DNA of 64,000 nt, taken from contig JACPEA010000002.1 of NCBI GenBank assembly GCA_016183765.1, positions 299,832 to 363,831 of the forward strand, in the 5' to 3' direction. The DNA is from Bacteroidota bacterium (lineage in GTDB: Bacteria; Bacteroidota; Bacteroidia; Chitinophagales; Chitinophagaceae). Shown in pieces: positions 1 to 64,000 of this stretch; positions within the stretch are counted from its first letter, which is position 1; each line of letters opens with the position of its first letter. Made by a program: the position numbers and the translations under genes. A model generated the notes under the pieces. That model saw only the letters and a program-made list of their open reading frames with translations, had not been told where the DNA came from and searched no databases.

Positions 1-1122
1 ATCGTACCGTTACAGAAACTGGTTAAAGATCCCAAAGCCGCTAATATGGGTCCACAGGCTTACCTGAAACTGGGTGTGGCGTATTTCAATATGGATAAGA
101 ACGAGGAATCGCTCGCCAGTTTTCAGAAACTGGTGACCAGTTATCCTGACACACAGGAGAGTAATGATGCCATTGATTATATCCGTAACATTTTTGTAGA
201 GAAACAGCAACCGGGCGAGTTTGCTGCATTCATGAAACAGAACGGCAAACCGATCACGCATTTGGAAGAAGATTCGCTTACATTCCGCTCCTCCATGCTC
301 AGGTATGAAGCCCGTGATTTTGCTGCCGCTCGAACCGGCTTTGCCGATTACCTCAACAGGTTCCCCGATGGCAGGTATTCACTTGAAGCCAATTATTTTA
401 CAGCGGAAATACAGGTGGTCAATAAAATGAATACAGAAGCCTTGCCCTTCTATAAGGCAGTTGCGGATAGGGGACAGAGCAAATATGCGGAACGTAGTGC
501 CCTGCAGGCGGCTCGCATCTATTATTTTGACCTGAAGGATTATGCCAATGCAGCCCGGTATTTCACCCAGCTGAAATCAATAGCAGCGCAGCAGGAAAAC
601 AGGCTCGAAGCCATGCGTGGTTTGTTGCGTTGCCAGTTCAAGGCACAGCAATGGAAAGAAGCGGCGACGAATGCATCTGAACTGTTGCAGGAAAAAGGTA
701 TTGCTACCGATGATCGTATGATGGCCAGTATGGTAGTGGCCAAGAACCACCAGCTGAGTAACGAATCAGATGCAGCCATCTCTGCCTATAAACAGGTGAT
801 CGCTGCCGGCAAATCAGAATATGCCGCAGAAGCCCAGTTCCGGATCGCAGAGATACAACTGCAGCAGAACAAGCTGGCCGATGCGGAAAAATCAGCATTC
901 GAAGTGATCAAAAAAATGGGATCCTACGAGTTCTGGGTGACCAGGAGTTACATACTGCTGGGGGATTTGTTTGTACAGCAGAAGGACTGGTTCAATGCGG
1001 AAGCCACGTTCAAAAGTATTGTAGAGAATGCCACTATTGCAGAACTGAAAACAGAAGCACAGCAACGTCTGGACAAAGTGCTGACAGAGAAGAACAAAAC
1101 CAATCAAGTTGAACAACAGTAA
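1..1122 (+). CDS. Tetratricopeptide repeat protein, 5' end outside window
   Basis: The frame is open from base 1, so the start lies upstream; 373 residues are visible. Several helix-turn-helix pairs of TPR type can be seen, for example AYLKLGVAYFNMDKNEESLA near the beginning, AEAQFRIAEIQLQQNKLADA and SYILLGDLFVQQKDWFNAEA near the end. The chain closes with a charged tail (TEKNKTNQVEQQ). Its last codons overlap an in-frame upstream ATG of the next gene, an outer-membrane barrel protein, and the two are probably co-transcribed. TPR proteins of this kind usually act as periplasmic or envelope scaffolds; the exact role here is unknown. The truncation prevents any statement about a signal peptide. 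Confidence 0.85.
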   Translation: MVPLQKLVKDPKAANMGPQAYLKLGVAYFNMDKNEESLASFQKLVTSYPDTQESNDAIDYIRNIFVEKQQPGEFAAFMKQNGKPITHLEEDSLTFRSSMLRYEARDFAAARTGFADYLNRFPDGRYSLEANYFTAEIQVVNKMNTEALPFYKAVADRGQSKYAERSALQAARIYYFDLKDYANAARYFTQLKSIAAQQENRLEAMRGLLRCQFKAQQWKEAATNASELLQEKGIATDDRMMASMVVAKNHQLSNESDAAISAYKQVIAAGKSEYAAEAQFRIAEIQLQQNKLADAEKSAFEVIKKMGSYEFWVTRSYILLGDLFVQQKDWFNAEATFKSIVENATIAELKTEAQQRLDKVLTEKNKTNQVEQQ

Positions 1123-1135
1123 AGCGGATCCATAC

Positions 1136-2956
1136 ATGAAATACATCATCAGAACCTTGCTGATCTTTTTCCTGGTAGCTGTTGCTGCCGGCTCTGTGCA
1201 GGCACAGAAGAAAAAGAACCGCAAGAAGGCAAAAACGCAGCAAACGGCTTCCCGGCAAAAAAAGAAACTGAGTGGCAAGACCACTACGGTAAAAACAGCT
1301 GCCGCAAAAACGACAAAGACATCGATCCATAAGCCGCTGTCGCAGGAAACCGCATCCGATAAAGGGAAGGTATTACCTGGCCTGGGTGATACCGCTTCGC
1401 CCAAAATGGTCACCATTACTTCAGCCTTCAAACCTTACCTGAAGAATGCGGCCAAAGTGAATTTTACAGCGGCAACACCGGTGATCGATTCATCCCGTAT
1501 GTCCGTTAGTTATACGATCCCGTCACAGAACCTGTTCTTTTCTTATCAACCGGTACCCATCAAACCCTTAGCATTGGCGGTGGACTCGGGATATCTGTGG
1601 GAGAACAACCAATACCTGAAAGTAGGCGCCGGTAATTTCAGCTCCTACCTGGCTGAAGCAGGCCTGTCGTTCGGCGATGGTAAGACCAATATCACCACCA
1701 TCCGCGGAAATTTTCTTACGTCCACCGGCCATTTATTTGCGCAGCAGACAGCCAAATGGGGACTGGACCTGGTATCCATCCTGAATACCCGTACCGATCA
1801 TGAATGGACCACACATGCCTACTACCAAAGCAGCACTCAATACCAATATGGATATGAACCTGCAACCCTGAACTTCAATAAGGAAGACCTGCTGGAGCGA
1901 TATTCTGCCATCGGTATAGACCTGGGCATGCAGTCCAAGAAAGCCAATGTATTCGGGATCACCTATCATCCGCAACTGAAAGTGTACCGTTTCTTTGATA
2001 ACAGGGAAGCGCATGAGAACAGCGTATCGTTACAGCTGCCTGTCAACAAAACATTCGGTAAGAACCTGTCGTTTGATCTGGGCCTGACGGCAGATATGTC
2101 GACCGCCCGTTTTCCTTTGATACCTACAGAGCGCGTGCTGAAGAATAATCTTTATTACGTGAACCCTTCCGTGCAGTTTCACAGTGGTTCAGTAAAGATC
2201 AATGCCGGGGTGCAGCCGTCTTGGGATAATAAAGCATTTTCATTATTGCCTAACCTGACGGCGCAGACAAGATTGGCCGATCTGAACCTGATACTGGAAG
2301 CAGGATGGGTAGGTTATTACCAAAAGAATACTTTCCGTTCGCTCGCTGGTTTTAACCCCTGGATTGGATCGTTGAACAGTTTGGCCAATACCCGCATCAC
2401 TGAACAGTATGCAGGTATCCGTGGGGCTACGGGAGATCATTTCACCTACCAGGTAAAAGCTTCCTTGTTGAAACTGAAGAACCAGGCTTTGTTCCTGAAT
2501 AATACCACAGATGGTAAAACCTTTGACGTGGTGTATGAACCCGAAATGAATGCGGTCCGTTTACATGGTGAGGTTGGATATACGGTTCAGGAGAATGTTT
2601 CTTTTTCAGCCGGTGCCAGTTTTACGGAATACAGCGATCTTTCCGTCAACAGCAAAGCCTGGGGATTGTTACCCCTGGAAGCCAATGGCTCGGTTAAATG
2701 GAAACTGCTGAAAGACCTGCAGGTAAAGGCTGATGTATACCTGTGGGATGGCAGTCAGTATCGCGACAAATCCATGCAGGCCAAAAAAGCGGCAGCCGTG
2801 GCAGATCTGAATCTGGGCGCTGAATTTGCCGTGATGCCGCGTTTGAACCTCTGGTTGCAGATGAATAACCTGCTCAATACCCGCTACCAGCGCTGGAACC
2901 AATATAGCGTATTGGGTTTCACTGTTTTGGGAGGAGTTGTATATTCGTTCCGGTAA
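1136..2956 (+). CDS. Outer-membrane beta-barrel protein, TonB-receptor-like
   Basis: 606 residues from the ATG at 1136. This start gives a clean signal peptide (MKYIIRTLLIFFLVAVAAG, then SVQAQ) followed by a very Lys-rich stretch. An ATG at 1109 would add nine residues and overlap the TPR gene. The body is made of alternating short beta-strands with many aromatic and Gly/Asn turns. The end (LWLQMNNLLNTRYQRWNQY, then LGGVVYSFR) is typical of the last strands of Bacteroidota TonB-dependent receptors. No plug domain or TonB box is recognisable, so it may be a plug-less barrel. It sits between a TPR gene and an HU-like gene with tight spacing, suggesting one envelope operon. The substrate is unknown. 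Confidence 0.75.
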   Translation: MKYIIRTLLIFFLVAVAAGSVQAQKKKNRKKAKTQQTASRQKKKLSGKTTTVKTAAAKTTKTSIHKPLSQETASDKGKVLPGLGDTASPKMVTITSAFKPYLKNAAKVNFTAATPVIDSSRMSVSYTIPSQNLFFSYQPVPIKPLALAVDSGYLWENNQYLKVGAGNFSSYLAEAGLSFGDGKTNITTIRGNFLTSTGHLFAQQTAKWGLDLVSILNTRTDHEWTTHAYYQSSTQYQYGYEPATLNFNKEDLLERYSAIGIDLGMQSKKANVFGITYHPQLKVYRFFDNREAHENSVSLQLPVNKTFGKNLSFDLGLTADMSTARFPLIPTERVLKNNLYYVNPSVQFHSGSVKINAGVQPSWDNKAFSLLPNLTAQTRLADLNLILEAGWVGYYQKNTFRSLAGFNPWIGSLNSLANTRITEQYAGIRGATGDHFTYQVKASLLKLKNQALFLNNTTDGKTFDVVYEPEMNAVRLHGEVGYTVQENVSFSAGASFTEYSDLSVNSKAWGLLPLEANGSVKWKLLKDLQVKADVYLWDGSQYRDKSMQAKKAAAVADLNLGAEFAVMPRLNLWLQMNNLLNTRYQRWNQYSVLGFTVLGGVVYSFR

Positions 2957-2965
2957 TTCAACACG

Positions 2966-3481
2966 ATGATGGAGCAACTCCTGCATAAATACCTTGTTTT
3001 ACACGGACAACTGGCCTTACCTGAGCTGGGTAGGTGGTATGTTACCAACCTGCCCTCAGAGCAGGATCCCCAGACCGGGCTGTGTACGGCACCCCGGCCA
3101 GTGGTGATGTTTACCACGGAAAATCTGCCTGCTTCCGATAAAACATTGTACGATTTTCTGTCGAGGGAAACTGGATGTGATGAAGCCACCGCTGTCCATG
3201 ATTTTCAGAACTTCGCCAACCGTTTTACTGCCGGGTTTCGGCAGGAGCAGACTGCTGTATTACCTGGTGTAGGAACCCTGTTCTCTGAAGAGAATGGGCA
3301 TATCCGGTTTGAAGCAGCTACTGACCTGTCAACATTGCTTCCGCCGATTTTTCTGCCGGATGCGTCTTCTTTGTCAGAAGTGGAGCAGGAGGAGGTTGTG
3401 GCCGAAGATGACAATTGGTGGTACTATGCACTGATCCTGCTGATACTGGGTATTGGTGCACTTATTTATTATTATATATGA
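2966..3481 (+). CDS. HU-CCDC81-like domain protein with C-terminal membrane anchor
   Basis: 171 residues; a second Met follows at once (2969). The N-terminus (MEQLLHKYLVLHGQLALPELG) resembles the CCDC81-like prokaryotic HU domain of Bacteroidota, which usually precedes a second HU unit, a membrane segment and a SPOR domain. Here a second HU-like unit can be followed to about residue 120 (DFQNFANRFTAGFRQEQTAVLPGVGTL). An acidic linker follows, and the protein ends in a single hydrophobic helix (WWYYALILLILGIGALIYYY) with no SPOR domain after it. It therefore looks like a short, tail-anchored version. The gene starts 10 bp after the barrel gene. The family is thought to link nucleoid or peptidoglycan to the envelope; this is not shown here. 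Confidence 0.6.
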   Translation: MMEQLLHKYLVLHGQLALPELGRWYVTNLPSEQDPQTGLCTAPRPVVMFTTENLPASDKTLYDFLSRETGCDEATAVHDFQNFANRFTAGFRQEQTAVLPGVGTLFSEENGHIRFEAATDLSTLLPPIFLPDASSLSEVEQEEVVAEDDNWWYYALILLILGIGALIYYYI

Positions 3482-3518
3482 ACCTATAGGGCGGTTGATC
3501 CTGTCCTTACCGAAAGCT

Positions 3519-4418
3519 ATGCCTGAACTGATCACTTATCATCAATGCCCTCTTTGTGGATCTGCTTCCGTATATCCGGCTTTATCGGCCAAGGACCATA
3601 CGGTTTCGGGTGAACAGTTTGAGATCTGGCATTGTGATGATTGTACCGGCCGTTTTACCCAACGGGTACCGGCAGCAGCAGCTATTGGGGCCTATTATCA
3701 ATCTACCGGTTATGTGTCTCATTCCGATACGGAAAAAGGATTGGTGAACCGGCTGTACCACCTGGTCAGGAACTATACACTTACCACCAAACGCAAACTG
3801 GTGCAGGAAGTGACGGGTACAACAACCGGTGCATTGCTGGAGGTAGGTGCCGGAACCGGCGCTTTCTCCAATACCATGCGCATGGCCGGCTGGCAGGTGA
3901 CTGCGCTGGAGCCCGATGAAACGGCCCGTCAGAATGCTAAGAAAAAATATGGGTTGGAACTTTCGTCGCCCGACCAGTTGTTTTCCCTGCAGCCGGATCA
4001 GTTTGATGCCATCACGCTCTGGCATGTGCTGGAACACGTGCATGACCTGCACGGGTATCTGTCACAATTTCACCGGTTACTGAAACCCGGCGGACGTTTG
4101 CTCATCGCTGTTCCCAATTATACCAGTTACGATGCCAAAGTATATGGTGGCTTCTGGGCTGCGTATGATGTGCCCCGGCACCTGTATCATTTCTCACCTA
4201 AAAGCATGGAAATGCTGGGCAATACCAAAGGCTTTGACCTGAAAACTACGGAGCCGATGTGGTTCGATAGTTTTTATGTATCCATGCTGAGCGAACAATA
4301 CTGTAATGGCAGTGCCAATATTTTCGGTGCACTCTGGAATGGACTCCTCTCAAATATGAACGCCCTGGGCGACCGAAAACGGTGCAGTTCGGTGATCTAT
4401 GTGTTCGCCAAAAAATAG
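3519..4418 (+). CDS. Class I SAM-dependent methyltransferase with N-terminal zinc-ribbon-like motif
   Basis: 299 residues from the ATG at 3519. The frame extends upstream to 3453 but would overlap the previous gene. Two CxxC pairs (CPLC near residue 9 and CDDC near 39) form a zinc-ribbon-like head. Next comes a Rossmann methyltransferase with motif I LLEVGAGTGAF and the later signature FDAITLWHVLEHVHDLHGYL. PNYTSYDAKVYGGFWAAYDVPRHLYHFS is typical of the Methyltransf_23 group that modifies sugars or lipids in surface-polysaccharide loci. The substrate is unknown. It is convergent with the glutaminyl cyclase gene 34 bp downstream. Confidence 0.8.
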   Translation: MPELITYHQCPLCGSASVYPALSAKDHTVSGEQFEIWHCDDCTGRFTQRVPAAAAIGAYYQSTGYVSHSDTEKGLVNRLYHLVRNYTLTTKRKLVQEVTGTTTGALLEVGAGTGAFSNTMRMAGWQVTALEPDETARQNAKKKYGLELSSPDQLFSLQPDQFDAITLWHVLEHVHDLHGYLSQFHRLLKPGGRLLIAVPNYTSYDAKVYGGFWAAYDVPRHLYHFSPKSMEMLGNTKGFDLKTTEPMWFDSFYVSMLSEQYCNGSANIFGALWNGLLSNMNALGDRKRCSSVIYVFAKK

Positions 4419-4452
4419 CGGACGTATTTGTTGTTTTGATCGCTGCTGCTGG

Positions 4453-5262
4453 TTACTGGAATTTTACTTCGAACAGTTTGGGCCAGTGTTTACCCGTGAT
4501 GAAAAAACGTTTGCCAACACTATCGTAGGCAATGCCGTTCAATACTTCGTCGGATGACTGTGATTCTGCACTGATTACCCCTGGTGCATATTTGTCTAAC
4601 ACATAAGAAAAATCAGCCTGTGCCACCACTTTACCGGTGGCAGGATCAATCTTGACGATCTTGTTGGTCAACCATACGTTGGCATAAATAAACCCGTCCA
4701 CATATTCCATCTCATTGATGTTCACCAGGGGGCCGTTATTGTCTGTGACAGCTACGGTTTTTACCACCTGGAAGGTTTCCGGATCTCGGAAATACAGGTT
4801 ATTGCTCCTGTTGTTGTTGATGAGGTATTTGCCATCGTTGGTCATACCCCAGCCTTCACCCTCGTAGGAGAACTCCCTGATCTTATTGAATGTTTTGAAA
4901 TCGTACACGAAACATTTACCATGTTCCCAGGTAAGCTGGTAAATTTTTCCATTGAATACAGTGATGCCCTCACCAAAATATTCTTTGGGTAGATCGATCT
5001 TTTTGATATCCTTCCCGGTTGTTAACGATACACGGGCGAGTTTGCTCTTGCCTTCGTGTCCGGTGCTTTCATACAATGTGCTATCGTGCCATTCCAGTCC
5101 TTCGGTATAGGAGCCGGTATTGTGGGGATACACATTCGTGATGGTATAGTTCAGCACAGCCGGCATATCTGTGGCAGGAACGGCTGTTGCATCTTCTGTT
5201 CCGGTATTCTGGCAGGCAGCCAGTATCAACAGTGAACCAATAACAGGTAGCAGTTTCTTCAT
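4453..5262 (-). CDS. Glutaminyl-peptide cyclotransferase, lipoprotein
   Basis: 269 residues. Begins with a lipoprotein signal (MKKLLPVIGSLLILAACQNT, lipobox LAAC, lipidated Cys at 17). The rest matches the plant/bacterial type glutaminyl cyclase (five-bladed propeller, PF05096 family): YTEGLEWHDSTLYESTGHEG, FGEGITVFNGKIYQLTWEHG, WGMTNDGKYLINNNRSNNLY and INEMEYVDGFIYANVWLTNK are the expected blade signatures. The enzyme turns N-terminal Gln into pyroglutamate on exported peptides, here at the envelope. A stand-alone gene, convergent with the methyltransferase and downstream of the FAD oxidoreductase on the same strand. Confidence 0.88.
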   Translation of the reverse strand: MKKLLPVIGSLLILAACQNTGTEDATAVPATDMPAVLNYTITNVYPHNTGSYTEGLEWHDSTLYESTGHEGKSKLARVSLTTGKDIKKIDLPKEYFGEGITVFNGKIYQLTWEHGKCFVYDFKTFNKIREFSYEGEGWGMTNDGKYLINNNRSNNLYFRDPETFQVVKTVAVTDNNGPLVNINEMEYVDGFIYANVWLTNKIVKIDPATGKVVAQADFSYVLDKYAPGVISAESQSSDEVLNGIAYDSVGKRFFITGKHWPKLFEVKFQ

Positions 5263-5307
5263 ACTGGTAAATTGCGATAAAAATAGATAAGTTGGGCCAT
5301 CAGTCCG

Positions 5308-6450
5308 TTAAAAATAATCCAACAACTGCTGTGATAATTTTTCAGCCACAATGGGCGTCAGGGCCACGCCCATACCATTGCAGGCGATGGCAGCAGTGAC
5401 CCCTTCTTTTACCCGGGCCGTGTATGGGCGTTTGTCGGCAGTGAATCCCATAATACCGCTCCAGTGATGGTCTATGCGATATTGAAAGGAAGGATGCAGG
5501 TGTTGCGCAAGAAAATCTTCCAGCGCTTTGCGAACAGACGCCGATCCGGTAAGGTCGGTAGTAGCTTCCGCTTCAAAAGCGCTGTTGCGGGCGCCGCCCA
5601 ACAGGATGCGGTCACCCAGGTTACGCCAGTAATAAAAACCTTCATCAAAATGGAAACTGCCTTTCATTGGGAGATTCGGAATGGGGGAGGTGACGATCAC
5701 CTGTCCACGCGCGGGTTGTATCGCCGCTATTGGTGCCAGTTCATTCGTGAAGGCATTGGTGCAAAGCAAAACATGAATGGCTGTAAACTGGTGGTTTTGC
5801 CGGGTGGTAATGCAAACCGAATTGTTTTGTTTTTCAATAGTACTGACTTCGAGTCCGGATAAGATGGTTACGCCTGCTGCCTGTACTTTCTGTGTAAGCA
5901 ACTGCACCAGCTTGCCACTGTGTAAAGCAGCTTCTGTTTCGTTTTCCACCAGGCTATCAAAACCCCGTAGTCCCATGGCCGCCAGTTTGTGGTTTACCTG
6001 TTGAAATAATGCCGGTTTACCTGTGATCCCTTTCAATAATCCGTTCAGCCAGTTGAGCCGGTCAGGCAGTTCCTGCCAGTGGGTATAATCCTGGTTAATA
6101 CACTCATAACCACCACAGGCATCAAAACCGATAGCTGTATCGGTGAAATGTGCGCGGATCTTCTCTATGCCCCTGTAACGCATTTCAGCAATGGCCAGCA
6201 TATCATCGGTACCTTGTGTATCGGCATCATGCAGGAGTTCGGTGGGACTTCCAAAACAGGCAAAACCTGCATTACGGGTAGAAGCGCCCAGCGGTGTGGT
6301 GTTTCTCTCGAGAAGGGTCACCCGCAGCGAGGGACGTTTTTCTTTCAGTTCAAGGGCTGTCCATAAACCCATGAGACCAGCACCCACGATAATAATATCC
6401 TGAGGGGCATAGAAACTTTCTTTTTCCCATATCGACAAAACAACGGACAT
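5308..6450 (-). CDS. NAD(P)/FAD-dependent oxidoreductase, D-amino-acid oxidase (DAO) family
   Basis: 380 residues. An FAD-binding Rossmann motif lies near residues 19-34 (IIIVGAGLMGLWTALEL), followed by the acidic end of strand 2 (VTLLERNTTPLGASTRNAGF), which is characteristic of DAO/glycine oxidase/ThiO-like enzymes. The C-terminal half carries RPYTARVKEGVTAAIACNGMG, the second flavin-contacting region. It likely oxidises an amine or amino acid using FAD. No partner genes of thiamine or sarcosine metabolism are adjacent, so the substrate cannot be named. Lies between ychF and the glutaminyl cyclase gene on the same strand with gaps of about 50 bp. Confidence 0.8.
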   Translation of the reverse strand: MSVVLSIWEKESFYAPQDIIIVGAGLMGLWTALELKEKRPSLRVTLLERNTTPLGASTRNAGFACFGSPTELLHDADTQGTDDMLAIAEMRYRGIEKIRAHFTDTAIGFDACGGYECINQDYTHWQELPDRLNWLNGLLKGITGKPALFQQVNHKLAAMGLRGFDSLVENETEAALHSGKLVQLLTQKVQAAGVTILSGLEVSTIEKQNNSVCITTRQNHQFTAIHVLLCTNAFTNELAPIAAIQPARGQVIVTSPIPNLPMKGSFHFDEGFYYWRNLGDRILLGGARNSAFEAEATTDLTGSASVRKALEDFLAQHLHPSFQYRIDHHWSGIMGFTADKRPYTARVKEGVTAAIACNGMGVALTPIVAEKLSQQLLDYF

Positions 6451-6502
6451 ACTGATCGATTGAGTAGGATGGTGATGGCTGCCGGTTCGGAGCGATCCTT
6501 TG

Positions 6503-7606
6503 TTATACGTTAAAACGGAAGTGCATCACATCTCCATCCTGGACTACATATTCTTTCCCTTCTATGCGCAAACGGCCGTTCTCGCGACAGGCGGCTTCAC
6601 TTCCGTATTTGACAAAATCTTCATAAGCGATCACTTCCGCTTTGATGAATCCTTTTTCAAAATCGGTATGGATCACACTGGCTGCCTGTGGAGCTTTCCA
6701 GCCCTTGTGGATGGTCCAGGCGCGTACTTCCTGCACGCCGGCGGTGAAATAGGTATCCAGGTTCAATAATTTATAGGCCGAATGGATCAGGCGGTTCAGG
6801 GCAGGTTCGGTCATCTTGTATTCTTCCATGAACATCTGCTTGTCTTCCTCGGCTTCCATTTCGGCGATCTGTGCTTCAATATTGTTGCACATCACGATCA
6901 CTTCAGCGCCTTCAGCTTTCGCAGTTGCAGCAAGGGCTTCTGAATATTTATTGCCGGTGTGCATGCTGGCTTCGTCTACATTGGCTACGTACAGCACGGG
7001 TTTGTCTGTCAGCAGGAACAGGTCTGCCACTGCAACCTTCTCTTCCTTACTCAAACCGAGGGTGTGGATGTTCTTTCCTTTGTCCAGGTGCTCCTTGCAA
7101 CGGGTCAGTATTTCAAATTCAGCTTTGGCTTTGGTATCACTACCCACGCGGGCCATTTTTTCTACGCGCTGCATCTTTTTCTCCACACTTTCCATGTCTT
7201 TCAGCTGCAGTTCGGTCTCGATGATCTCTTTGTCGCTGATCGGGTTGATGGCGCCTTCTTCGCGTAACACGTTCTCATCTTCAAAACAACGGATCACATG
7301 GATAATCGCATCCACTTCACGGATATTGCCGAGGAACTTGTTTCCCAATCCTTCGCCTTTACTGGCACCTTTTACCAGGCCGGCAATGTCTACGATCTCC
7401 ATCTGTGTGGGTACGATACGGTCGGGCTGTACCAGTTCGGCCAGCTTGTTCAGTCTGGCATCGGGCACATCCACCAGTCCGACATTGGGTTCAATGGTAC
7501 AGAAACGATAATTGCTTGCCTGCGCTTTGGCGCTGTTGCTGACTGCGTTAAATAAGGTTGATTTACCCACGTTCGGTAATCCCACGATGCCTGCTTGTAA
7601 AGCCAT
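6503..7606 (-). CDS. ychF: Redox-regulated ATPase YchF (Obg family)
   Basis: 367 residues, the normal length. P-loop GLPNVGKSTLFNAV at residues 8-21; G2/G3 region with NVGLVDVPDARL and VDIAGLVKGASKGEGLGNKF. The NxxE motif that gives the family ATP rather than GTP preference lies in the VANVDE region. The C-terminal TGS domain ends with EGKEYVVQDGDVMHFRFNV. It binds ribosomes and is linked to translation and oxidative stress. The Met start is preceded, about 70 bp upstream on the minus strand, by a perfect -7 box. Divergent from the SpmA-SpmB fusion gene. Confidence 0.96.
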   Translation of the reverse strand: MALQAGIVGLPNVGKSTLFNAVSNSAKAQASNYRFCTIEPNVGLVDVPDARLNKLAELVQPDRIVPTQMEIVDIAGLVKGASKGEGLGNKFLGNIREVDAIIHVIRCFEDENVLREEGAINPISDKEIIETELQLKDMESVEKKMQRVEKMARVGSDTKAKAEFEILTRCKEHLDKGKNIHTLGLSKEEKVAVADLFLLTDKPVLYVANVDEASMHTGNKYSEALAATAKAEGAEVIVMCNNIEAQIAEMEAEEDKQMFMEEYKMTEPALNRLIHSAYKLLNLDTYFTAGVQEVRAWTIHKGWKAPQAASVIHTDFEKGFIKAEVIAYEDFVKYGSEAACRENGRLRIEGKEYVVQDGDVMHFRFNV

Positions 7607-7672
7607 AATTCAGTGTTATAAGTTAGATGACAGGTGTGTACTGTTGACCAGTTTACGCCTGATTTTCGAGCC

Positions 7673-7681
7673 GCAAATATA
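7673..7681 (-). promoter_or_regulatory. Bacteroidota -7 box for ychF
   Basis: Read on the minus strand the sequence is TATATTTGC, an exact match to the TAnnTTTG -7 element of the Bacteroidota primary sigma factor. It lies about 67 bp upstream of the ychF start. No convincing TTG -33 element was found at the usual spacing. Confidence 0.6.
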
Positions 7682-7710
7682 GCCTGATTTAGGGGTAAAA
7701 CGCAGACAAT

Positions 7711-7773
7711 TTATGCCAGCTGCCAGCAAGACTGGCTGGCAATGCCTGGAACTGGCAGGCATGTTTTTCCAGG
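7711..7773. other. Two adjacent hairpins between divergent ychF and SpmAB genes
   Basis: The first structure pairs TGCCA/GCCAG with CTGGC/TGGCA (about 7713-7742). The second is a 7-bp stem ATGCCTG/CAGGCAT (about 7743-7764), followed by GTTTTTCC. Both lie upstream of the promoter side of each divergent gene, so they are not at a gene 3' end. They could act as a leader structure for the plus-strand membrane protein or be relics of a repeat. Function unknown. Confidence 0.4.
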
Positions 7774-7865
7774 CGGATTGCTGACTGGTGATTCCTGTAG
7801 TTTCCCTATTCAAAAAATCCGATTTACCTGCTGAATTCGTTATTTTCACTTCACAAACTACCCCT

Positions 7866-9125
7866 ATGGCGCTGAATTATGTCTGGATCGTATTTTTCGT
7901 GGTTGGCCTGGTGATCGCCCTGTTCCGTCTGATCGTTTTTCACGACTATGAGATCTTTAAGAAACTGGTTGAAGGCATATTCGATTCGTCCAAATCTTCT
8001 GTCATGGATATCGGTCTTCCGCTGGCCGGGGCTATGATCTTTTTTATGGGATTGATGAACATAGGGGAGAAAGCCGGAGCGGTCAATTTCCTGGCCCGTA
8101 TCCTGAATCCTTTTATGAAACGCCTTTTCCCCGAAGTGCCCGACAAACACCCGGCCATGGGAGAGATGGTGATGAATTTCAGTGCCAATATGCTCGGTCT
8201 GGACAATGCGGCCACACCTTTTGGCCTGAAAGCCATGGAGAGCCTGCAGACATTGAATCCTAATAAAGATACGGCCAGTAACTCGCAGATTATGTTCCTG
8301 GTGCTGCATACCAGCGGACTCACCCTGATACCTTTGTCGATCATTGCCTATCGTGTCAGTGGTGGCAGTACCAATCCTACCAGTGTATTTGTGCCGCTGA
8401 TGCTGGCTACCACGGTGGCCACGGTGGCAAGTATCATCATTACGGGTATTTACCAGCGTCTTCGTTTTGATAAAGTGCTGGTATTATGGCTCGGCGGGAT
8501 CATTGTGAGTATCGGGTTGTTTGCGATGTTCATCAACAGCCTGCCTTCGCAGAAGAACATAGCGGAGCCAAGCCTGTTTACCAAGGAGACCTTCAGTAAT
8601 GTACTGGGCAATTGTATCCTGTTCTTTATCATTTCGGCATTCATCATCGGAGGTTTTGTGCGTAAGATCAATGTGTTCGATGCCTTCATCGATGGCGCCA
8701 AACAGGGATGGGATGTGATCATCAAAGTGATCCCTTACCTGGTGGGTTTGCTTGTGGCTATACGTGTTTTCCGCGACAGCGGTGCGCTCGATGCGATCAT
8801 CAATGGTATCAGCTGGTGTTTTATACAGGTGGGTATCACCAGTGATTTTGTGCCTGCATTACCTGTGGCCATCATGCGTCCATTCAGCGGGGGCGGAGCA
8901 AGAGGTCTGATGCTCGATATTTTCAAAGTGCATGGGGCCGATAGTTTTATCGGTCAGCTGGCTTCCACTTTCCAGGGAAGTGCCGATACTACTTTTTACA
9001 TCATTGCCCTGTATTTTGGCAGTGTGGGCATTAAAAAAGTGCGTTATGCCATCTGGGCGGGTATGCTGGCCGATCTGTTAGGGGTTATTTCAGCCATTAT
9101 GATCGCGTATATCTTCTTTGCCTGA
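7866..9125 (+). CDS. SpmA-SpmB fusion: nucleoside-recognition (Gate) domain membrane protein
   Basis: 419 residues from the ATG at 7866 (MALNYVWIVFFVVGLVIALF). An in-frame ATG at 7788 would prepend a hydrophilic stretch that does not fit the family. Two halves, each with a Gate/nucleoside recognition region: residues 1-200 resemble SpmA (GLPLAGAMIFFMGLMNIGEK, MVMNFSANMLGLDNAATPFG) and the rest SpmB (FIDGAKQGWDVIIKVIPYLV, RPFSGGGARGLMLDIFKVHG, FQGSADTTFYIIALYFGSVG). About ten membrane helices are visible. In spore formers the two halves are separate and affect spore core dehydration; in non-sporulating Bacteroidota the fused form has no known role and may be a transporter. Convergent with the sirtuin gene, 2 bp apart. 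Confidence 0.85.
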   Translation: MALNYVWIVFFVVGLVIALFRLIVFHDYEIFKKLVEGIFDSSKSSVMDIGLPLAGAMIFFMGLMNIGEKAGAVNFLARILNPFMKRLFPEVPDKHPAMGEMVMNFSANMLGLDNAATPFGLKAMESLQTLNPNKDTASNSQIMFLVLHTSGLTLIPLSIIAYRVSGGSTNPTSVFVPLMLATTVATVASIIITGIYQRLRFDKVLVLWLGGIIVSIGLFAMFINSLPSQKNIAEPSLFTKETFSNVLGNCILFFIISAFIIGGFVRKINVFDAFIDGAKQGWDVIIKVIPYLVGLLVAIRVFRDSGALDAIINGISWCFIQVGITSDFVPALPVAIMRPFSGGGARGLMLDIFKVHGADSFIGQLASTFQGSADTTFYIIALYFGSVGIKKVRYAIWAGMLADLLGVISAIMIAYIFFA

Positions 9126-9127
9126 TC

Positions 9128-9847
9128 TTATACATATTGCTGTAACCGTTCCGACAGTACCTGCACACCAGCAGATGCGGGTGCTTCAATGGCCGTGAGA
9201 TGGTTGATCGATCGGGTAGGCGGTATGTTTTTGTCGATGATGAATTTGGGGATATGGGCAGGTGCATAGTGCAACAATCCTGCCGCAGGATATACTGCAA
9301 GTGATGTGCCGATCACTACAAAAATATCCGCCATGGCACTGATATCCGCGGCCAGTTCGATCATGGGCACCGGCTCTTCAAACCAGACGATATGTGGTCT
9401 TAACTGTCCGCCATCCGGCGCAAGGTCTCCCAGCCGGATATCGCCCCTGATCTCGTACACTGCTGAATCGTATCCAAGCTGCAGATCATGGCCCGATACC
9501 AGGCAGCTCCGCATCTTAAAGATCTCCCCGTGCAGGTGTACCAGTTTTGTACTGCCCGCCCTTTCATGCAGGTCATCGATGTTCTGGGTAATGATCGTTA
9601 CATCAAACTGTTCTTCCAGCGCTGCCAATCCTGTATGTGCTGCATTGGGTAATGCCCGGGCCACATCTTTTCTCCGCATGTTATAGAAATCCAGTACCAG
9701 CTGTGGATCTTTGGCCCAGCCACGCGGAGAAGCCACTTCATACACATCGTACCCTTCCCACAGACCATCACTGTCTCTGAAAGTGCGTAGGCCGCTTTCA
9801 GCACTGATGCCTGCGCCGGTGAGTACCACCAGTTTCTTTTTTTCCAT
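9128..9847 (-). CDS. Sir2-family NAD-dependent protein deacylase lacking the zinc cysteines
   Basis: 239 residues. NAD-binding motifs are intact: VLTGAGISAESGLRTFRDSD, ITQNIDDLHERAG (catalytic region with HLHGEIF, where the active His is) and VIGTSLAVYPAAG. A Tyr and Arg in FYNMRR match the FYNARR segment of CobB, which favours succinyl/malonyl-lysine substrates. The four zinc-binding Cys normally found after the catalytic His are absent; only one Cys (RSCLVSG) occurs there. This zinc-less small domain is, from memory, common in Bacteroidota sirtuins. A -7 box TAATTTTG (minus strand, 9852-9859) almost touches the start codon, so a leaderless or very short-leader mRNA is likely. Confidence 0.9.
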   Translation of the reverse strand: MEKKKLVVLTGAGISAESGLRTFRDSDGLWEGYDVYEVASPRGWAKDPQLVLDFYNMRRKDVARALPNAAHTGLAALEEQFDVTIITQNIDDLHERAGSTKLVHLHGEIFKMRSCLVSGHDLQLGYDSAVYEIRGDIRLGDLAPDGGQLRPHIVWFEEPVPMIELAADISAMADIFVVIGTSLAVYPAAGLLHYAPAHIPKFIIDKNIPPTRSINHLTAIEAPASAGVQVLSERLQQYV

Positions 9848-9886
9848 TTGCCAAAATTACAAATAGCTGCAGGTTGTCAGCTAAAG

Positions 9887-9922
9887 AAAACTGCCGGGCA
9901 ACCTAAGCTGTCCGGCAGTTTT
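9887..9922 (-). terminator. Intrinsic terminator after the EVE-domain gene
   Basis: An 11-bp perfect stem (AAAACTGCCGG with CCGGCAGTTTT) and a 14-nt loop. On the minus strand the second arm ends in TTTT followed by CTTT. It lies 25 bp downstream of the EVE gene stop and upstream of the sirtuin promoter. It is nearly symmetric and could also work on the plus strand. Confidence 0.7.
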
Positions 9923-9946
9923 GTAATTGCATTGGTTCGATATAAG

Positions 9947-10357
9947 TCATTTGGTACCTGCCATCTCCAGGATGATCTTCCATTCTTCTTCCCGAACGGC
10001 ACCTACCGACAGCCTGCCCAGTCTTACCAGGTCCATATTGGCCAGCCTTTTATCTGCTTTGATCTGTGCCAGTCCAACGGGTTTTTGTAATTTTTTATGG
10101 GTTTTAAAATCCACTACCACCCAGGCCTCATCGTCGGTAGTGGGATCCTGGTAGGCTTCTTTCACCACTTTGGCTATGCCTACGATCTCCATCCCTTCAT
10201 TGCTGTGGTACCAGAAAGCGAGGTCCCCTTTTTTCATTGATCGCAGGTTGTTACGGGCTGCGTAGTTGCGAACGCCGTCCCAGAAGGTCTGCCCGTCTTT
10301 TTCAAATTGCTCCCAGCTGTATTTGAACGGTTCTGATTTAATGAGCCAATAGTTCAT
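9947..10357 (-). CDS. EVE domain-containing protein
   Basis: 136 residues, all one EVE (PUA-like) domain: MNYWLIKSEPFKYSWEQFEK at the start, FWDGVRNYAARNNLRSMKKGDLAFWYHS and GIAKVVKEAYQDPT in the middle, and WVVVDFKTHKKLQKPVGLAQ towards the end. EVE domains are related to YTH and ASCH domains and bind modified bases in DNA or RNA. The Trp/Tyr/Ser pocket residues appear present. Its 5' leader consists of heptamer repeats that begin only a few bases upstream of the start codon. A terminator follows, so it is probably a single-gene unit. Confidence 0.93.
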   Translation of the reverse strand: MNYWLIKSEPFKYSWEQFEKDGQTFWDGVRNYAARNNLRSMKKGDLAFWYHSNEGMEIVGIAKVVKEAYQDPTTDDEAWVVVDFKTHKKLQKPVGLAQIKADKRLANMDLVRLGRLSVGAVREEEWKIILEMAGTK

Positions 10358-10360
10358 GGT

Positions 10361-10558
10361 AGTTAAAATTCAAAAGTCAAAAGTCAAAAATAAGAAGTTA
10401 AAACAGAGTTGTGCGGGGGTAGGATCAAAATTAGAACAATACTGGCAGTGGGTATAAAATTTTACCAATTGCATAAGTAATGAGTATCAACAAAACGGAA
10501 GCTATAAAAAGTCTACATTAGCTGTTACCCTTTACTTTTTAGTTTTGACTTTTTACTT
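10361..10558. repeat. Heptamer inverted-repeat tract, locus A
   Basis: The left tract is six heptamers in register (10361-10402, consensus ARTYAAA). The right tract is four heptamers (10531-10558, consensus TTTRSTT), the reverse complement of the same words. Between them lie 128 bp of unique sequence with no gene. The right tract ends 5 bp before the stop codon of the LutA-like gene, and the left tract touches the start of the EVE gene. The interior holds a possible minus-strand -7 box (TAATTTTG at 10426-10433) that could serve the EVE gene. The left tract shares 22 bp with locus D at 24.5 kb. Confidence 0.75.
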
Positions 10559-10562
10559 ACGC

Positions 10563-11282
10563 TCACCATCCGCTGGCCAGCACATCGGCCAGGTGCATTA
10601 CCTGTAGGCCGGCGTTCTTGTGTTTGTTGCATCCATCGATATGCATCAGGCAGCTCATGTCCGTACTCACGATGTATGCTGCGCCGGTAGCGGCGGCATT
10701 GGTCACTTTCTGGTCGCCCATGGCAATACTGATGGGCTCGAATTTCACAGCGAAGGTTCCGCCAAAACCGCAACAGGTCTCTACGTCGTTCATCTCTATC
10801 AGTTCCAATCCCTTTACCTTACTCAGCAATTGCCGGGGTTCGTTTTTGATCTTGCATTCGCGGAGGCCGGCACAGCTGTCGTGGTAGGTCACTTTTGCGG
10901 GGAAACTGGCACCCAGGTCATCGACCTTCAGGATATGTACCAGGAACTCAGAAAATTCGAAGATCCTTTCTGCTGTTTTTTTGGCCAGGGCGCTTTCGGG
11001 GGCATTCTCGAATAGTCCGGTGTAGTAGTTACGTACAAAACCAACGCAACTGGCGCTGGGGGCAACTATGTAATCAGAACCGGAAAAATCGCTCAGGAAT
11101 TTACTGCAGACCTCTTTTGCTTCGCCCCAGAAGCCGGCGTTATAGGCAGGTTGTCCGCAACAGGTCTGGCCGGTGTTATACGATACGGTACATCCTGCTT
11201 TCTCCAGCACTTTTACCATATTGAATGCCACAGACGGATACAACTGGTCAATGAAACAGGGGATGAATAACTGGACGTTCAT
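10563..11282 (-). CDS. LutA-like (Fe-S)-binding cysteine-rich (CCG) domain protein
   Basis: 239 residues, the normal LutA/YkgE length. Two cysteine-rich CCG domains: the first ends in TGQTCCGQPAYNAGFWGEA, the second has YHDSCAGLRECKI and VETCCGFGGTFAVKF. A final Cys lies in TDMSCLMHIDG. Such domains bind a 4Fe-4S cluster of heterodisulfide-reductase type. In Bacillus LutA works with LutB and LutC to oxidise L-lactate, but neither partner is adjacent here. The neighbours are ribH upstream and a repeat tract downstream. A role in electron transfer is likely; lactate oxidation is only a guess. Confidence 0.85.
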   Translation of the reverse strand: MNVQLFIPCFIDQLYPSVAFNMVKVLEKAGCTVSYNTGQTCCGQPAYNAGFWGEAKEVCSKFLSDFSGSDYIVAPSASCVGFVRNYYTGLFENAPESALAKKTAERIFEFSEFLVHILKVDDLGASFPAKVTYHDSCAGLRECKIKNEPRQLLSKVKGLELIEMNDVETCCGFGGTFAVKFEPISIAMGDQKVTNAAATGAAYIVSTDMSCLMHIDGCNKHKNAGLQVMHLADVLASGW

Positions 11283-11295
11283 GGGCAGGAGAAAA

Positions 11296-11778
11296 TTACT
11301 GTTTGAGTTTCCTGTTTAAAGCTATCATTTTTATGGCAGTAATAGCTGCTTCCTCGCCTTTGTGTCCGTGTTTGCCGCCAATGCGTTCAATGGCCTGCTG
11401 TTCGTTGTCAACGGTGAGCACACCAAAGATAACGGGACTATCCAGCGAAAGGTTCAGTTGTACCACGCCATCCGTAATGGCTTTGCACACATAATCGAAA
11501 TGGGGTGTATCGCCCCGGATCACCGTGCCAAGGGTAATGTAGGCGTCGGGCAGCTTGTTGGCGTAGGTATAGTGATTCTTTACTGCAAACGGTATCTCGA
11601 ACGCGCCGGGAACGGTCAGTGTTTTACAGGCGACATCATGTGCTTTCAGCACTTTTTTTACACCTGCTTCCAGTTTGTTGATGATATGCGCGTTCCACTC
11701 GGTCTTCACGATGACAACAAAGGCATCCTTAATTGCCGGGATGCCTTTGTTTACGTTTGTATTGCCTTTGGTAGCCAT
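11296..11778 (-). CDS. ribH: 6,7-dimethyl-8-ribityllumazine synthase
   Basis: 160 residues, normal length. Condenses 5-amino-6-ribitylaminouracil with 3,4-dihydroxy-2-butanone 4-phosphate, the step before riboflavin. Signatures: FVVIVKTEWNAHIINKL (substrate-binding W/N), VPGAFEIPFAVK, the phosphate-binding GTVIRGDTPHFDYVCKA with the catalytic His, and FGVLTVDNEQQAIERIGGKH. Icosahedral enzyme in most bacteria. It sits 9 bp after a membrane TPR gene and 13 bp before the LutA-like gene, so the three probably share a transcript. No FMN riboswitch was seen. Confidence 0.97.
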   Translation of the reverse strand: MATKGNTNVNKGIPAIKDAFVVIVKTEWNAHIINKLEAGVKKVLKAHDVACKTLTVPGAFEIPFAVKNHYTYANKLPDAYITLGTVIRGDTPHFDYVCKAITDGVVQLNLSLDSPVIFGVLTVDNEQQAIERIGGKHGHKGEEAAITAIKMIALNRKLKQ

Positions 11779-11787
11779 GTTATGGGC

Positions 11788-12456
11788 TTAGTTTTTTTCG
11801 ATACTCAAACGGTAGATGTATTTATCAGCCTGGAATCCTTTTTCTGTTCTGGGGAATTTTTCTTTCAGTTCTTTATACAGATCCAGTGCTTCTTTGGTTT
11901 TACCGGTGGTCTCCTGTAACAGGGCCGCACGGAAAAGATATTCGGCAGAATTGCTCTCGTCTTTTTCAAAAGTATGGGCTGCTTTTTTATAGCTTTCTAC
12001 GGCTTCCGCTTTTTTGTTCAGTTCCGCATAGGCGTCTCCCAGGCAGCCATAGGCCATCAGTTGTACCTGTTTGGCATTGGTTGTAAAATCTTTCAGGTAT
12101 TTAACGGCGTTGTTGAAATCTCCCAGTTTCAGGTAACTCACGCCGGCATAGTAGCTACACAGGTTGGCGGCTTTGGTTCCGCTATAGTTCTTCAGCACAT
12201 ACAATACGCCCTTACTCTGCCCGTCGCCATTCAGCACCAGGTTGGAAGAATCCATGGCAAAGTATTCCTGCGCCCTGAACAGGGCATCAGCTGCTTTTTC
12301 TTCTTTGGGTTTCAGAATGTATTCATTGTATCCGAACCAGCCACCTACTACGATCACAATGGCGGTCACTGCTATCAGAACCGGTTTTTGAAATTTCTGC
12401 CAGAATCCCTGCGCTTTTACCAGGGCCCGGTTCGTTTCTTCGTGCTTCTCAGTCAT
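11788..12456 (-). CDS. Membrane-anchored tetratricopeptide protein (YfgM-like)
   Basis: 222 residues. A short cytoplasmic head (MTEKHEETNRALVKAQGFWQ) is followed by one membrane helix at about residues 29-46 (VLIAVTAIVIVVGGWFGYNE) and a periplasmic TPR region with at least three repeats (AADALFRAQEYFAMDSSN, YYAGVSYLKLGDFNNAVKYL, CLGDAYAELNKKAEAVESYK). The layout matches the TPR_21/YfgM group, which associates with the Sec translocon and periplasmic chaperones. Sits between pdhA and ribH on the same strand, with a 9-bp gap to ribH. Confidence 0.8.
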   Translation of the reverse strand: MTEKHEETNRALVKAQGFWQKFQKPVLIAVTAIVIVVGGWFGYNEYILKPKEEKAADALFRAQEYFAMDSSNLVLNGDGQSKGVLYVLKNYSGTKAANLCSYYAGVSYLKLGDFNNAVKYLKDFTTNAKQVQLMAYGCLGDAYAELNKKAEAVESYKKAAHTFEKDESNSAEYLFRAALLQETTGKTKEALDLYKELKEKFPRTEKGFQADKYIYRLSIEKN

Positions 12457-12495
12457 ACTGTATTTTTAGATTTGTAGTTGAAAATGGGTTGGTGA

Positions 12496-13491
12496 TCAGT
12501 CCTGTTCAAAAACGTAGTCTGTATCCAGGTAAACGTCTTTCAGCAGTTCGCTGTCGTCCGGCCAGGGACTTTCTTCGGCAAAACGAACGCTCTCATCCAC
12601 TACCAGCCCGATGCGGTCATCAATGGCTTTCAGATCGGCCTCAGATGCGAATTGGTTCGATAAGATGGTGCTGCGTACTTTACTGATCGGATCCTGGTCC
12701 TTGTACTCATCCACTTCTTCCTTGGAGCGGTATTTCTGTGGGTCTGAGATGGAGTGTCCCTTATAACGGTAGGTCTTTAATTCCAGCAGGGTAGGACCAT
12801 CGCCGGAACGGGCCCTTTTTACCGCGCGTGATACGCTTTCGTGTACGGTTTCCGGTGTCATACCGTCCACCATATCTGCCGGCATATCGTAGGCATCGGC
12901 CAGTTTATAAATGTCCACCACGTTACTGGTACGTTCTACAGAAGTACCCATGGCGTAGTTATTGTTCTCGCAAATAAAGATCACCGGCAGTTTCCACAAC
13001 ATGGCCAGGTTGAATGTTTCGTGCAGGATACCCTGGCGTGCGGCCCCGTCTCCGAAAAAGCAGAGTACCACGTTCTGGGTGCCCTTGTATTTTTCAGCAA
13101 AAGCCAGTCCGGCACCTGTACCGATCTGGGCGCCCACAATACCATGGCCCCCGAAAAAACGGTGTTCTGCACTGAAAAAGTGCATACTGCCCCCTTTTCC
13201 TTTTGAACAACCGGTTGCTTTACCGTACAGTTCTGCCATACAGGTGTTGGCCGGCATTCCTTTTGCCAGACCCAAACCGTGGTCACGGTAGGCCGTAATG
13301 AACGGATCATCGGCCCCGGTGGCGGTCATACAGCCGGCAGCAATGGCTTCCTGGCCCACATAGGCATGGAAGAATCCACGGATCTTACCGGCCATTTTAT
13401 ACATTTCTTCGGCCTTTAACTCGAACTGACGGATCAATTGCATCAGTTCATACCAATACAGATAGGTTTCTTTTGAGAATTTGGTTGCCAC
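12496..13491 (-). CDS. pdhA: Pyruvate dehydrogenase E1 component, alpha subunit
   Basis: 331 residues. Thiamine-diphosphate enzyme that decarboxylates pyruvate and passes the acetyl group to E2. The ThDP motif starts at GDGAARQGILHETFNLA and ends in ENNNYAMGT. Regulatory/active-site segments GHGIVGAQIGTGAGLAF and YRYKGHSISDPQKYR are also present. The reading starts at a GTG (13491); no in-frame ATG lies nearby upstream. The beta subunit and E2/E3 genes are not adjacent. A -7 box lies 21 bp upstream. A Ser in the phospho-loop position is present, but no kinase gene was seen. Confidence 0.96.
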   Translation of the reverse strand: MATKFSKETYLYWYELMQLIRQFELKAEEMYKMAGKIRGFFHAYVGQEAIAAGCMTATGADDPFITAYRDHGLGLAKGMPANTCMAELYGKATGCSKGKGGSMHFFSAEHRFFGGHGIVGAQIGTGAGLAFAEKYKGTQNVVLCFFGDGAARQGILHETFNLAMLWKLPVIFICENNNYAMGTSVERTSNVVDIYKLADAYDMPADMVDGMTPETVHESVSRAVKRARSGDGPTLLELKTYRYKGHSISDPQKYRSKEEVDEYKDQDPISKVRSTILSNQFASEADLKAIDDRIGLVVDESVRFAEESPWPDDSELLKDVYLDTDYVFEQD

Positions 13492-13511
13492 GTAAGCTGA
13501 ATTTTAGAGGG

Positions 13512-13520
13512 GCAAATATA
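13512..13520 (-). promoter_or_regulatory. Bacteroidota -7 box for pdhA
   Basis: Minus-strand reading TATATTTGC, an exact TAnnTTTG match, 21 bp upstream of the GTG start of pdhA. The heptamer tract of locus B starts 7 bp further upstream and would occupy the -33 region. Confidence 0.6.
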
Positions 13521-13526
13521 GGGATA

Positions 13527-13611
13527 GAATGATGAATATGGAACAAGGAATATCGAACAGGGAATGTCGAAGGGCTAAGTATAGTGCCATTTATCCTTCG
13601 ACATTCCCTGT
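13527..13611. repeat. Heptamer tract and long hairpin, locus B
   Basis: Seven consecutive heptamers, each starting with GAA, occupy 13527-13575 without a phase break. The last two and a half form one arm (13557-13573) of a perfect 17-bp inverted repeat whose other arm is 13595-13611, with a 21-nt loop. The right arm is followed by TTTTT. The structure lies 40 bp downstream of pruA and directly upstream of the pdhA promoter, so it may end pruA transcription. Confidence 0.8.
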
Positions 13612-13650
13612 TTTTTGCCTGAATTATGGGTAGAGCAGGCAGGATGATTC

Positions 13651-15282
13651 CTAAGCTTCCTGTAAAAAAGGGTATTTATAATCAACCGGCGGATTATAGG
13701 TCTCCTTGATGGTCCGGGCGCTTAACCAGCGGTACAGGTTCAGCATGCTGCCGGCCTTATCGTTGGTTCCCGAAGCCCTAGCACCGCCAAACGGCTGCTG
13801 GCCTACTACGGCACCGGTAGGTTTATCGTTGATATAAAAGTTGCCTGCTGCATTCCTGAGCCTGTCAGTGGCCAGTTCTACCGCAGCCCTGTCCTGGGCC
13901 AGTATGGCGCCGGTAAGGGCGTAGGGAGAGGTATTGTCTAACAGTTTCAGGGTCTCTTCAAATTTATCCGCATCGTACACATACAGGGTGAGCACTGGCC
14001 CGAAGATCTCTTCGCACATGGTCACATATTTCGGGTCCTTGGCTTCGATCACGGTAGGTTCAATGAAATATCCTTTGGTCTTGCTGTATTTGCCGCCCAC
14101 TAAAATGGTAGCTTTTTTATCCTTTTTGGCGTTGTCGATGTATTTGGTGATGCTGTTAAAGGATTTTTCATCGATCACGGCATTGATGAAATTACTGAAA
14201 TCTTCCACGGTACCCATTTTCATCGATTGGATGGCCGCTACCAGCCTGGTTTTCACTACTTCCGCCAGGTTGCTGGGTATATAGGCCCTTGATGCGGCTG
14301 AGCATTTTTGTCCCTGGAACTCAAAAGCTCCCCTGGCCAGTGCAGTAACCACCGCATCCACCTGGGCACTTTTGTGTGCGATCACAAAATCCTTACCACC
14401 GGTTTCTCCCACGATTCGCGGATAAGAGCGGTATTTGGCCACGTTCTCGCCGATCACTTTCCACATATTGTTGAACACACCGGTTGAACCTGTAAAATGC
14501 ACACCGGCGAATTCGCGGTGGGCAAAACACACTTTACCCAGGGTGGGACCATCCACATAGATCAGGTTGATCACACCATCGGGCAAACCGGCTTCTTTCA
14601 GGATGCGCATGAACATCTGCGCAGAATAGATCTGTGTATTGGCGGGTTTCCAAACCACGGTATTGCCACACATGGCAGCGGATGTGGGCAGGTTACCACC
14701 GATAGCGGTAAAGTTGAATGGGGTAATGGCCAGCACAAACCCTTCCAGCGGGCGCCATTCCATGCGGTTGTGCATGCCGGGTGAGGAGATGGGTTGCTGC
14801 TTGTAGATCTCACTCAGGAAGTGAACGTTGAAGCGCAGGAAGTCGATCAGCTCACAGGCACTGTCGATCTCGGCCTGGAAAGCATTTTTACTCTGTCCCA
14901 GCATGGTGGTACCGTTCATGTGAAAACGGTACTTGGTGGCCAGCAGGTCGGCAGCTTTCAGGAAGATATGCGCCCTGTTTTCCCAGCTCATGGCGGCCCA
15001 GGCTTCTTTGGCCTTTAATGCAGCATCAATGGCCTGGTGCACATGTTTTTCCTCGCCTGCATGAAAATGACCCAGTGAAAAACCGGTCTCATGCGGGGGA
15101 TGTATCGCCACTTTTTTCCCGGTTTTCACGGCTTTGCCGCCGATGTACATCGGGATATCGATCTCTTTCTTTTTCAGCTCGGTCAATGTTTTCTTCAAAG
15201 CCGCTCTTTCGGGACTTCCGGGAGCATATGACAGAACGGGCTCATTGGCCGGTAACGGGTATGAAAAGTATCCAAGACTCAT
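13651..15282 (-). CDS. pruA: L-glutamate gamma-semialdehyde (P5C) dehydrogenase
   Basis: 543 residues. Oxidises glutamate semialdehyde to glutamate with NAD, the second step of proline breakdown. Aldehyde dehydrogenase fold with the catalytic Glu in IVGETGGKDFVI and catalytic Cys in GAFEFQGQKCSAASRAYIP; cofactor-site segments ITPFNFTAIGGNLPTSAAMC and FTGSTGVFNNM. The length fits the stand-alone P5CDH group rather than bifunctional PutA. No proline dehydrogenase gene is adjacent. C-terminal signature NFYINDKPTGAVVGQQPFGG is typical for the family. Divergent from the GlmU-like gene. Confidence 0.96.
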   Translation of the reverse strand: MSLGYFSYPLPANEPVLSYAPGSPERAALKKTLTELKKKEIDIPMYIGGKAVKTGKKVAIHPPHETGFSLGHFHAGEEKHVHQAIDAALKAKEAWAAMSWENRAHIFLKAADLLATKYRFHMNGTTMLGQSKNAFQAEIDSACELIDFLRFNVHFLSEIYKQQPISSPGMHNRMEWRPLEGFVLAITPFNFTAIGGNLPTSAAMCGNTVVWKPANTQIYSAQMFMRILKEAGLPDGVINLIYVDGPTLGKVCFAHREFAGVHFTGSTGVFNNMWKVIGENVAKYRSYPRIVGETGGKDFVIAHKSAQVDAVVTALARGAFEFQGQKCSAASRAYIPSNLAEVVKTRLVAAIQSMKMGTVEDFSNFINAVIDEKSFNSITKYIDNAKKDKKATILVGGKYSKTKGYFIEPTVIEAKDPKYVTMCEEIFGPVLTLYVYDADKFEETLKLLDNTSPYALTGAILAQDRAAVELATDRLRNAAGNFYINDKPTGAVVGQQPFGGARASGTNDKAGSMLNLYRWLSARTIKETYNPPVDYKYPFLQEA

Positions 15283-15432
15283 ACAGTATGTTTTTTATCA
15301 GTTTGAGTGCGCAAGGTAAGAAGTTTTTGGCAGCTTACTGATGTCGGATGCCAGTTGAAAAGCGGGCCTGAACGACCATTCAGGTGCGGCATCTGCCGGC
15401 CGGCAACAAAACATTTTCAGTTACTTTGCAAC

Positions 15433-16590
15433 ATGGCCATCATACTGTTCGATAACCAGAACCGAAAGGGATTATTCCCCTTCACTTTAACCAGGGCCCT
15501 GGCCGATCTGCGCTTCGGGGTTTTTACGATCAAAGAACGATGGGAACAACTTTCGGGGCAAACCGTATATGTGGCAACGGTTCCTTACCTGCAGGGATTG
15601 TACCCGGCCCTTCCGTCGGGCGATCATGTATGGGTAGATGCTTCCGTGATCACTAGCGGCTCTTTACTGGATACCGTGTTATCCCTTACGTCGGGCTGCT
15701 GCCTGGCGGATGAGCATGGATTGATCGCAGGGAGAACCGATCAGCTGCTGAAAACATCAGATAACAACCTGCTTGCTGCTTTTAAGAACATCGCTGATCA
15801 GGCTACGGTACAACGCCTGGAACATCCCTGGCAGTTGATGCAGTGGAACGACCGCATGATACGGGAAGATATAGCCCTGCTGATCAAAGACAGGATATCA
15901 CAACCTCTTCCGGCCACGGTACAGGCGGTACAGCCGGAAAATATTTTCATAGAAGAAGGGGCAAGATTGTCTCACTGTATCCTGAATGCCGCTACAGGCC
16001 CCATGTACATTGCCAGGGATGCAGAGATCATGGAAGGTTCTGTGGTTCGAGGGCCTTTTGTGCTGGGAGAGGGGGCTGTATTGAAGATGAACAGCCGTGT
16101 GTATGGCGCCACTACGCTCGGCCCTTTCTGTATGGGAGGTGGTGAGATCAAGAATACGGTCATGATGGGGTATAGCAACAAAGCCCATGATGGTTACCTC
16201 GGCGATTCCGTGGTGGGGGAATGGTGCAATTTTGGTGCGGGCAGTACCAACAGCAATATTAAGAATACAGCAGGAGAGGTGAAAATCTGGGACATGGGTG
16301 CAGAAAGTTATGTGGGTGTTGGACAGAAATGCGGGGTGATCATGGGCGATTATTCACGTGCAGCCATCAATGCCGCCATCAATACCGGCTCCATGATCGG
16401 GGTGAGTTGTAATGTATTCGGGGCAGGACTATTACCTACCATCATTCCCAATTTTGCCTGGGGTGTAGACGGCACCCGTTATGAACCCAGGAAAGTGCAG
16501 GAAGACATCAATAACTGGAAATGGCTGAAGGGGCGGCAACTGAGTGATTCGGAAATTGCTGTGCTACAGCATATCTTTGCGCATTATTAA
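15433..16590 (+). CDS. GlmU-like protein: sugar nucleotidyltransferase-type head and left-handed beta-helix
   Basis: 385 residues from the ATG at 15433 (MAIILFDNQNRKGLFPFTLT); a longer in-frame start at 15307 has no support. The N-terminal half matches the GlmU-like nucleotidyltransferase domain found in Bacteroidota (PF13562 type: RKGLFPFTLTRALADLRFGV). From about residue 190 hexapeptide turns build a left-handed beta-helix (GARLSHCILNAATGPMYIAR, GPFVLGEGAVLKMNSRVYGA, FGAGSTNSNIKNTAGEVKIW). The family is thought to activate sugar phosphates or transfer acetyl groups; the substrate is unknown. The next gene, tpiA, starts 27 bp after it. Confidence 0.85.
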   Translation: MAIILFDNQNRKGLFPFTLTRALADLRFGVFTIKERWEQLSGQTVYVATVPYLQGLYPALPSGDHVWVDASVITSGSLLDTVLSLTSGCCLADEHGLIAGRTDQLLKTSDNNLLAAFKNIADQATVQRLEHPWQLMQWNDRMIREDIALLIKDRISQPLPATVQAVQPENIFIEEGARLSHCILNAATGPMYIARDAEIMEGSVVRGPFVLGEGAVLKMNSRVYGATTLGPFCMGGGEIKNTVMMGYSNKAHDGYLGDSVVGEWCNFGAGSTNSNIKNTAGEVKIWDMGAESYVGVGQKCGVIMGDYSRAAINAAINTGSMIGVSCNVFGAGLLPTIIPNFAWGVDGTRYEPRKVQEDINNWKWLKGRQLSDSEIAVLQHIFAHY

Positions 16591-16617
16591 CCAACAAACG
16601 ACCAATTTTTTTCAAGC

Positions 16618-17382
16618 ATGAGAACACAGATCGCAGCAGCCAACTGGAAAATGAACCTGACCCTGCAGCAGGGAGAAGTTTTGTTAGACGCTATTATTGC
16701 ACAGCCGCATTCCCTGAACGTCAACCAGCAGGCCGTATTTGCCGTTCCCTTTCCTTATCTGGCCATGGCACAACAGAAACTGACAGGTAAGCAGAACGTG
16801 TTCGTGGCTGCCCAGAACTGTTACACCAAGAAAAACGGGGCCTATACCGGTGAGACTTCGGTAGAAATGTTGCAGTCGCTGGGTATCCAATATGTAGTAC
16901 TGGGCCATTCCGAACGTCGTGAATATTTTCAGGAGAGTAACCAGTTCCTGGCCGAGAAAGTGAATATCTGTCTCGAATACAAGATATGCCCCATCTTCTG
17001 CTGTGGTGAGCCGCTCTCCATCCGCGAAGCCAATACGCAGAACGAATACGTGGCCAAACAACTTGAAGAATCCCTGTACCATCTTTCTGAAGAACAGCTG
17101 CAACAGGTGGTGATCGCCTATGAACCCATCTGGGCCATCGGAACCGGTAAAACTGCTACCAGTGCACAGGCGCAGGAGATGCATGCTTTTATCCGGTCGC
17201 AACTGGCTGGTAAATACGGTACTGCAGTGGCTGATGCTATTTCTATTTTATATGGAGGTAGCGTAAAAGCAGCCAATGCGGCGGATATTTTCGGGCAGCC
17301 TGATGTAGACGGCGGATTGGTAGGCGGTGCCTCACTGGTTGCGGATGAATTTGTGGCCATCATCAATGCATTGAAAAAATAA
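16618..17382 (+). CDS. tpiA: Triose-phosphate isomerase
   Basis: 254 residues. Interconverts dihydroxyacetone phosphate and glyceraldehyde 3-phosphate. All active-site segments are present: AANWKMN (Asn and Lys, residues 7-13), VVLGHSERREYFQE (electrophilic His), VIAYEPIWAIGTGKTA (catalytic Glu and flexible loop 6), LYGGSVKAANA and DGGLVGGASL (phosphate binding). Follows the GlmU-like gene after 27 bp and is likely read with it. Confidence 0.98.
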   Translation: MRTQIAAANWKMNLTLQQGEVLLDAIIAQPHSLNVNQQAVFAVPFPYLAMAQQKLTGKQNVFVAAQNCYTKKNGAYTGETSVEMLQSLGIQYVVLGHSERREYFQESNQFLAEKVNICLEYKICPIFCCGEPLSIREANTQNEYVAKQLEESLYHLSEEQLQQVVIAYEPIWAIGTGKTATSAQAQEMHAFIRSQLAGKYGTAVADAISILYGGSVKAANAADIFGQPDVDGGLVGGASLVADEFVAIINALKK

Positions 17383-17563
17383 TATTCCGCTAACAGCAAA
17401 CGGGTAACAGGATCTTCTGGCTGGACAGGCTTATCGTAACCTGAACCAGCCGGGAGATTTTGTTGTTTTGGGTGGATAAGGAAAGGTTCTCAAGGGCGGA
17501 TAAGCCTAACAAACCGGTCCTGGACTGGTGGAAAATCGTACCCCATACTTCGTGCTTCGCGCT

Positions 17564-17572
17564 TATCTTTGC
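17564..17572 (+). promoter_or_regulatory. -7 box immediately upstream of lepA
   Basis: TATCTTTGC matches TAnnTTTG. It ends 6 bp before the lepA ATG, so transcription would begin at or next to the start codon, which implies a leaderless or nearly leaderless message. Confidence 0.5.
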
Positions 17573-17578
17573 AGCCTT

Positions 17579-19363
17579 ATGAAGAATATCAGGAATTTTT
17601 GCATCATCGCACATATTGACCATGGTAAGAGTACCCTGGCCGACAGGCTGCTGGAGCATACCCAGACCATTACCGAGCGGCAGATGATGAACCAGGTACT
17701 GGACGATATGGACCTGGAACGTGAAAAGGGGATTACCATCAAGAGTCACGCCATACAGATCAACTATCCTTATAAGGGAGAACAATACGTACTGAACCTG
17801 ATCGATACACCCGGACACGTGGACTTCAGCTATGAGGTTAGCCGTGCCCTGGCGGCCTGTGAAGGGGCTTTGCTGCTGGTAGATGCTTCGCAGGGCATAC
17901 AAGCCCAGACCATCAGCAACCTGTACCTGGCCATCGATAATGACCTGGAGATCATCCCGGTGATCAACAAGATCGACATGGATGGCGCCAAGATCCCGGA
18001 AGTGACCGACCAGATCATTGACCTGATCGGTTGTAAACAGGAAGATATCCTGCTGGCCAGCGGTAAATCGGGCATCGGTATCGAAGAGATCCTGCAGGCC
18101 ATTATCGAACGCATACCTGCCCCTGAGGGAGATCCGGAAGCGCCATTGCAGGCGTTGATCTTCGACAGTGTGTTCAATAGCTTCCGTGGTATCATCGTTT
18201 ACTACCGCATCATGAACGGCGTGCTGAAAAAAGGGGATAAGATCCGCTTCGTAGCTTCCGGCCAGGATTATTTTGCGGATGAAGTGGGCGTTCTGAAACT
18301 GAATATGACGCCGAAGGAGGAAGTGCGTGCGGGAGATGTGGGATATATCATCACCGGCATCAAAAATGCCAAGGAAGTGAAAGTGGGTGATACCATTACC
18401 CTGGCCAATAACCCCGGCGAGATGATCCATGGTTTTGAAGAAGTGAAACCCATGGTATTTGCCGGCATCTTCCCGGTGAATACGGATGAGTTTGAGGAGT
18501 TACGCGATTGTATGGACAAACTCCAGCTCAACGATGCTTCGCTCACGTTTGAACTGGAGACCTCGCAGGCCCTCGGTTTCGGCTTCCGTTGCGGGTTCCT
18601 GGGATTGCTGCACATGGAGATCATCCAGGAGCGACTGGAACGCGAGTTCAACCAGACCGTGATCACCACGGTGCCGAACGTAAGTTTCAATGCCTACACC
18701 ACCCGGGGCGAAAAGATCACCGTGAACAACCCGGTAGAGATGCCGGATCCTGTTAAGATCGACCGCATTGAAGAACCATTTATCAAAGCGCAGATCATCA
18801 CGCTGCCTGAATATATCGGTAATATCATGACCCTCTGTTTGGGCAAACGGGGCATACTCATCAACCAGAGTTATCTTACACCGACCCGTGTGGAGCTGAT
18901 CTTCGAAATGCCTTTGACAGAGATCGTATTCGATTTCTATGACAAACTGAAAAGTTCTACCCGCGGATACGCTTCGTTCGATTATAGCCCTGTCGGCTCA
19001 AGGGATGCGGATATTGTGAAGATGGATATTTTGCTGAATGGAGATAAAGTGGATGCTTTAAGCGCCCTGATTCACCGCAGCCGTGCCCAGGATTTTGGCC
19101 GCAAACTTTGTGAAAAACTGAAAGAGCTGTTGCCGAAACAGCAGTTCCAGATCGCCATCCAGGCCGCCATCGGCGCCAAAGTGATCGCCCGTGAGAACAT
19201 CAGCGCCATGCGCAAGGATGTGACAGCGAAATGTTACGGAGGTGATATCAGCCGTAAACGTAAACTGCTCGAGAAACAAAAAGAAGGTAAAAAACGCATG
19301 CGCCAGATCGGTAACGTAGAGATCCCGCAGGAAGCTTTCCTGGCGGTGTTAAAACTGGATTAG
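17579..19363 (+). CDS. lepA: Elongation factor 4 (LepA)
   Basis: 594 residues from the ATG at 17579 ([20 protein letters not shown]); an earlier in-frame ATG at 17528 is not supported by the family. GTPase motifs: G1 [10 protein letters not shown]2 [10 protein letters not shown]3 [13 protein letters not shown]4 NKIDMD. EF-G-like domains II and III follow, then the LepA-specific C-terminal domain ([40 protein letters not shown]). Back-translocating ribosomal GTPase. Convergent with a secreted protein gene; a long inverted repeat lies between the two stop codons. Confidence 0.98.
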
Positions 19364-19371
19364 GGCTGTTG

Positions 19372-19469
19372 GTTAAAAAGGTTAAAATGGTTAAAATAGT
19401 TAAAAGGGTTAAAGTAGTTGCAGGAGTTTTTACCACCTCGACCACTTTAACCCTTTTAACTATTTTAAC
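19372..19469. repeat. Nonamer inverted-repeat tract between convergent genes, locus C
   Basis: Five 9-bp units in register, each starting GTTAAA (19372-19416), are followed by three units of reverse-complement type ending TTAAC (19443-19469). Arms 19390-19415 and 19444-19469 are perfectly complementary over 26 bp with a 28-nt loop. The tract begins 9 bp after the lepA stop and ends 5 bp before the stop of the convergent gene. It could act as a two-way terminator. It differs from the other loci in having a 9-bp rather than a 7-bp period. Confidence 0.85.
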
Positions 19470-19474
19470 TCTCT

Positions 19475-20413
19475 CTATCCCTTCCCATTTTTCTTCTTCG
19501 TATCCGGAAAGCTGTTGCCGCCTCTCTCAGCGCCTGGCTGTGGTGGGTTGATATTTGATCTGGGATCGGCTTCTTTTACAACGGGTACGTGCACCCACTT
19601 GCCATTGATCCACCTGAATCCTTCGTAACTGCCCATGGGGATCAGTGTGTATTTGTTTTCAGGTTCGCCGGTTTCGCTGGTGAGATGGGCGAAAGTGATC
19701 ATGCCCAGGTCCTCGTCGTAATTCAAACGGGCATTGGCCTGTTTCTTAAATTCCAGGCAGAAACGATAGGCAGGCTGGGCCGGTTTTAGCGGGTCGTTGG
19801 TATAGGTGAAATACCGGCCGCCGAAGAGGGGACGGTTCTGCTCGTCAAAAGTCAATACTTCCACCCATTTCTTGGTGCTTCGGGCATCGTTCTCATCGTA
19901 ACCAAACAGGGTATAATAGGTTTTGTTATTGTAAGTGTTCTGGATGATGTTATAGTACACGGCACCGATCCACTGCTGGTTGGTGCGAACAGAATCGACC
20001 GGGTTATCGGTAAAAGGGGAATAATCATACAGCGGTATCAATTTCAAAGAACCATCCTTTGTTCGGAACTGGATGGCCCCTTTCTGGCGGTAATAGGAGA
20101 GATCCTTCATTACCTGCCAGGTGAATATGCGGAAACTGCTGTCAGGCGCATAGATATGCGAGATCGTTTTCAGGGAGTCGAAAGGGTAGGAGAACGAGTA
20201 GGGTATCTTTAATGCCTGTACCAGGGCGCGGGTAAAAATGCTATCGGCCGTGGTGCGGTCGCCCACTTCTTCTCCGTTCACGATGTCATTGGCATAATTG
20301 CGCATATTCTCTTCCAGCTGCATCAGTGCCTGGACAGAAGCTGGTATTTTCTGTTGCGCGTTGGCAGATAAGGCGAGACAGAATGATATCAGGGAAACCA
20401 ATACTTGCTTCAT
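19475..20413 (-). CDS. Conserved secreted protein of unknown function
   Basis: 312 residues with a cleavable signal peptide (MKQVLVSLISFCLALSANAQ). No recognised domain. The middle is rich in aromatic beta-strand segments (WIGAVYYNIIQNTYNNKTYY, YFTYTNDPLKPAQPAYRFCL) and a charged, Pro/Gly-rich tail closes the chain. The overall pattern resembles hypothetical periplasmic proteins widespread in Bacteroidota, but a function cannot be given. Lies downstream of the heptose genes on the same strand with a 72-bp gap. Confidence 0.7.
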   Translation of the reverse strand: MKQVLVSLISFCLALSANAQQKIPASVQALMQLEENMRNYANDIVNGEEVGDRTTADSIFTRALVQALKIPYSFSYPFDSLKTISHIYAPDSSFRIFTWQVMKDLSYYRQKGAIQFRTKDGSLKLIPLYDYSPFTDNPVDSVRTNQQWIGAVYYNIIQNTYNNKTYYTLFGYDENDARSTKKWVEVLTFDEQNRPLFGGRYFTYTNDPLKPAQPAYRFCLEFKKQANARLNYDEDLGMITFAHLTSETGEPENKYTLIPMGSYEGFRWINGKWVHVPVVKEADPRSNINPPQPGAERGGNSFPDTKKKNGKG

Positions 20414-20485
20414 ACATCAATATTACATCCTATCTGCGAGTGCCGGTCAACTCCGGCATTCCGGAGAATGAATTTTAAGGTTTTC

Positions 20486-21040
20486 TTAGCCCTGAACTGC
20501 TTTGGCAAAAGCCAGCAGGTCATCAAAACGCAAATCGATCCTCGGATCTGGGAACGGCGTTTCGGGATGGGTGGAAGCAATAAAAACCGTGTGCATGCCT
20601 GCATTGCGGCCGAATTCCATATCGCTGGTACGGTTACCGGCAATAAGGCTCCGGGTAAGATCCATTTCCGGAAAATCGGCTTTGGCCTGAAAAGCCATGC
20701 CCGGATTGGGTTTTCGGTTGATGGAATCATTATCGAGGTCGGAACAGAAGTATATCCTATCAATACGTCCGCCATTTTGCTTGACCGCTGCGAGCATATT
20801 CGTATGGATCCGCTGGAGGTCTTCCAGGGTCATCAGACCTCTGCCAACCCCTTTCTGGTTGGTAACGATCAGGATACGTGTAAACTTTTTTGCAAGAATG
20901 GCCAGCGCTTCCAGCGTGCTATCGTAAAAACGGAATTCTTCCCAGTTACGGATATAGTCATTGTCCTTGTCGTGATTGATCACGCCATCCCGGTCAAGGA
21001 ATAGGGTCCAGTCTTGGTTGATCTTTGTCAGGTCCAGCAT
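20486..21040 (-). CDS. gmhB: D-glycero-D-manno-heptose 1,7-bisphosphate 7-phosphatase
   Basis: 184 residues from the ATG at 21040 (MLDLTKINQDWTLFLDRDGV); upstream in-frame extension to 21097 overlaps the next gene. HAD superfamily IIIA: motif I FLDRDGVINHD (both catalytic Asp), motif II ILIVTNQKGVGRG, motif III with KPNPGM, then LIAGNRTSDMEFG. The Cys-rich zinc loop of the enterobacterial enzyme is not obvious. Removes the 7-phosphate from heptose bisphosphate. One base separates it from hddC, and the four heptose genes form one operon. Confidence 0.88.
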   Translation of the reverse strand: MLDLTKINQDWTLFLDRDGVINHDKDNDYIRNWEEFRFYDSTLEALAILAKKFTRILIVTNQKGVGRGLMTLEDLQRIHTNMLAAVKQNGGRIDRIYFCSDLDNDSINRKPNPGMAFQAKADFPEMDLTRSLIAGNRTSDMEFGRNAGMHTVFIASTHPETPFPDPRIDLRFDDLLAFAKAVQG

Positions 21041-21041
21041 C

Positions 21042-21740
21042 TTAATACAGTAATTCGGTTTGTGCCCGTTGGTAATCTTCGGGTATGCCAATATCAATAA
21101 AATATCCTTCCTGTTCTATGCCATAGATGTTGCCATCTGTATAGAACCGTTGCAGGAAATCTGTTTCAAAGGAAAATTTCTGCGGCAGCTGTTTGCTTAC
21201 TAAACAGGGCTTGTTGATCAGGTATACGCCGCCATTGATCAGTCCTTTCTCAAAGAATTGTTTTTCCCTGAAACGGGCAATACTTCCGTTATCGGCCAGT
21301 TCCACCGAGCCATACCTGCTTACGTTCTGCATAGCTTTCAGCGCCAGTGTACAACAGCTTTTATGGGCAAAATGAAAAGCTGCCTGTGCGGGAATATTTG
21401 TCTGAAAGAGGCTATCGCCATTCACCACCACAAGATCATCCTGTTTTGCTTGCTGCGCTGCGTATTGTATGGCGCCTCCTGTTCCCAGCGGTTCTTCTTC
21501 CACCACAATATCGTAAGAGCCTGCCGGCAGTTCTTCGGAAAGGAAACCAAGAAAGGCTTCGGACTTATAACCTAATGAAAAAATAAAATGGGTGATACCC
21601 TGTTGCATCAGGTGACGGATTACATAGGCCACAAAGGGTTTGCCATTTACCGGCGCCATACATTTGGGCAATCCCGGAACGGCTTCCCGTAAACGGGTGC
21701 CTAAACCGCCTGCCAGTACAATTGCTTCGGTCACCTGCAT
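21042..21740 (-). CDS. hddC: D-glycero-alpha-D-manno-heptose 1-phosphate guanylyltransferase-type nucleotidyltransferase
   Basis: 232 residues. NTP-transferase fold with the nucleotide loop AIVLAGGLGTRLREAVPGLP (residues 6-25) and a metal-binding Asp in VVNGDSLFQTN; EEEPLGTGGAIQYAAQQ is typical of sugar-1-phosphate nucleotidyltransferases. Its place between gmhB and gmhA with an adjacent GHMP kinase points to HddC, which makes GDP-D-glycero-alpha-D-manno-heptose. Sequence alone does not separate GTP from other NTP use. Its start codon overlaps the gmhA stop (TGATG). Confidence 0.82.
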   Translation of the reverse strand: MQVTEAIVLAGGLGTRLREAVPGLPKCMAPVNGKPFVAYVIRHLMQQGITHFIFSLGYKSEAFLGFLSEELPAGSYDIVVEEEPLGTGGAIQYAAQQAKQDDLVVVNGDSLFQTNIPAQAAFHFAHKSCCTLALKAMQNVSRYGSVELADNGSIARFREKQFFEKGLINGGVYLINKPCLVSKQLPQKFSFETDFLQRFYTDGNIYGIEQEGYFIDIGIPEDYQRAQTELLY

Positions 21741-22315
21741 CAGCCGAATATTTTAGCTTCTACCAGTTCGCAGATGATATGGCCTACCATGATATGGCTT
21801 TCCTGTATCCTGGGCGTATCGGAAGAGGGAACATTCAGCAGATAATCGCCGGCATCCTTCATCTTGCCGCCACTCGCACCGGTGAAACCGATAGTGATCA
21901 CTTTTTTGGCTTTGGCCGCCTCAAAAGCATTCAGGATGTTTTTGGAATTGCCGGAAGTGCTTAACCCAATCAGTACATCACCTTCTTCGCAGATACCTTC
22001 TACCAGGCGTGAGTAGATCACATCGTAACTGTAATCATTGGCCACGGCCGTCAGGTAAGATGAGTTGCAATGCAGCGCTTCGGAAGGCAATGCTTTCCGG
22101 TCTTTGTAGAACCTGCCCGAAAATTCGGCAGCCAGGTGTTGTGCATCTGCCGCACTGCCCCCGTTACCGCAGAACAGTACTTTTTTCCCGTTCTGAAAAG
22201 CGTTGGTCACCACTTCAATTACCTGCTCAATGGTCTGCAGAAAAGCGGTATCTGCCAGTATCTGTTGTTTTACATCGATCGATGCACTGATGATGGTTGC
22301 TATCTTCGGGTTCAT
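21740..22315 (-). CDS. gmhA: Sedoheptulose-7-phosphate isomerase (SIS domain)
   Basis: 191 residues, normal GmhA length. SIS fold with FCGNGGSAADAQHLAAEFSG (residues 48-67), GLSTSGNSKNILNAFEAAKA and a C-terminal HIMVGHIICELVE that carries the zinc-binding His pair. Converts sedoheptulose 7-phosphate to D-glycero-D-manno-heptose 7-phosphate, the first step of the pathway encoded here. Located between the kinase gene (22 bp gap) and hddC (overlap). Confidence 0.93.
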   Translation of the reverse strand: MNPKIATIISASIDVKQQILADTAFLQTIEQVIEVVTNAFQNGKKVLFCGNGGSAADAQHLAAEFSGRFYKDRKALPSEALHCNSSYLTAVANDYSYDVIYSRLVEGICEEGDVLIGLSTSGNSKNILNAFEAAKAKKVITIGFTGASGGKMKDAGDYLLNVPSSDTPRIQESHIMVGHIICELVEAKIFG

Positions 22316-22337
22316 GCGTAGTTGTTTCGCCGGACCA

Positions 22338-23363
22338 TCACTGTGCGGTCCAGCTGGTTAAACCATGTTGTGTGAATTGATAAGGATTGATCTTCCCTCC
22401 AAAGGTATTCAATGTCTCAATAACCTTGTACCTGGTATTCCCGGGGCAATAAAAGATCATAAATCCGCCACCACCGGCACCACTGATCTTACCTCCTGTA
22501 GCACCAGCCTGTATGGCGGCTTCATAAATGGCATCAATGGAACTGTTGGAGATATTGGCAGCCATATTCTTCTTCTGCCTGAAGCCATAATCCAGTATCT
22601 CGCCAATGGCTCCCAGTTTGCCTACCAACAGGGCTTCCTTCATCATTCTTGCCTGCTCTTTTAACTGGTGCATGGCTTCAATACTTTTGGTATTGTTCTC
22701 CTTCACGTTCCGTTGTTGTTCGGTGATGATCGAGGCCGATTCACGCGTGGTGGCAGTAAAGTATAATACCAGGTTGTTCTCCAGTTCATTCAGGTATTCC
22801 TGTTTGATGCGGAGCGGGTTCACGATCACTTTATCATTGCCATAGAACTCCATGAAATTGAAACCACCGAATGTGGCCGCATACTGGTCCTGCCTTCCAC
22901 CGGCCAGTTGCAGGTCGCTGCGTTCGATCTCATAGGCATAATGTGCCATATCGTATTCTCCCAAGGGCAGTTTCAGCATCTCTGCAAAAGCCCCGATAAT
23001 GGCCACCACCAGGGTAGAGGAAGTGCCCAGTCCACTGCCGGCAGGTGCATCTACAAAAGTGGACAGCCGTAAACCCGGCAGGGTAAACGGGTGGTCTTGC
23101 TGGATGCGGTTGTACACACCTTTTAACAGGTCTAACTCTCCTGTGATCGGTAATTGGTTTGCCCAGTCGAAGCTTTGTTGCTGTTGTTTGTCCACCGAGA
23201 ACAGATGGATCTTTCCATCCGTGGTCGGTTCTAGGGTAGCATGGGCGTGGAGCGACAGGGTTGCGTTCAGGATGGCGCCGCCGAATTGGTCGCAGTAAGG
23301 ACTTACATCCGTGCCGCCACCAGCCAGTCCGATGCGTAAGGGAGCTTTGCTGCGGTAGATCAT
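22338..23363 (-). CDS. hddA: D-glycero-alpha-D-manno-heptose 7-phosphate kinase (GHMP family)
   Basis: 341 residues from the ATG at 23363 (MIYRSKAPLRIGLAGGGTDV). The frame is open farther up but would overlap the glycosyltransferase gene. GHMP motifs: APLRIGLAGGGTDVSPYCDQ (motif 1), PAGSGLGTSSTLVVA (motif 2, ATP loop), KISGAGGGGFMIFYCPG (motif 3). The GGGTD start is characteristic of HddA and fucokinase-like heptose kinases. With GmhA, GmhB and HddC it completes the GDP-heptose route, which supplies heptose for surface glycans or S-layer-like glycoproteins. Confidence 0.88.
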   Translation of the reverse strand: MIYRSKAPLRIGLAGGGTDVSPYCDQFGGAILNATLSLHAHATLEPTTDGKIHLFSVDKQQQQSFDWANQLPITGELDLLKGVYNRIQQDHPFTLPGLRLSTFVDAPAGSGLGTSSTLVVAIIGAFAEMLKLPLGEYDMAHYAYEIERSDLQLAGGRQDQYAATFGGFNFMEFYGNDKVIVNPLRIKQEYLNELENNLVLYFTATTRESASIITEQQRNVKENNTKSIEAMHQLKEQARMMKEALLVGKLGAIGEILDYGFRQKKNMAANISNSSIDAIYEAAIQAGATGGKISGAGGGGFMIFYCPGNTRYKVIETLNTFGGKINPYQFTQHGLTSWTAQ

Positions 23364-23391
23364 TACTTGCCAGGTTAAAGGCCGGAACCTG

Positions 23392-24525
23392 TTATGCTGA
23401 TGGTTGGGCCATTTCTTCAATGGCTGCGGCCAGCAGGTTCCAGCTGTACTTTTTCTTTTCTTCGCGAAGATGGGGCAAAAAATAATCTTCACCTAATTCA
23501 TAGAGTCGCAGGATGCCGTTGGCAATGGATCCGGGATCTGGCTCTGTAACAATGCCCACTTTCCCATCCGGAACCAGGTCGGGCAGACCGCCTACATTGG
23601 TCACCAGCATGGGTTTTTCAAAATGATAAGCCAGCGGGGTCACGCCGCTCTGGGTGGCATTGCGGTAAGGTTGTATCACAAAATCGGCAGCGCTGAGGTA
23701 ATAGCGTACTTCACTGTCGGCAATGAAATCAGTCCGGAGGATCAGTTGATCAGCTATCCCCAGTTTCTCGATCAGGGCATCATATTCTTCCCGTTTCTCA
23801 TAGAACTCACCTGCCACCAGTAAACGGATGCCTGCCTGTTGGATCCTCGCATCCTGCATGGCTTCGAAAAGCAGGTCCAGACCCTTGTATTTCCGGATAA
23901 AACCAAAGAACAGGATGATCTTTTCTCCTGCAGGCAGCGATAAATGCTCGCGGGCCTGGTTCTTGGCAACGGATCCTCCAAAATTATCATACAGTGGGTG
24001 TACCACCTGTTTGGCAGCTTTGTCCGTAAACAGCGCCAGGTCCTTCTTCACTTTCTCACTCATGGTGATAAAAGCGTGGATCGGCTGAACAAAATACTGG
24101 GTAAAGGCTTTGTCGCCCGGACGGTGTTCATGCGGGATCACATTATCGGCGATGCAGATCACTTTGGTGAAGCCGTTCTTACGAACTTTTCGCAGGATGG
24201 TGCCCAGGCAGGGTCCCATCAGCGGAAGCCAGTAACGTACGATCACCAGGTCGGGTCTCAGCTTCTTCAGCTCATTACCCACTTTCAGCCAGTTCAGCGG
24301 GTTGACGGAGTTGATGCAGACCTTGATCTTCAGGTCTGCCGGTGCAGGTTCTGTAGAATATTGCGTGGTTCCCGGGAACAGGAAATCGGGATATTGTAAG
24401 GAGAAGGTATAGATGGCAGCATCATACCCCTGTGCCATGAATTCGCGGGCAAGCCTCTCATCAAACGAGGCAAGACCGCCACGCAGTGGCCAGGCAGGTC
24501 CGATGATGATGACTTTTTTCGACAC
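23392..24525 (-). CDS. Glycosyltransferase, GT4 type
   Basis: 377 residues when started at the GTG at 24525 (VSKKVIIIGPAWPLRGGLAS). A TTG at 24546 lies inside a heptamer repeat and is less likely. GT-B fold with a glycine-rich donor loop near the N-terminus (PAWPLRGGLASFDERLAREF), a central IILFFGFIRKYKGLDLLFEA and the C-terminal EX7E-like region SGVTPLAYHFEKPMLVTNVGG. Transfers a sugar from an activated donor, probably in glycan or glycolipid assembly together with the neighbouring heptose and GT2 genes. The acceptor is unknown. Confidence 0.85.
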   Translation of the reverse strand: MSKKVIIIGPAWPLRGGLASFDERLAREFMAQGYDAAIYTFSLQYPDFLFPGTTQYSTEPAPADLKIKVCINSVNPLNWLKVGNELKKLRPDLVIVRYWLPLMGPCLGTILRKVRKNGFTKVICIADNVIPHEHRPGDKAFTQYFVQPIHAFITMSEKVKKDLALFTDKAAKQVVHPLYDNFGGSVAKNQAREHLSLPAGEKIILFFGFIRKYKGLDLLFEAMQDARIQQAGIRLLVAGEFYEKREEYDALIEKLGIADQLILRTDFIADSEVRYYLSAADFVIQPYRNATQSGVTPLAYHFEKPMLVTNVGGLPDLVPDGKVGIVTEPDPGSIANGILRLYELGEDYFLPHLREEKKKYSWNLLAAAIEEMAQPSA

Positions 24526-24533
24526 GATGTAAA

Positions 24534-24605
24534 AGTTAAAATTCAAAAGTCAAAATTCAAAAGGGTAGGATACTTGTTTTAGTTTTTAGTTTTTACTTTT
24601 GAATT
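24534..24605. repeat. Heptamer inverted-repeat tract, locus D
   Basis: Four heptamers of consensus ARTYAAA/ATTCAAA (24534-24561) face four of TTTASTT/TTGAATT type (24578-24605) across 16 bp, so the whole tract can fold into one long imperfect hairpin. The right tract overlaps the last bases of the stop codon of the GT2 gene. The left tract lies just upstream of the GT4 start. It shares a 22-bp stretch with locus A. Confidence 0.8.
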
Positions 24606-25548
24606 ATTCCAATCCTAATTTGGTTTCGATCAGGTAACTGTTTCTTTCCGGGGCATTACGGGCGATCAGTTCGGCAACGAATCCTGTGAGGAACAGTTGC
24701 ATACCGATGATCATGGTGGTAAGGGCTATGTAGAAAGAAGGGCGGTTGGTAAGACTGAAATCCTCCGTCATGAATTTAGCCGCGATCAGGTAAATGCTTG
24801 AGCCCAGACCGATCAGGAAGAACAGGGTACCCAGCAATCCGAAGAACTGCATGGGTCTTTTCCCGAATTTACCCAGGAACATGATGGTGGCCAGGTCGAG
24901 AAATCCATTTACAAAACGCTGCCAGCCGAATTTGGTGACGCCGTATTTGCGCGGACGGTGCTCCACCACTTTTTCGCCGATCTTACGGAAACCGCTCCAT
25001 TTGGCCAGTATCGGTATGTAACGGTGCATCTCACCATATACTTCGATACTCTTGATCACTTTGCGTTTGTAGGATTTGAGTCCGCAATTGAAATCATGCA
25101 GTTGAATACCCGAATTGAAACGGGCCGCTGCATTGAACAGTTTGGAAGGCAGGTTCTTGGTCAGGGTATTGTCGTAACGTTTCTTTTTCCAGCCGCTGAC
25201 CATATCATATCCATCCTCCATGATCATCCTGCGTAACTCGGGTATCTCATCGGGAGAGTCCTGCATGTCTGCATCCATCGTGATCACCACATCGCCATGG
25301 GCGACTTTGAAACCTTCGTTCAAAGCGGCTGATTTACCATAATTACGCTGGAATTTGATACCCTTGAAATTCGGATTCTCATGGGCTTTCTTCTCAATAA
25401 AGGCCCAGCTGTCGTCCGTACTGCCATCATCTACCAGGATCACTTCATAGGACAGCTGGTTGCTGGTGACAACCGATTCTATCCAGCTGCATAATTCCGG
25501 CAGGGACTCGTCCTCGTTGATCAGGGGTATAACGATTGATACATCCAT
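24604..25548 (-). CDS. Glycosyltransferase family 2, undecaprenyl-phosphate sugar transferase type
   Basis: 314 residues. A GT2 domain in the first 230 residues (VSIVIPLINEDESLPELCSW; VILVDDGSTDDSW; DXD at ITMDADMQDSPDEIPELRRM; RNYGKSAALNEGF). Two membrane helices follow near the C-terminus (FFGLLGTLFFLIGLGSSIYL, IALTTMIIGMQLFLTGFVAE), the layout of ArnC/DPM-like enzymes that load a sugar onto undecaprenyl phosphate. Works at the inner membrane. Same strand as the GT4 and heptose genes. Confidence 0.9.
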   Translation of the reverse strand: MDVSIVIPLINEDESLPELCSWIESVVTSNQLSYEVILVDDGSTDDSWAFIEKKAHENPNFKGIKFQRNYGKSAALNEGFKVAHGDVVITMDADMQDSPDEIPELRRMIMEDGYDMVSGWKKKRYDNTLTKNLPSKLFNAAARFNSGIQLHDFNCGLKSYKRKVIKSIEVYGEMHRYIPILAKWSGFRKIGEKVVEHRPRKYGVTKFGWQRFVNGFLDLATIMFLGKFGKRPMQFFGLLGTLFFLIGLGSSIYLIAAKFMTEDFSLTNRPSFYIALTTMIIGMQLFLTGFVAELIARNAPERNSYLIETKLGLE

Positions 25549-25557
25549 AATACTAAG

Positions 25558-26094
25558 TTAGTCGACAAATTTTTCTTCCTTGCGGATCACCAGCGAGATC
25601 AGCAGGCTTTTGATGAAATCCCAGATCAGGAACAAACCTGTACCCAGCAGGATTTTACTTATGCCGGTGCCTTTGGCTCCTTCTTCCATACCCGACTTCA
25701 TGGCTTTTTCGATATCATCTTCTGATGCACCGAATTTCTCCATCATTGCGCGGGTTTTTTCCAGGCCTACCTGTACCGATTTTTGTGTCAGTTCTTTGTC
25801 GATCAGGTTATAAAGCACATAAGTAGCAATAGCCGTGATGACCGCTACCACCACATAACTCAGAAAAGTGAATTTCAACGCCTGAGAAAAAGGGAGGAGT
25901 CCATCATTCTGTTTCCTGATGTGTAATCCTGCAAAGATGAGGATGGCAATCATGAAGGGAACAAAGTTGCCCCAGAACTGGAATGACACAAAAGTGTTTA
26001 ATCCAACGGCCCAGGACCCGTACATGAGCAATACGGCGATCAGGCCATTAATGCTTCCCCATTTGAGGCCTTCGTTGACAATATTGACTTTCAT
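25558..26094 (-). CDS. DUF4199 membrane protein
   Basis: 178 residues. Four membrane helices are visible (about residues 12-32, 40-60, 72-96, 147-170), with a charged amphipathic segment between the third and fourth (EKTRAMMEKFGASEDDIEKA). This pattern and the N-terminal NEGLKWGSINGLIAVLLMYG fit the DUF4199 family of Bacteroidota. No function is known; its regular position next to a DPM-like GT2 gene suggests a role in the same membrane process (inference). 9 bp from the GT2 gene, 6 bp from the pyrC-like gene. Confidence 0.82.
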   Translation of the reverse strand: MKVNIVNEGLKWGSINGLIAVLLMYGSWAVGLNTFVSFQFWGNFVPFMIAILIFAGLHIRKQNDGLLPFSQALKFTFLSYVVVAVITAIATYVLYNLIDKELTQKSVQVGLEKTRAMMEKFGASEDDIEKAMKSGMEEGAKGTGISKILLGTGLFLIWDFIKSLLISLVIRKEEKFVD

Positions 26095-26100
26095 ATGGTA

Positions 26101-27369
26101 TCAGTTTTGGTTGATGGTGAGTTTTCCTTTGTGTACAATACCCAGCACTTTTCCGTTCAATTCCCTTTCGAGGAATGGAGTGTTGGCCGATTTTGTTTTC
26201 AGCTGTGTGCGTAAAAGCAGGGTTTGTGCTGATCTGCTGAAGATCGTCAACTCTGCAGCAGCGCCTTCTTTGATCGGCGTTGCCGGCAGGTGAAAAAGGC
26301 TGCGGGCCTGCAATGAGAACAGGCGTACGAGTTGATCTGCCGGTAATTCAGGTAACAGGTGATTCACTACGGCAAAACTGGTTTCCAGACCGGTCATGCC
26401 GTTTTTGGCGTATTCAAATTCACAGGTCTTGTTGTCCCAATCCTGGGGAATATGGTGCGATGCGATACAATCCACCACACCATTCACCACGGCTTCGCGC
26501 AAAGCCAGCATATCTTCTCTGGTGCGTAAAGGTGGGTTCACTTTCAGGTTGGTATCGTAGGATTGCATGTCTTCATCACAGAAGAACAGGTGGTAAGGCG
26601 TAACACTGCAGCTGATGTCCAGACCTTCTTTTTTGGCTGCCTCAATGAAACGCATTCCGTTCCTGGTTGAAACGCCGGTGATATGCAGTCTTGATTGCGT
26701 ATACCGCAACAGGTCAATATCTCTTTTGATGATCACTTCTTCTGCCAACGCCGGTATACCGGGAAGTCCGAGGCGGGTTGAGATCACACCTTCGTTGATC
26801 AGTCCGCCTGCACCAATGCTTTTATCCAGTGGCACCTGCACCAGTGTGCCATCAAAGGCTTTCACATATTGCAGGGCTTTTACAAACAACCCGGGTGACT
26901 GCACAGGTAAAATACCATCTGAAAAAGCAGCGGCACCGCTTTGTTTCATATCGTACATCTCCGCCAGGTCCTTGCCCTCCGTTCCGCGGGTAATGGCGCC
27001 GAGTGGCTGGATAGTAACCGGTAAGGATCTTGATTTCTGGCAGATATATTCCACCTGCGATTTACTGTCTACCACCGGTAAGGTATTCGGCAGTACAAAA
27101 ACCCGGGTAAATCCACCCGCTGCTGCTGCTGCCGCACCTGTTTCCAGGGTTTCCTTGTATTCGTAGCCCGGGTCACAAAAATGGGCGAAGATATCTACCC
27201 ATCCCTGCGATACCAGGGCGCCGGCGGCGTCGATGATCTCATCAGCGGTATCGGTAATATTCGGAGCGATTTTACTGATCTGTTCTCCATTGATCAAAAT
27301 ATCGGTAACCTGTCCATGATAAGGCGAACCCGGATCGGCAATAACCGCCTGCTTTACAAGTATCTTCAT
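26101..27369 (-). CDS. pyrC: Dihydroorotase-like amidohydrolase, probable non-catalytic PyrC homologue
   Basis: 422 residues with the whole class I dihydroorotase layout (GWVDIFAHFCDPGYEYKETL, PNTLPVVDSK, CSVTPYHLFFCDEDM, TNLKVNPPLRTREDMLALRE). Key residues are changed. The usual HxH of DxHxHxR is F61-A-H63 and its Arg is Cys65; the usual H(I/L)xH pair is H229-I-T-G232; the usual Asp of ATDHAPH is His305. The binuclear metal site therefore looks lost. Similar degenerate PyrC proteins are, from memory, common in this lineage, and pseudo-DHOases stabilise PyrB in some proteobacteria. The family call is firm; catalysis is doubtful. It is the last coding unit before the tRNA region and is read away from it. 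Confidence 0.8.
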   Translation of the reverse strand: MKILVKQAVIADPGSPYHGQVTDILINGEQISKIAPNITDTADEIIDAAGALVSQGWVDIFAHFCDPGYEYKETLETGAAAAAAGGFTRVFVLPNTLPVVDSKSQVEYICQKSRSLPVTIQPLGAITRGTEGKDLAEMYDMKQSGAAAFSDGILPVQSPGLFVKALQYVKAFDGTLVQVPLDKSIGAGGLINEGVISTRLGLPGIPALAEEVIIKRDIDLLRYTQSRLHITGVSTRNGMRFIEAAKKEGLDISCSVTPYHLFFCDEDMQSYDTNLKVNPPLRTREDMLALREAVVNGVVDCIASHHIPQDWDNKTCEFEYAKNGMTGLETSFAVVNHLLPELPADQLVRLFSLQARSLFHLPATPIKEGAAAELTIFSRSAQTLLLRTQLKTKSANTPFLERELNGKVLGIVHKGKLTINQN

Positions 27370-27421
27370 GTAGCGGTGGGAAAATTTTCTGCAATATAAC
27401 CTGAATTTTTCTTTTACCCCC

Positions 27422-27430
27422 TATATTTGC
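27422..27430 (+). promoter_or_regulatory. -7 box for the tRNA-fragment/GIY-YIG/tRNA-Pro unit
   Basis: TATATTTGC is an exact match to the TAnnTTTG element. It lies about 50 bp upstream of the tRNA 5'-half copy, and no other obvious promoter is seen before the intact tRNA at 27814. A single transcript covering the fragment, the endonuclease gene and the tRNA is therefore plausible. Confidence 0.55.
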
Positions 27431-27476
27431 AACCCATTTACTGGTTGCTGGATACTGGATATTAGCAATTAAATGG

Positions 27477-27507
27477 TTTTCGGGACGTAGCGCAGCCCGG
27501 TAGCGCA
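27477..27507 (+). pseudogene. Extra copy of the 5' half of tRNA-Pro
   Basis: 31 nt identical to 27810-27840: a TTTT followed by the first 27 bases of the tRNA (acceptor 5' strand, D arm, base 26). The identity stops exactly where the anticodon stem begins. Instead of an anticodon arm there follows a perfect 7-bp hairpin (TCCCGCC, GTTA loop, GGCGGGA; 27508-27525). No T arm or acceptor 3' strand follows, so this is not a working tRNA. Confidence 0.85.
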
Positions 27508-27813
27508 TCCCGCCGTTAGGCGGGAGGGGGCGAAAAAAGCTCATTGAAAGAGAAAGATAACATGGATTTTGTGGTCTACATATTATTCAGTGATCATCTT
27601 CAAAAGTATTATGTTGGTCAGACTGGAGATCTGGAGAAGCGAATAGAGAATCATAATCTTGGGAAATCCGCCTTTACAGCAACAGGCATTCCCTGGAAGC
27701 TAGTACATATTTTTGCTTGTAGTAACAGATCGGAAGCCATTAAATTGGAGAGTTCGATTAAGAAAAGAGGAATTAAGCGGTACTTACAGGATAAACACAT
27801 TCTGTAATTTTTT
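27481..27813 (+). mobile_element. Putative 333-bp GIY-YIG element inserted at tRNA-Pro
   Basis: The segment consists of the 27-nt tRNA 5' half, a 7-bp hairpin, a short purine-rich leader, an 81-codon GIY-YIG gene and a 6-bp spacer, and it ends exactly where the intact tRNA begins. The direct repeats are 333 bp apart. The layout is that expected if an element carrying the 5' half of its target had integrated inside tRNA-Pro and rebuilt the gene. No recombinase other than the GIY-YIG protein is present. That the element is mobile is inference. Confidence 0.5.
27562..27807 (+). CDS. Small GIY-YIG nuclease-family protein
   Basis: 81 residues from the ATG at 27562 (MDFVVYILFSDHLQKYYVGQ); an in-frame TTG at 27544 would add six polar residues. 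GIY-YIG motifs: VYI near residue 5, YYVGQT near 17, Arg in LEKRIENHN, and the catalytic Glu in EAIKLESSIKKRG. Single-domain members of this URI/UvrC-N-terminus family are abundant in Bacteroidota and of unclear function. The purine-rich stretch GAGAAAGA just upstream may serve ribosome binding. The stop lies 6 bp before an intact tRNA-Pro, and a copy of the tRNA 5' half lies 54 bp before the start. This arrangement hints at a homing-type relationship with the tRNA. Confidence 0.88.
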   Translation: MDFVVYILFSDHLQKYYVGQTGDLEKRIENHNLGKSAFTATGIPWKLVHIFACSNRSEAIKLESSIKKRGIKRYLQDKHIL

Positions 27814-27887
27814 CGGGACGTAGCGCAGCCCGGTAGCGCACACGTCTGGGGGGCGTGGGGTCGCAAGTTCAAATCTTGTCGTCCCGA
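27814..27887 (+). tRNA. tRNA-Pro (anticodon GGG)
   Basis: A complete cloverleaf: acceptor stem CGGGACG pairs with CGTCCCG; D arm GCGC/GCGC; anticodon stem CACGT/GCGTG with loop CTGGGGG (anticodon GGG, reading CCC and CCU); T arm GCAAG-TTCAAAT-CTTGT; discriminator A. The 3' CCA is not encoded, as is usual in this phylum. A strong terminator follows at once. Confidence 0.96.
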
Positions 27888-27894
27888 CAAGTAG

Positions 27895-27925
27895 GCCTCG
27901 TGGATTTTATCCACGAGGCTTTTTT
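27895..27925 (+). terminator. Intrinsic terminator after tRNA-Pro
   Basis: A perfect 10-bp stem (GCCTCGTGGA with TCCACGAGGC), 5-nt loop TTTTA, then six T. It begins 7 bp downstream of the tRNA. Confidence 0.92.
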
Positions 27926-27951
27926 ATGGAGTGTTGTTTCTGGCGGGACAT

Positions 27952-27979
27952 AAAAAAGCCATCTTTTCAGGGATGGCTC
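27952..27979 (-). terminator. Intrinsic terminator after ndk
   Basis: On the minus strand: stem GCCATC/GATGGC with an 8-nt loop, followed by TTTTTT. It lies about 30 bp after the ndk stop. It faces the tRNA terminator, so the two convergent units are separated. Confidence 0.75.
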
Positions 27980-28006
27980 TTTCATTCATCAGTATAGTTG
28001 TTCCAA

Positions 28007-28423
28007 TCAGAACCTTTCCAGTTTGGAGAAAAAGAAATCTCCTTCGATCACAGCGTTCTCATCGCTGTCACTTCCGTGTACGGCGTTCTCACCTACAGAA
28101 GAAGCGAATTTTTTACGGATGGTACCTTCTTCTGCCTGGGCAGGATTGGTGGCACCGATCAGTTTACGGAAATCAGCTACGGCATTTTCCTTTTCCAGGA
28201 TAGCGGCTACAATGGGGCCGCTGCTCATGAATGCAACCAGTTCACCGTAAAAAGGTCTTTCTTTATGTATCTCGTAAAACAGACCAGCCTGCTCCTGGGT
28301 CAAACGGGTCCATTTCATCGCTTTTACGGTAAAACCCGCTTTGATGATCTGGTCTAAAATAGCGCCGGTATATCCTTTCTGGGTGGCATCCGGCTTGATC
28401 ATGGTAAATGTTCTGTTACTCAT
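28007..28423 (-). CDS. ndk: Nucleoside diphosphate kinase
   Basis: 138 residues. Moves the gamma phosphate between nucleoside di- and triphosphates through a phospho-His intermediate. Signatures: [20 protein letters not shown] (Lys of the nucleotide site), [40 protein letters not shown] and the active-site segment [13 protein letters not shown], which holds the catalytic His. Normal length. A -7 box lies about 25 bp upstream on the minus strand. Confidence 0.98.
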
Positions 28424-28445
28424 ATAGTTTGTAAAATTTCGGGCG

Positions 28446-28453
28446 CAAAAGTA
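28446..28453 (-). promoter_or_regulatory. -7 box for ndk
   Basis: Minus-strand TACTTTTG fits TAnnTTTG, 23 bp upstream of the ndk start. Confidence 0.5.
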
Positions 28454-28557
28454 AGCATTCGGCTGTCGTTTTGAGGATAATAAGGGTTGTTTTTTGTTAA
28501 AGTGCTACAAATTGATTTGATAGAATAGCCCGGAAACCCCAATTTTGCCGGCATTAT

Positions 28558-29565
28558 ATGCTTCCGATCGATCAGTTTTACCCCCAGCTCAATACCCCTG
28601 CCAGGGTAGTGGTTACCATGCACCAGAAGCCTGACGGCGATGCCATGGGATCCGCCCTCGGACTCTACCATTTTCTCATAGCCATGGGGCATGAGGTTAC
28701 CGTGATATCACCCACCAACTGGGCCAATTTCCTTGACTGGATGCCAGGGGTGGATACCGTGATCGATTTTGAACAGCAGCGGGAAAAAGCCCTGGGCATC
28801 ATCCAGGCAGCCCATGTGATCTTCTGCCTCGACTTCAATGTACTGCACCGTACCAAGAACATGGAACAGCCGCTGCTGGACGCCAGTTGTACCAAGATCC
28901 TGATAGACCACCACGAACAACCGCAGGAAGAAGCATTTACCTATGGCATCAGCAATACCGCCAAAAGCTCTACCTGTGAAATGGTGTATGACTTCATCGT
29001 TGATTCAGGTAATCTCGATAAATTATCTCTGCCTGCAGCAGAATGCCTGTATACCGGTGTGATGACCGATACCGGTTCTTTCCGTTTTCCGGCCACTTCC
29101 GCAGGGGTACACCGTATGGTGGCCACTTTGAAGGACCTGGGACTGAAACATACCAGGGTGCATGATAATATTTACGATAACTTTCTCGAGAACCGTCTCC
29201 GCTTCATCGGTTACGCCCTGGTGAACAGAATGGAAGTTATGTATGAATATAACACGGCTTTGATGTATATTACCCGCTCGGATCTGCAGCGATTTAATAT
29301 TAAAACAGGGGATACTGAAGGTCTGGTCAATTACCTGTTGACGATACAGGGCATCCGTTTCGGGGCGCTGGTGATCGACAGGGATGGGGAGCGCAAATGG
29401 AGCTTCCGCAGCAAGGGCGCTTTTGATGTGAACAGGTTTGCCCGGGAACATTTCAATGGTGGCGGACACGTGAATGCCGCCGGTGGAGGCAGTTACGACA
29501 GCCTGGATGCCAATGTGGCCCGGTTTAAAGAAGTGATCAAAGAATATCAACATCAACTACAATAA
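28558..29565 (+). CDS. nrnA: Bifunctional oligoribonuclease/PAP phosphatase NrnA (DHH family)
   Basis: 335 residues. Degrades 2-5-mer RNA and can dephosphorylate pAp. DHH domain with VVTMHQKPDGDAMGSALGLY (metal ligands H, D, D), FCLDFNVLHR and the DHH motif ILIDHHEQPQEE; the C-terminal DHHA1 domain carries REHFNGGGHVNAAGGGSYD. The start is the first Met of the conserved region (MLPIDQFYPQLNTPARVVVT). The gene for an FKBP-type lipoprotein follows 6 bp later. Confidence 0.94.
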   Translation: MLPIDQFYPQLNTPARVVVTMHQKPDGDAMGSALGLYHFLIAMGHEVTVISPTNWANFLDWMPGVDTVIDFEQQREKALGIIQAAHVIFCLDFNVLHRTKNMEQPLLDASCTKILIDHHEQPQEEAFTYGISNTAKSSTCEMVYDFIVDSGNLDKLSLPAAECLYTGVMTDTGSFRFPATSAGVHRMVATLKDLGLKHTRVHDNIYDNFLENRLRFIGYALVNRMEVMYEYNTALMYITRSDLQRFNIKTGDTEGLVNYLLTIQGIRFGALVIDRDGERKWSFRSKGAFDVNRFAREHFNGGGHVNAAGGGSYDSLDANVARFKEVIKEYQHQLQ

Positions 29566-29571
29566 AAACAA

Positions 29572-30501
29572 ATGATGAGAACAACCAGCACGCTGTTACT
29601 AGCGATCGTATTGCTTGCAAGCTGCAATCAATTCCAGAAAACCCCATCCGGTCTTTCTTATAAGATCACCAGTGGCGGCAGTAAAGACAAATTGAAACAT
29701 GGCCAGTTTGTGAAATTCAATATTGAATATAAGGTTCCGCCAAAAGATTCTGTCCTGACCTCTTCTTATGGTCATGTACCCGCTTACTTAGTGATAGATA
29801 CCTCTCGTCCCAGCAAACACAGTTTCCTTGAGATCATCACCAAATGTGCCGTTGGCGACAAGATCGAATTCAGCATGAGCGTGGATACCCTGAAAAAACT
29901 GGGTATGCTCGAGTACAACAATATCTTCCATGCAAGGGATATGATCAAGGGACGTGTTGAGATCCTGAAAGCATTCGACAAACAGGAACTGGCTTCAGCC
30001 GACCTGGCAAAAGAACAGGATCTGGAGAAACAAAAAGAGATCAAGGAACTGCAGGAATTCACCGCAAAAAAAGGCATCAAGACCGTATCTACCCCTTCAG
30101 GTGTGCTGGTTGAGATCCAAACACCCGGTGATGCCCAGTTCAAAGCCGATTCTGGCAAACAGGTATCCCTGATGTACAAAGGAACTTTCCTGAACGGTAA
30201 GGAATTCGATTCTAACATGGACAAAAATTCACCCAATAACCAGCCTTTGCAGGTGGTGGTAGGTACCCAGGGGGTGATTCCAGGTATGGACGAAGCGCTG
30301 CGTTTGTTCAGCAAAGGAGCCAAGGGTAAGATGTACATCCCTGCTATGCTGGCATATGGTCAGAACGGACAGCCTCCGGTTATTCCTCAATATTCCAACC
30401 TCGTGTTCGAAATTGAAATGCTGGATGTGACCACACCTGCACCCCAACCTGCACAACCTGCAGGTCCACAGGGTCAGCCGCAGCAGCCGCAGAGAAAATA
30501 A
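29572..30501 (+). CDS. FKBP-type peptidyl-prolyl cis-trans isomerase, lipoprotein
   Basis: 309 residues. Lipobox at the end of MMRTTSTLLLAIVLLASC (lipidated Cys 18). A C-terminal FKBP domain spans about residues 195-287 (VSLMYKGTFLNGKEFDSNMD, GVIPGMDEALRLFSKGAKGK, YIPAMLAYGQ). The N-terminal 130 residues (LKHGQFVKFNIEYKVPPKDS, KCAVGDKIEFSMSVDTLKKL) look like a second, degenerate FKBP unit. A Pro/Gln-rich tail closes the chain. Folds exported proteins at the envelope. Ends in front of a strong two-way terminator. Confidence 0.92.
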   Translation: MMRTTSTLLLAIVLLASCNQFQKTPSGLSYKITSGGSKDKLKHGQFVKFNIEYKVPPKDSVLTSSYGHVPAYLVIDTSRPSKHSFLEIITKCAVGDKIEFSMSVDTLKKLGMLEYNNIFHARDMIKGRVEILKAFDKQELASADLAKEQDLEKQKEIKELQEFTAKKGIKTVSTPSGVLVEIQTPGDAQFKADSGKQVSLMYKGTFLNGKEFDSNMDKNSPNNQPLQVVVGTQGVIPGMDEALRLFSKGAKGKMYIPAMLAYGQNGQPPVIPQYSNLVFEIEMLDVTTPAPQPAQPAGPQGQPQQPQRK

Positions 30502-30523
30502 CCAGGTCTACTGAAATCATAAC

Positions 30524-30552
30524 ACAAAGGCTCCGGATCCCGGAGCCTTTGT
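30524..30552. terminator. Bidirectional terminator between FKBP and folP
   Basis: A perfect 13-bp stem (ACAAAGGCTCCGG with CCGGAGCCTTTGT) and a 3-nt loop, 22 bp after the FKBP stop and 23 bp from the convergent folP stop. The U-tracts are short (TTTGT / TTTGTG) in both directions. Confidence 0.7.
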
Positions 30553-30575
30553 CATTGTATACGGATGGAATATGA

Positions 30576-31400
30576 CTACAAAAGATGTTGGGTCAATTCG
30601 ATGGCTTCTGCCGCTGCTTTCACATCATGGACCCGGAGAATGGCTGCGCCTTTTAATAGTCCGGCTGTGTTCAGCACTGTAGTGCCGTTCAATGCCTCAT
30701 CGGGGGTAATGCCCAGGGTCTTATAAATGGATGATTTGCGGGAAACCCCCAGCAGTAAAGGCTTTTCAAGCATGGAAAATACTTCCAGTTTCTTCAGTAT
30801 CTCAAAATTCTGGGCAATGGTCTTGCTGAAGCCGAAGCCTGGGTCAATGATCAGGTCTGTGATCCCGATATCGATGCAGGCCTGTTTTCTTTCAATAAAA
30901 TAATCCAGCACTTCTTTGGTGATATCGACCCCGGCATCCGATTGATGCATGGTGTCTGCACTGCCTTTTACGTGCATGCAAACATAAGGAACCCGCAATG
31001 CTGCCACAGCAGCAAGCATCCTGTTATCGAAACTGCCACCGCTGATATCGTTTACGATTGCCACGCCTGCCTCAACAGACGCTTTTGCTACCTCCGAAAA
31101 ATAAGTGTCTATTGAAAGAAAACTTTCCGGAAACCGCTGGCAAATGGCTTCAATCACCGGTAATACCCTTGCCATTTCCTCTGCAGCCGTAAGGGTCTGG
31201 CTTCCGGGCCGGGTGCTTTGTCCGCCGATATCCAGGATCCGGGCACCTTCGGCCAACATGGTCTCGGCAATGCGCAGGGTACTGTCTACCGTGAACCGGC
31301 GGCTTTCCGGATAAAAAGAATCGGGTGTTATATTGATGATGCCCATCACAACCGGCCGGGATATTTCCAGTAATCTTCCTTTACAATTCAGCGTGTACAT
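30576..31400 (-). CDS. folP: Dihydropteroate synthase
   Basis: 274 residues from the ATG at 31400 (MYTLNCKGRLLEISRPVVMG). Extension to 31490 would run into the divergent gene. Joins 6-hydroxymethyl-dihydropterin diphosphate and 4-aminobenzoate in folate synthesis. Signatures: VVMGIINITPDSFYPESR, AEGARILDIGGQSTRPGSQT (DPHPS signature 2), LSIDTYFSEVA, IVNDISGG, DLIIDPGFGFSKT, LLGVSRKSSIY and the C-terminal ILRVHDVKA. All substrate and diphosphate contacts are present. Divergent from the DUF1599 gene, 69 bp between starts. Confidence 0.97.
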   Translation of the reverse strand: MYTLNCKGRLLEISRPVVMGIINITPDSFYPESRRFTVDSTLRIAETMLAEGARILDIGGQSTRPGSQTLTAAEEMARVLPVIEAICQRFPESFLSIDTYFSEVAKASVEAGVAIVNDISGGSFDNRMLAAVAALRVPYVCMHVKGSADTMHQSDAGVDITKEVLDYFIERKQACIDIGITDLIIDPGFGFSKTIAQNFEILKKLEVFSMLEKPLLLGVSRKSSIYKTLGITPDEALNGTTVLNTAGLLKGAAILRVHDVKAAAEAIELTQHLL

Positions 31401-31469
31401 ACAGCGGGATTCATTTATCTTGCAGTCGGTCAAAGGTATTACCAAAGCGACGATAAATTGCGCAAAAAA

Positions 31470-32015
31470 ATGAGCAGAACGAATGTACAATACGATGAGG
31501 CGGTAAACCAGTGTAAGGATATCTTTATTAAGAAGACCCAGGATTATGGCACGGCCTGGCGGGTACTGCGTACCATTTCGGTGGTTGACCAGATCTTTAT
31601 CAAGGCGCTCCGCATTCGTACCATACAGGACCTGAATACACAGAAAGTAGGGGATGATATCCCTTCAGAATTCAAGGGCATCCTGAATTATGCGGTCATT
31701 GGCCTGATGCAGCTGGAACTGGGCAATCCCCAGGTAGAGGAACTGCCCGTTGAAAAAGTGGATGAGTTATACCGGAAGAACATCGAACTGGCCAAAAATA
31801 CCATGCTTGATAAGAACCATGATTATGGTGAAGCCTGGCGCGAAATGAGCCAGCAGAGTTTTGCCGACCTGATCCTGATGAAGCTCATGCGCATCAAACA
31901 GATCCTGGCCAATGATGGCAAGACCCTGATCAGTGAAGGGATCGATGCCAATTATGTGGACATCATCAATTACGCCGTTTTTGCACTCATATTGATCGCT
32001 GAAGGAAAACATTAA
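31470..32015 (+). CDS. DUF1599 domain protein
   Basis: 181 residues from the ATG at 31470; a TTG at 31458 would add four residues. Two similar halves: YDEAVNQCKDIFIKKTQDYG with TAWRVLRTISVVDQIFIKAL, and YRKNIELAKNTMLDKNHDYG with EAWREMSQQSFADLILMKLM. An internal duplication is thus clear. The family (PF07659) is common in Bacteroidota, often beside folP and a DoxX-like gene as here. The repeated KxxDYG...AW pattern recalls nucleotide-modification associated proteins; no activity is established. The next gene follows 5 bp later. Confidence 0.85.
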   Translation: MSRTNVQYDEAVNQCKDIFIKKTQDYGTAWRVLRTISVVDQIFIKALRIRTIQDLNTQKVGDDIPSEFKGILNYAVIGLMQLELGNPQVEELPVEKVDELYRKNIELAKNTMLDKNHDYGEAWREMSQQSFADLILMKLMRIKQILANDGKTLISEGIDANYVDIINYAVFALILIAEGKH

Positions 32016-32020
32016 TCCCC

Positions 32021-33127
32021 ATGAAGACATTTCTGCTGCTCATTCGCTGGATCGTAGGCCTGTTGTTTATTTTCTCCGGACTGGTGAAAGCCAATGACCC
32101 CCTGGGCCTGAGTTATAAGATGCAGGAATTCTTTGAAGTATGGGGCCTGCATTTCCTGAACGATTATACCCTGGCTTTTGCGCTCCTGATGAACCTCTTC
32201 GAGATCGTTGCCGGCGTGGCCGTTATCATTGGCTGGCGGATGAAACTCTTCAGTTGGCTGCTGTTGCTGCTGATCATTTTCTTCACATTCCTTACCGGTT
32301 ACGCCTTGTTCTCCGGAAAAATCAAGACCTGTGGCTGTTTCGGTGATTGTTTACCGTTGACGCCGGCCCAGTCCTTCGGAAAGGATATTTTCCTGCTATT
32401 GCTGATCCTGATCCTGTTCTTCAGCGCTAAAAAGATCAAACCGGCGGTTAAACCGATCGGTGCAATGGTGTTGTTATTATTGGCTACGGTTGGCGTGGGA
32501 TATGGCCAGTATCATGTACTGCAGCACCTGCCCATAGTGGATTGTTTGCCCTATAAAAAAGGCAATAATTTGCTGGAACAGATGAAGACCCCGGCCAATG
32601 CCATACCCGACAGCTTCTCCATTGTTTTTACCTACAAACACAAGGGCAAATTGCTGGAATTCGACCAGGCCAATTTCCCTGCGGATTTTGATTCTACCTA
32701 TGAATATGTTGACCGGAAAGACCAACTGATCAAAAAGGGGAATGGCTTACAGGCAAAGATCACTGATTTCTCCCTGCAAACATTATCAGGCAATGATACT
32801 ACCGCCGCCGTATTGGGTACAGAAGCAAAGTACCTGCTGTTGCTGGTAAAGGATTTTACCCATTCAGCCGACTGGCTCTCCGGTTTTGACCAGGTGAAAG
32901 AAGCTGCCCAAAAGAAGAACCTGCCGGTACTGATCGTAACTGCCGATGCCGACGGAGTGCAGGCCAGCCTTCCCAACAGCATCATCCTGAAATGTGATGC
33001 TACCGTACTGAAGACCTTCGCCCGCGTAAACCCAACTTACGTCCTCATGCAAGGCGCTACCGTACTATCCAAAACCAGCTACGTCGACCAAGCCCAACTA
33101 CTATCCCAAATCACCCCCAAACCCTGA
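32021..33127 (+). CDS. BT_3928-family protein: DoxX-like membrane domain plus soluble thioredoxin-like region
   Basis: 368 residues. Residues 1-140 hold four membrane helices of DoxX type (LLLIRWIVGLLFIFSGLVKA, FALLMNLFEIVAGVAVIIGW, LLLLLIIFFTFLTGYALFSG, DIFLLLLILILFFSAKKIKP) with a CGCFGDC motif between helices 3 and 4 at about residues 103-109. A fifth helix leads to an exported region of about 200 residues resembling a thioredoxin fold (YLLLLVKDFTHSADWLSGFD, LPVLIVTADADGV) without CxxC. Often found next to DUF1599 and folP. Possibly a redox or quinone-linked role. The last 40 codons have unusually C-rich, G-poor codon choice. Confidence 0.82.
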   Translation: MKTFLLLIRWIVGLLFIFSGLVKANDPLGLSYKMQEFFEVWGLHFLNDYTLAFALLMNLFEIVAGVAVIIGWRMKLFSWLLLLLIIFFTFLTGYALFSGKIKTCGCFGDCLPLTPAQSFGKDIFLLLLILILFFSAKKIKPAVKPIGAMVLLLLATVGVGYGQYHVLQHLPIVDCLPYKKGNNLLEQMKTPANAIPDSFSIVFTYKHKGKLLEFDQANFPADFDSTYEYVDRKDQLIKKGNGLQAKITDFSLQTLSGNDTTAAVLGTEAKYLLLLVKDFTHSADWLSGFDQVKEAAQKKNLPVLIVTADADGVQASLPNSIILKCDATVLKTFARVNPTYVLMQGATVLSKTSYVDQAQLLSQITPKP

Positions 33128-33180
33128 TCAAAAAAAACATTCACTCATTCTATCATCCACTCATTCACTCATTAACCCAT
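33061..33180 (+). promoter_or_regulatory. C-rich, G-poor tract across a gene junction (possible Rho-utilisation site)
   Basis: 120 nt with 45 C and only 6 G on the plus strand, running from the last codons of the BT_3928-type gene through the 51-bp gap to the start of the permease gene. The gap repeats CACTCATT-like words. Unstructured C>G RNA of this size resembles bacterial rut sites. No intrinsic terminator is seen between the two genes. Confidence 0.35.
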
Positions 33181-34222
33181 GTCTTACCTCGCCAAAAAAC
33201 TACTCTACGGTCTCCTGGTCCTGGTAGGCGTGGTGATCATGGTATTCTTCCTGTTCCAGGGTTTTGGTGACCCTGCCAGGTTAGTACTGGGGCAGGCGGG
33301 AGACAGTGCCACCATCCAGAATATCCGCAAGGAACTGGCGCTGGATCAACCCAAATGGAAGCAGTTCGTATTATACCTGAATGATGTTTCACCGGTTGCC
33401 GTACACAGTACAGCAGATATTGAAAAGAAACAGCTGAAAGGATTTTTTGTGGGCGGAGAGCATAAACTGGGCATCAAATTACCCTACCTGCGACGTTCCT
33501 ATCAAACCAAAAAAGATGTGGGCGAAGTGTTGCTGGAAGCTTTGCCCGGCACAATGGTGCTGGCCCTGGCTGCCATGTGTATCGCCACGGTGATCGGGAT
33601 CTTGCTGGGTATTCTTGCCGCAGTCAAACAAAATACCTGGATGGACACTTCTGCTGTTTTCACCAGCGTGCTGGGTATTTCGGCACCTTCTTTTTTCATG
33701 GGTATCGTGCTTGCCTACCTGTTCGGTTTTGTATTCAGTCAGTATACGGGTTTGCACATGACGGGCAGTCTCTACAATATCGATCCCTTCACAGGTAAGG
33801 ATCTGCAGCTCAAGAACCTGGTGCTGCCTGCCATTACCCTGGGTATCCGTCCATTGGCCATTATCACGCAACTCACCCGTAGTTCCATGCTGGATGTGCT
33901 CGATCAGGATTATATCCGCACAGCGTATGCGAAAGGATTGCCGAAAAAACTGGTCATCTTCCACCACGCACTGCGCAATGCCTTGAATCCCGTGATCACC
34001 GCCATCACCGGCTGGTTTGCCGAATTGCTGGCGGGCGCTTTTTTTGTGGAATATATCTTTGGCTGGAAAGGCATCGGCAAAGTGACCGTAGATGCCCTGG
34101 AAAAATTAGACTTCCCGGTGGTGATGGGCAGTGTGCTGCTTACGGCCACTTTCTTCATCCTGGTCAATATACTGGCCGATCTTCTTTACGGAATGGTAGA
34201 CCCAAGGGTTCGGGTAAAATGA
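33179..34222 (+). CDS. ABC transporter permease, DppB/OppB type
   Basis: 347 residues with six membrane helices. The N-terminal segment YLAKKLLYGLLVLVGVVIMV and FLFQGFGDPARLVLG are typical of peptide/nickel importer permeases. The EAA loop is AYAKGLPKKLVIFHHALRNA, followed by GAFFVEYIFGWKGIGKVTVD; the C-terminus is DLLYGMVDPRVRVK. A periplasmic insert lies between helices 1 and 2, as usual. No partner permease, ATPase or binding-protein gene is adjacent, so it is an orphan. Convergent with the DUF721 gene, 7 bp apart. Confidence 0.92.
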   Translation: MSYLAKKLLYGLLVLVGVVIMVFFLFQGFGDPARLVLGQAGDSATIQNIRKELALDQPKWKQFVLYLNDVSPVAVHSTADIEKKQLKGFFVGGEHKLGIKLPYLRRSYQTKKDVGEVLLEALPGTMVLALAAMCIATVIGILLGILAAVKQNTWMDTSAVFTSVLGISAPSFFMGIVLAYLFGFVFSQYTGLHMTGSLYNIDPFTGKDLQLKNLVLPAITLGIRPLAIITQLTRSSMLDVLDQDYIRTAYAKGLPKKLVIFHHALRNALNPVITAITGWFAELLAGAFFVEYIFGWKGIGKVTVDALEKLDFPVVMGSVLLTATFFILVNILADLLYGMVDPRVRVK

Positions 34223-34229
34223 TAAAGGG

Positions 34230-34511
34230 CTATTGTATGATCACTTCATTGATCACTTTCTCCCCGAACGCTTCATTCACACGGTCAATGATCTGTTGCT
34301 TCTGGTAAAGCAACTCATTCTTCAACGGACCCACCGCCGTATGGATGAATAATTTCTGGTTGATGATCTGGATCTTATCAGTGTATTTGGCAATGGTCTT
34401 ACCCATCAGTTGTTCCCAGATCTCCTCGATCTGTACTGCACGGATCCCGTTACGCAGGTTACTCTTGTGCAGGAACCCCTTGATCGCATCGCCAATATGA
34501 AACTCAGACAT
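34230..34511 (-). CDS. DUF721 (DciA-like) protein
   Basis: 93 residues. The DUF721 core is clear: SNLRNGIRAVQIEEIWEQLM, IAKYTDKIQIINQKLFIHTA and LKNELLYQKQQIIDRVNEAF. DciA proteins of this family load the DnaB helicase in bacteria that lack DnaC/DnaI. The neighbour upstream on the same strand is recF, a frequent pairing. Between the two lies a repeat tract with an inserted MITE. Confidence 0.88.
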   Translation of the reverse strand: MSEFHIGDAIKGFLHKSNLRNGIRAVQIEEIWEQLMGKTIAKYTDKIQIINQKLFIHTAVGPLKNELLYQKQQIIDRVNEAFGEKVINEVIIQ

Positions 34512-34520
34512 GGGGGTGAA

Positions 34521-34777
34521 ATTAGTAATTAGTAGTTAATAATGGCTTTGTTGCATGAATAAATACAGCCTTATCAATGATTACAAAGGGTGTAAAGTAA
34601 TAATTAACTCGAAAATTGGCTCATATTGAGTCCTTATTCTTCTGAAACCCGCACAAACATTGGAAAATATTCATGCAACAACACCGTTAATAATTAGGAA
34701 TTAAGAATAAATATCAAAGGCAGATGCAATCACATTCTCTGTATTAATAATTAATAATTATTAATTATTAATTAACT
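34521..34777. repeat. AT-rich heptamer tract with palindrome, locus E
   Basis: The left part is heptamers of ATTAGTA/GTTAATA type starting at 34521. It is interrupted by a MITE (34544-34685 plus one copy of its target duplication) and continues to 34713. If the MITE and one duplicated 9-mer are removed, the 7-bp register is unbroken (six units). The right part (34743-34777) is two ATTAATA and two ATTATTA units forming a perfect palindrome, then ATTAACT. The right part overlaps the recF stop and its last codons. Confidence 0.8.
34544..34685. mobile_element. 142-bp MITE with IS903-like ends
   Basis: The ends are GGCTTTGTTGCATGAATA and, read inward from the other side, GGTGTTGTTGCATGAATA (16 of 18 identical). 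The flanks carry a perfect 9-bp direct repeat, GTTAATAAT (34535-34543 and 34686-34694). The IS903 group of the IS5 family has closely similar ends (GGCTTTGTTGAATAAATC) and makes 9-bp duplications. The interior has no coding capacity. The flanking AT-rich repeat slightly weakens the duplication evidence, but both position and length fit. Confidence 0.78.
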
Positions 34778-35852
34778 CCACCACTTGGTACGGCACTTTG
34801 ATCTGGGAAAGATGGTTCTGCAGCCTGTCTGCATGGGTGTCGGTGATGAATACCTGGCCGTCGCTTTCTGTACAGACCCAGTTCAGTAACTGGAACATGC
34901 GCTGTTCATCCAGTTTTTCAAAAACATCATCCAGGAGCAGGATGGGAGTGAAGCCCTTTTTTTCTTTCAATACCTGCCATTCGGCCAGTTTCAGGGCAAA
35001 GAGCAGGCTTTTACGTTGCCCCTGTGAGGCTTCGGTCTTAAAGGGGGCGGCTCCCATGAACAGTAAGAGATCGTCGCGATGGATACCTGCTGTGGTGCGT
35101 ATCAGTGCCATATCTTTTTGACGGGAGTGCCGTAACAATGCAGCAAAATCGTCTTTCAGCAACTGGCTTTCATATACAAGACCAAGCCTGTCATCCTTAC
35201 CGGCAATACGTTGATAGATGGATATGACCAATGGCAGGAAATCCTGCAGGAAGTTTTTTCTTTCTGCAAAGATCAGGTTGCCTTTCACACACAACTGTTC
35301 ATCCAGTATCTGCAGCAGAGCCTCATCGGTATACCCTGTTTCTGCTGCCTGTTTCAGCAGGCTGTTGCGTTGCTGCAGTAATTTCTGGTAATCGATCAGC
35401 GCCAGCAGGTAGGTCTTGCTGATCTGCGATAACAAAGTGTCCAGGAAGGCCCTTCTTTCCTCACTGCCACCTGTTACCAGTATCACATCGTCCGGTGCGA
35501 TCATCACACAGGGGATCTTGCCGATATGTTCCGAGAACTTCCTGTAGGTCTCTTCGTTCAGGGATAATTCTTTCCGGTTATTCTCCCGGAGTATGCAAAC
35601 CAGTTTCTGCGGCTCATCCTGCAGCGTGTATTGGGCTTCAAGTCGCATGCCTGCCAGGCCATGATGAACGTTCTGGCTATCGGGGCGCGAGAAATAACTT
35701 TTGGTAAAACTCAGGTAATAAACAGCATCCAGCAGGTTGGTCTTACCGGTACCGTTCAGCCCGGAAATACCCACGATCCGTTCCGTGAACGTGAACTGTT
35801 CCTGTACATAATTGCGGAACTGGACCAGCGATATGGAATGAAGCCGTAGCAT
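34761..35852 (-). CDS. recF: DNA replication and repair protein RecF
   Basis: 363 residues. SMC-like ATPase that helps load RecA at gaps. Walker A in ISGLNGTGKTNLLDAVYYLS, signature region SQGQRKSLLFALKLAEW, Walker B ILLLDDVFEKLD. Signature segments DVILVTGGSEERRAFLDTLL and LIRTTAGIHRDDLLLF are also present. The last codons (ELINN) are built from the heptamer repeat downstream, so the repeat has become part of the coding end. No dnaA or gyrB is adjacent. Confidence 0.97.
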   Translation of the reverse strand: MLRLHSISLVQFRNYVQEQFTFTERIVGISGLNGTGKTNLLDAVYYLSFTKSYFSRPDSQNVHHGLAGMRLEAQYTLQDEPQKLVCILRENNRKELSLNEETYRKFSEHIGKIPCVMIAPDDVILVTGGSEERRAFLDTLLSQISKTYLLALIDYQKLLQQRNSLLKQAAETGYTDEALLQILDEQLCVKGNLIFAERKNFLQDFLPLVISIYQRIAGKDDRLGLVYESQLLKDDFAALLRHSRQKDMALIRTTAGIHRDDLLLFMGAAPFKTEASQGQRKSLLFALKLAEWQVLKEKKGFTPILLLDDVFEKLDEQRMFQLLNWVCTESDGQVFITDTHADRLQNHLSQIKVPYQVVELINN

Positions 35853-35934
35853 TTGCGGGCAAATTAAAGCAGACAGGCTGAATTATTCCCATCGGGTATG
35901 CGGGAAAGCATTTATTTTTATAAAAAATTCGGTT

Positions 35935-36456
35935 TTGAAGACGATATTATCCGAGCAACAACTGGCATTGACCGTTAAAAGACTGGCACACCAGATACTG
36001 GAGAACAACCTGCAGTTAACCGATACCGTCATCATCGGCCTTCAGCCGCGTGGCGTATACCTCAGCGACCGGATCGTACACGAACTGAAAACGATCGTAG
36101 CGCCTGAACTGGTGAAATATGGCAAACTCGACATCACTTTTTACCGTGATGACGTGCGCAAGAGCCTGCACATTGCCAACCAGACCGATATTCCGTTCAG
36201 CATTGCCGAGAAAAAAGTGGTATTGATCGACGACGTTTTATATACCGGCCGCACCATACGCGCGGCCCTGGATGCATTGCTGGATTTCGGCCGTCCCTCA
36301 AAAGTGTCGCTTTGCGTGCTGGTGGACCGCCGTTTCAACCGGGAACTACCCATTCAGCCCGATTATGCCGGCAAGGTCATCGATACCATCATTTCGCAGA
36401 AAGTGAAAGTGAACTGGCGGGAGAAGGACGGAGAAGATGCCGTGGTCTTGATTTAA
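35935..36456 (+). CDS. pyrR: PyrR: pyr operon regulator / uracil phosphoribosyltransferase
   Basis: 173 residues from a TTG start (35935); this matches the conserved family beginning (KTILSEQQLALTVKRLAHQI) and no in-frame ATG precedes it. PRTase fold with the PRPP loop VVLIDDVLYTGRTIRAALDA (residues 96-115), LQPRGVYLSDRIVHEL, FYRDD and the C-terminal LVDRRFNRELPIQPDYAGK. In Bacillus it binds pyr mRNA leaders when UMP is high; no PyrR-binding anti-antiterminator was found here, so regulation is uncertain. The natural partner pyrB is separated from it by a four-helix-bundle element that begins at its stop codon. Confidence 0.95.
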   Translation: MKTILSEQQLALTVKRLAHQILENNLQLTDTVIIGLQPRGVYLSDRIVHELKTIVAPELVKYGKLDITFYRDDVRKSLHIANQTDIPFSIAEKKVVLIDDVLYTGRTIRAALDALLDFGRPSKVSLCVLVDRRFNRELPIQPDYAGKVIDTIISQKVKVNWREKDGEDAVVLI

Positions 36457-36461
36457 AGATC

Positions 36462-36531
36462 CAAGGTGCAAGATTCAGGGCACAAGATCCAAGGTACAAG
36501 ATTCAGGGTGCAAGATTCAAGGTGCAAGGTA
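36462..36531 (+). repeat. Left heptamer tract of locus F
   Basis: Ten heptamers without a phase break, consensus CARRNNN, preceded by a partial unit that overlaps the pyrR stop. In pairs they give 14-bp units (AAGATYCARGGYRC) repeated five times. Confidence 0.9.
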
Positions 36532-36614
36532 GAGGACGGGAATGCCATGGTACTAGTGATGAGGGGTGTGTGAAAGCGACTGTTTTTGGGAAATGGTATA
36601 CAAAATCTATTTAT

Positions 36615-36959
36615 ATGTCCCGGGAATTGGAAGATCGGTTCAGACAATTTGCGATTCGGGTACGAGATTTTTGCTTGCAGCTTAACCGGGATGTGATTAA
36701 CCGGGAATATATCAGTCAATTGATCAGGTCAAGTGGGTCAGTCGCCGCGAATTATTTGGAAGCATCTGATAGTTTAGGCAAAATGGATGAGCTGATGAAG
36801 CTGAAAATATCCCGCCGGGAAGCCAAGGAATCAATGTATTGGCTCCAATTAATCCTGGTATACGAGGATGGACAATTGGAATCAGAAAGACAGATGCTCC
36901 TATCAGAAGCAGATCAAATTAAAAAAATCCTCTCCGCCATCATCCAAAAATGCACATAA
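36615..36959 (+). CDS. Four-helix-bundle protein (23S rRNA-IVS / Avd-like family)
   Basis: 114 residues from the ATG at 36615 (MSRELEDRFRQFAIRVRDFC); the frame is open further upstream, but that part is translated repeat and pyrR overlap. Four amphipathic helices and the family signature ISQLIRSSGSVAANYLEASD plus REAKESMYWLQLILVYEDGQ match the TIGR02436 four-helix-bundle family. Members are encoded in 23S rRNA intervening sequences and, as Avd, in diversity-generating retroelements, where they bind nucleic acid and reverse transcriptase. No reverse transcriptase is present here. The stop lies 4 bp before the right heptamer tract. Base composition is more AT-rich than pyrR and pyrB. Confidence 0.88.
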   Translation: MSRELEDRFRQFAIRVRDFCLQLNRDVINREYISQLIRSSGSVAANYLEASDSLGKMDELMKLKISRREAKESMYWLQLILVYEDGQLESERQMLLSEADQIKKILSAIIQKCT

Positions 36960-36963
36960 TTCT

Positions 36964-37089
36964 CCCGAATCTTGTGTCTTGTGCCCTGAATCTTGTTTCT
37001 TGTGCCTTGAATCTTGAATCTTGTGCCTTGAATCTTGTTTCTTGTGTCTTGAAACTTGTGTCACGTGCCTTGAATCTTGTTTCATGTTT
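36964..37089 (-). repeat. Right heptamer tract of locus F
   Basis: Eighteen heptamers in register, consensus CTTGNNN (the first is CCCGAAT, the last CATGTTT), i.e. the reverse complement of the left tract's words. Variants alternate (TGT, TGC, AAT, TTT in the last three positions) without being simple copies of one unit. Confidence 0.9.
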
Positions 37090-37099
37090 TAGAAAACAT

Positions 37100-37107
37100 T
37101 ACCTTTG
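37100..37107 (+). promoter_or_regulatory. -7 box for pyrB
   Basis: TACCTTTG fits TAnnTTTG and ends 7 bp before the pyrB ATG. It lies just outside the heptamer tract, so pyrB can be expressed independently of pyrR despite the inserted element. Confidence 0.5.
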
Positions 37108-37114
37108 ATTTTTA

Positions 37115-38041
37115 ATGAAACTATCTACCAAACATCTCCTTGGTATCAAAGATCTCAACAGGGAAGATATTCAGTTAATTCTCTCCACTGCACAGCAATT
37201 CAAAGAAGTTTTACAAAGGCCGGTCAAAAAAGTTCCTTCACTCCGTGATGTGACCATCGTGAATCTCTTTTACGAGAATTCCACCCGTACCCGTATGTCT
37301 TTTGAGCTGGCAGAACGCAGGTTGTCTGCCGATGTGCTCAATTTTGCCGCCAGTAGTTCCTCTTCGGCAAAAGGAGAGACCCTGCTGGATACGGTGAATA
37401 ATATCCTGAGCATGAAAGTGGATATGGTGGTGATGCGTCACAGTGCTTCCGGCGCACCGCATTTCCTGGCCAAACATATTCCTGCCGCCATTGTGAATGC
37501 CGGTGACGGTATCAATGAACACCCCACCCAGGCCCTGCTGGATGCCTATTCCATGCAGGAGAGACTGGGCAAACTGGAAGGGCTGAAAGTGGCCATCATC
37601 GGAGATATCATGCATAGCCGTGTGGCATTGAGCAATATGTACCTGCTGAAGAAGATGGGTGCCGAGATCATGGTAGCGGGGCCGCCCACGCTGATCCCCA
37701 AATACATTGCCGAAGCATTGGGCGTAAAAGTGGAATATAACCTTAAGAAAGCCCTCCAGTGGTGCGATGTGGCCAATGTGCTCCGCATACAGCTGGAGCG
37801 CCAGAACCAGCCGCTGTTCTCTTCCCTACGCGAGTATAACCTGGCGTATGGTATCAAAAGAAAAGTACTGGAAAGCCTGGGTAAAGATATTGTGATCATG
37901 CATCCGGGACCCATTAACCGAGGGGTGGAGCTGGACAGTGATGTGGCCGACGGACCTTATTCCATCATCCTGAACCAGGTAGAGAACGGCGTTGCGGTAA
38001 GGATGGCCGTACTGTACCTGCTGGTAGGCAGGGAACAGTAA
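37115..38041 (+). CDS. pyrB: Aspartate carbamoyltransferase catalytic subunit
   Basis: 308 residues, catalytic-chain length. Signatures: carbamoyl-phosphate site FYENSTRTRMSFELAERRLS, SSSSSAKGETLLDTV, MRHSASGAPHFLA, NAGDGINEHPTQALLDAYSM, IIGDIMHSRVALSNMYLLKK and the aspartate-binding end MHPGPINRGVELDSDVAD. No pyrI is adjacent. A PyrC-like pseudo-enzyme 10 kb away could be a structural partner, as in class A enzymes of pseudomonads (inference). Confidence 0.97.
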   Translation: MKLSTKHLLGIKDLNREDIQLILSTAQQFKEVLQRPVKKVPSLRDVTIVNLFYENSTRTRMSFELAERRLSADVLNFAASSSSSAKGETLLDTVNNILSMKVDMVVMRHSASGAPHFLAKHIPAAIVNAGDGINEHPTQALLDAYSMQERLGKLEGLKVAIIGDIMHSRVALSNMYLLKKMGAEIMVAGPPTLIPKYIAEALGVKVEYNLKKALQWCDVANVLRIQLERQNQPLFSSLREYNLAYGIKRKVLESLGKDIVIMHPGPINRGVELDSDVADGPYSIILNQVENGVAVRMAVLYLLVGREQ

Positions 38042-38116
38042 TTCCCGAACATTAAATTATGCGGCCGGTATTTTGTACCCCTGTACTTCGTACTTTCACG
38101 ACCAGAATGCTGCACT

Positions 38117-38596
38117 ATGGAAAGAATCTGCCTGTTTCCCGGAACTTTTGATCCGGTAACCCTTGGACATACCGATATCATTAACCGGGCCCTGCCTTTG
38201 TTCGACAAGATCTATATCGGTATCGGTATCAATTCTTCCAAAAGCCCCATGTTCAGCGCAGAACAGCGGATGCAGTGGTTCAGTGAGATCTATAAAGAGG
38301 AACCCAAAGTGCAAAGCGTGGTCTATGATGGGCTGACCGTCAATTACTGCCGTTTCATCAAAGCCAATTTCATTTTACGCGGTATCCGTTACGTGAGCGA
38401 TTTCGAATACGAGAAAACCATCGCTGATGCCAACCGGACCCTGGATAAAAATATTGAAACGATCTTTCTTACGGGAGAGCCGAAATATACATCCGTGGCA
38501 TCTACCATTGTCAGGGATATCCTGCGTAATGGGGGGGATGCTTCGCCTTTCCTGCCGGATGCCGTGAACCAAACACTCTATCCGTCCAAAAAATAA
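38117..38596 (+). CDS. coaD: Phosphopantetheine adenylyltransferase
   Basis: 159 residues, normal length. Adenylates 4'-phosphopantetheine to dephospho-CoA. The nucleotidyltransferase motif is in CLFPGTFDPVTLGHTDIINR (residues 5-24). Further conserved: VVYDGLTVNYCRFIKANFIL, RGIRYVSDFEYEKTIADANR, ETIFLTGEPKYTSVASTIVR. Followed after 4 bp by a thioesterase gene. Confidence 0.97.
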   Translation: MERICLFPGTFDPVTLGHTDIINRALPLFDKIYIGIGINSSKSPMFSAEQRMQWFSEIYKEEPKVQSVVYDGLTVNYCRFIKANFILRGIRYVSDFEYEKTIADANRTLDKNIETIFLTGEPKYTSVASTIVRDILRNGGDASPFLPDAVNQTLYPSKK

Positions 38597-38600
38597 GCGC

Positions 38601-39029
38601 ATGCCTATCTGGTTCAAAAAAGACCTGAGCCTGGCCGATTTCGAAAACCTGGGCAAGGATACCATGGGAGACCATATCGGGATCCGGTTTTCAGAACTGG
38701 GCGATAACTACCTCAAAGCCACCATGCCGGTCGATCATCGTACCAAACAGCCTTATGGTCTGCTGCATGGAGGAGCTTCAGTTGCCTTAGCGGAGACTTT
38801 GGGCAGTGTGGGGTCGGCGCTGGTGATAGATCAGGAACAGTTTATCTGCGTGGGACAGGAGATCAATGCCAACCATATCCGCAGTGCCCGCAGCGGGCAG
38901 GTTACCGGAACCGCAACTCCCATCCATCTCGGCGCCACATCGCATGTGTGGGAGATCAGGATTCACGATGAACAGGACAAACTGGTCTGCATAAGCCGGC
39001 TAACAGTTGCGATCCTGAAAAAGCGGTAA
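38601..39029 (+). CDS. PaaI-type hotdog-fold thioesterase
   Basis: 142 residues. Single hotdog domain with PYGLLHGGASVALAETLGSV (catalytic region HGG...E) and GQEINANHIRSARSGQVTGT. This is the layout of PaaI/YdiI-like acyl-CoA thioesterases, including 1,4-dihydroxy-2-naphthoyl-CoA hydrolase of menaquinone synthesis. No men genes are adjacent, so the substrate remains open. Convergent with the Nudix gene, 8 bp apart. Confidence 0.88.
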   Translation: MPIWFKKDLSLADFENLGKDTMGDHIGIRFSELGDNYLKATMPVDHRTKQPYGLLHGGASVALAETLGSVGSALVIDQEQFICVGQEINANHIRSARSGQVTGTATPIHLGATSHVWEIRIHDEQDKLVCISRLTVAILKKR

Positions 39030-39037
39030 AACTTTAT

Positions 39038-39454
39038 TTATAGCAGTCCGGCTTTGCTGATCACGTCAGTGACATTGTCGTACGTGTTTTGCAGACAGGC
39101 CGCCAGGCTTTCGCCTTTCACCCATTGGATCTCGAGGATATCTTCTTCCGTTTGCGGTACCAGGTTCTGCCCCCCTTTGGCGCGCATGGAAAACCAGTGT
39201 GTTTCCTTGAGCACTTCTTCCTGCAGGAAACGGTCGAAATATTCGTGGTAACCGATATCGATCAAAGCGCCCAATTCCAGGTTGGTGGCGCCGGTTTCTT
39301 CGGCCACTTCCCGCAAGGCGCAGGCTTCGATCGTTTCGCCCTCATCCAATTTACCTTTGGGCAGGTCCCATTTGCCGCGACGGAAGATCATCAACAGTTC
39401 ACCCGAATCGTTCAATACCAGTCCGCCACCGGCGATTATTTTCTTTTTCACCAT
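39038..39454 (-). CDS. Nudix hydrolase
   Basis: 138 residues from the ATG at 39454 (MVKKKIIAGGGLVLNDSGEL). The Nudix box is complete: GKLDEGETIEACALREVAEE followed by TGA (GX5EX7REVXEEXGX). WDLPKGKL precedes it. Compact single-domain protein that cleaves a nucleoside diphosphate linked to an unknown moiety. A 10-residue upstream extension is possible but poorly conserved in character. Confidence 0.9.
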   Translation of the reverse strand: MVKKKIIAGGGLVLNDSGELLMIFRRGKWDLPKGKLDEGETIEACALREVAEETGATNLELGALIDIGYHEYFDRFLQEEVLKETHWFSMRAKGGQNLVPQTEEDILEIQWVKGESLAACLQNTYDNVTDVISKAGLL

Positions 39455-39536
39455 GATGCTCCAAATGTGAACAGATTTTCTCAATTTCCCAAACCTGCCG
39501 GAGGGTGATGGGCGGTAATTAGCTTATTTTCGCTGC

Positions 39537-40169
39537 ATGACAAACGAAAAAGCCGTAGCTGAAAAGCTGTTGCAGGTAGCTGCTGTAAAACTGAGCCCGG
39601 AAAAGCCCTTTACCTGGGCCAGTGGCTGGAAAAGTCCCATTTACTGCGATAACCGCAGGGTCTTATCATTTCCCTTTGTACGCGATTTCATCAAAAGTGA
39701 AATGTGTAATGTGATATTCGAACATTTTCCTGCGGCCGAAGTGCTGGCAGGTGTGGCTACAGCAGGTATTCCCTGGGGCGCTATGGCTGCCGACCAGTTA
39801 AAACTGCCCTATATCTATGTGCGCCCAAAACCCAAGGAGCATGGACTGGGTAACCAGATCGAAGGGTATTATACCCCCGGGCAGCGGGTGCTGGTGATCG
39901 AGGATCTGATCTCTACCGGTAAAAGCAGTTTACAGGTAGTGGACGTGCTTCGAAATGCCGGTGTGGAAGTGGTGGGTATGGTGTCTATTTTCACTTACGG
40001 TTTTGCAGTGGCCGATCAGGCTTTTGCAGATGCCGGGGTGCCTTACCGCTCGCTTACCAACTATGCCAACCTCATCAGCCTGGCGGTTGAAAAAGGACAG
40101 GTATCGGCCGATACGGCGCAACTGCTGCTTTCCTGGCGCAATGACCCGGCCGGCTGGCAGGGGATCTAA
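39537..40169 (+). CDS. pyrE: Orotate phosphoribosyltransferase
   Basis: 210 residues. Adds phosphoribose from PRPP to orotate. Family signatures: FTWASGWKSPIYCDNRRVLS, VLAGVATAGIPWGAMAADQL, YVRPKPKEHGLGNQIEGYY and the PRPP loop RVLVIEDLISTGKSSLQVVD (residues 121-140). Normal length. Third canonical pyrimidine gene in this part of the window (with pyrR and pyrB). The HMA-like protein gene begins about 20 bp after it. Confidence 0.97.
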   Translation: MTNEKAVAEKLLQVAAVKLSPEKPFTWASGWKSPIYCDNRRVLSFPFVRDFIKSEMCNVIFEHFPAAEVLAGVATAGIPWGAMAADQLKLPYIYVRPKPKEHGLGNQIEGYYTPGQRVLVIEDLISTGKSSLQVVDVLRNAGVEVVGMVSIFTYGFAVADQAFADAGVPYRSLTNYANLISLAVEKGQVSADTAQLLLSWRNDPAGWQGI

Positions 40170-40192
40170 ACATGCTGTATAAATCTGATCGT

Positions 40193-40597
40193 ATGAAAAA
40201 GCTATTAGTAATGACCGGTTTTTTGCTGGCGACGGTGTTCGTAGTAAAGGCACAGCAGCCCAAACCGGAATGGGTAACCATTAAGTCGGCCAACCTGCGT
40301 TGCTGGGAATGTAAAGAACGCCTGGACAGGTACCTGCTGATGGAGAACAAAGCCCAAATGGAAAGTGGTATGATGCAGTGGAAGATCAACCTGTTGCAGG
40401 GCGAGATCAAGGTACAGTTCCTGCCAGACCGTACCAATGCCCCGGCCATCAAAGCCGCCCTGAACAATGCCGGTTTTGATGCAGATACCGATAAAGCCGA
40501 ACCCGAAGCTTACCAGAAATTACCCCCCATCTGCAAACGCGCAGAAGATGGCGGAGGCCCGCAGAAAGGCAAACCCTGTCATGTGCAGCCGTATTGA
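40193..40597 (+). CDS. Secreted heavy-metal-associated (HMA)-like domain protein
   Basis: 134 residues from the ATG at 40193 (MKKLLVMTGFLLATVFVVKA, a clear signal peptide). One HMA-like beta-alpha-beta-beta-alpha-beta domain follows, with CWEC in SANLRCWECKERLDRY in place of the usual CxxC metal loop, and INLLQGEIKVQFLPDRTNAP. A Cys near the C-terminus (PPICKRAEDGG) and a final Cys-His (CHVQPY) may add metal ligands. The family is frequent in Bacteroidota beside metal-handling genes, though none is adjacent. The stop codon is the first word of a heptamer repeat tract. Confidence 0.75.
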   Translation: MKKLLVMTGFLLATVFVVKAQQPKPEWVTIKSANLRCWECKERLDRYLLMENKAQMESGMMQWKINLLQGEIKVQFLPDRTNAPAIKAALNNAGFDADTDKAEPEAYQKLPPICKRAEDGGGPQKGKPCHVQPY

Positions 40598-40984
40598 ATA
40601 TTGAATGATGAGCAAGGAATGTTGAACGCTGAAGCAGAGAGCTTTGGCGTTTTTCATTTTGAATAGCGGAACAGAGGAACAGATGAGCAAGGAACAGACG
40701 AAGGGAATATTGAATAATGCGCAAGGAATTTTGAACGCTGAAGCAGAGAGCTTTGGCGTTTTTCATTTTGAACAACGGAACAGATGAACAGAGGAGCAAG
40801 GAACAGACGAAGGGGGGATATTGAATGATGAACGCTGAAGTGAAGAACTTTGGCGTTTTTCATTTTGAACAGATGAACAGATGAACAAGGAATAGACGAA
40901 GGGAGGGGGAATATTGAATAATGAATAAGGAATTTTGAACGCTGAAGTGGGAGACTTTGGCGTTTTTTTTTGTGTTGTTAGAGG
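40592..40984 (+). repeat. About 110-bp unit repeated four times, each with a terminator-like hairpin, locus G
   Basis: Copies begin near 40597, 40706, 40817 and 40910; copy 3 is shorter and copy 4 is cut. Each copy starts with heptamers of NNNTGAA type and then has an 11-bp stem with a 5-nt loop, AACGCTGAAGC...GCTTTGGCGTT, followed by TTTT. Copies 3 and 4 change AAGC/GCTT to AAGT/ACTT on both sides, which keeps the stem paired. The first heptamer contains the stop codon of the HMA-like gene. Confidence 0.88.
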
Positions 40985-41002
40985 AAAAATAGCCTGCCGA
41001 AC

Positions 41003-41097
41003 CCCTCACGCTTCAACATTCATCTGTTCCTTGTTCATCTGTTCCTCTGTTCAGAAAACATTCATCATTCCTTGCTCGTCTGTTCATCATTCAAAGA
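41003..41097 (-). repeat. Inverted counterpart of the locus G repeat
   Basis: The sequence consists of reverse-complement words of 40597-40984 (ATTCATCTGTTCCTTGTTCA, and TTCATCATTCCTTGCTCGTC). It runs into the stop codon of the LEA14-like gene. Together with the tandem units it fills the whole 489-bp gap between two convergent genes, which otherwise holds nothing recognisable. Confidence 0.85.
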
Positions 41098-41557
41098 GAT
41101 CGATCTTGTGCCTGGATTCATAACTGAAAGGAACATTGGTGAAAAAGCCGGCTTTGCCCACCCGGGTGGTGCCTTTTACCTGAACCAGCACTTCTTTATT
41201 GAACAGGAGGCTTAATCCGTTTTTCAGGACCGTTCTCATGTCTACCGCGATCCGGGAGGGTAGGTTGAACTCTGCTTTCCGGGGGATATGCATCAGCGTG
41301 TCCAGCTGGTACTTGCCCAGGTAGCTGTTGTCGATATAGATGTCACAATCCACTTTCTTCAGGTCCACCCCAAAACCATTTGGGTTATAGTAGACCAGGT
41401 CCATGGCCAGGAGGGTCTTGTCGAACCCCATATTCTCGATCTTGACATTTTTGATGGAACGGTAATCGAAGCCTTGCGGTTTCTGGCAGGCGAACAGGAA
41501 AAGGGCCAATAAGGCCAATAGAGAGGTTTTCTTCAAGCGGAAACTATTTGACTGCAA
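41087..41557 (-). CDS. LEA14-like (LEA type 2) lipoprotein
   Basis: 156 residues. Signal with lipobox SLLALLALFLFACQKPQG (lipidated Cys about residue 24). The remainder is one LEA-2/WHy-type beta-sandwich: IKNVKIENMGFDKTLLAMDL, YYNPNGFGVDLKKVDCDIYI and IPRKAEFNLPSRIAVDMRTV. Such domains are found in desiccation and envelope proteins; the function here is unknown. The final codons touch a repeat tract. Divergent from the WbqC gene across 230 bp of very AT-rich DNA. Confidence 0.85.
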   Translation of the reverse strand: MQSNSFRLKKTSLLALLALFLFACQKPQGFDYRSIKNVKIENMGFDKTLLAMDLVYYNPNGFGVDLKKVDCDIYIDNSYLGKYQLDTLMHIPRKAEFNLPSRIAVDMRTVLKNGLSLLFNKEVLVQVKGTTRVGKAGFFTNVPFSYESRHKIDLFE

Positions 41558-41787
41558 AATAGGAGAGACTCGCCGATTTTCAAGAAACCGTCTTGTTAAA
41601 TGTGCTATATTTGATACTAAAATAATTAGTTTTTTGGTGTAAAATCCATGATTTTTTCTATGCTAACTTGATTAGTTCATAAAATTATACATTAGAATAT
41701 TAATAATCAATTATTTAAAATAATTTAATTCAATTAAATTAGTCGATATATAAGGGCAAAATTCAATAAAAAGCAGTAATATCTCCG
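41558..41787. promoter_or_regulatory. AT-rich divergent promoter region
   Basis: 230 bp between divergent starts, clearly more AT-rich than the surrounding DNA. TAATTTAATTCAATTAAATTAG-like runs dominate 41695-41745. Several weak -7 candidates occur on both strands; none can be singled out. The low GC continues into the first 50 codons of the WbqC gene. Confidence 0.4.
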
Positions 41788-42429
41788 ATGATTAAACATG
41801 ATCATGAAAATACATCATTATTAATTGATTCTCAATTTTTTGGGACGATTAATTATTATAAAACTTTGTTTGATTTTTCAAATATAGAAATTGAACAATA
41901 TGAAAGCTACCAGAAAATGAGTTTTCGCAACCGTTGTATGGTTGCAGGCAGCAATGGTGTGGTGGGCTTATCGGTCCCGATCGAAAAAGGCAGGGGACAG
42001 CGGGAGTTGATGAAAGATACCAGGATCAGTCGCGAAGGCAACTGGCGGGTACAGCATTGGCGAACCATCGCCTCCTGTTACAGCCGGGCGCCTTTTTTTG
42101 AATTTTACAGCGATGGGGTGCATGGGCTCCTGCTGAAAGAGCAGGTGTTCCTGCTCGATTGGAACCTGGAAATACTGGACTGGCTGAAACGGATATTGAA
42201 ACTGCCGGCCGAAATCCACAGGAGTCCGGAGTACCGGAAAACGGTTCCTGAGGGGATGACGGACCTGCGGAGCCAGCTCTTACCTAAGAATTACCATGCA
42301 GAGCCCTGGGATCTGAAGTATACCCAGGTATTTGAAGACCGGATCGGCTTCCAGTCCAACCTTTGTATCCTCGATCTTTTGTTCTGCTGTGGCCCTGAAA
42401 CAAGGGGGATGTTGCAGACAACAATTTGA
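41788..42429 (+). CDS. WbqC family protein
   Basis: 213 residues. Matches the WbqC-like family (MSFRNRCMVAGSNGVVGLSV, WRVQHWRTIASCYSRAPFFE, YTQVFEDRIGFQSNLCILDL). Members appear in surface-polysaccharide and sugar-modification loci and are thought to act as acyl- or aminotransferase-like enzymes on nucleotide sugars; the exact reaction is not settled. Usual family proteins begin near the visible motif QFFGTINYYKTL, so the start is plausible. The first 150 bases are strikingly AT-rich compared with the rest, which may mark a recent junction. Confidence 0.85.
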   Translation: MIKHDHENTSLLIDSQFFGTINYYKTLFDFSNIEIEQYESYQKMSFRNRCMVAGSNGVVGLSVPIEKGRGQRELMKDTRISREGNWRVQHWRTIASCYSRAPFFEFYSDGVHGLLLKEQVFLLDWNLEILDWLKRILKLPAEIHRSPEYRKTVPEGMTDLRSQLLPKNYHAEPWDLKYTQVFEDRIGFQSNLCILDLLFCCGPETRGMLQTTI

Positions 42430-42529
42430 GGTTTTAATGCGTCTTTAAACGGGTTCTTACACCGAGATGCCGTAATTTTAAAATTCGTATGTCTATCAAC
42501 AAGATACGCTACGAATCATTGATCACCCC

Positions 42530-45500
42530 ATGAAGTACAATCGATTCCTGTTAGTTGTTTTGGTCACCCTGGTCTACTCAGTTTTGCCTGCACAGGATTT
42601 CTCAAATAAAGGAAAGGATTTCTGGTTAGGATATGGATTTCATGTGAACATGGGAGCCGGTGTTTCCGCCAGCCAGAATAACCTGCAGGACATGGTACTG
42701 TATTTTACTTCTGATAAAAATGCCAATGTCACAGTTGACATACCCGGTATCAATTACAAAAAAAGCTATTCGGTTGCCGCCAACCAGGTCACCGCATCGG
42801 ACCCGATCCCCAAAGCCGGTACACAGGATGCGCGTATTTCCGGACAGGGAACTTTTGACCGGGGTATTCATATAGAAAGCGATGTGCCGATTGTTGCCTA
42901 TGCGCATATTTACAATGCAAGTGTATCCGGAGCCTCCTTACTGTTTCCTACCAATACCCTTGGAAAGGAATATTATTCGGTGAACTTTACACAGTCGTCC
43001 AATGCCAGTTTTGCCAACTCTTTTTTCTTTGTGGTAGCTACAGAAGACAATACTTCTGTAGAGATCACGCCTTCGGGACCCAACTTGAACGGGCTTGCCT
43101 CCGGTGTGGCATCGATGGTTACGCTGAACAAAGGACAGGTGTACAATGTCATGGGCACTACCTCAGGCACTTTGGGTACGGATCTGACCGGCTCAAAGAT
43201 CCGTTCGGTCAGTGCCGGAGGATCGGGGGGCTGTAAAAAGATCGCGGTGTTTTCCGGTTCGGGAAAAGTAAGTATCGGTGGAGCTGGCAATGCAAGCGGC
43301 AGTGCCGATAACCTGTTTGCCCAGGCTTTTCCGGCAGTTGCCTGGGGTAAAAAATACCTGACGGCGCCAACGGGTTCACAACCCAACAATTTTTACCGGG
43401 TCTGTGTAACCGATCCTAAAACCGTTGTAAAACTGAATGGGGTAGTATTACCTGCAGCTTCTCTGGTCAATAAGTTCTATTACCAGTTTAAAAATGGCAA
43501 TGCCTCCGGAACCAACCCGGCGGTACCCAACCTGATTGAAGCGGATAATCCCGTATTGGTGTCCCAGTACTGCACTACGCAGGGGCAGGAAGGAAATGCG
43601 AACACCACACCTTTCGGTGACCCGGAAATGATCTACCTGAGTCCTGTGGAGCAAACCATCAACCAGATCACCCTGTACTCTGCCGATAAATACCGGATCC
43701 TGCAGAGTTATATCAACGTGATCATTAAAAACGGTGGCACCGCCAGTTTTACGCTGGATGGTAGTAAGGTCAGCAGTTTCCAGCCCCACCCGCAGGAGCC
43801 TAATTATTCGTATGCCATTATCCCGGTATCAGCCGGTTCACACACCTTGTATTCTGACACAGGTTTCAATGCCATTGCCTACGGTTTTGGTTCGGCAGAA
43901 AGTTATGGCTATAATGCGGGTACCAATGTGCGCGACTTTTCCTCAACCACCATCATTCAGAATCCGTATGGCAGGATCGATTCTGCCGTAACCTGTGTGA
44001 ATACGCCCCTGCAATTATCTGTGCCGTTCACGTTTACCCCGGCAAGCATTACCTGGGACTTTTCCGCGGCGCCCAATATCTCGCCCAATACCAAAATCGG
44101 TCCCATTACCACTGTGGTAGCCGATAGCACGGACCCGGCAAAGAACCTGCAATATTATAGTCCCGGTAAAACCTTCACATTCACCAAAGCCAATACGGCT
44201 GCCTTACGCGATACCATTAAACTCTACACCACTTCTTCCACGCCTGACGGTTGTGGCAGCACGGACCAGGTGTTTACCATACCGATATCAGTAAAGGACC
44301 TGCCGGTGGCTAAATTCTCTGTTGCTGCAGGTGGCTGTGCCAACGATCCGGTTACCCTCACCGACCAGAGTACCGCAACCCAGGGAACCGTGAAACGCTG
44401 GTTCTGGGATTTTGGTGACGGTACCACCGCTGATCTCACAACAGCAACGGTTCCACCCAAAGTATACAATAGCCCGGCGGCTTATACGATCAAACTGAAA
44501 GCAGTATCGGATATTGGCTGTTTGTCTGTCGAAACTTCACAGACGGTTCAGCAGAGTTCCAGGCCGGTGGCGCGTTTTGCCACATCCACCTTAAAATGCA
44601 TCGACAAGGATGTGGTATTCACAGATGGCTCCACTACTTCCACCGGTACCCTGGCCAAATGGACCTGGGACCTGGCCGATGGTAAAACTGTCATTGTCAA
44701 TTCCTCCAATGCAGCTGTCACCACCCAGTATATATCGGATGGCGCTAAAGCCGTTAGCCTGAAAGTAGCCACCACCACCGGTTGTGAAAGTGATCCTTAT
44801 ACACCGGCATTCGCCATTAATCCAAGTCCACAGCCCGGATTCACTTTACCTGAAGTTTGTTTGAGTGATGCTTTTGCCCTGTTCGCAGATACCTCTAAGA
44901 TATCGGACGGTTCTGAATCGCAGTTCAAATACCTGTGGAACTTCAATGCCGGAACACCTGCTGTGAGTCCCGGCCCCAATATCACCAGCAGTACCCTGAA
45001 AAATCCACAGGTCAAATATGCAGATAGGGGGTATTACAAAGTATCCCTGACGGTAACTTCCAAAGACGCTTGCGTGGCCAGCCTGGTGCAGGATTTTACG
45101 GTGAACGGAAGTATACCCAAAGCGGCTTTTGATTTTGCCAATGCGGCGCCATACTGCGGGGTAAAACCTGTGAAACTGCGCAACAATTCCACCGTGGACT
45201 TTGGGACTGTAACCCGGCTGGAGATCTATTGGGATTTTGTTAATGCCCCTACCGTAAAAGAAGTGGATGAAAACCCGGTGCCAGGTAAGATCTATCCGCA
45301 TTCTTATCCCGATCCAACGGCTCCGAAAACCTATACCATCCGTCTGGTGGCGTATTCAGGTGGCAACACTTGTGTGGATGGCAGTTCGCAAACCATCACT
45401 GTGTATCCGCAACCTAAAGCCTCTTTCAGTGTGTCGACAAGTCAGCTGTGTTATGGCGAGATCGTAAACTTTACCGATAAGAGTTATGCGGGTTCCAGTG

Positions 45501-46168
45501 CCATCAGCAGATGGGCATGGGACCTGGCGGGTGGCACAACCTCCTCCCTGCAGAACCCGAATAAACAGTTCAACGATTCGGGACTGTTCACAACCAGTCT
45601 CTATTTCTTCAATACAGATGGCTGTATCAGTGATACGGCTAAACAGTCACTTACCGTTTATCCCAATCCCAAATTATTGCTGCCGCACATGATCACGGTG
45701 CTCTCTGGCGGACAGGTTACGCTTACGCCGACCTATGTGTTTGGAAATGAACTCAGTTATCTCTGGACACCTCCCACATACCTCAGCAGCGATACGGCCG
45801 CTACACCCAAAGCCATTCCGGATGATGATATCACTTATCAATTAAAGTTGACGGCACGTGGCGGATGTTCGGTAACGGATACTATTTTTATACGGGTTTT
45901 AAAGGGACCGGAAGTGCCCAATGCTTTCTCGCCCAACGGCGATGGCATCCATGATACCTGGAAGATCAAATACCTGGATGGGTATCCGGGTGCTACGATC
46001 GACGTGTACAACCGCTATGGCCAGGTCGTTTTCCGTTCAGTGGGTTACGATAAGGAATGGGACGGCACCCGCAATGGCAACCCTTTACCTGTGGGAACGT
46101 ATTATTATATCATCAATCCAAGAAACGGGCGGCAGATCATTACGGGATCGGTGACCCTGATAAAGTAA
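42530..46168 (+). CDS. T9SS cargo protein: IgGFc-binding-like N-terminus, PKD repeats, gliding-motility C-terminal domain
   Basis: 1212 residues with signal peptide (MKYNRFLLVVLVTLVYSVLP, AQ). Residues 25-470 resemble the IgGFc-binding N-terminal region (KGKDFWLGYGFHVNMGAG, SDVPIVAYAHIYNAS, KIAVFSGSGKVSIG). About five PKD-like domains start near residues 589, 677, 764, 859 and 960 (RWFWDFGDGT, KWTWDLADGK, RWAWDLAGGT). Residues 1129-1212 are the CHU_C/TIGR04131 sorting domain (VPNAFSPNGDGIHDTWKIKY, VDVYNRYG-like core, GTYYYIINPRNGRQIITGSV). Exported by type IX secretion to the cell surface, where it may act in adhesion. The PorP/SprF gene follows 4 bp later. Confidence 0.94.
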   Translation: MKYNRFLLVVLVTLVYSVLPAQDFSNKGKDFWLGYGFHVNMGAGVSASQNNLQDMVLYFTSDKNANVTVDIPGINYKKSYSVAANQVTASDPIPKAGTQDARISGQGTFDRGIHIESDVPIVAYAHIYNASVSGASLLFPTNTLGKEYYSVNFTQSSNASFANSFFFVVATEDNTSVEITPSGPNLNGLASGVASMVTLNKGQVYNVMGTTSGTLGTDLTGSKIRSVSAGGSGGCKKIAVFSGSGKVSIGGAGNASGSADNLFAQAFPAVAWGKKYLTAPTGSQPNNFYRVCVTDPKTVVKLNGVVLPAASLVNKFYYQFKNGNASGTNPAVPNLIEADNPVLVSQYCTTQGQEGNANTTPFGDPEMIYLSPVEQTINQITLYSADKYRILQSYINVIIKNGGTASFTLDGSKVSSFQPHPQEPNYSYAIIPVSAGSHTLYSDTGFNAIAYGFGSAESYGYNAGTNVRDFSSTTIIQNPYGRIDSAVTCVNTPLQLSVPFTFTPASITWDFSAAPNISPNTKIGPITTVVADSTDPAKNLQYYSPGKTFTFTKANTAALRDTIKLYTTSSTPDGCGSTDQVFTIPISVKDLPVAKFSVAAGGCANDPVTLTDQSTATQGTVKRWFWDFGDGTTADLTTATVPPKVYNSPAAYTIKLKAVSDIGCLSVETSQTVQQSSRPVARFATSTLKCIDKDVVFTDGSTTSTGTLAKWTWDLADGKTVIVNSSNAAVTTQYISDGAKAVSLKVATTTGCESDPYTPAFAINPSPQPGFTLPEVCLSDAFALFADTSKISDGSESQFKYLWNFNAGTPAVSPGPNITSSTLKNPQVKYADRGYYKVSLTVTSKDACVASLVQDFTVNGSIPKAAFDFANAAPYCGVKPVKLRNNSTVDFGTVTRLEIYWDFVNAPTVKEVDENPVPGKIYPHSYPDPTAPKTYTIRLVAYSGGNTCVDGSSQTITVYPQPKASFSVSTSQLCYGEIVNFTDKSYAGSSAISRWAWDLAGGTTSSLQNPNKQFNDSGLFTTSLYFFNTDGCISDTAKQSLTVYPNPKLLLPHMITVLSGGQVTLTPTYVFGNELSYLWTPPTYLSSDTAATPKAIPDDDITYQLKLTARGGCSVTDTIFIRVLKGPEVPNAFSPNGDGIHDTWKIKYLDGYPGATIDVYNRYGQVVFRSVGYDKEWDGTRNGNPLPVGTYYYIINPRNGRQIITGSVTLIK

Positions 46169-46172
46169 GTAT

Positions 46173-47201
46173 ATGCGAATCAAACAGTTCATGATGGGGA
46201 TCGCTTTGGCAGGCTGCCTGACAGCCGCAGCGCAACAACGCCCATACTACACCCAGTATATCATGAACAACTATATCATCAATCCTGCCGTGGCCGGAAT
46301 TGAGAATTACTGGGACGTGAAAGCCAGTCACCGCCTGCAATGGGTGGGCTTGCAGGATGCACCGGTCACCACCTATCTCACCATACATGGCCCGCTGAAG
46401 AAAAGTGATTACGATGACAGGGGATCGGCCACCAGTTTCCGGGCAAGCGGACAGAACCCCAGGGGAGAAGCTTACTGGCGTGATTATACCGCACCCGATC
46501 CGCATCATGGCGTGGGTTTTACCATGCTCAACGATAAAACGGGACCATTGAACCGTTTTGCCATGTATGGCACTTATTCCTATCACCTGAGCCTTTCACC
46601 AACTACCTCACTCGCAGCTGGTGCATCAGTGGGCTTTACCAATATGAGCCTGGATGCCAGTAAACTGAATTTTGGCGGTACCACTGTTGATCCTGCTGTG
46701 GCAGGCAGTGGTGTCATCAACCGCATCAAACCGGATATCAGTGCCGGCCTCTGGTTATATTCACGTAACTATTTTGTAGGCGTGGCCGCACAGCAGATCA
46801 TACCGCAGCAGATCGCATTCTCTGATAATACCGTGCATCTGCAGAACGGCAAATTGTTGCCACATCTTTTTGTGAGCGCCGGATACCGTATGCAGTTATC
46901 CGATGATATCAGCCTGCTGCCTTCTATGTTATTACGTTATATCAGCCCCTTACCCCTGGGCTTCGACCTGAATGCCAAAGTACAGTACCAGGACCTGCTC
47001 TGGGCCGGCGCCTCCTACCGCTACCAGGATGGTTTTGCGGCCATGGTGGGACTGAATCTGAACCGTAACATCAATATCGGGTATTCCTACGATGTGCAGA
47101 CCTCTAACCTGAACACGGTGAGTCGCGGTACCCATGAAATACTGATCGGTTTTCTATTGGGGAACCGATACGGGGACTGGTGCCCGCGTAATCTCTGGTA
47201 A
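46173..47201 (+). CDS. PorP/SprF family type IX secretion membrane protein
   Basis: 342 residues. Signal peptide (MRIKQFMMGIALAGCLTAAA, QQ) and the start of the family motif, RPYYTQYIMNNYIINPAVAG, directly after it. The body has the outer-membrane beta-strand pattern (LAAGASVGFTNMSLDASKLN, ISAGLWLYSRNYFVGVAAQQ, NINIGYSYDVQTSNLNTVSR). PorP/SprF proteins bind the type B sorting domains of T9SS cargo and hold them at the surface. Its cargo is almost certainly the 1212-residue protein encoded immediately upstream. Convergent with the BlaR-like gene, 4 bp apart. Confidence 0.95.
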   Translation: MRIKQFMMGIALAGCLTAAAQQRPYYTQYIMNNYIINPAVAGIENYWDVKASHRLQWVGLQDAPVTTYLTIHGPLKKSDYDDRGSATSFRASGQNPRGEAYWRDYTAPDPHHGVGFTMLNDKTGPLNRFAMYGTYSYHLSLSPTTSLAAGASVGFTNMSLDASKLNFGGTTVDPAVAGSGVINRIKPDISAGLWLYSRNYFVGVAAQQIIPQQIAFSDNTVHLQNGKLLPHLFVSAGYRMQLSDDISLLPSMLLRYISPLPLGFDLNAKVQYQDLLWAGASYRYQDGFAAMVGLNLNRNINIGYSYDVQTSNLNTVSRGTHEILIGFLLGNRYGDWCPRNLW

Positions 47202-47205
47202 GCGC

Positions 47206-49170
47206 TTACTGGAAAACGATCAGGTTCCGATTTTCATTGTTCACCCTTTTGCGGTGCACCAGCTGTATCAGTTGTACCTGTTTTTCGCTGGCATTTTTTA
47301 CCAGAACCAGTTGCAAATGCATTCTTGCTGAGAGACGCCGAAGCAGCTCTGTTTGCATCCTTTGTATGTCAAGCGGTGACAGAACCGGTAGTGAGAAGGG
47401 GAGTAGGCTGTCTGCCATTTCCATAACATCTACCACTGCCAGCGGTTCTTTGGGATCTGCTACATCCGGAATTTCCGGTATGGGTTCGATCAGCATGGTT
47501 TTGGCCGTTTTTGAATCAGCGGTATGCCCGATCCTATCATAACCACGGAGCATGGGTTCTACCGATTGCAGGGATTGTATGATGATTTTGTCCAACCCTG
47601 CTTTGTCCAGCTCGGCTACGGTTTCCATCGCTTTCTGCACATCACGCAGGATCTTTTCTTTGTTCAGTTTGTTATTGGCATTTTCCTGGAAGACTTTCTG
47701 CATCTCAACCTTGGCTTTCCGGATCTCTGCAGACATATGGTGCAGCTCTTTGTTCATGTCCTGCCTGAGCTGGTTTCTCAGGTTGGCGGGCAGAAAGATG
47801 GAGTCGGCAGACAGGGTACTGGCAAGTTCCTGTTTGGCTTTTTCGATCTGTCCGATCTCTTTCTCCCAGTCCGGTTGTTGTGTTTCCATTTCCAGTGCGG
47901 CCAGTTTCAATGCGCTGGCCACCATCGGGGTAAGCGATGTGATCTTTTTCTGATCAGCGTTGCCGGCTGTTTCCTGCGATTTCTCGGCACTGGCTATGGT
48001 TTTCTTCATTTCGGCTTGTAAGGGCTTAGCCAAAAAGAATACGGGGTTGAATAAAGGGTTCTCTATGGTCATAGCCAAGGGCTCTACCGTATAGGTTTGT
48101 TTGCGTTGTTCCTGCCGTGAAAGACTTTTTGCAGCGGCAGTCTGTTGATCTGTCCGTGTGGTGTGAATGGGACTTAACCAGGCCACCGAACTCAGGATAC
48201 CCGTTACGAGGCAGAGGGCCAGCAGCTGTTTCCGGTAGCTGAAACTGTTCTCTTTTTGATCGGTCATCCTTTTTACACGATAGAGCAGGTCGTTCTTTTT
48301 ACCGGTAGCGGTCATGGCCAGCGATGGTGCCTGTTGCAGGTAAGCGATCCGCAGCAGGGCTTCCGCATACACGGGTGCCTGGTACTGGAACTGTAATACC
48401 CAGTCGTCGCAACTGTTCTCTCTTTCTTTCCGGATGGCTTTGCTGAGCAGTTGGGTGAACGGGTTGAAGAACAGGCTGATCTCGGCAACCGACAGCAATA
48501 GGTTGAACAGGTAATCGTATCGTTTGATATGCGCCAGCTCATGTAAGAGCACGGCTTCCATCTGTTCTGTGTTCAGGTGGTTGATGCTGGCCACCGGCAC
48601 CAATATCAACGGCTTCAGGAAACCGATGGTGAGCGGGGTGTTTACCTGTTCGGATAAGAATACCTGCACCGGTTTCCTGATATCGAGCTGTGTGGCGATG
48701 CGTTGTACGAACAAACGCCATTCAGCCGGCATTTTTTGCAGGCCCTGGTACCTGATCTGTTGTGTTTTCCGGTAACCCATGAACCAACGGATGCAGAGCA
48801 CCCCTATCAGCAGCAGGTAGGCCATGGAAATATAGGGCAGCAACAGTTCACCCTTCAGCATCCAGTGAATGATGCCGGAAAGATAACTGCTGCCCTGCGG
48901 CAGCACCGGCTGCAGTTGCGGTGTCGCATTGTTCTGCAAGGGTTGCCAGGCGGCATGGTATTGCTGGTAATAGAACTGGAAAGTGAACAGGAACCAGATA
49001 AAACCCATGCTTTGGGCGATGATGCCCATACGGTACCTGGCAGCGGCACTCATAGAGATCAATCCGGTGATACAGACATACAACAGCCAGACAATGGCTG
49101 TTTGCCATACACTATGGGCAATGGCATACCCCAATGCCTGTAAAAAACCGGATTGGAACAGTGATTGCAT
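47206..49170 (-). CDS. M56 family (BlaR1-like) membrane metallopeptidase
   Basis: 654 residues. Four N-terminal membrane helices with the zinc site VLLHELAHIKRYDYL (HExxH) at about residues 208-222 and a distal ligand region ERENSCDDWVL. A long extracytoplasmic part without a penicillin-binding domain follows, rich in charged helices (EKEIGQIEKAKQELASTLSA, MSAEIRKAKVEMQKVFQENA), probably coiled coil. BlaR1/MecR1-type proteins cleave the BlaI repressor after sensing a signal; here the sensor part differs, so the ligand is unlikely to be a beta-lactam. Its partner blaI is 4 bp upstream. Co-transcribed. Confidence 0.92.
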   Translation of the reverse strand: MQSLFQSGFLQALGYAIAHSVWQTAIVWLLYVCITGLISMSAAARYRMGIIAQSMGFIWFLFTFQFYYQQYHAAWQPLQNNATPQLQPVLPQGSSYLSGIIHWMLKGELLLPYISMAYLLLIGVLCIRWFMGYRKTQQIRYQGLQKMPAEWRLFVQRIATQLDIRKPVQVFLSEQVNTPLTIGFLKPLILVPVASINHLNTEQMEAVLLHELAHIKRYDYLFNLLLSVAEISLFFNPFTQLLSKAIRKERENSCDDWVLQFQYQAPVYAEALLRIAYLQQAPSLAMTATGKKNDLLYRVKRMTDQKENSFSYRKQLLALCLVTGILSSVAWLSPIHTTRTDQQTAAAKSLSRQEQRKQTYTVEPLAMTIENPLFNPVFFLAKPLQAEMKKTIASAEKSQETAGNADQKKITSLTPMVASALKLAALEMETQQPDWEKEIGQIEKAKQELASTLSADSIFLPANLRNQLRQDMNKELHHMSAEIRKAKVEMQKVFQENANNKLNKEKILRDVQKAMETVAELDKAGLDKIIIQSLQSVEPMLRGYDRIGHTADSKTAKTMLIEPIPEIPDVADPKEPLAVVDVMEMADSLLPFSLPVLSPLDIQRMQTELLRRLSARMHLQLVLVKNASEKQVQLIQLVHRKRVNNENRNLIVFQ

Positions 49171-49174
49171 ATAC

Positions 49175-49558
49175 TTACTGTTTTTTCAGGTTGTCCAACA
49201 ATTTCTGGATCTCTTCCAGTTCCGATTTGTTGGGAGCATGGTTACCCAATGCCTGCATCACCAGCTGCGTGGAAGAACCACCGAACAGGGAGTTGATCAT
49301 TTTACCAACGATCTGCTGTTGGGTGTTCTCACGCGAGATATTGGCACGGTAAATATGCGTTTTGCTGCTGTCGTCCCTTTTCACGATCCCTTTTTCAAAC
49401 ATGATCTGCATCAGTTTGAGGGTGGTGGTATAACCGGCGTCTTTGTGTTCACTCAGTATCTCATGCACTTCCCTGACAGTGGCAGTGCCTTTGTCCCAGA
49501 GCACCCGTAAGATCTCCAGTTCACTTTCTGTAGGTTTAATATTCTTGGAAACAGCCAT
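49175..49558 (-). CDS. BlaI/MecI/CopY family repressor
   Basis: 127 residues from the ATG at 49558 (MAVSKNIKPTESELEILRVL); an upstream extension to 49609 runs through the promoter. Winged helix: ILRVLWDKGTATVREVHEIL, DAGYTTTLKLMQIMFEKGIV, then the cleavage-site region and C-terminal dimer helix (LFGGSSTQLVMQALGNHAPN). Represses its own operon until cut by the M56 peptidase encoded downstream. An operator-like dyad lies 3 bp upstream of the start codon. Confidence 0.94.
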   Translation of the reverse strand: MAVSKNIKPTESELEILRVLWDKGTATVREVHEILSEHKDAGYTTTLKLMQIMFEKGIVKRDDSSKTHIYRANISRENTQQQIVGKMINSLFGGSSTQLVMQALGNHAPNKSELEEIQKLLDNLKKQ

Positions 49559-49561
49559 TTC

Positions 49562-49577
49562 TACGATTTTGTTCGTA
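49562..49577. promoter_or_regulatory. Operator-like dyad upstream of blaI
   Basis: TACGA and TCGTA separated by 6 bp, directly before the blaI start codon. The dyad resembles the TACA/TGTA operators of BlaI/MecI but has a shorter spacer. Position and symmetry suggest autorepression. Confidence 0.45.
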
Positions 49578-49655
49578 AGCAATTTACAAAGCGTGCCCAA
49601 ACAAGCCAAATAAAAAAATGTTAAACGGCAGTAGGGGAGGATGGTTAACTATTAA

Positions 49656-50126
49656 TTACTTCTTCGTCTTATACGCCCCAACATAATAGCTGTTGGTCGT
49701 TTTGATCTGCAGGCGGTCGTTTTTGAAGCTGACCCTTTTGTAGGGTTTGAATTCCTGTTTCTTGTCCAGGAACCCGATGATGCAGGAGAGGGCTTCCCCG
49801 CCTTTACGGATCGCTACGGTAGGTTGTATGCCGAAATTGGGAATGGTCAGTGAATCTGTGATCCTCACTTCTTTGGCCTGCACGCGGATGGTATACCGGA
49901 ATGTCTGCCTGGTTTCATAAAGGGATACGCTGAATCTCCAGTTATTCAGTTCATCCGGTATCGGCTCGCTGTAACTGGCTACCGGTGCAGTTTTTACACT
50001 GGCCCTGGTTTCGGGTATGGTGTCATAACTGACCACAACGGTGCTGTCTGATCCGGGTTCACTGACCGGACTATCTGATGCGCAGCCGGCGAGTAATCCC
50101 AGGCTGAACAGGTACAGAATTCTCAT
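49656..50126 (-). CDS. Uncharacterised lipoprotein
   Basis: 156 residues. Lipoprotein signal MRILYLFSLGLLAGCASDSP (Cys 15). A Ser/Pro/Thr-rich linker of about 40 residues precedes a compact, mainly beta domain (WRFSVSLYETRQTFRYTIRV, ITDSLTIPNFGIQPTVAIRK, SFKNDRLQIKTTNSYYVGAY). The domain is not recognised. It stands between the BlaI gene and the pyrophosphatase gene on the same strand, with gaps near 100 bp on both sides. Confidence 0.7.
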   Translation of the reverse strand: MRILYLFSLGLLAGCASDSPVSEPGSDSTVVVSYDTIPETRASVKTAPVASYSEPIPDELNNWRFSVSLYETRQTFRYTIRVQAKEVRITDSLTIPNFGIQPTVAIRKGGEALSCIIGFLDKKQEFKPYKRVSFKNDRLQIKTTNSYYVGAYKTKK

Positions 50127-50176
50127 ACGATAAAAATAAAGGCTATTATCTGAACAGCCAGCTATCTACAACAAAA

Positions 50177-50197
50177 ATCCCGGTCATTGACCGGGAT
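50177..50197 (-). terminator. Intrinsic terminator after the pyrophosphatase gene
   Basis: Arms ATCCCGGT and ACCGGGAT around CATTG; on the minus strand the stem is followed by TTTTTG. It lies about 30 bp after the hppA stop. Confidence 0.75.
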
Positions 50198-50224
50198 CCT
50201 GTAAGATAACTTCTGATGTATGGG

Positions 50225-52660
50225 TTATTTTTTTTCAACCGACTCATCCAGTGTGATGTGGATGGATTTTTTGCCGTTGAAATAGCTTTCGTATTTTTTC
50301 AGCACATCTGCGGACTGTTCTTTACCGTTGATGCTGAGTTTGCCGTCCTGGTACCCGATAGACAATTTGCCTTCAGTGGCCAGTCCATCTTTTTTCAGGG
50401 CTTCCACCAGGCTTTTGAAACCATCTTCGCTGGCATTGACCGTAACTTCGGTGGTGGCAGAATCATTGCCGATCACTTTCACTTCCATCTTCTGTTCGAT
50501 CACCTGGGCCGGTTTGGCATCTGATGTATGCAATTGAGCCAGGGTAGGCGCAATTACCAGCGATACGATCGACATCAGTTTGATGAGGATATTCATAGAA
50601 GGACCAGAAGTATCTTTAAAAGGATCACCCACCGTATCACCGGTCACGGATGCTTTGTGCGGTTCTGATTTCTTGTAGAACATCTGTCCGTTGATTTCAA
50701 CACCGGTCTCGAATGATTTCTTGGCATTATCCCAGGCTCCACCCGCATTGTTCTGGAACATACCCATCAATACCCCACTTACGGTAGCACCGGCCAGGAA
50801 TCCGCCCAGTACTTCCGGACCGAATACAAAACCAATGATGATCGGGGAGAGGATGGCGATGGCGCCGGGCAACATCATTTTTTTCAGGGAAGCTTCTGTA
50901 GAGATGGCCACACATTTATCGTACTCAGGTTTGCCGGTACCTTCCATGATGCCTGGAATGGTGTGGAACTGGCGGCGAACCTCTTCCACCATCGACATGG
51001 CAGCTTCACCCACGGCACGGATGGCCAGTGAGGAGAAGATGAAGGGGATCATACCACCCACGAACAATCCAGCCAGTACATCGGCATGGTAAATATCAAT
51101 ACCCTTGATGCCTGCAATACCTACAAATGCGGCAAACAGTGCCAGTGCCGTCAGGGCGGCAGAAGCAATGGCAAAACCTTTACCGGTAGCGGCAGTGGTG
51201 TTACCCACAGCATCCAGTACGTCGGTCTTTTCACGAACCTCTTTGGGCAGTTCACTCATTTCAGCGATACCACCTGCGTTATCTGCAATGGGACCGAATG
51301 CATCGATCGCCAGTTGCATGGCGGTAGTTGCCATCATACCGGCTGCTGCAATGGCCACACCGTATAAACCTGCGCAATAATAAGAACCATAGATACCACC
51401 TGCCAGCACCAGGATCGGCAACAGGGTACTTTCCATACCGATGGCCAGGCCGCCGATGATATTGGTGGCATGCCCGGTAGACGACTGGCGGATGATGCTC
51501 ATCACCGGGCGTTTACCCATGGCTGTATAATATTCGGTGATCATGCTCATCAGTGTACCTACGGCAAGACCTACCATGATGGCACCGAATACTTTATTGG
51601 GTGTAAAATCAAAACCTCTTAACAACATATGTTCCGGTAACAGGAAACTTACCAGGAAATAAGAAGCGATAGCTGTCAGGATGATGGAACCCCAGTTACC
51701 CATGTTCAGAGCCGCCTGTACCTTATGGGTACTGATGCCGGCACTGTCTGAAATGCGTACGAACCAGGTTCCTATGATAGAGAACAAAATACCGATACCA
51801 GCGATCAGCATTGGCAGGAGAATAGGGGATAAACCACCAAATCCATCTACCAGCGCCACACCACCGGCTCCGGTCACTTCGCGTCCGAGTACCATGGTAG
51901 CCAGTACGGTAGCCACATAACTACCGAACAGGTCGGCACCCATACCGGCAACATCACCTACGTTATCGCCCACGTTATCAGCAATAGTGGCTGGGTTACG
52001 GGGATCATCTTCGGGGATACCGGCTTCTACTTTACCTACCAGGTCTGCGCCTACATCGGCAGCTTTGGTATAGATACCGCCACCCACACGGGCAAACAGG
52101 GCAATACTTTCCGCACCCAGTGAAAAACCGGTCAGCACTTCAATCGTACGCTTCATTTCCTCACTGTCCACAGCTGCTTCAGGGGCAAAGATCATTTTCA
52201 ACACAATGAACAGACCTCCCAGGCCCAGTACAGCCAGACCCGCTACACCCATACCCATCACAGATCCACCGGTGAAAGAGACCTGTAAGGCTTTTCTCAG
52301 GCTGGTTCTGGCCGCTTGTGCCGTACGCACATTGGCTTTGGTGGCGATCTTCATTCCTACAAAACCGGCTAAAGCACTGAAGAAGGCCCCCATCACAAAC
52401 GCAAGGGCAATGCTCCAGTGGCTATGAGGGTCTGAATAACCCATGAAACCTAATAATAAAGCGACAATCACTACAAAATAACCCAGGATCTTGTATTCAG
52501 CTTTCAGAAATGCCATAGCACCTTCGGCGATATAGTTGCTGATCTGCTTCATGCGGTCTGTACCCGCATCCTGCCTGGATACCCAGTTAAACTTGATCAA
52601 TGTGTAGAGGAGACCCAATGCTCCCATTGCCGGAACGGCGTAAAACAAGATTTTGTCCAT
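50225..52660 (-). CDS. hppA: Membrane-bound ion-pumping pyrophosphatase with C-terminal extension
   Basis: 811 residues, about 16 membrane helices. Hydrolyses PPi and pumps Na+ and/or H+. Catalytic signatures: [49 protein letters not shown] and [20 protein letters not shown]. Ala in [10 protein letters not shown], where K+-independent enzymes have Lys, points to the K+-dependent subfamily. About 100 residues follow the last helix (after VIAPTLAQL) and include a soluble alpha/beta-looking domain ([40 protein letters not shown]). This tail is not part of the usual family. A -7 box lies about 34 bp upstream. Confidence 0.96.
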
Positions 52661-52693
52661 AAAGCGAATTAATCTGCTGGTTTTTTAAAGTCT

Positions 52694-52702
52694 GCAAAAA
52701 TA
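52694..52702 (-). promoter_or_regulatory. -7 box for hppA
   Basis: Minus-strand TATTTTTGC fits TAnnTTTG, 34 bp before the hppA ATG. Confidence 0.5.
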
Positions 52703-52778
52703 GGTGGATTTGACTAAAATACTTGCCCAAGCGTTCTTTTCTGCCTGGGATAGGCTAAATCCAATGATAATCAATTTA

Positions 52779-54002
52779 TTACTCTTCCAGTAGGGTGGTG
52801 TCTGCGTGACCGGTGAACACCGAGCTCATCTTGCCTGCAGCCCAGATATTACGGTTGAATTTATTTCCCAGGATGATCACGGTGGCCGTATCGGCGATCA
52901 GCCTTTTGAACACCGCATTGTTGCCATGCCACCAGCCATTGTGGTACACGATGGTGGGATCCGGTGGTTTGATGAAGAGGTGCCAGCCCAATCCGTAATT
53001 TTTCTGTCCACGGGTTTCATTGCTGTAAGGCTGGAATGCCATTTCCAGGGTCTCTGCACTCACAAAACTTCCCTGGTACAGGGCACGGTCCCATTGCAGC
53101 AGGTCCCGTACGGTGCTGTACACATTTTTGTCGCCATACACACAATCCAGTTTCTGGAGCGGAAAAGGGGCGTTATTGTAATTGTAAGAAGGTACATAGT
53201 TAGATGCATCTTTCAGGCTGAACACATAACTGTTGGTCATACCCAATGGCTCAAATACCTGGGTGCGGAGATAGTCGGGGTACGACATATTGGTCACCTG
53301 TTCAATGATCAGCGCAAGCAGCATATAGTTGGTATTGCAATAGCTGAAACGCCTGTCGGGATTCGATTCAGGGGCAGGGCGGTTATTGATCATGTACAGC
53401 AGCACATCCTTGTTGGTGGCCAGTCCGCTGAACTGTGGCGCAATGCGAACGGTACGGGCTTTTTTAACCCATTTGCCTTTTTTGTTCTTCACCCGGATCA
53501 TTTCCGTACGGGTACCATCCATGAAATACTCGTATTTGGGCAGACCACTGCGATGGGTCAGCAGGTTTTTGATGGTGATATTGGCATAAGGAAAATCGGG
53601 GAAGTATTTCTCCAGGTGGTCATCCAGTGTCAGTTTACCTTCTTCCATCAGCTTTAATATCACGGCAGAAGTGAAGGTCTTGGATACCGAAGCGATATGG
53701 AAAGGCGTATTGGCCGTGATAGGCTCCTTGGTGCGCATGTTCACGGAACCGCGGTAGTCCTCAAACACGATCTCCCCGTTCTTGGCCAGCAGGATACCCC
53801 CGCTGAAGCCTCTTTTGGCCAGCAGGTTCTGGTACATGGGTGCAATGGCATTGGCATAATAGGCTTTCTCTTTGGGAGACACAGGGGAGAAACCGGAGTT
53901 GTTGGCCGTTTTGTGGGAGGGCGCTTTTTTGTCCGGTGAAGGGTTGGCGCCACAGCCGATGACCAGGAAAGTAAGTAGTGGGATCAACTTCGGTTGCATC
54001 AC
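52779..54002 (-). CDS. Serine hydrolase of beta-lactamase/PBP4-like fold, lipoprotein
   Basis: 407 residues. Lipoprotein signal MMQPKLIPLLTFLVIGCGAN (Cys 17). Class C-type active site: SxxK in FHIASVSKTFTSAVILKL, YxN in RFSYCNTNYMLLALIIEQVT, and an HxG-like third box in YHNGWWHGNN. MKLMEEGKLTLDDHLEKYFP and LLTHRSGLPKY are typical of this family of esterases, D-aminopeptidases and beta-lactamase-like proteins. Real substrate unknown. A perfect -7 box lies 24 bp upstream. The minus-strand gene is divergent from serA. Confidence 0.9.
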   Translation of the reverse strand: MMQPKLIPLLTFLVIGCGANPSPDKKAPSHKTANNSGFSPVSPKEKAYYANAIAPMYQNLLAKRGFSGGILLAKNGEIVFEDYRGSVNMRTKEPITANTPFHIASVSKTFTSAVILKLMEEGKLTLDDHLEKYFPDFPYANITIKNLLTHRSGLPKYEYFMDGTRTEMIRVKNKKGKWVKKARTVRIAPQFSGLATNKDVLLYMINNRPAPESNPDRRFSYCNTNYMLLALIIEQVTNMSYPDYLRTQVFEPLGMTNSYVFSLKDASNYVPSYNYNNAPFPLQKLDCVYGDKNVYSTVRDLLQWDRALYQGSFVSAETLEMAFQPYSNETRGQKNYGLGWHLFIKPPDPTIVYHNGWWHGNNAVFKRLIADTATVIILGNKFNRNIWAAGKMSSVFTGHADTTLLEE

Positions 54003-54025
54003 GGTTGCGGTTTGGTACTAAAGTG

Positions 54026-54034
54026 GCAAATATA
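54026..54034 (-). promoter_or_regulatory. -7 box for the serine hydrolase gene
   Basis: Minus-strand TATATTTGC, an exact TAnnTTTG match, 24 bp upstream of the start. Confidence 0.55.
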
Positions 54035-54114
54035 ACTTCTGCTCACAGTGCAGCCAACCTTAGTGGAAAACTATGTGTATGGTGTTAAAACAAATAACAT
54101 TTATTTTCGCATAC

Positions 54115-55353
54115 ATGAACAAGCAAGCCGTAACCAGTTATCCCAAAGACCGGATCAATATCCTGTTCCTGGAAAATATCAGTGACAAAGCCTTACAACA
54201 GTTCAACCAGCATGGTTATGTGAAAGCCCGCAAACTTACGGGCGCTTTGAGTGAAGAAGAGCTGATCAAAGAGATCAAAGATGTTCACCTGCTGGGCATC
54301 CGTTCCAAAACCCATATCACTGCCAAAGTACTGGCAGCAGCCACCAAACTGCAGGCCATCGGCTGTTTTTGCATTGGTGTGAACCAGGTTGACCTGAAAG
54401 CGGCCACCCAGGCGGGCGTAGTGGTCTTCAACGCCCCTTACAGTAATACCCGCAGCGTGGCTGAACTGGTGATCGGTGCCTCCATCATGCTAATCCGTCG
54501 CATCATCGATAAGAACAACGCTGCCCACAAAGGCATCTGGATGAAAGAAGCCAAGGGCAGTTACGAATTGCGTGGAAAGACCCTGGGGATTATCGGTTAT
54601 GGCAATATTGGCTCGCAGGTAAGCGTATTGGCCGAAAGCCTGGGTATGAAAGTGCTTTTCTACGATACCGAGACCAAACTGCCCTTAGGCAATGCTTCTG
54701 CAGCCAAGAGCCTGAAAGACCTGGTATCGCAGGCCGATGTGGTATCGCTGCATGTACCTGATACGCCGCAGACTAAAAACCTCGTCAATAAAAACCTGCT
54801 TAAATCATTCAAGAAAGGTTCTATCCTGCTGAATTATGCAAGGGGAGAAGTGGTTGACCTGAAAGCGCTGGCAACGGCATTGCAGGAAAAACAGATCAGT
54901 GGCGCCGCCATTGATGTGTATCCCTGGGAGCCCGAGAAAAATGGCGATAAATTCGAGACCCCGTTGCAGGGTCTATCCAATGTGATCCTTACCCCGCATA
55001 TCGGAGGTTCTACAGAGGAGGCCCAGGAAAATATTGGTGAGGACGTGAGCATCAAACTGTTCCAATACCTCGAAAGAGGCATCACCAACGGGTCTCATAC
55101 GGTTCCGGCCATCGGTTTGCCGCCGGTGGAGAACGCTCACCGTATCCTGCATATTCACCACAATATTCCCGGTGTGTTAAGTGCCATCAATACGGCTTTG
55201 TCCAAAAACAATATCAACATTGTTGGCCAATACCTGAAAACCAATGACGCCATCGGTTATGTAGTGCTGGATGTGGACAAGAAACTGTCCAAACAGGCCG
55301 TGGAGCTGTTGAAGGAAGTGAAGTCTACGATCAAGGTAAGGATCCTGTACTAA
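54115..55353 (+). CDS. serA: D-3-phosphoglycerate dehydrogenase
   Basis: 412 residues from the ATG at 54115 (MNKQAVTSYPKDRINILFLE); an ATG at 54073 is possible but adds a hydrophobic stretch unlike the family. The length and the presence of one ACT domain fit the E. coli-type enzyme. NAD fold LGIIGYGNIGSQVSVLAESL, catalytic Arg in LNYARGEVVDL, and the His region LTPHIGGSTEEAQENIGEDV. The ACT domain (NIPGVLSAINTALSKNNINI) binds serine for feedback control. First step of serine synthesis; no serC or serB nearby. Confidence 0.97.
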   Translation: MNKQAVTSYPKDRINILFLENISDKALQQFNQHGYVKARKLTGALSEEELIKEIKDVHLLGIRSKTHITAKVLAAATKLQAIGCFCIGVNQVDLKAATQAGVVVFNAPYSNTRSVAELVIGASIMLIRRIIDKNNAAHKGIWMKEAKGSYELRGKTLGIIGYGNIGSQVSVLAESLGMKVLFYDTETKLPLGNASAAKSLKDLVSQADVVSLHVPDTPQTKNLVNKNLLKSFKKGSILLNYARGEVVDLKALATALQEKQISGAAIDVYPWEPEKNGDKFETPLQGLSNVILTPHIGGSTEEAQENIGEDVSIKLFQYLERGITNGSHTVPAIGLPPVENAHRILHIHHNIPGVLSAINTALSKNNINIVGQYLKTNDAIGYVVLDVDKKLSKQAVELLKEVKSTIKVRILY

Positions 55354-55399
55354 CCTTACGGATCAGTGGATGCAGAACAGATCCTTGATGACAGATCTG

Positions 55400-55918
55400 C
55401 TAATGCTTCTTTAACGCGGATAATATCTTTCGGGCCCTGCTTTTAAAAGCGGGGCTTTCTGTTTCCCAGTTGTTCTCGATGATGAGTTTGAGTTCCTGCC
55501 GGATCTCGGGGTAAGTATCTGACAGCCGGAACAGGATAGTGAGTGAAAAAGCCTTGATGGCCGCGGGTGTAGCGGGTGTTTCAATGAAACCGAAACAGGC
55601 ATTCATCAGTTCTCCATGAAATCTTTTGGGAATATCCACCTGTTCCAGCACGCGGACCGAATTGCGAATCAGCGCGGGATGGATGCCTGTCCGCTGCAGG
55701 CAGGCCACCAGGTCCTTGATATAGGGACGGATCATCTCCGGCTGCTGTAATGCTGCCCAGCTCACACTCCAGGCCGCACGTTGCGCTACGCGGTATTCCG
55801 GGCTCAGGAAACACTGCATCAGTTCCCTGAAATTTGTTGAGGAGCTGCAGGCATAATGCGCTATCCGCAACGCCTGTTTGCGGGAATGTTCTTGCAGTAA
55901 TTCTTCACGAATGATCAT
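55400..55918 (-). CDS. HEAT/ARM-like alpha-helical repeat protein
   Basis: 172 residues from the ATG at 55918 (MIIREELLQEHSRKQALRIA); an upstream extension would overlap cutC. The chain is nearly all helical, with three or four repeated helix pairs (FLSPEYRVAQRAAWSVSWAA, MIRPYIKDLVACLQRTGIHP, TPAAIKAFSLTILFRLSDTY), so a small HEAT-type solenoid is likely. No catalytic motif. Bacteroidota often carry such a gene beside cutC. Function unknown. Confidence 0.75.
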   Translation of the reverse strand: MIIREELLQEHSRKQALRIAHYACSSSTNFRELMQCFLSPEYRVAQRAAWSVSWAALQQPEMIRPYIKDLVACLQRTGIHPALIRNSVRVLEQVDIPKRFHGELMNACFGFIETPATPAAIKAFSLTILFRLSDTYPEIRQELKLIIENNWETESPAFKSRARKILSALKKH

Positions 55919-55934
55919 AACGATCAGGAGTTGA

Positions 55935-56645
55935 TCAGAACTGCGCTTTGATCTTACCGATCTCAGCGGCATCTACAAAATCAATATCAAAATCTTCCGG
56001 GATACTGGCATTGCGGTATTGTGTTTCTGATGGTACACGGATCCGGGCCGAAGTATGTACTTCCGTTACACCGGCCGTAGCAATGATCTGGGCCACATTC
56101 GAACTGTTCAGTCCGCTGCCGGGCATGATGATGATGCGGTCGTCTGCCTGGTCTACCAGTTGTTTTACCAGTGCAAGGCCTTCTGTCACTTTTGGCTCCT
56201 GGCCACTCGTAAGGATGCGGTTGCAGCCACAGGCAATGATCGTTTCCAACGCTTCCAATGGATGCTGGCTCCTGTCGAAAGCCCGGTGGAAAGTGACTTC
56301 CAGCGGATAAGCGGCTTCCACCAGTCGGGCGGTATTGTCGCGGTCGACCGTACCATCCTGGTTCAGCAGTCCGAACACCACGCCATCAAAACCCAGTTCT
56401 TTGCAAAGCAGTATGTCTTTCCGGATGATCTCTATCTCATCGGTTGTATGAAAATAATCACCACCTCTTGGCCGTATCATCGGGAACACGGGGATCTGTA
56501 TTTTCTCGCGCACCGTTTTCAGGTAACCGTAGGAAGGCGTGGTTCCGCCGTTGGCATAATTCTCGCATAGTTCCAGCCTGTCGGCCCCAGCTTTTTCTGC
56601 AGCCAGGGCTGTGGCCGTATTAAAAACGCATATTTCCAGTAACAT
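55935..56645 (-). CDS. cutC: CutC family protein
   Basis: 236 residues. TIM-barrel signatures: LEICVFNTATALAAEKAGAD, RLELCENYANGGTTPSYGYL, FPMIRPRGGDYFHTTDEIEI, GFDGVVFGLLNQDGTVDRDN, VTFHRAFDRSQHP and GCNRILTSGQEPKVTEGLAL. Historically linked to copper homeostasis; the reaction is not firmly known. The C-terminal part lists VTEVHTSARIRVPSETQYRN. The HEAT-like gene follows 16 bp later and the asparaginase-type gene lies 20 bp upstream. Confidence 0.94.
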   Translation of the reverse strand: MLLEICVFNTATALAAEKAGADRLELCENYANGGTTPSYGYLKTVREKIQIPVFPMIRPRGGDYFHTTDEIEIIRKDILLCKELGFDGVVFGLLNQDGTVDRDNTARLVEAAYPLEVTFHRAFDRSQHPLEALETIIACGCNRILTSGQEPKVTEGLALVKQLVDQADDRIIIMPGSGLNSSNVAQIIATAGVTEVHTSARIRVPSETQYRNASIPEDFDIDFVDAAEIGKIKAQF

Positions 56646-56665
56646 GATATCCTTTCTGTTGGTGA

Positions 56666-57679
56666 TTAAAGTAGGTATTTGCCATCTACCATAAAGTTCT
56701 TGTCGTCTGCATAACAGACCGCAAAATTGAAGCCTTTCTGTATGCAGTATCCGCCATATTCGCCCTGTTTGTTGATGGCGATAAAACCCACCTGTATGTC
56801 TTTGGCTTTGTCGCCCTTGATGCGGATGATCCTTGCCACGGCTTTTTTACAGGCGTTCTCGGGTGAGTGTCCCTGCCGCATCAGTTCCACCACCAGGTGT
56901 GAGCCACAGATGCGGATCACATCTTCTCCCTGCCCGGTGGCTGTGGCAGCGCCGATCTCATTGTCCACAAACAAACCCGCACCGATAATGGGCGAATCTC
57001 CCAGGCGCCCGCGCATCTTAAAGCCCATACCGCTGGTGGTGCAGCTGCCGCTCAGGTTGCCCTGTGCATCCATGGCCACCATACCAATGGTATCGTGGTT
57101 CCATTCGCCGTTCTCAAAGCGGGTGGGGGCGTAGGCGGTCTGGTTCTTGCTGTTCTCGATATTGATCACAGGTTTGTATTCACTTTTCTGGAGCCAGCTC
57201 TTATAGGCTTTGTCCGCTTCGGGCGATAATACCTGTGGCTCCAGCGGAAAACCTTCCGCTACGGCAAACTGTTGCGCACCGGATCCCACCAGCATCACAT
57301 GCGGTGTTTTTTCCATCACCCTGCGGGCCACGGAAACGGGGTGTTTGATGCGCTCCAGGAATGCCACACTGCCACAATTGGCATGTTCATCCATGATGCA
57401 GGAATCCAGTGTCACATAACCATCCCGGTCTGGATTGGCGCCCAGTCCCACACAACAGTTCTGTGAGGCTTCCGTGACCATGACCCCTTTTTCCACCGCA
57501 TCCAGTGCACGGCCGCCATTGCGCAATACCTGCCAGGCCGCGGCATTGGCGGCAATACCGGTATCCCAGGTAGAAATCACGATCGGTTTGCGGGCAGGTC
57601 CGGCGGTACGGAAACCGGCAAAAGAAAAAGAAGTAAGGCCCAGTGAGCCCAGTTGCAGAAATCGTCTTCTGTGGAGCAT
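56666..57679 (-). CDS. Glycosylasparaginase (N4-(beta-N-acetylglucosaminyl)-L-asparaginase), Tat-exported
   Basis: 337 residues. A twin-arginine signal (MLHRRRFLQLGSLGLTSFSF) points to periplasmic export in folded form. Ntn-hydrolase family: GDSPIIGAGLFVDNEIGAAT follows the autocleavage site NHDTIGMVAMDAQGNLSGSC, in which the Thr of HDTIG is the new N-terminal nucleophile, and GQGEDVIRICG closes the motif. Cleaves the GlcNAc-Asn bond of degraded N-glycoproteins, which fits host or environmental glycan use. Normal length. Same strand as cutC. Confidence 0.94.
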   Translation of the reverse strand: MLHRRRFLQLGSLGLTSFSFAGFRTAGPARKPIVISTWDTGIAANAAAWQVLRNGGRALDAVEKGVMVTEASQNCCVGLGANPDRDGYVTLDSCIMDEHANCGSVAFLERIKHPVSVARRVMEKTPHVMLVGSGAQQFAVAEGFPLEPQVLSPEADKAYKSWLQKSEYKPVINIENSKNQTAYAPTRFENGEWNHDTIGMVAMDAQGNLSGSCTTSGMGFKMRGRLGDSPIIGAGLFVDNEIGAATATGQGEDVIRICGSHLVVELMRQGHSPENACKKAVARIIRIKGDKAKDIQVGFIAINKQGEYGGYCIQKGFNFAVCYADDKNFMVDGKYLL

Positions 57680-57736
57680 ACTATATCTGATTTGTCTTTG
57701 AACAACAGGGGCGTGAAAATAAAGGAATTGCTCCGA

Positions 57737-58042
57737 TTATTGGCGTACCGAAAGTTTTTGGATCATCTCGTCACTGGCTGCATCTGCATAGATGCCGTAG
57801 GCGCTGATAAGTGTACCTTTCATCTTGCCGTTTTTCGACTGTATCACATACAATACGCTGGAATCATCCGGGTCAGTATTGGCTTCGAACCGGTGATGCG
57901 CCACGATCTCGAATTCGGCAGGTGAGAGGTTTACCCCCGAGAGTTTGCACTGAATGGCATCAAAGGCAAGATGGAAGTCGGTGGTAAACCCTTTTTGTTT
58001 CAGGTCGTTCACCGCATCTACCAGATTTTCGTATACCTGCAT
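57737..58042 (-). CDS. Small conserved Bacteroidota protein
   Basis: 101 residues from the ATG at 58042 (MQVYENLVDAVNDLKQKGFT); the longer in-frame start at 58117 is less typical. The family is common in the phylum and, from memory, sometimes carries the misleading name phosphoribosylpyrophosphate synthetase although no PRPP-synthase motif is present. The ending pattern VLYVIQSKNGKMKGTLISAY GIYAD is characteristic. No function known. Confidence 0.75.
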   Translation of the reverse strand: MQVYENLVDAVNDLKQKGFTTDFHLAFDAIQCKLSGVNLSPAEFEIVAHHRFEANTDPDDSSVLYVIQSKNGKMKGTLISAYGIYADAASDEMIQKLSVRQ

Positions 58043-58265
58043 AAAATTTTGTTTGTCTAAAGTTACTGCTTTGCTGCTGATGAATAGAGCAGAACTGATC
58101 AGGAATGAGAAAAACACTGATTTACGGCTCGCTCTATCCGCAATCCCTCATCGATCTCCGAACGGTTTTGTTCCCACCCCATTCCGGATCCCATTGTCTC
58201 TCGATTAAGGGATATCACCCCTATGACCCGTAAGTATCCTGCTCATGATCCGCCCCTTATAAGAG

Positions 58266-58320
58266 GCGGGTTATAGGCGGGTTATCTGCGGGTTATCTAC
58301 GGGTTATCTACGGGTTATCC
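58266..58320 (+). repeat. Five 11-bp tandem repeats with TTAT core
   Basis: Five units of consensus RCGGGTTATCT in perfect 11-bp register (the first ends TAG, the last TCC). The period equals about one turn of DNA. Two units contain TTATCTACG, which is 7 of 9 to the DnaA box TTATCCACA. Confidence 0.85.
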
Positions 58321-58566
58321 CTGAATCAGCAACGGATTATCAATGAGTTAGCATGCTTTCGCTTGCCAAATGTAGCTCGGCTCTGGGTAAGGGGGCGTAG
58401 TTAGTGATTCATAATCAGAGAGATAGGTAGTAGCAACGCTGTTTGCCTGCTGCTGGTATCCGAACCTGGGATCTGTACCGTATGTAACAGGTCTGTGGTC
58501 TTTCAGGTGAACGATCCCTTCCTGCTGATCCTGTTTATTTTGTTACGGCCTGTGTAAAATGAGAAC

Positions 58567-58594
58567 GGGCCGTAAATCTTTCCATTTACGGCCC
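58567..58594 (-). terminator. Terminator after the M14 peptidase gene
   Basis: A perfect 11-bp stem (GGGCCGTAAAT with ATTTACGGCCC) and a 6-nt loop, 26 bp after the stop. On the minus strand it is followed by GTTCTCATTTT, a weak U-rich stretch. Confidence 0.6.
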
Positions 58595-58619
58595 ATTCTT
58601 TCTACAAGAGGAACAACTG

Positions 58620-61418
58620 TTATTTTGTAGCCGGTGCGGTTACATATAACTCATTGAAGAGGAATTTGAATGTACCATGTGTCTGTGCACGGAAAGTGAT
58701 CTCCGGACCAAACGCAAACAGTTTGCCCTGACCCACATTGGCCACAAATGCGGCCACTCCATCCTGCAGGTAAGATTGTCCCCAGGCCCAACCACTGCGC
58801 AGGGGTTTGTTGGTGGAGAACCAGGCGATCGGTTTTACTGTTCCCTTGAAACTGGCTTCAGGGGTGATCTTGAATACGGGACTGGCATCGAAATACACAT
58901 CGGCCTGTGATGCCATGCCCCAGGCTGCCTGCTGGGTGGAGTCTACACTCACACGCAGGACGCTTCCGGGGATATAATATTTTTCTGCGGCAAGTCTTTG
59001 TTCCTGTCCGTTCACCAGTTCTACCAGCGCATTCCGTACCGGTACACCTACATGGTAGGCCAGGTTGGTGCTGGAGCCCATGGTCACGACCTGTCCGCCC
59101 TCTTCCAGGAATTTTTTCAGTTGCGGGATGGACTTCTCCGCCGTGATCCTGCCCAGCCGGGCACGGTATTCTTCCGGTATGTCTTCTGCATGGGGAGCGC
59201 CACCGCCAAAACCGCCTCTCATCAATGCACCGGCGCCTGGCAGGGCAGGGATGGCCCCATCAACAAAAATGATCACATCGTATTTGCTGCGCAGTCCGCC
59301 GGTATCTATGTCTTTGGGATAGATCAGTTCCACATCAAAGTGGAACTGTTCCATGATGTAGCGCATCCAGCCGGATGGCATGGAACCGCCATACATGTCC
59401 CACAGAGCGATGCGTGATGTTTTGATCTTCTGTAATGCTGTGGCAGCAGGTTTCTTGGACAGGGAAGTCACTTTTACACCTGAAGTGGCCGCTGATTTTT
59501 CCAGCAGGCTTTTGGCTTTGGCAGATGCGGGTACATAGAATGATCCGATGGTTGCATCGGGCTGTGCTTCCTGTAAACGGTATACGTCCAGGCCGGCTTT
59601 CAGCAGGTCGTTGGCGGCTGTGAACGACTGGTTGGCCTGCGCGGTCAGTACATATCCTGCTGCCGCTGCGCTGGTCATAGAACCCGGTACTGTCTGTAAC
59701 TCGCCATAGGGTATGCGTTGAAATGGTCCGTCAAAATTCTCCTGGAACCGGTCGAATTGCACGCCCATAGTATAGGCCAGTGTCCAGCCGGCAGCATCAT
59801 AAGGAGCCACGGGCGGACCTCCGGGATATTGGAAATCGTTGGGGTGATCCTGCGGTTCGAACATATCCAGTACATGCGGGCGGAATGCCTGGTCTGTTTT
59901 TACGATATAGGAACCGGCAGGATATTGTTTTCCTTTTACGGTGAAAGCCTCTGTGGCTTTGTGTACAAGTACCCCTGTCCGGATGAGTGCATTCAGGAAC
60001 CGGGTGGCCGAACCCAGATCGGGTTGGTCGGCGGGTATGATATACCCCCTGGCATCACGCAGGTCGGGATTCTTGAAAACAGAATCGAAATATTTCACGG
60101 GTACCGTGCTCACGCCGCGTTGTGCAGCTGCTGCTTCAGTTTCGCTGGCGGCCGGACGCGGGTTGTTCTTCTGCTGATCGGCCTGGTAGACCTGGTTGAT
60201 CTCTGCCACGCGTTTGGGCGACAGTGTCCAGTAATCCTTCTGCCCACGCTCGATCGAATTCCTGCCCATTTGATACATGTTGAACAGCAACTGGTCGCGG
60301 TTACGGCTGGCATAATCGAGAACGGCATAGTTCAGCGACACGGAATAGTCGATCGACTGCCTGAAATACCATTTCTGGGGCACCACCGGGAAGGGTGTGT
60401 TGCCACTGGGGATCAGTCGCGACGGCACCAGCGGCACTTCAGAAGGGGTGGGGTTACCGATGATCTCGGTCAGCAGTCCCACCATATTGTGGAAATAAGT
60501 GGTGGTACGCAATCCGCCGTTATACCAGGTGGAGAAATTGGAGCCACCGCGTTCCGTATAACCGGGTTTTCCCTCTACGTTCAGGCGGTTGCTCATGGCA
60601 GCGCCCAGTGCGTCGAGACTGGTCACGATCACGGGATCGAATACATAATTGAAGGGATCACGGTATGGTGCACCGGCCACCACGGATCCGGGAGGACCTG
60701 CCTGGTGGTGGTTATACATGACCTGTGGTAGCCACTCGATATACAGTTGGCGGTTGATGTTCTGCGTTTCGCGCAGGTTCATCATGAAGAAGTCGCGGTT
60801 GTTGTCGTGACCGGCATATTTTTCATATAGCCTTGGCACCTGGTTCAAAGAGCGTTTCTCCGGAACGGGATTACGCATATACCAGTTGCTCACCAGTTCC
60901 TGTCCGTCGGGATTGGCGTGGGTGCAGAGAATGATCACGTTGTCGAGGATGCGCTGGGTTTCGGCATCGTTGCGGCTGGTCAGCTGGTACATGATCTCGA
61001 TCAGCTGGTGGGCGCCCACGGTCTCAGTGGCGTGCAGGCCGCCATCGATCCATACCACGGATTTTCCTTCGGCGGCCAATGCACGGGCCTGTTCGGCGGT
61101 AAGACCTTCGGCATAGGCCAGTTTGCGCGAGATCTCCTGGTAGCGATCCAGTTTTTTCTGGTTCTCGGCCGATGTGATGATGAGCATGAACTGTGAGCGG
61201 CCTTCCTCGGTTTTGCCGATGTCCACCAGTTTGGCCCGGTCAGAAGCGGCTGCCAGTTTTTTTACGTAGGCTTCGGTCTGGGTGTACGTGGCAAGCTGGT
61301 AGTTGTCGCCGATGTTGAATCCAAAATGTTCTTTGGGTGTGGGAATGTTTTGTGCGTGCAGCAGGCCGATGCTACATACGAGCAGCAACAGCAGGCCGAT
61401 TTTTTTTCTCAGATGCAT
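58620..61418 (-). CDS. Secreted M14-family zinc carboxypeptidase
   Basis: 932 residues. Signal peptide MHLRKKIGLLLLLVCSIGLL (HAQ). The M14 domain spans about residues 40-400: zinc ligands in GGLHATETVGAHQL (HxxE) and, further on, the CTHANPDGQELVSNWYMRNP region with NRDFFMMN and YNHHQAGPPG. It is followed by a large C-terminal part without a named domain (GFGGGAPHAEDIPEEYRARL, ending TFKFLFNELYVTAPATK) that resembles the class I glutamine-amidotransferase-like tails of related peptidases. Likely digests peptides outside the cell or in the periplasm. The 5' leader carries a perfect 6-bp hairpin (ATCCGT-TTGG-ACGGAT, 61440-61455). Confidence 0.93.
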   Translation of the reverse strand: MHLRKKIGLLLLLVCSIGLLHAQNIPTPKEHFGFNIGDNYQLATYTQTEAYVKKLAAASDRAKLVDIGKTEEGRSQFMLIITSAENQKKLDRYQEISRKLAYAEGLTAEQARALAAEGKSVVWIDGGLHATETVGAHQLIEIMYQLTSRNDAETQRILDNVIILCTHANPDGQELVSNWYMRNPVPEKRSLNQVPRLYEKYAGHDNNRDFFMMNLRETQNINRQLYIEWLPQVMYNHHQAGPPGSVVAGAPYRDPFNYVFDPVIVTSLDALGAAMSNRLNVEGKPGYTERGGSNFSTWYNGGLRTTTYFHNMVGLLTEIIGNPTPSEVPLVPSRLIPSGNTPFPVVPQKWYFRQSIDYSVSLNYAVLDYASRNRDQLLFNMYQMGRNSIERGQKDYWTLSPKRVAEINQVYQADQQKNNPRPAASETEAAAAQRGVSTVPVKYFDSVFKNPDLRDARGYIIPADQPDLGSATRFLNALIRTGVLVHKATEAFTVKGKQYPAGSYIVKTDQAFRPHVLDMFEPQDHPNDFQYPGGPPVAPYDAAGWTLAYTMGVQFDRFQENFDGPFQRIPYGELQTVPGSMTSAAAAGYVLTAQANQSFTAANDLLKAGLDVYRLQEAQPDATIGSFYVPASAKAKSLLEKSAATSGVKVTSLSKKPAATALQKIKTSRIALWDMYGGSMPSGWMRYIMEQFHFDVELIYPKDIDTGGLRSKYDVIIFVDGAIPALPGAGALMRGGFGGGAPHAEDIPEEYRARLGRITAEKSIPQLKKFLEEGGQVVTMGSSTNLAYHVGVPVRNALVELVNGQEQRLAAEKYYIPGSVLRVSVDSTQQAAWGMASQADVYFDASPVFKITPEASFKGTVKPIAWFSTNKPLRSGWAWGQSYLQDGVAAFVANVGQGKLFAFGPEITFRAQTHGTFKFLFNELYVTAPATK

Positions 61419-61912
61419 TACAATTGTTTTGAGGTTCAGATCCGTTTGGACGGATGCAGGGAATTTCTTCCTATAAAAATATCCGTATATCTGTTTCCCG
61501 GAAAATTAATTGACGGATGGAAGAAAGTTCTTTTCTGCAGGATGAAGTTATTATGTCTGTGTACTATAGGATATTATACTGATATCCCGGTTTTGGCCAA
61601 CACGATGCATTCAAAATCAGATAAATTACTACGTAACAAAATAATTTACGGTAAATCATTGATTATTAACGTGTTACGATAAAAATTGAGATCAAATTGA
61701 TAATCATCCAAGAAACAGAATCACTTTGTATTGATCCTGGGTATGATGTAGCAGTCATGTCCGGCCCAAACTGGCTCCAGTTATCGATCGATACAACTTA
61801 TATATCAAAGCCAGCATTTTTAAGACTTAAGAAATATCCAAATGAGCATATTGGCATTACTGCTATCTAAATTTCTCCCAATTTGAACTGTATTTTTGGG
61901 TAAACTTCTGGT
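61419..61912. other. 494-bp divergent intergenic region
   Basis: AT-rich, between the M14 peptidase gene and the response-regulator gene. It contains the leader hairpin of the peptidase gene (61440-61455), a possible 37-codon frame at 61757-61870 that is not supported by a ribosome site, and the response-regulator promoter with an operator-like motif at 61867-61898. Nothing else recognised. Confidence 0.55.
61867..61898 (+). promoter_or_regulatory. Promoter of the two-component operon with motif shared with the next gene
   Basis: CTAAATTTCTCC begins exactly 24 bp before the -7 box TATTTTTG (61891-61898). The same 12-mer stands 24 bp before the -7 box of the gene at 63913. No -33 TTG element is seen, which fits activation by a regulator bound there. 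The start codon is 15 bp after the -7 box. Confidence 0.65.
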
Positions 61913-62587
61913 ATGCATCTGTTGGTGGTAGAAGATGAACAAACACTTCTGCAAAGTATTCTCGAATATTTTGCGCAGGAGGATTTTATCTGTGAGGGTG
62001 TGGTGAATTATGCTTCTGCCGTCAACAAGATTGAAGATTCCGTATACGATTGTATTGTCCTTGATCTCAATCTCCCTGATGGAAACGGATTAAGATTATT
62101 ACAGTATCTACGAAAACTTAAAAAGGATGATTGTGTAATCATTATTTCAGCGCGCAATTCGTTGAAAGATAAAATTGCCGGGCTTGACTTGGGGGCCGAT
62201 GATTATCTTACAAAGCCTTTTCACCTGTCCGAACTCAATGCCCGCATCAAAGCTTTGCTCAGACGAAGGAGCCAGCATACTTCCGATATATTAATTGCAG
62301 GTATATTTTTCATTGACCTGGCAGCACGTACTGCTACCTGCGACGGACAGAAACTATCTCTTACCAAGGGCGAATTTGATCTATTGGTATATCTTGTCAA
62401 TAATAAAAACCGGGTTGTGAGCAGGCAGGCTATTGCTGAACATATTTATGGTGATCAATCCGACAATATACCCTCATTCGATTTTGTGTATTCTCAAATC
62501 AAAAACCTGAAACGTAAACTGAAAGAAAAAGGTCATGATGATCTGATACAGTCCGTATACGGACTGGGCTATAAATTATCACTATGA
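61913..62587 (+). CDS. Response regulator, OmpR family
   Basis: 224 residues. Receiver domain residues 1-115: acidic pocket in VVEDEQ, phosphorylation Asp51 in IVLDLNLPDGNGL, Ser/Thr switch in VIIISARNS, Lys in YLTKPF. The C-terminal winged helix (LTKGEFDLLVYLVNNKNRVV, IPSFDFVYSQIKNLKRKLKE) binds DNA. The stop overlaps the kinase start (ATGAG), so the pair is translationally coupled. A shared promoter motif suggests autoregulation and control of the gene at 63913. Confidence 0.97.
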   Translation: MHLLVVEDEQTLLQSILEYFAQEDFICEGVVNYASAVNKIEDSVYDCIVLDLNLPDGNGLRLLQYLRKLKKDDCVIIISARNSLKDKIAGLDLGADDYLTKPFHLSELNARIKALLRRRSQHTSDILIAGIFFIDLAARTATCDGQKLSLTKGEFDLLVYLVNNKNRVVSRQAIAEHIYGDQSDNIPSFDFVYSQIKNLKRKLKEKGHDDLIQSVYGLGYKLSL

Positions 62588-63849
62588 GTATTCGGCTGCT
62601 GCAAAAAAATATGAGATTTCTGTTGACCTGGCTACCGCTGGTTCTGGTCGGCTGTTCTTTGTTCTTCTATGTGATGCTCCGTATACAGGCGCATCACATG
62701 CAGGATAAGCAATTGCAACTAAAGCAGCGAAATGTATGGGATGCCTTTATTAAAACGAGTGGCAGCATGCCCCTCCATGTTGTAGGCGAATATGATATTG
62801 AGAAAATCAGCGGTGTGCGAAATATAATACCCGGAGATATACGTGATACAAGCATTTACTATCAGGACAAAAAAAAGCAGCTTCCGTTTGAAACCCTTGT
62901 TACCTATCGTAATTGGCAAGGCAATAATTATAATGTAAGGACGTATGTTTCCTCTACGGAAATATCACATTTGATTATCAAAGTTTTTATTGCTGAAACA
63001 GTGATCTTATTACTGTTATTGTTTACTATTATTTTTCTTAATCGCTATAGTGCAAAAAGATTGTGGCAACCATTTTTTGAAACGATGCAGAGAATGGCCA
63101 GTTATGATATTGCTCGTAATCAATCGCTCAATCTTCCTGTCGAAACAGGTATCACTGAGTTCAATACTTTACACAAAGAAATCAATCAACTGATCGATTC
63201 GTCCAATATCGCTTATTATAACCAAAAACAGTTTGTCGAAAATGCTTCGCATGAAATGCAAACACCGCTGGCGATCATTCGATCAAAACTGGAACTGTTG
63301 ATCAATGAGCCCGGTCTCACTGCCAAGAATGCCGCCATTCTTCAGGATATTACAGAAGCAAATGACCGATTGAGCCAGATGAACCGCACGTTGCTCTTGC
63401 TCGCAAAAATTGAAAACAATCAATTTCCTGAAACTGAAACAATCGATATTAACGACTTGCTTTCTCAGCTTCTTGCCAATCTGCAGCAATACCACGAATC
63501 TTTTCCTTCTTTGGAAAATACTGTTAGTTCCGATATAAGTCTTCAGGCCAATCGCTCTCTGATCGAGATTCTTCTTTCCAACCTTCTCAATAATGCCATA
63601 GTTCATAATAGAGAAAACGGCAGGGTCAGAATCATGCTAACCCCTTCCAGGCTCGTGATTTCAAATACGGGTAAAGACTTGCAATATGCCCCCGAAACGC
63701 TGTTTGAGCGTTTTAAAAAGGATTCCTATAGTAGCAAAACCACAGGATTAGGCCTTGCACTGGTAAAACAAATTTGCCTATTGTATGGTTATACAGTCAA
63801 TTACGACTACCGTGATGGTTGGCATACGGTGAGCGTAATATTTGGGTAA
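62584..63849 (+). CDS. Sensor histidine kinase
   Basis: 421 residues. Membrane helices near residues 10-33 and 133-155 enclose an approximately 95-residue periplasmic sensor part. Then come a HAMP-like linker, the HisKA domain (QFVENASHEMQTPLAIIRSK, His near residue 225) and the HATPase domain: N-box EILLSNLLNNAIVHNR, a shortened G1 region (ISNTGKDL), F-box LFERFKK and G2 TTGLGLALVKQICLLYGY. The normal DxGxGI is reduced to NTGKDL, as in related Bacteroidota kinases. Partner of the upstream response regulator; the stimulus is unknown. Confidence 0.94.
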   Translation: MSIRLLQKNMRFLLTWLPLVLVGCSLFFYVMLRIQAHHMQDKQLQLKQRNVWDAFIKTSGSMPLHVVGEYDIEKISGVRNIIPGDIRDTSIYYQDKKKQLPFETLVTYRNWQGNNYNVRTYVSSTEISHLIIKVFIAETVILLLLLFTIIFLNRYSAKRLWQPFFETMQRMASYDIARNQSLNLPVETGITEFNTLHKEINQLIDSSNIAYYNQKQFVENASHEMQTPLAIIRSKLELLINEPGLTAKNAAILQDITEANDRLSQMNRTLLLLAKIENNQFPETETIDINDLLSQLLANLQQYHESFPSLENTVSSDISLQANRSLIEILLSNLLNNAIVHNRENGRVRIMLTPSRLVISNTGKDLQYAPETLFERFKKDSYSSKTTGLGLALVKQICLLYGYTVNYDYRDGWHTVSVIFG

Positions 63850-63858
63850 TATGCCTGC

Positions 63859-63890
63859 CTAAATTTCTCCTAAATCAACTGTTAGCTTTG
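63859..63890 (+). promoter_or_regulatory. Promoter of the downstream gene with operator-like motif
   Basis: CTAAATTTCTCC at 63859, -7 box TAGCTTTG at 63883-63890 (spacing 24 bp), identical in arrangement to the promoter of the response-regulator gene. It starts 10 bp after the kinase stop. Confidence 0.6.
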
Positions 63891-63912
63891 GTAGCAAATA
63901 AGAGTAATCTCT

Positions 63913-64000
63913 ATGCAAACCAGAACGACCTCAATCATTCTTGTTCTTACGGCAATTTTAATTGTTCAGACCTCCATACATGCCCAATCAAACACCGATA
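63913..64000 (+). CDS. Exported protein, only its signal peptide region in window
   Basis: 29 codons from the ATG at 63913. MQTRTTSIILVLTAILIVQT, then SIHAQSNTD, is a signal peptide with probable cleavage after HAQ. Its promoter shares the operator-like motif of the two-component genes, so it is probably their target; efflux or outer-membrane proteins are common in this position, but the identity cannot be told from this fragment. Confidence 0.7.
   Translation, partial: MQTRTTSIILVLTAILIVQTSIHAQSNTD

Follow-up and report, generated by a model that had tools for sequence, protein, structure and literature searches.

The intervening sequences (IVSs) of rRNA are excised by RNase III without religation. 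In Coxiella, the 23S rRNA IVS is 428 nt long, carries an S23 open reading frame, has a 28-bp terminal stem with tandem GACAGAT heptamers in its 5′ arm and is excised by RNase III, and its S23 protein is seemingly not made; the presence of rRNA IVSs is patchy, followed by vertical inheritance (PMC4990558). The unit that we describe here has an S23/Avd-type four-helix-bundle gene (fhb) and lies between pyrR and pyrB. It shares with the 23S rRNA IVSs of Coxiella, Leptospira and others the S23 reading frame, the terminal inverted repeats or long stem, the heptamers (in the 5′ arm in Coxiella) and a patchy and then vertical distribution. It differs in its place between protein-coding genes, in its 13 copies per genome with 13 different words and in that its excision by RNase III is a prediction. 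The 23S rRNA IVS is the closest known system, but since our unit does not lie in 23S rRNA, it is IVS-like and not an rRNA IVS. A sequence-only reading of this DNA had stated that no element of this design had been described, which is not quite so, as the Coxiella IVS combines a hairpin, an S23 reading frame and tandem heptamers in the 5′ arm (PMC4990558). In the openly licensed PubMed Central literature, we found no publication that connects fhb genes outside rRNA with heptamer arms.

Heptameric tandem repeats have been described in Xanthomonas (GGGAATC), Nostoc (GGGGA(T/C)T) (PMC4692102) and Beggiatoaceae (TAACTGA) (PMC4679880). Xanthomonas has about 70 inverted GGGAATC pairs, with the G-rich strand just after stop codons and the complement just before start codons (PMC4692102). 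All three resemble the tracts reported here in their period of 7 and mostly intergenic position, and those of Xanthomonas also in their inverted pairs and polarity. They differ in that one word dominates each genome whereas fhb elements use many, and the papers state no connection of the heptamers to fhb (PMC4692102, PMC4679880).

Two further systems invite comparison. Avd, a protein of diversity-generating retroelements, has the same four-helix-bundle fold, but unlike such a retroelement the fhb genome gave no match to the RVT_1 reverse transcriptase anywhere, which makes a similar retro route unlikely; mobility via a resident RVT_1-type enzyme was rejected for this genome on that ground. REP/RAYT systems likewise consist of a single gene with flanking inverted short palindromic DNA in intergenic positions, but their protein is different: our unit holds the fhb gene only, and the Y1 (RAYT) genes, with four matches above cut-off in the genome (one truncated by the contig end), lie elsewhere. 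The flanks of Y1 genes that we read are REP-like and not heptameric. Y1 transposases could in principle act on the hairpins.

The unit between pyrR and pyrB

All coordinates in the list below are positions in the window, the whole 64,000-nt stretch of DNA that was analysed.

35935–36456, + strand: pyrR, upstream host gene (NF003549, E = 1e-58); stop codon TAA at 36454–36456
36456–36531, + strand: left arm, ten CARRNNN heptamers (CAAGGTG, CAAGATT, CAGGGCA and others) at 36462–36531; found by TRF (36456–36531); pairs with the right arm
36532–36614, + strand: spacer between left arm and start codon
36615–36959, + strand: fhb gene (S23/23S rRNA IVP/Avd-like family), 114 aa, four helices; ATG at 36615, TAA at 36957–36959; assigned by TIGR02436, PF05635 and an AlphaFold2 model
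36964–37087, + strand: right arm, about 17 CTTGNNN heptamers, reverse complement of the left-arm words
37100–37107, + strand: TACCTTTG, presumed −7-type promoter box of pyrB, outside the element
37115–38041, + strand: pyrB, downstream host gene (NF002032, E = 4e-120)

The 114-codon four-helix-bundle gene that the sequence-only reading had placed between inverted heptamer tracts in the pyrR–pyrB interval was confirmed, as were the identities of pyrR and pyrB (NF003549, NF002032). The ten left heptamers were also recovered. On the right, where eighteen had been claimed, we counted 17 units, 14 of them with an exact CTTG, and reach 18 only by adding a degenerate first unit (TRF: period 7/21, score 172). 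The left tract does touch the pyrR stop codon, but the proposed overlap amounts to one base only. The pyrB box lies just beyond the right tract, as had been proposed; we take it to be a −7-type promoter box of the form TAnnTTTG, and most empty pyrR–pyrB sites carry TATCTTTG or similar as their box. A GGTATAAATACC-type motif is present in the spacer of other copies but is not evident in this one. Rfam gave no match over the pyrR–pyrB element.

The two arms are complementary at 72–78% over 41–81 nt. Their arm score was 39, as compared to a mean of 12.1 for dinucleotide shuffles (maximum 23, n = 300) and 8 in direct orientation, and the two tracts together are predicted to form a long RNA stem in the transcript (z = −4.9). 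Left and right flanks paired better with their own partner than when mixed (p = 0.007). Across the loci compared, tracts have a period of 7 with harmonics at 14 and 21, and less often a period of 8. The arms are polarized: the C-poor arm follows the upstream stop codon and the G-poor arm precedes the next start codon, with the left arm C-poor in 74 of 79 cases (C 0.10 vs G 0.26). Co-change of the arms between genomes at shared sites was modest (p = 0.02), and a strict co-evolution between genomes was rejected on this value. We found no target-site duplication or fixed insertion sequence, and the ends of the element are not base-exact.

The protein encoded between pyrR and pyrB matched TIGR02436 with E = 2e-17 (63 bits, cut-off 24) and PF05635 with E = 5e-11 (43 bits, cut-off 33.8). 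AlphaFold2 modeled the monomer as a clean four-helix bundle (pLDDT 94), and the solved folds nearest to this model were 2rld (TM 0.77), then 2gsc and then 4dwl; the first two are S23-family structures and the third is Avd. A few fhb copies are broken, and the genes have a dN/dS of ~0.1, by which measure the fhb gene is under purifying selection. It had been suggested that the protein may recognize the repeats. As recognition of a word, this is not supported: between sites within a genome, the words differ as much as they do between genomes (arm cosine 0.079 vs 0.087). A Mantel-type comparison across sites gave a weak word–gene linkage (rho 0.14), the signal was absent between sites of one genome, and word recognition was rejected as a candidate. 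Since words are site-specific within one genome, any recognition by the fhb protein would be of shape, and recognition of the hairpin shape is possible.

Copies, empty sites and distribution

The genome holds 13 fhb genes (14 profile matches, two of which are one frameshifted gene). All 13 have co-oriented neighbors, often within one operon, among them sdhA–sdhB, nuoF–nuoG, hemB–hemL, hypC–hypD and paa, where neighbor names other than pyrR, pyrB and the methyltransferases below were read off the translated sequence without a database match. In every copy, a left tract soon follows the upstream stop codon and a reverse-complement tract stands ahead of the downstream start codon. The word differs from copy to copy; examples are GGTAATT, GGTTAAAA, GAATGAGTG, GGAACAGATGAAC and CAAAAGTC. 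When left flanks were compared with reverse-complemented right flanks, a copy's own right flank beat nearly all others, and there was no match in direct orientation. Own arm scores were 16–47 for the 13 copies, with shuffle means of ~10–15; 59 other genes of the window scored 10.8 on average and 17 at most (p = 1e-8 against the 13 copies).

Some copies show features of their own. Three related fhb elements with three different words lie in one paa (phenylacetate) operon (G000 C6:16535–20619, L009). A palindrome, AG[GC]GTATAAATAC[GC]CT, is found upstream of three fhb genes (G000 C1:502754, C10:86337 and C11:146937) and also just upstream of two Y1-transposase-like genes (C15:536272 and C12:228570; L331, L332). 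The pattern GTATWWATAC has 38 sites in the genome, many of them in gaps, about 1.7 times the reversed-pattern control. The GTATAAATAC palindrome was rejected as a common operator, being present in only 11 of 51 left spacers and in many unrelated places. In the left spacers of secA–deoC and of G043 C66/G049 C379, a stem-loop followed by a T-run (for example AAAATGAGTTTG...GAACTCATTTTTTTATG) abuts the fhb start codon in the manner of a terminator or attenuator within the operon.

The pyrR–pyrB interval measures 658 bp here and 20–99 bp in 29 relatives (an apparent 143 bp in one of them reflects a shifted pyrR end). The fhb gene is absent from this junction in all 29 readable relatives, and the closest one, G049 (98% identity in PyrB), has in its place a 99-bp hairpin that contains related CTTGTAA words but no gene. 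Most relatives are empty at two other junctions as well. The sdhA–sdhB site is occupied in three genomes (473–523 bp) and short in 26 (7–92 bp), 3 of which hold a single tract. In ten relatives, pnuC and nadR overlap by 8 bp; at this junction, two genomes carry the element, and two further ones have 200–260 bp without an fhb gene. This shows that the fhb-plus-arms unit is an insertion at gene junctions, which relatives still have in the empty state. In the gene tree, copies from one site mostly cluster (sdhAB, hypCD, nuoFG), i.e., they were inherited in place, and the number of such copies across the genus indicates that movement is rare or old. Exceptions are the G049 secA–deoC copy, which clusters with those of another site, and the recQ copies, which arise inside the hemB–hemL group and whose words resemble the hemB–hemL words; the paa copies are mutual relatives. 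Empty sites, flanking tracts and these signs of site-to-site movement support the earlier proposal of a small selfish or mobile unit. Vertical presence in all relatives and absence of tracts from fhb genes elsewhere, the two findings that the sequence-only reading had held to speak against such a unit, were not what we saw.

Tracts accompany nearly all strong fhb copies in the genus (51 copies in 61 genomes; median arm score 24 inverted vs 11 direct) and very many across phyla. Eight weak-scoring copies of 121–125 aa at one conserved locus (L125–L131, L137) have no tracts and serve as an internal negative control; this relative of fhb may serve a separate function and be inherited vertically. 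Of the Bacteroidota genomes sampled, 225 of 297 carry the family, and tracts are visible in most of the best 30 loci. The design recurs, with a strength that depends on the locus, in 80 named loci from about ten phyla, drawn from Bacteroidota, Planctomycetota, Desulfobacterota, SAR324, Chloroflexota, Clostridia, Verrucomicrobiota, Lentisphaerota, Acidobacteriota, Nitrospirota, Patescibacteria and Gammaproteobacteria. In the named genomes, the arm score exceeded the 95th percentile of cross-locus pairs in 51 of 79 cases and the 99th in 27 of 79, and most top scorers among the control genes of the same loci turned out to be further fhb genes. Neighbors were co-oriented in 129 of 149 cases upstream and 138 of 152 downstream.

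At three loci (L161, L174 and L177), the unit lies within DNA-methyltransferase genes (Eco57I/N6_Mtase, N6_N4_Mtase). The host frame is open through the whole unit, in a frame other than that of fhb, as against 2 of 320 alternative frames over all loci; insertion into a coding gene thus need not truncate it. A homologue on a Hymenobacter plasmid (L330) is uninterrupted across the insertion point. The methyltransferase genes lie around locus position 1500–1824, and their tract-coded stretches include SVVSGQWSVAS.

Tracts without the gene

Elsewhere in the genome, about 15 places have CTTG/CAAG arrays but no fhb gene, and 5 of 24 gaps in the window contain gene-less tracts. Gene-less inverted tract pairs of short period are seen at window positions 10358–10562, 13492–13650, 19364–19474 and 40598–41086; at 40596–40967, a 109-bp unit with the same kind of words is repeated ~3.5 times. 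Being common, gene-less tracts may be an independent phenomenon. In the genus, at least 5 hits to arrays of two words (CTTGNNN and a reversed pattern) were obtained in 5 of 12 fhb genomes and 0 of 49 others, a difference (Fisher p = 1e-4) that is partly post hoc, because the reversed pattern, which proved to match the tracts of two other genomes, had been intended as a control. Hits numbered 0–1 in the 49 genomes that lack a strong fhb gene, large ones such as G010 among them. Several fhb-bearing genomes contain no array of either word, and array abundance tracks fhb number loosely. The distribution suggests that heptamer tracts depend on the fhb protein.

Explanations of the element and its meaning

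We consider it probable that the unit is an intercistronic, IVS-like selfish element, in which an S23-type four-helix-bundle gene lies between inverted tandem-heptamer arms. Read-through from the upstream gene would transcribe the element, and the arms would pair in the transcript into a predicted stem of tens of bp. Because the anatomy is that of the Coxiella IVS, placed at an mRNA junction, the simplest interpretation is excision of the hairpin from the operon transcript as well: RNase III would cleave the paired arms as in rRNA IVSs and release the fhb message, the messages on either side would stay usable, and insertion between genes would therefore be nearly harmless. The fhb protein probably forms a pentameric ring, as do Xcc0516 (according to work cited in PMC4990558) and Avd, and would bind the hairpin by shape and not by word. 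It may assist in spreading copies of the unit or of its arms to other sites, for which hairpin-templated DNA synthesis is one possible route; since the genome gave no RVT_1 match, no resident reverse transcriptase of that type would be required. The word would be renewed through slippage and the templating of one arm on the other, which would also preserve the match between the two arms.

The abundance of gene-less tract pairs and single arrays in the genome could also mean that the tracts come first, made in intergenic DNA by slippage and hairpin-templated replication with no role for a protein, and that fhb is a passenger in safe spacers. The gene-less hairpin of G049 at pyrR–pyrB and the single tract at sdhA–sdhB in three relatives fit this, as do the heptamer arrays of Xanthomonas, Nostoc and Beggiatoaceae, for which no fhb link was made (PMC4692102, PMC4679880). 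We nevertheless find it unlikely, given that tract pairs occur in about one-fifth of the window gaps but at 13 of 13 fhb genes, that the two-word arrays are nearly absent (0–1 hits) from the 49 genus genomes without strong fhb, and that purifying selection on the fhb genes is strong. Such selection (dN/dS ~0.1) also fits a domesticated operon regulator, kept for the benefit of the host, whose protein, by binding the hairpin in the message that encodes it, would control how the flanking genes are translated or how stable their messages are. Stable residence at housekeeping junctions such as sdhA–sdhB and nuoF–nuoG in several genus genomes, the presence in 11 of 51 left spacers of a palindrome of the GTATAAATAC type and the stem with T-run before the start of some copies point the same way. 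The patchy distribution makes regulation a rather improbable explanation, with absence at pyrR–pyrB in 29 of 29 readable relatives and mostly at the two other sites tested; moreover, the host genes have unrelated functions, several of the copies are broken, and no site is common to all.

That fhb is an accessory protein of another system (diversity-generating retroelement, toxin–antitoxin or defence), in operons by chance, seems very improbable. The fold is common to Avd (4dwl) and a relative matches PHROG 3206, but the genome lacks RVT_1, the neighbors are housekeeping genes and no partner gene recurs at the copies examined; on this last point, the toxin–antitoxin and defence readings were rejected.

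The IVS-like selfish element could be part of something larger. It is conceivable, if on balance doubtful, that fhb genes in hairpins form one ancient, phylum-crossing selfish class, of which rRNA IVSs are a special case, and that the fhb protein drives the writing and renewal of heptamer arms. If fhb does write the arms, the bacterial heptamer repeats that still lack an explanation would stem from it, among them gene-less tracts and SVVSGQWSVVSG-type-repeat proteins. Three loose ends meet in these elements: the multi-copy S23/IVP proteins, whose function is unknown, the so far unexplained rRNA intervening sequences and the over-represented bacterial heptamers. Should the link be borne out, this very common gene family (225 of 297 Bacteroidota genomes) would become a testable class of mobile elements that reside within essential operons and leave them unbroken, and the origin of bacterial heptamer repeats would become an experimental question.
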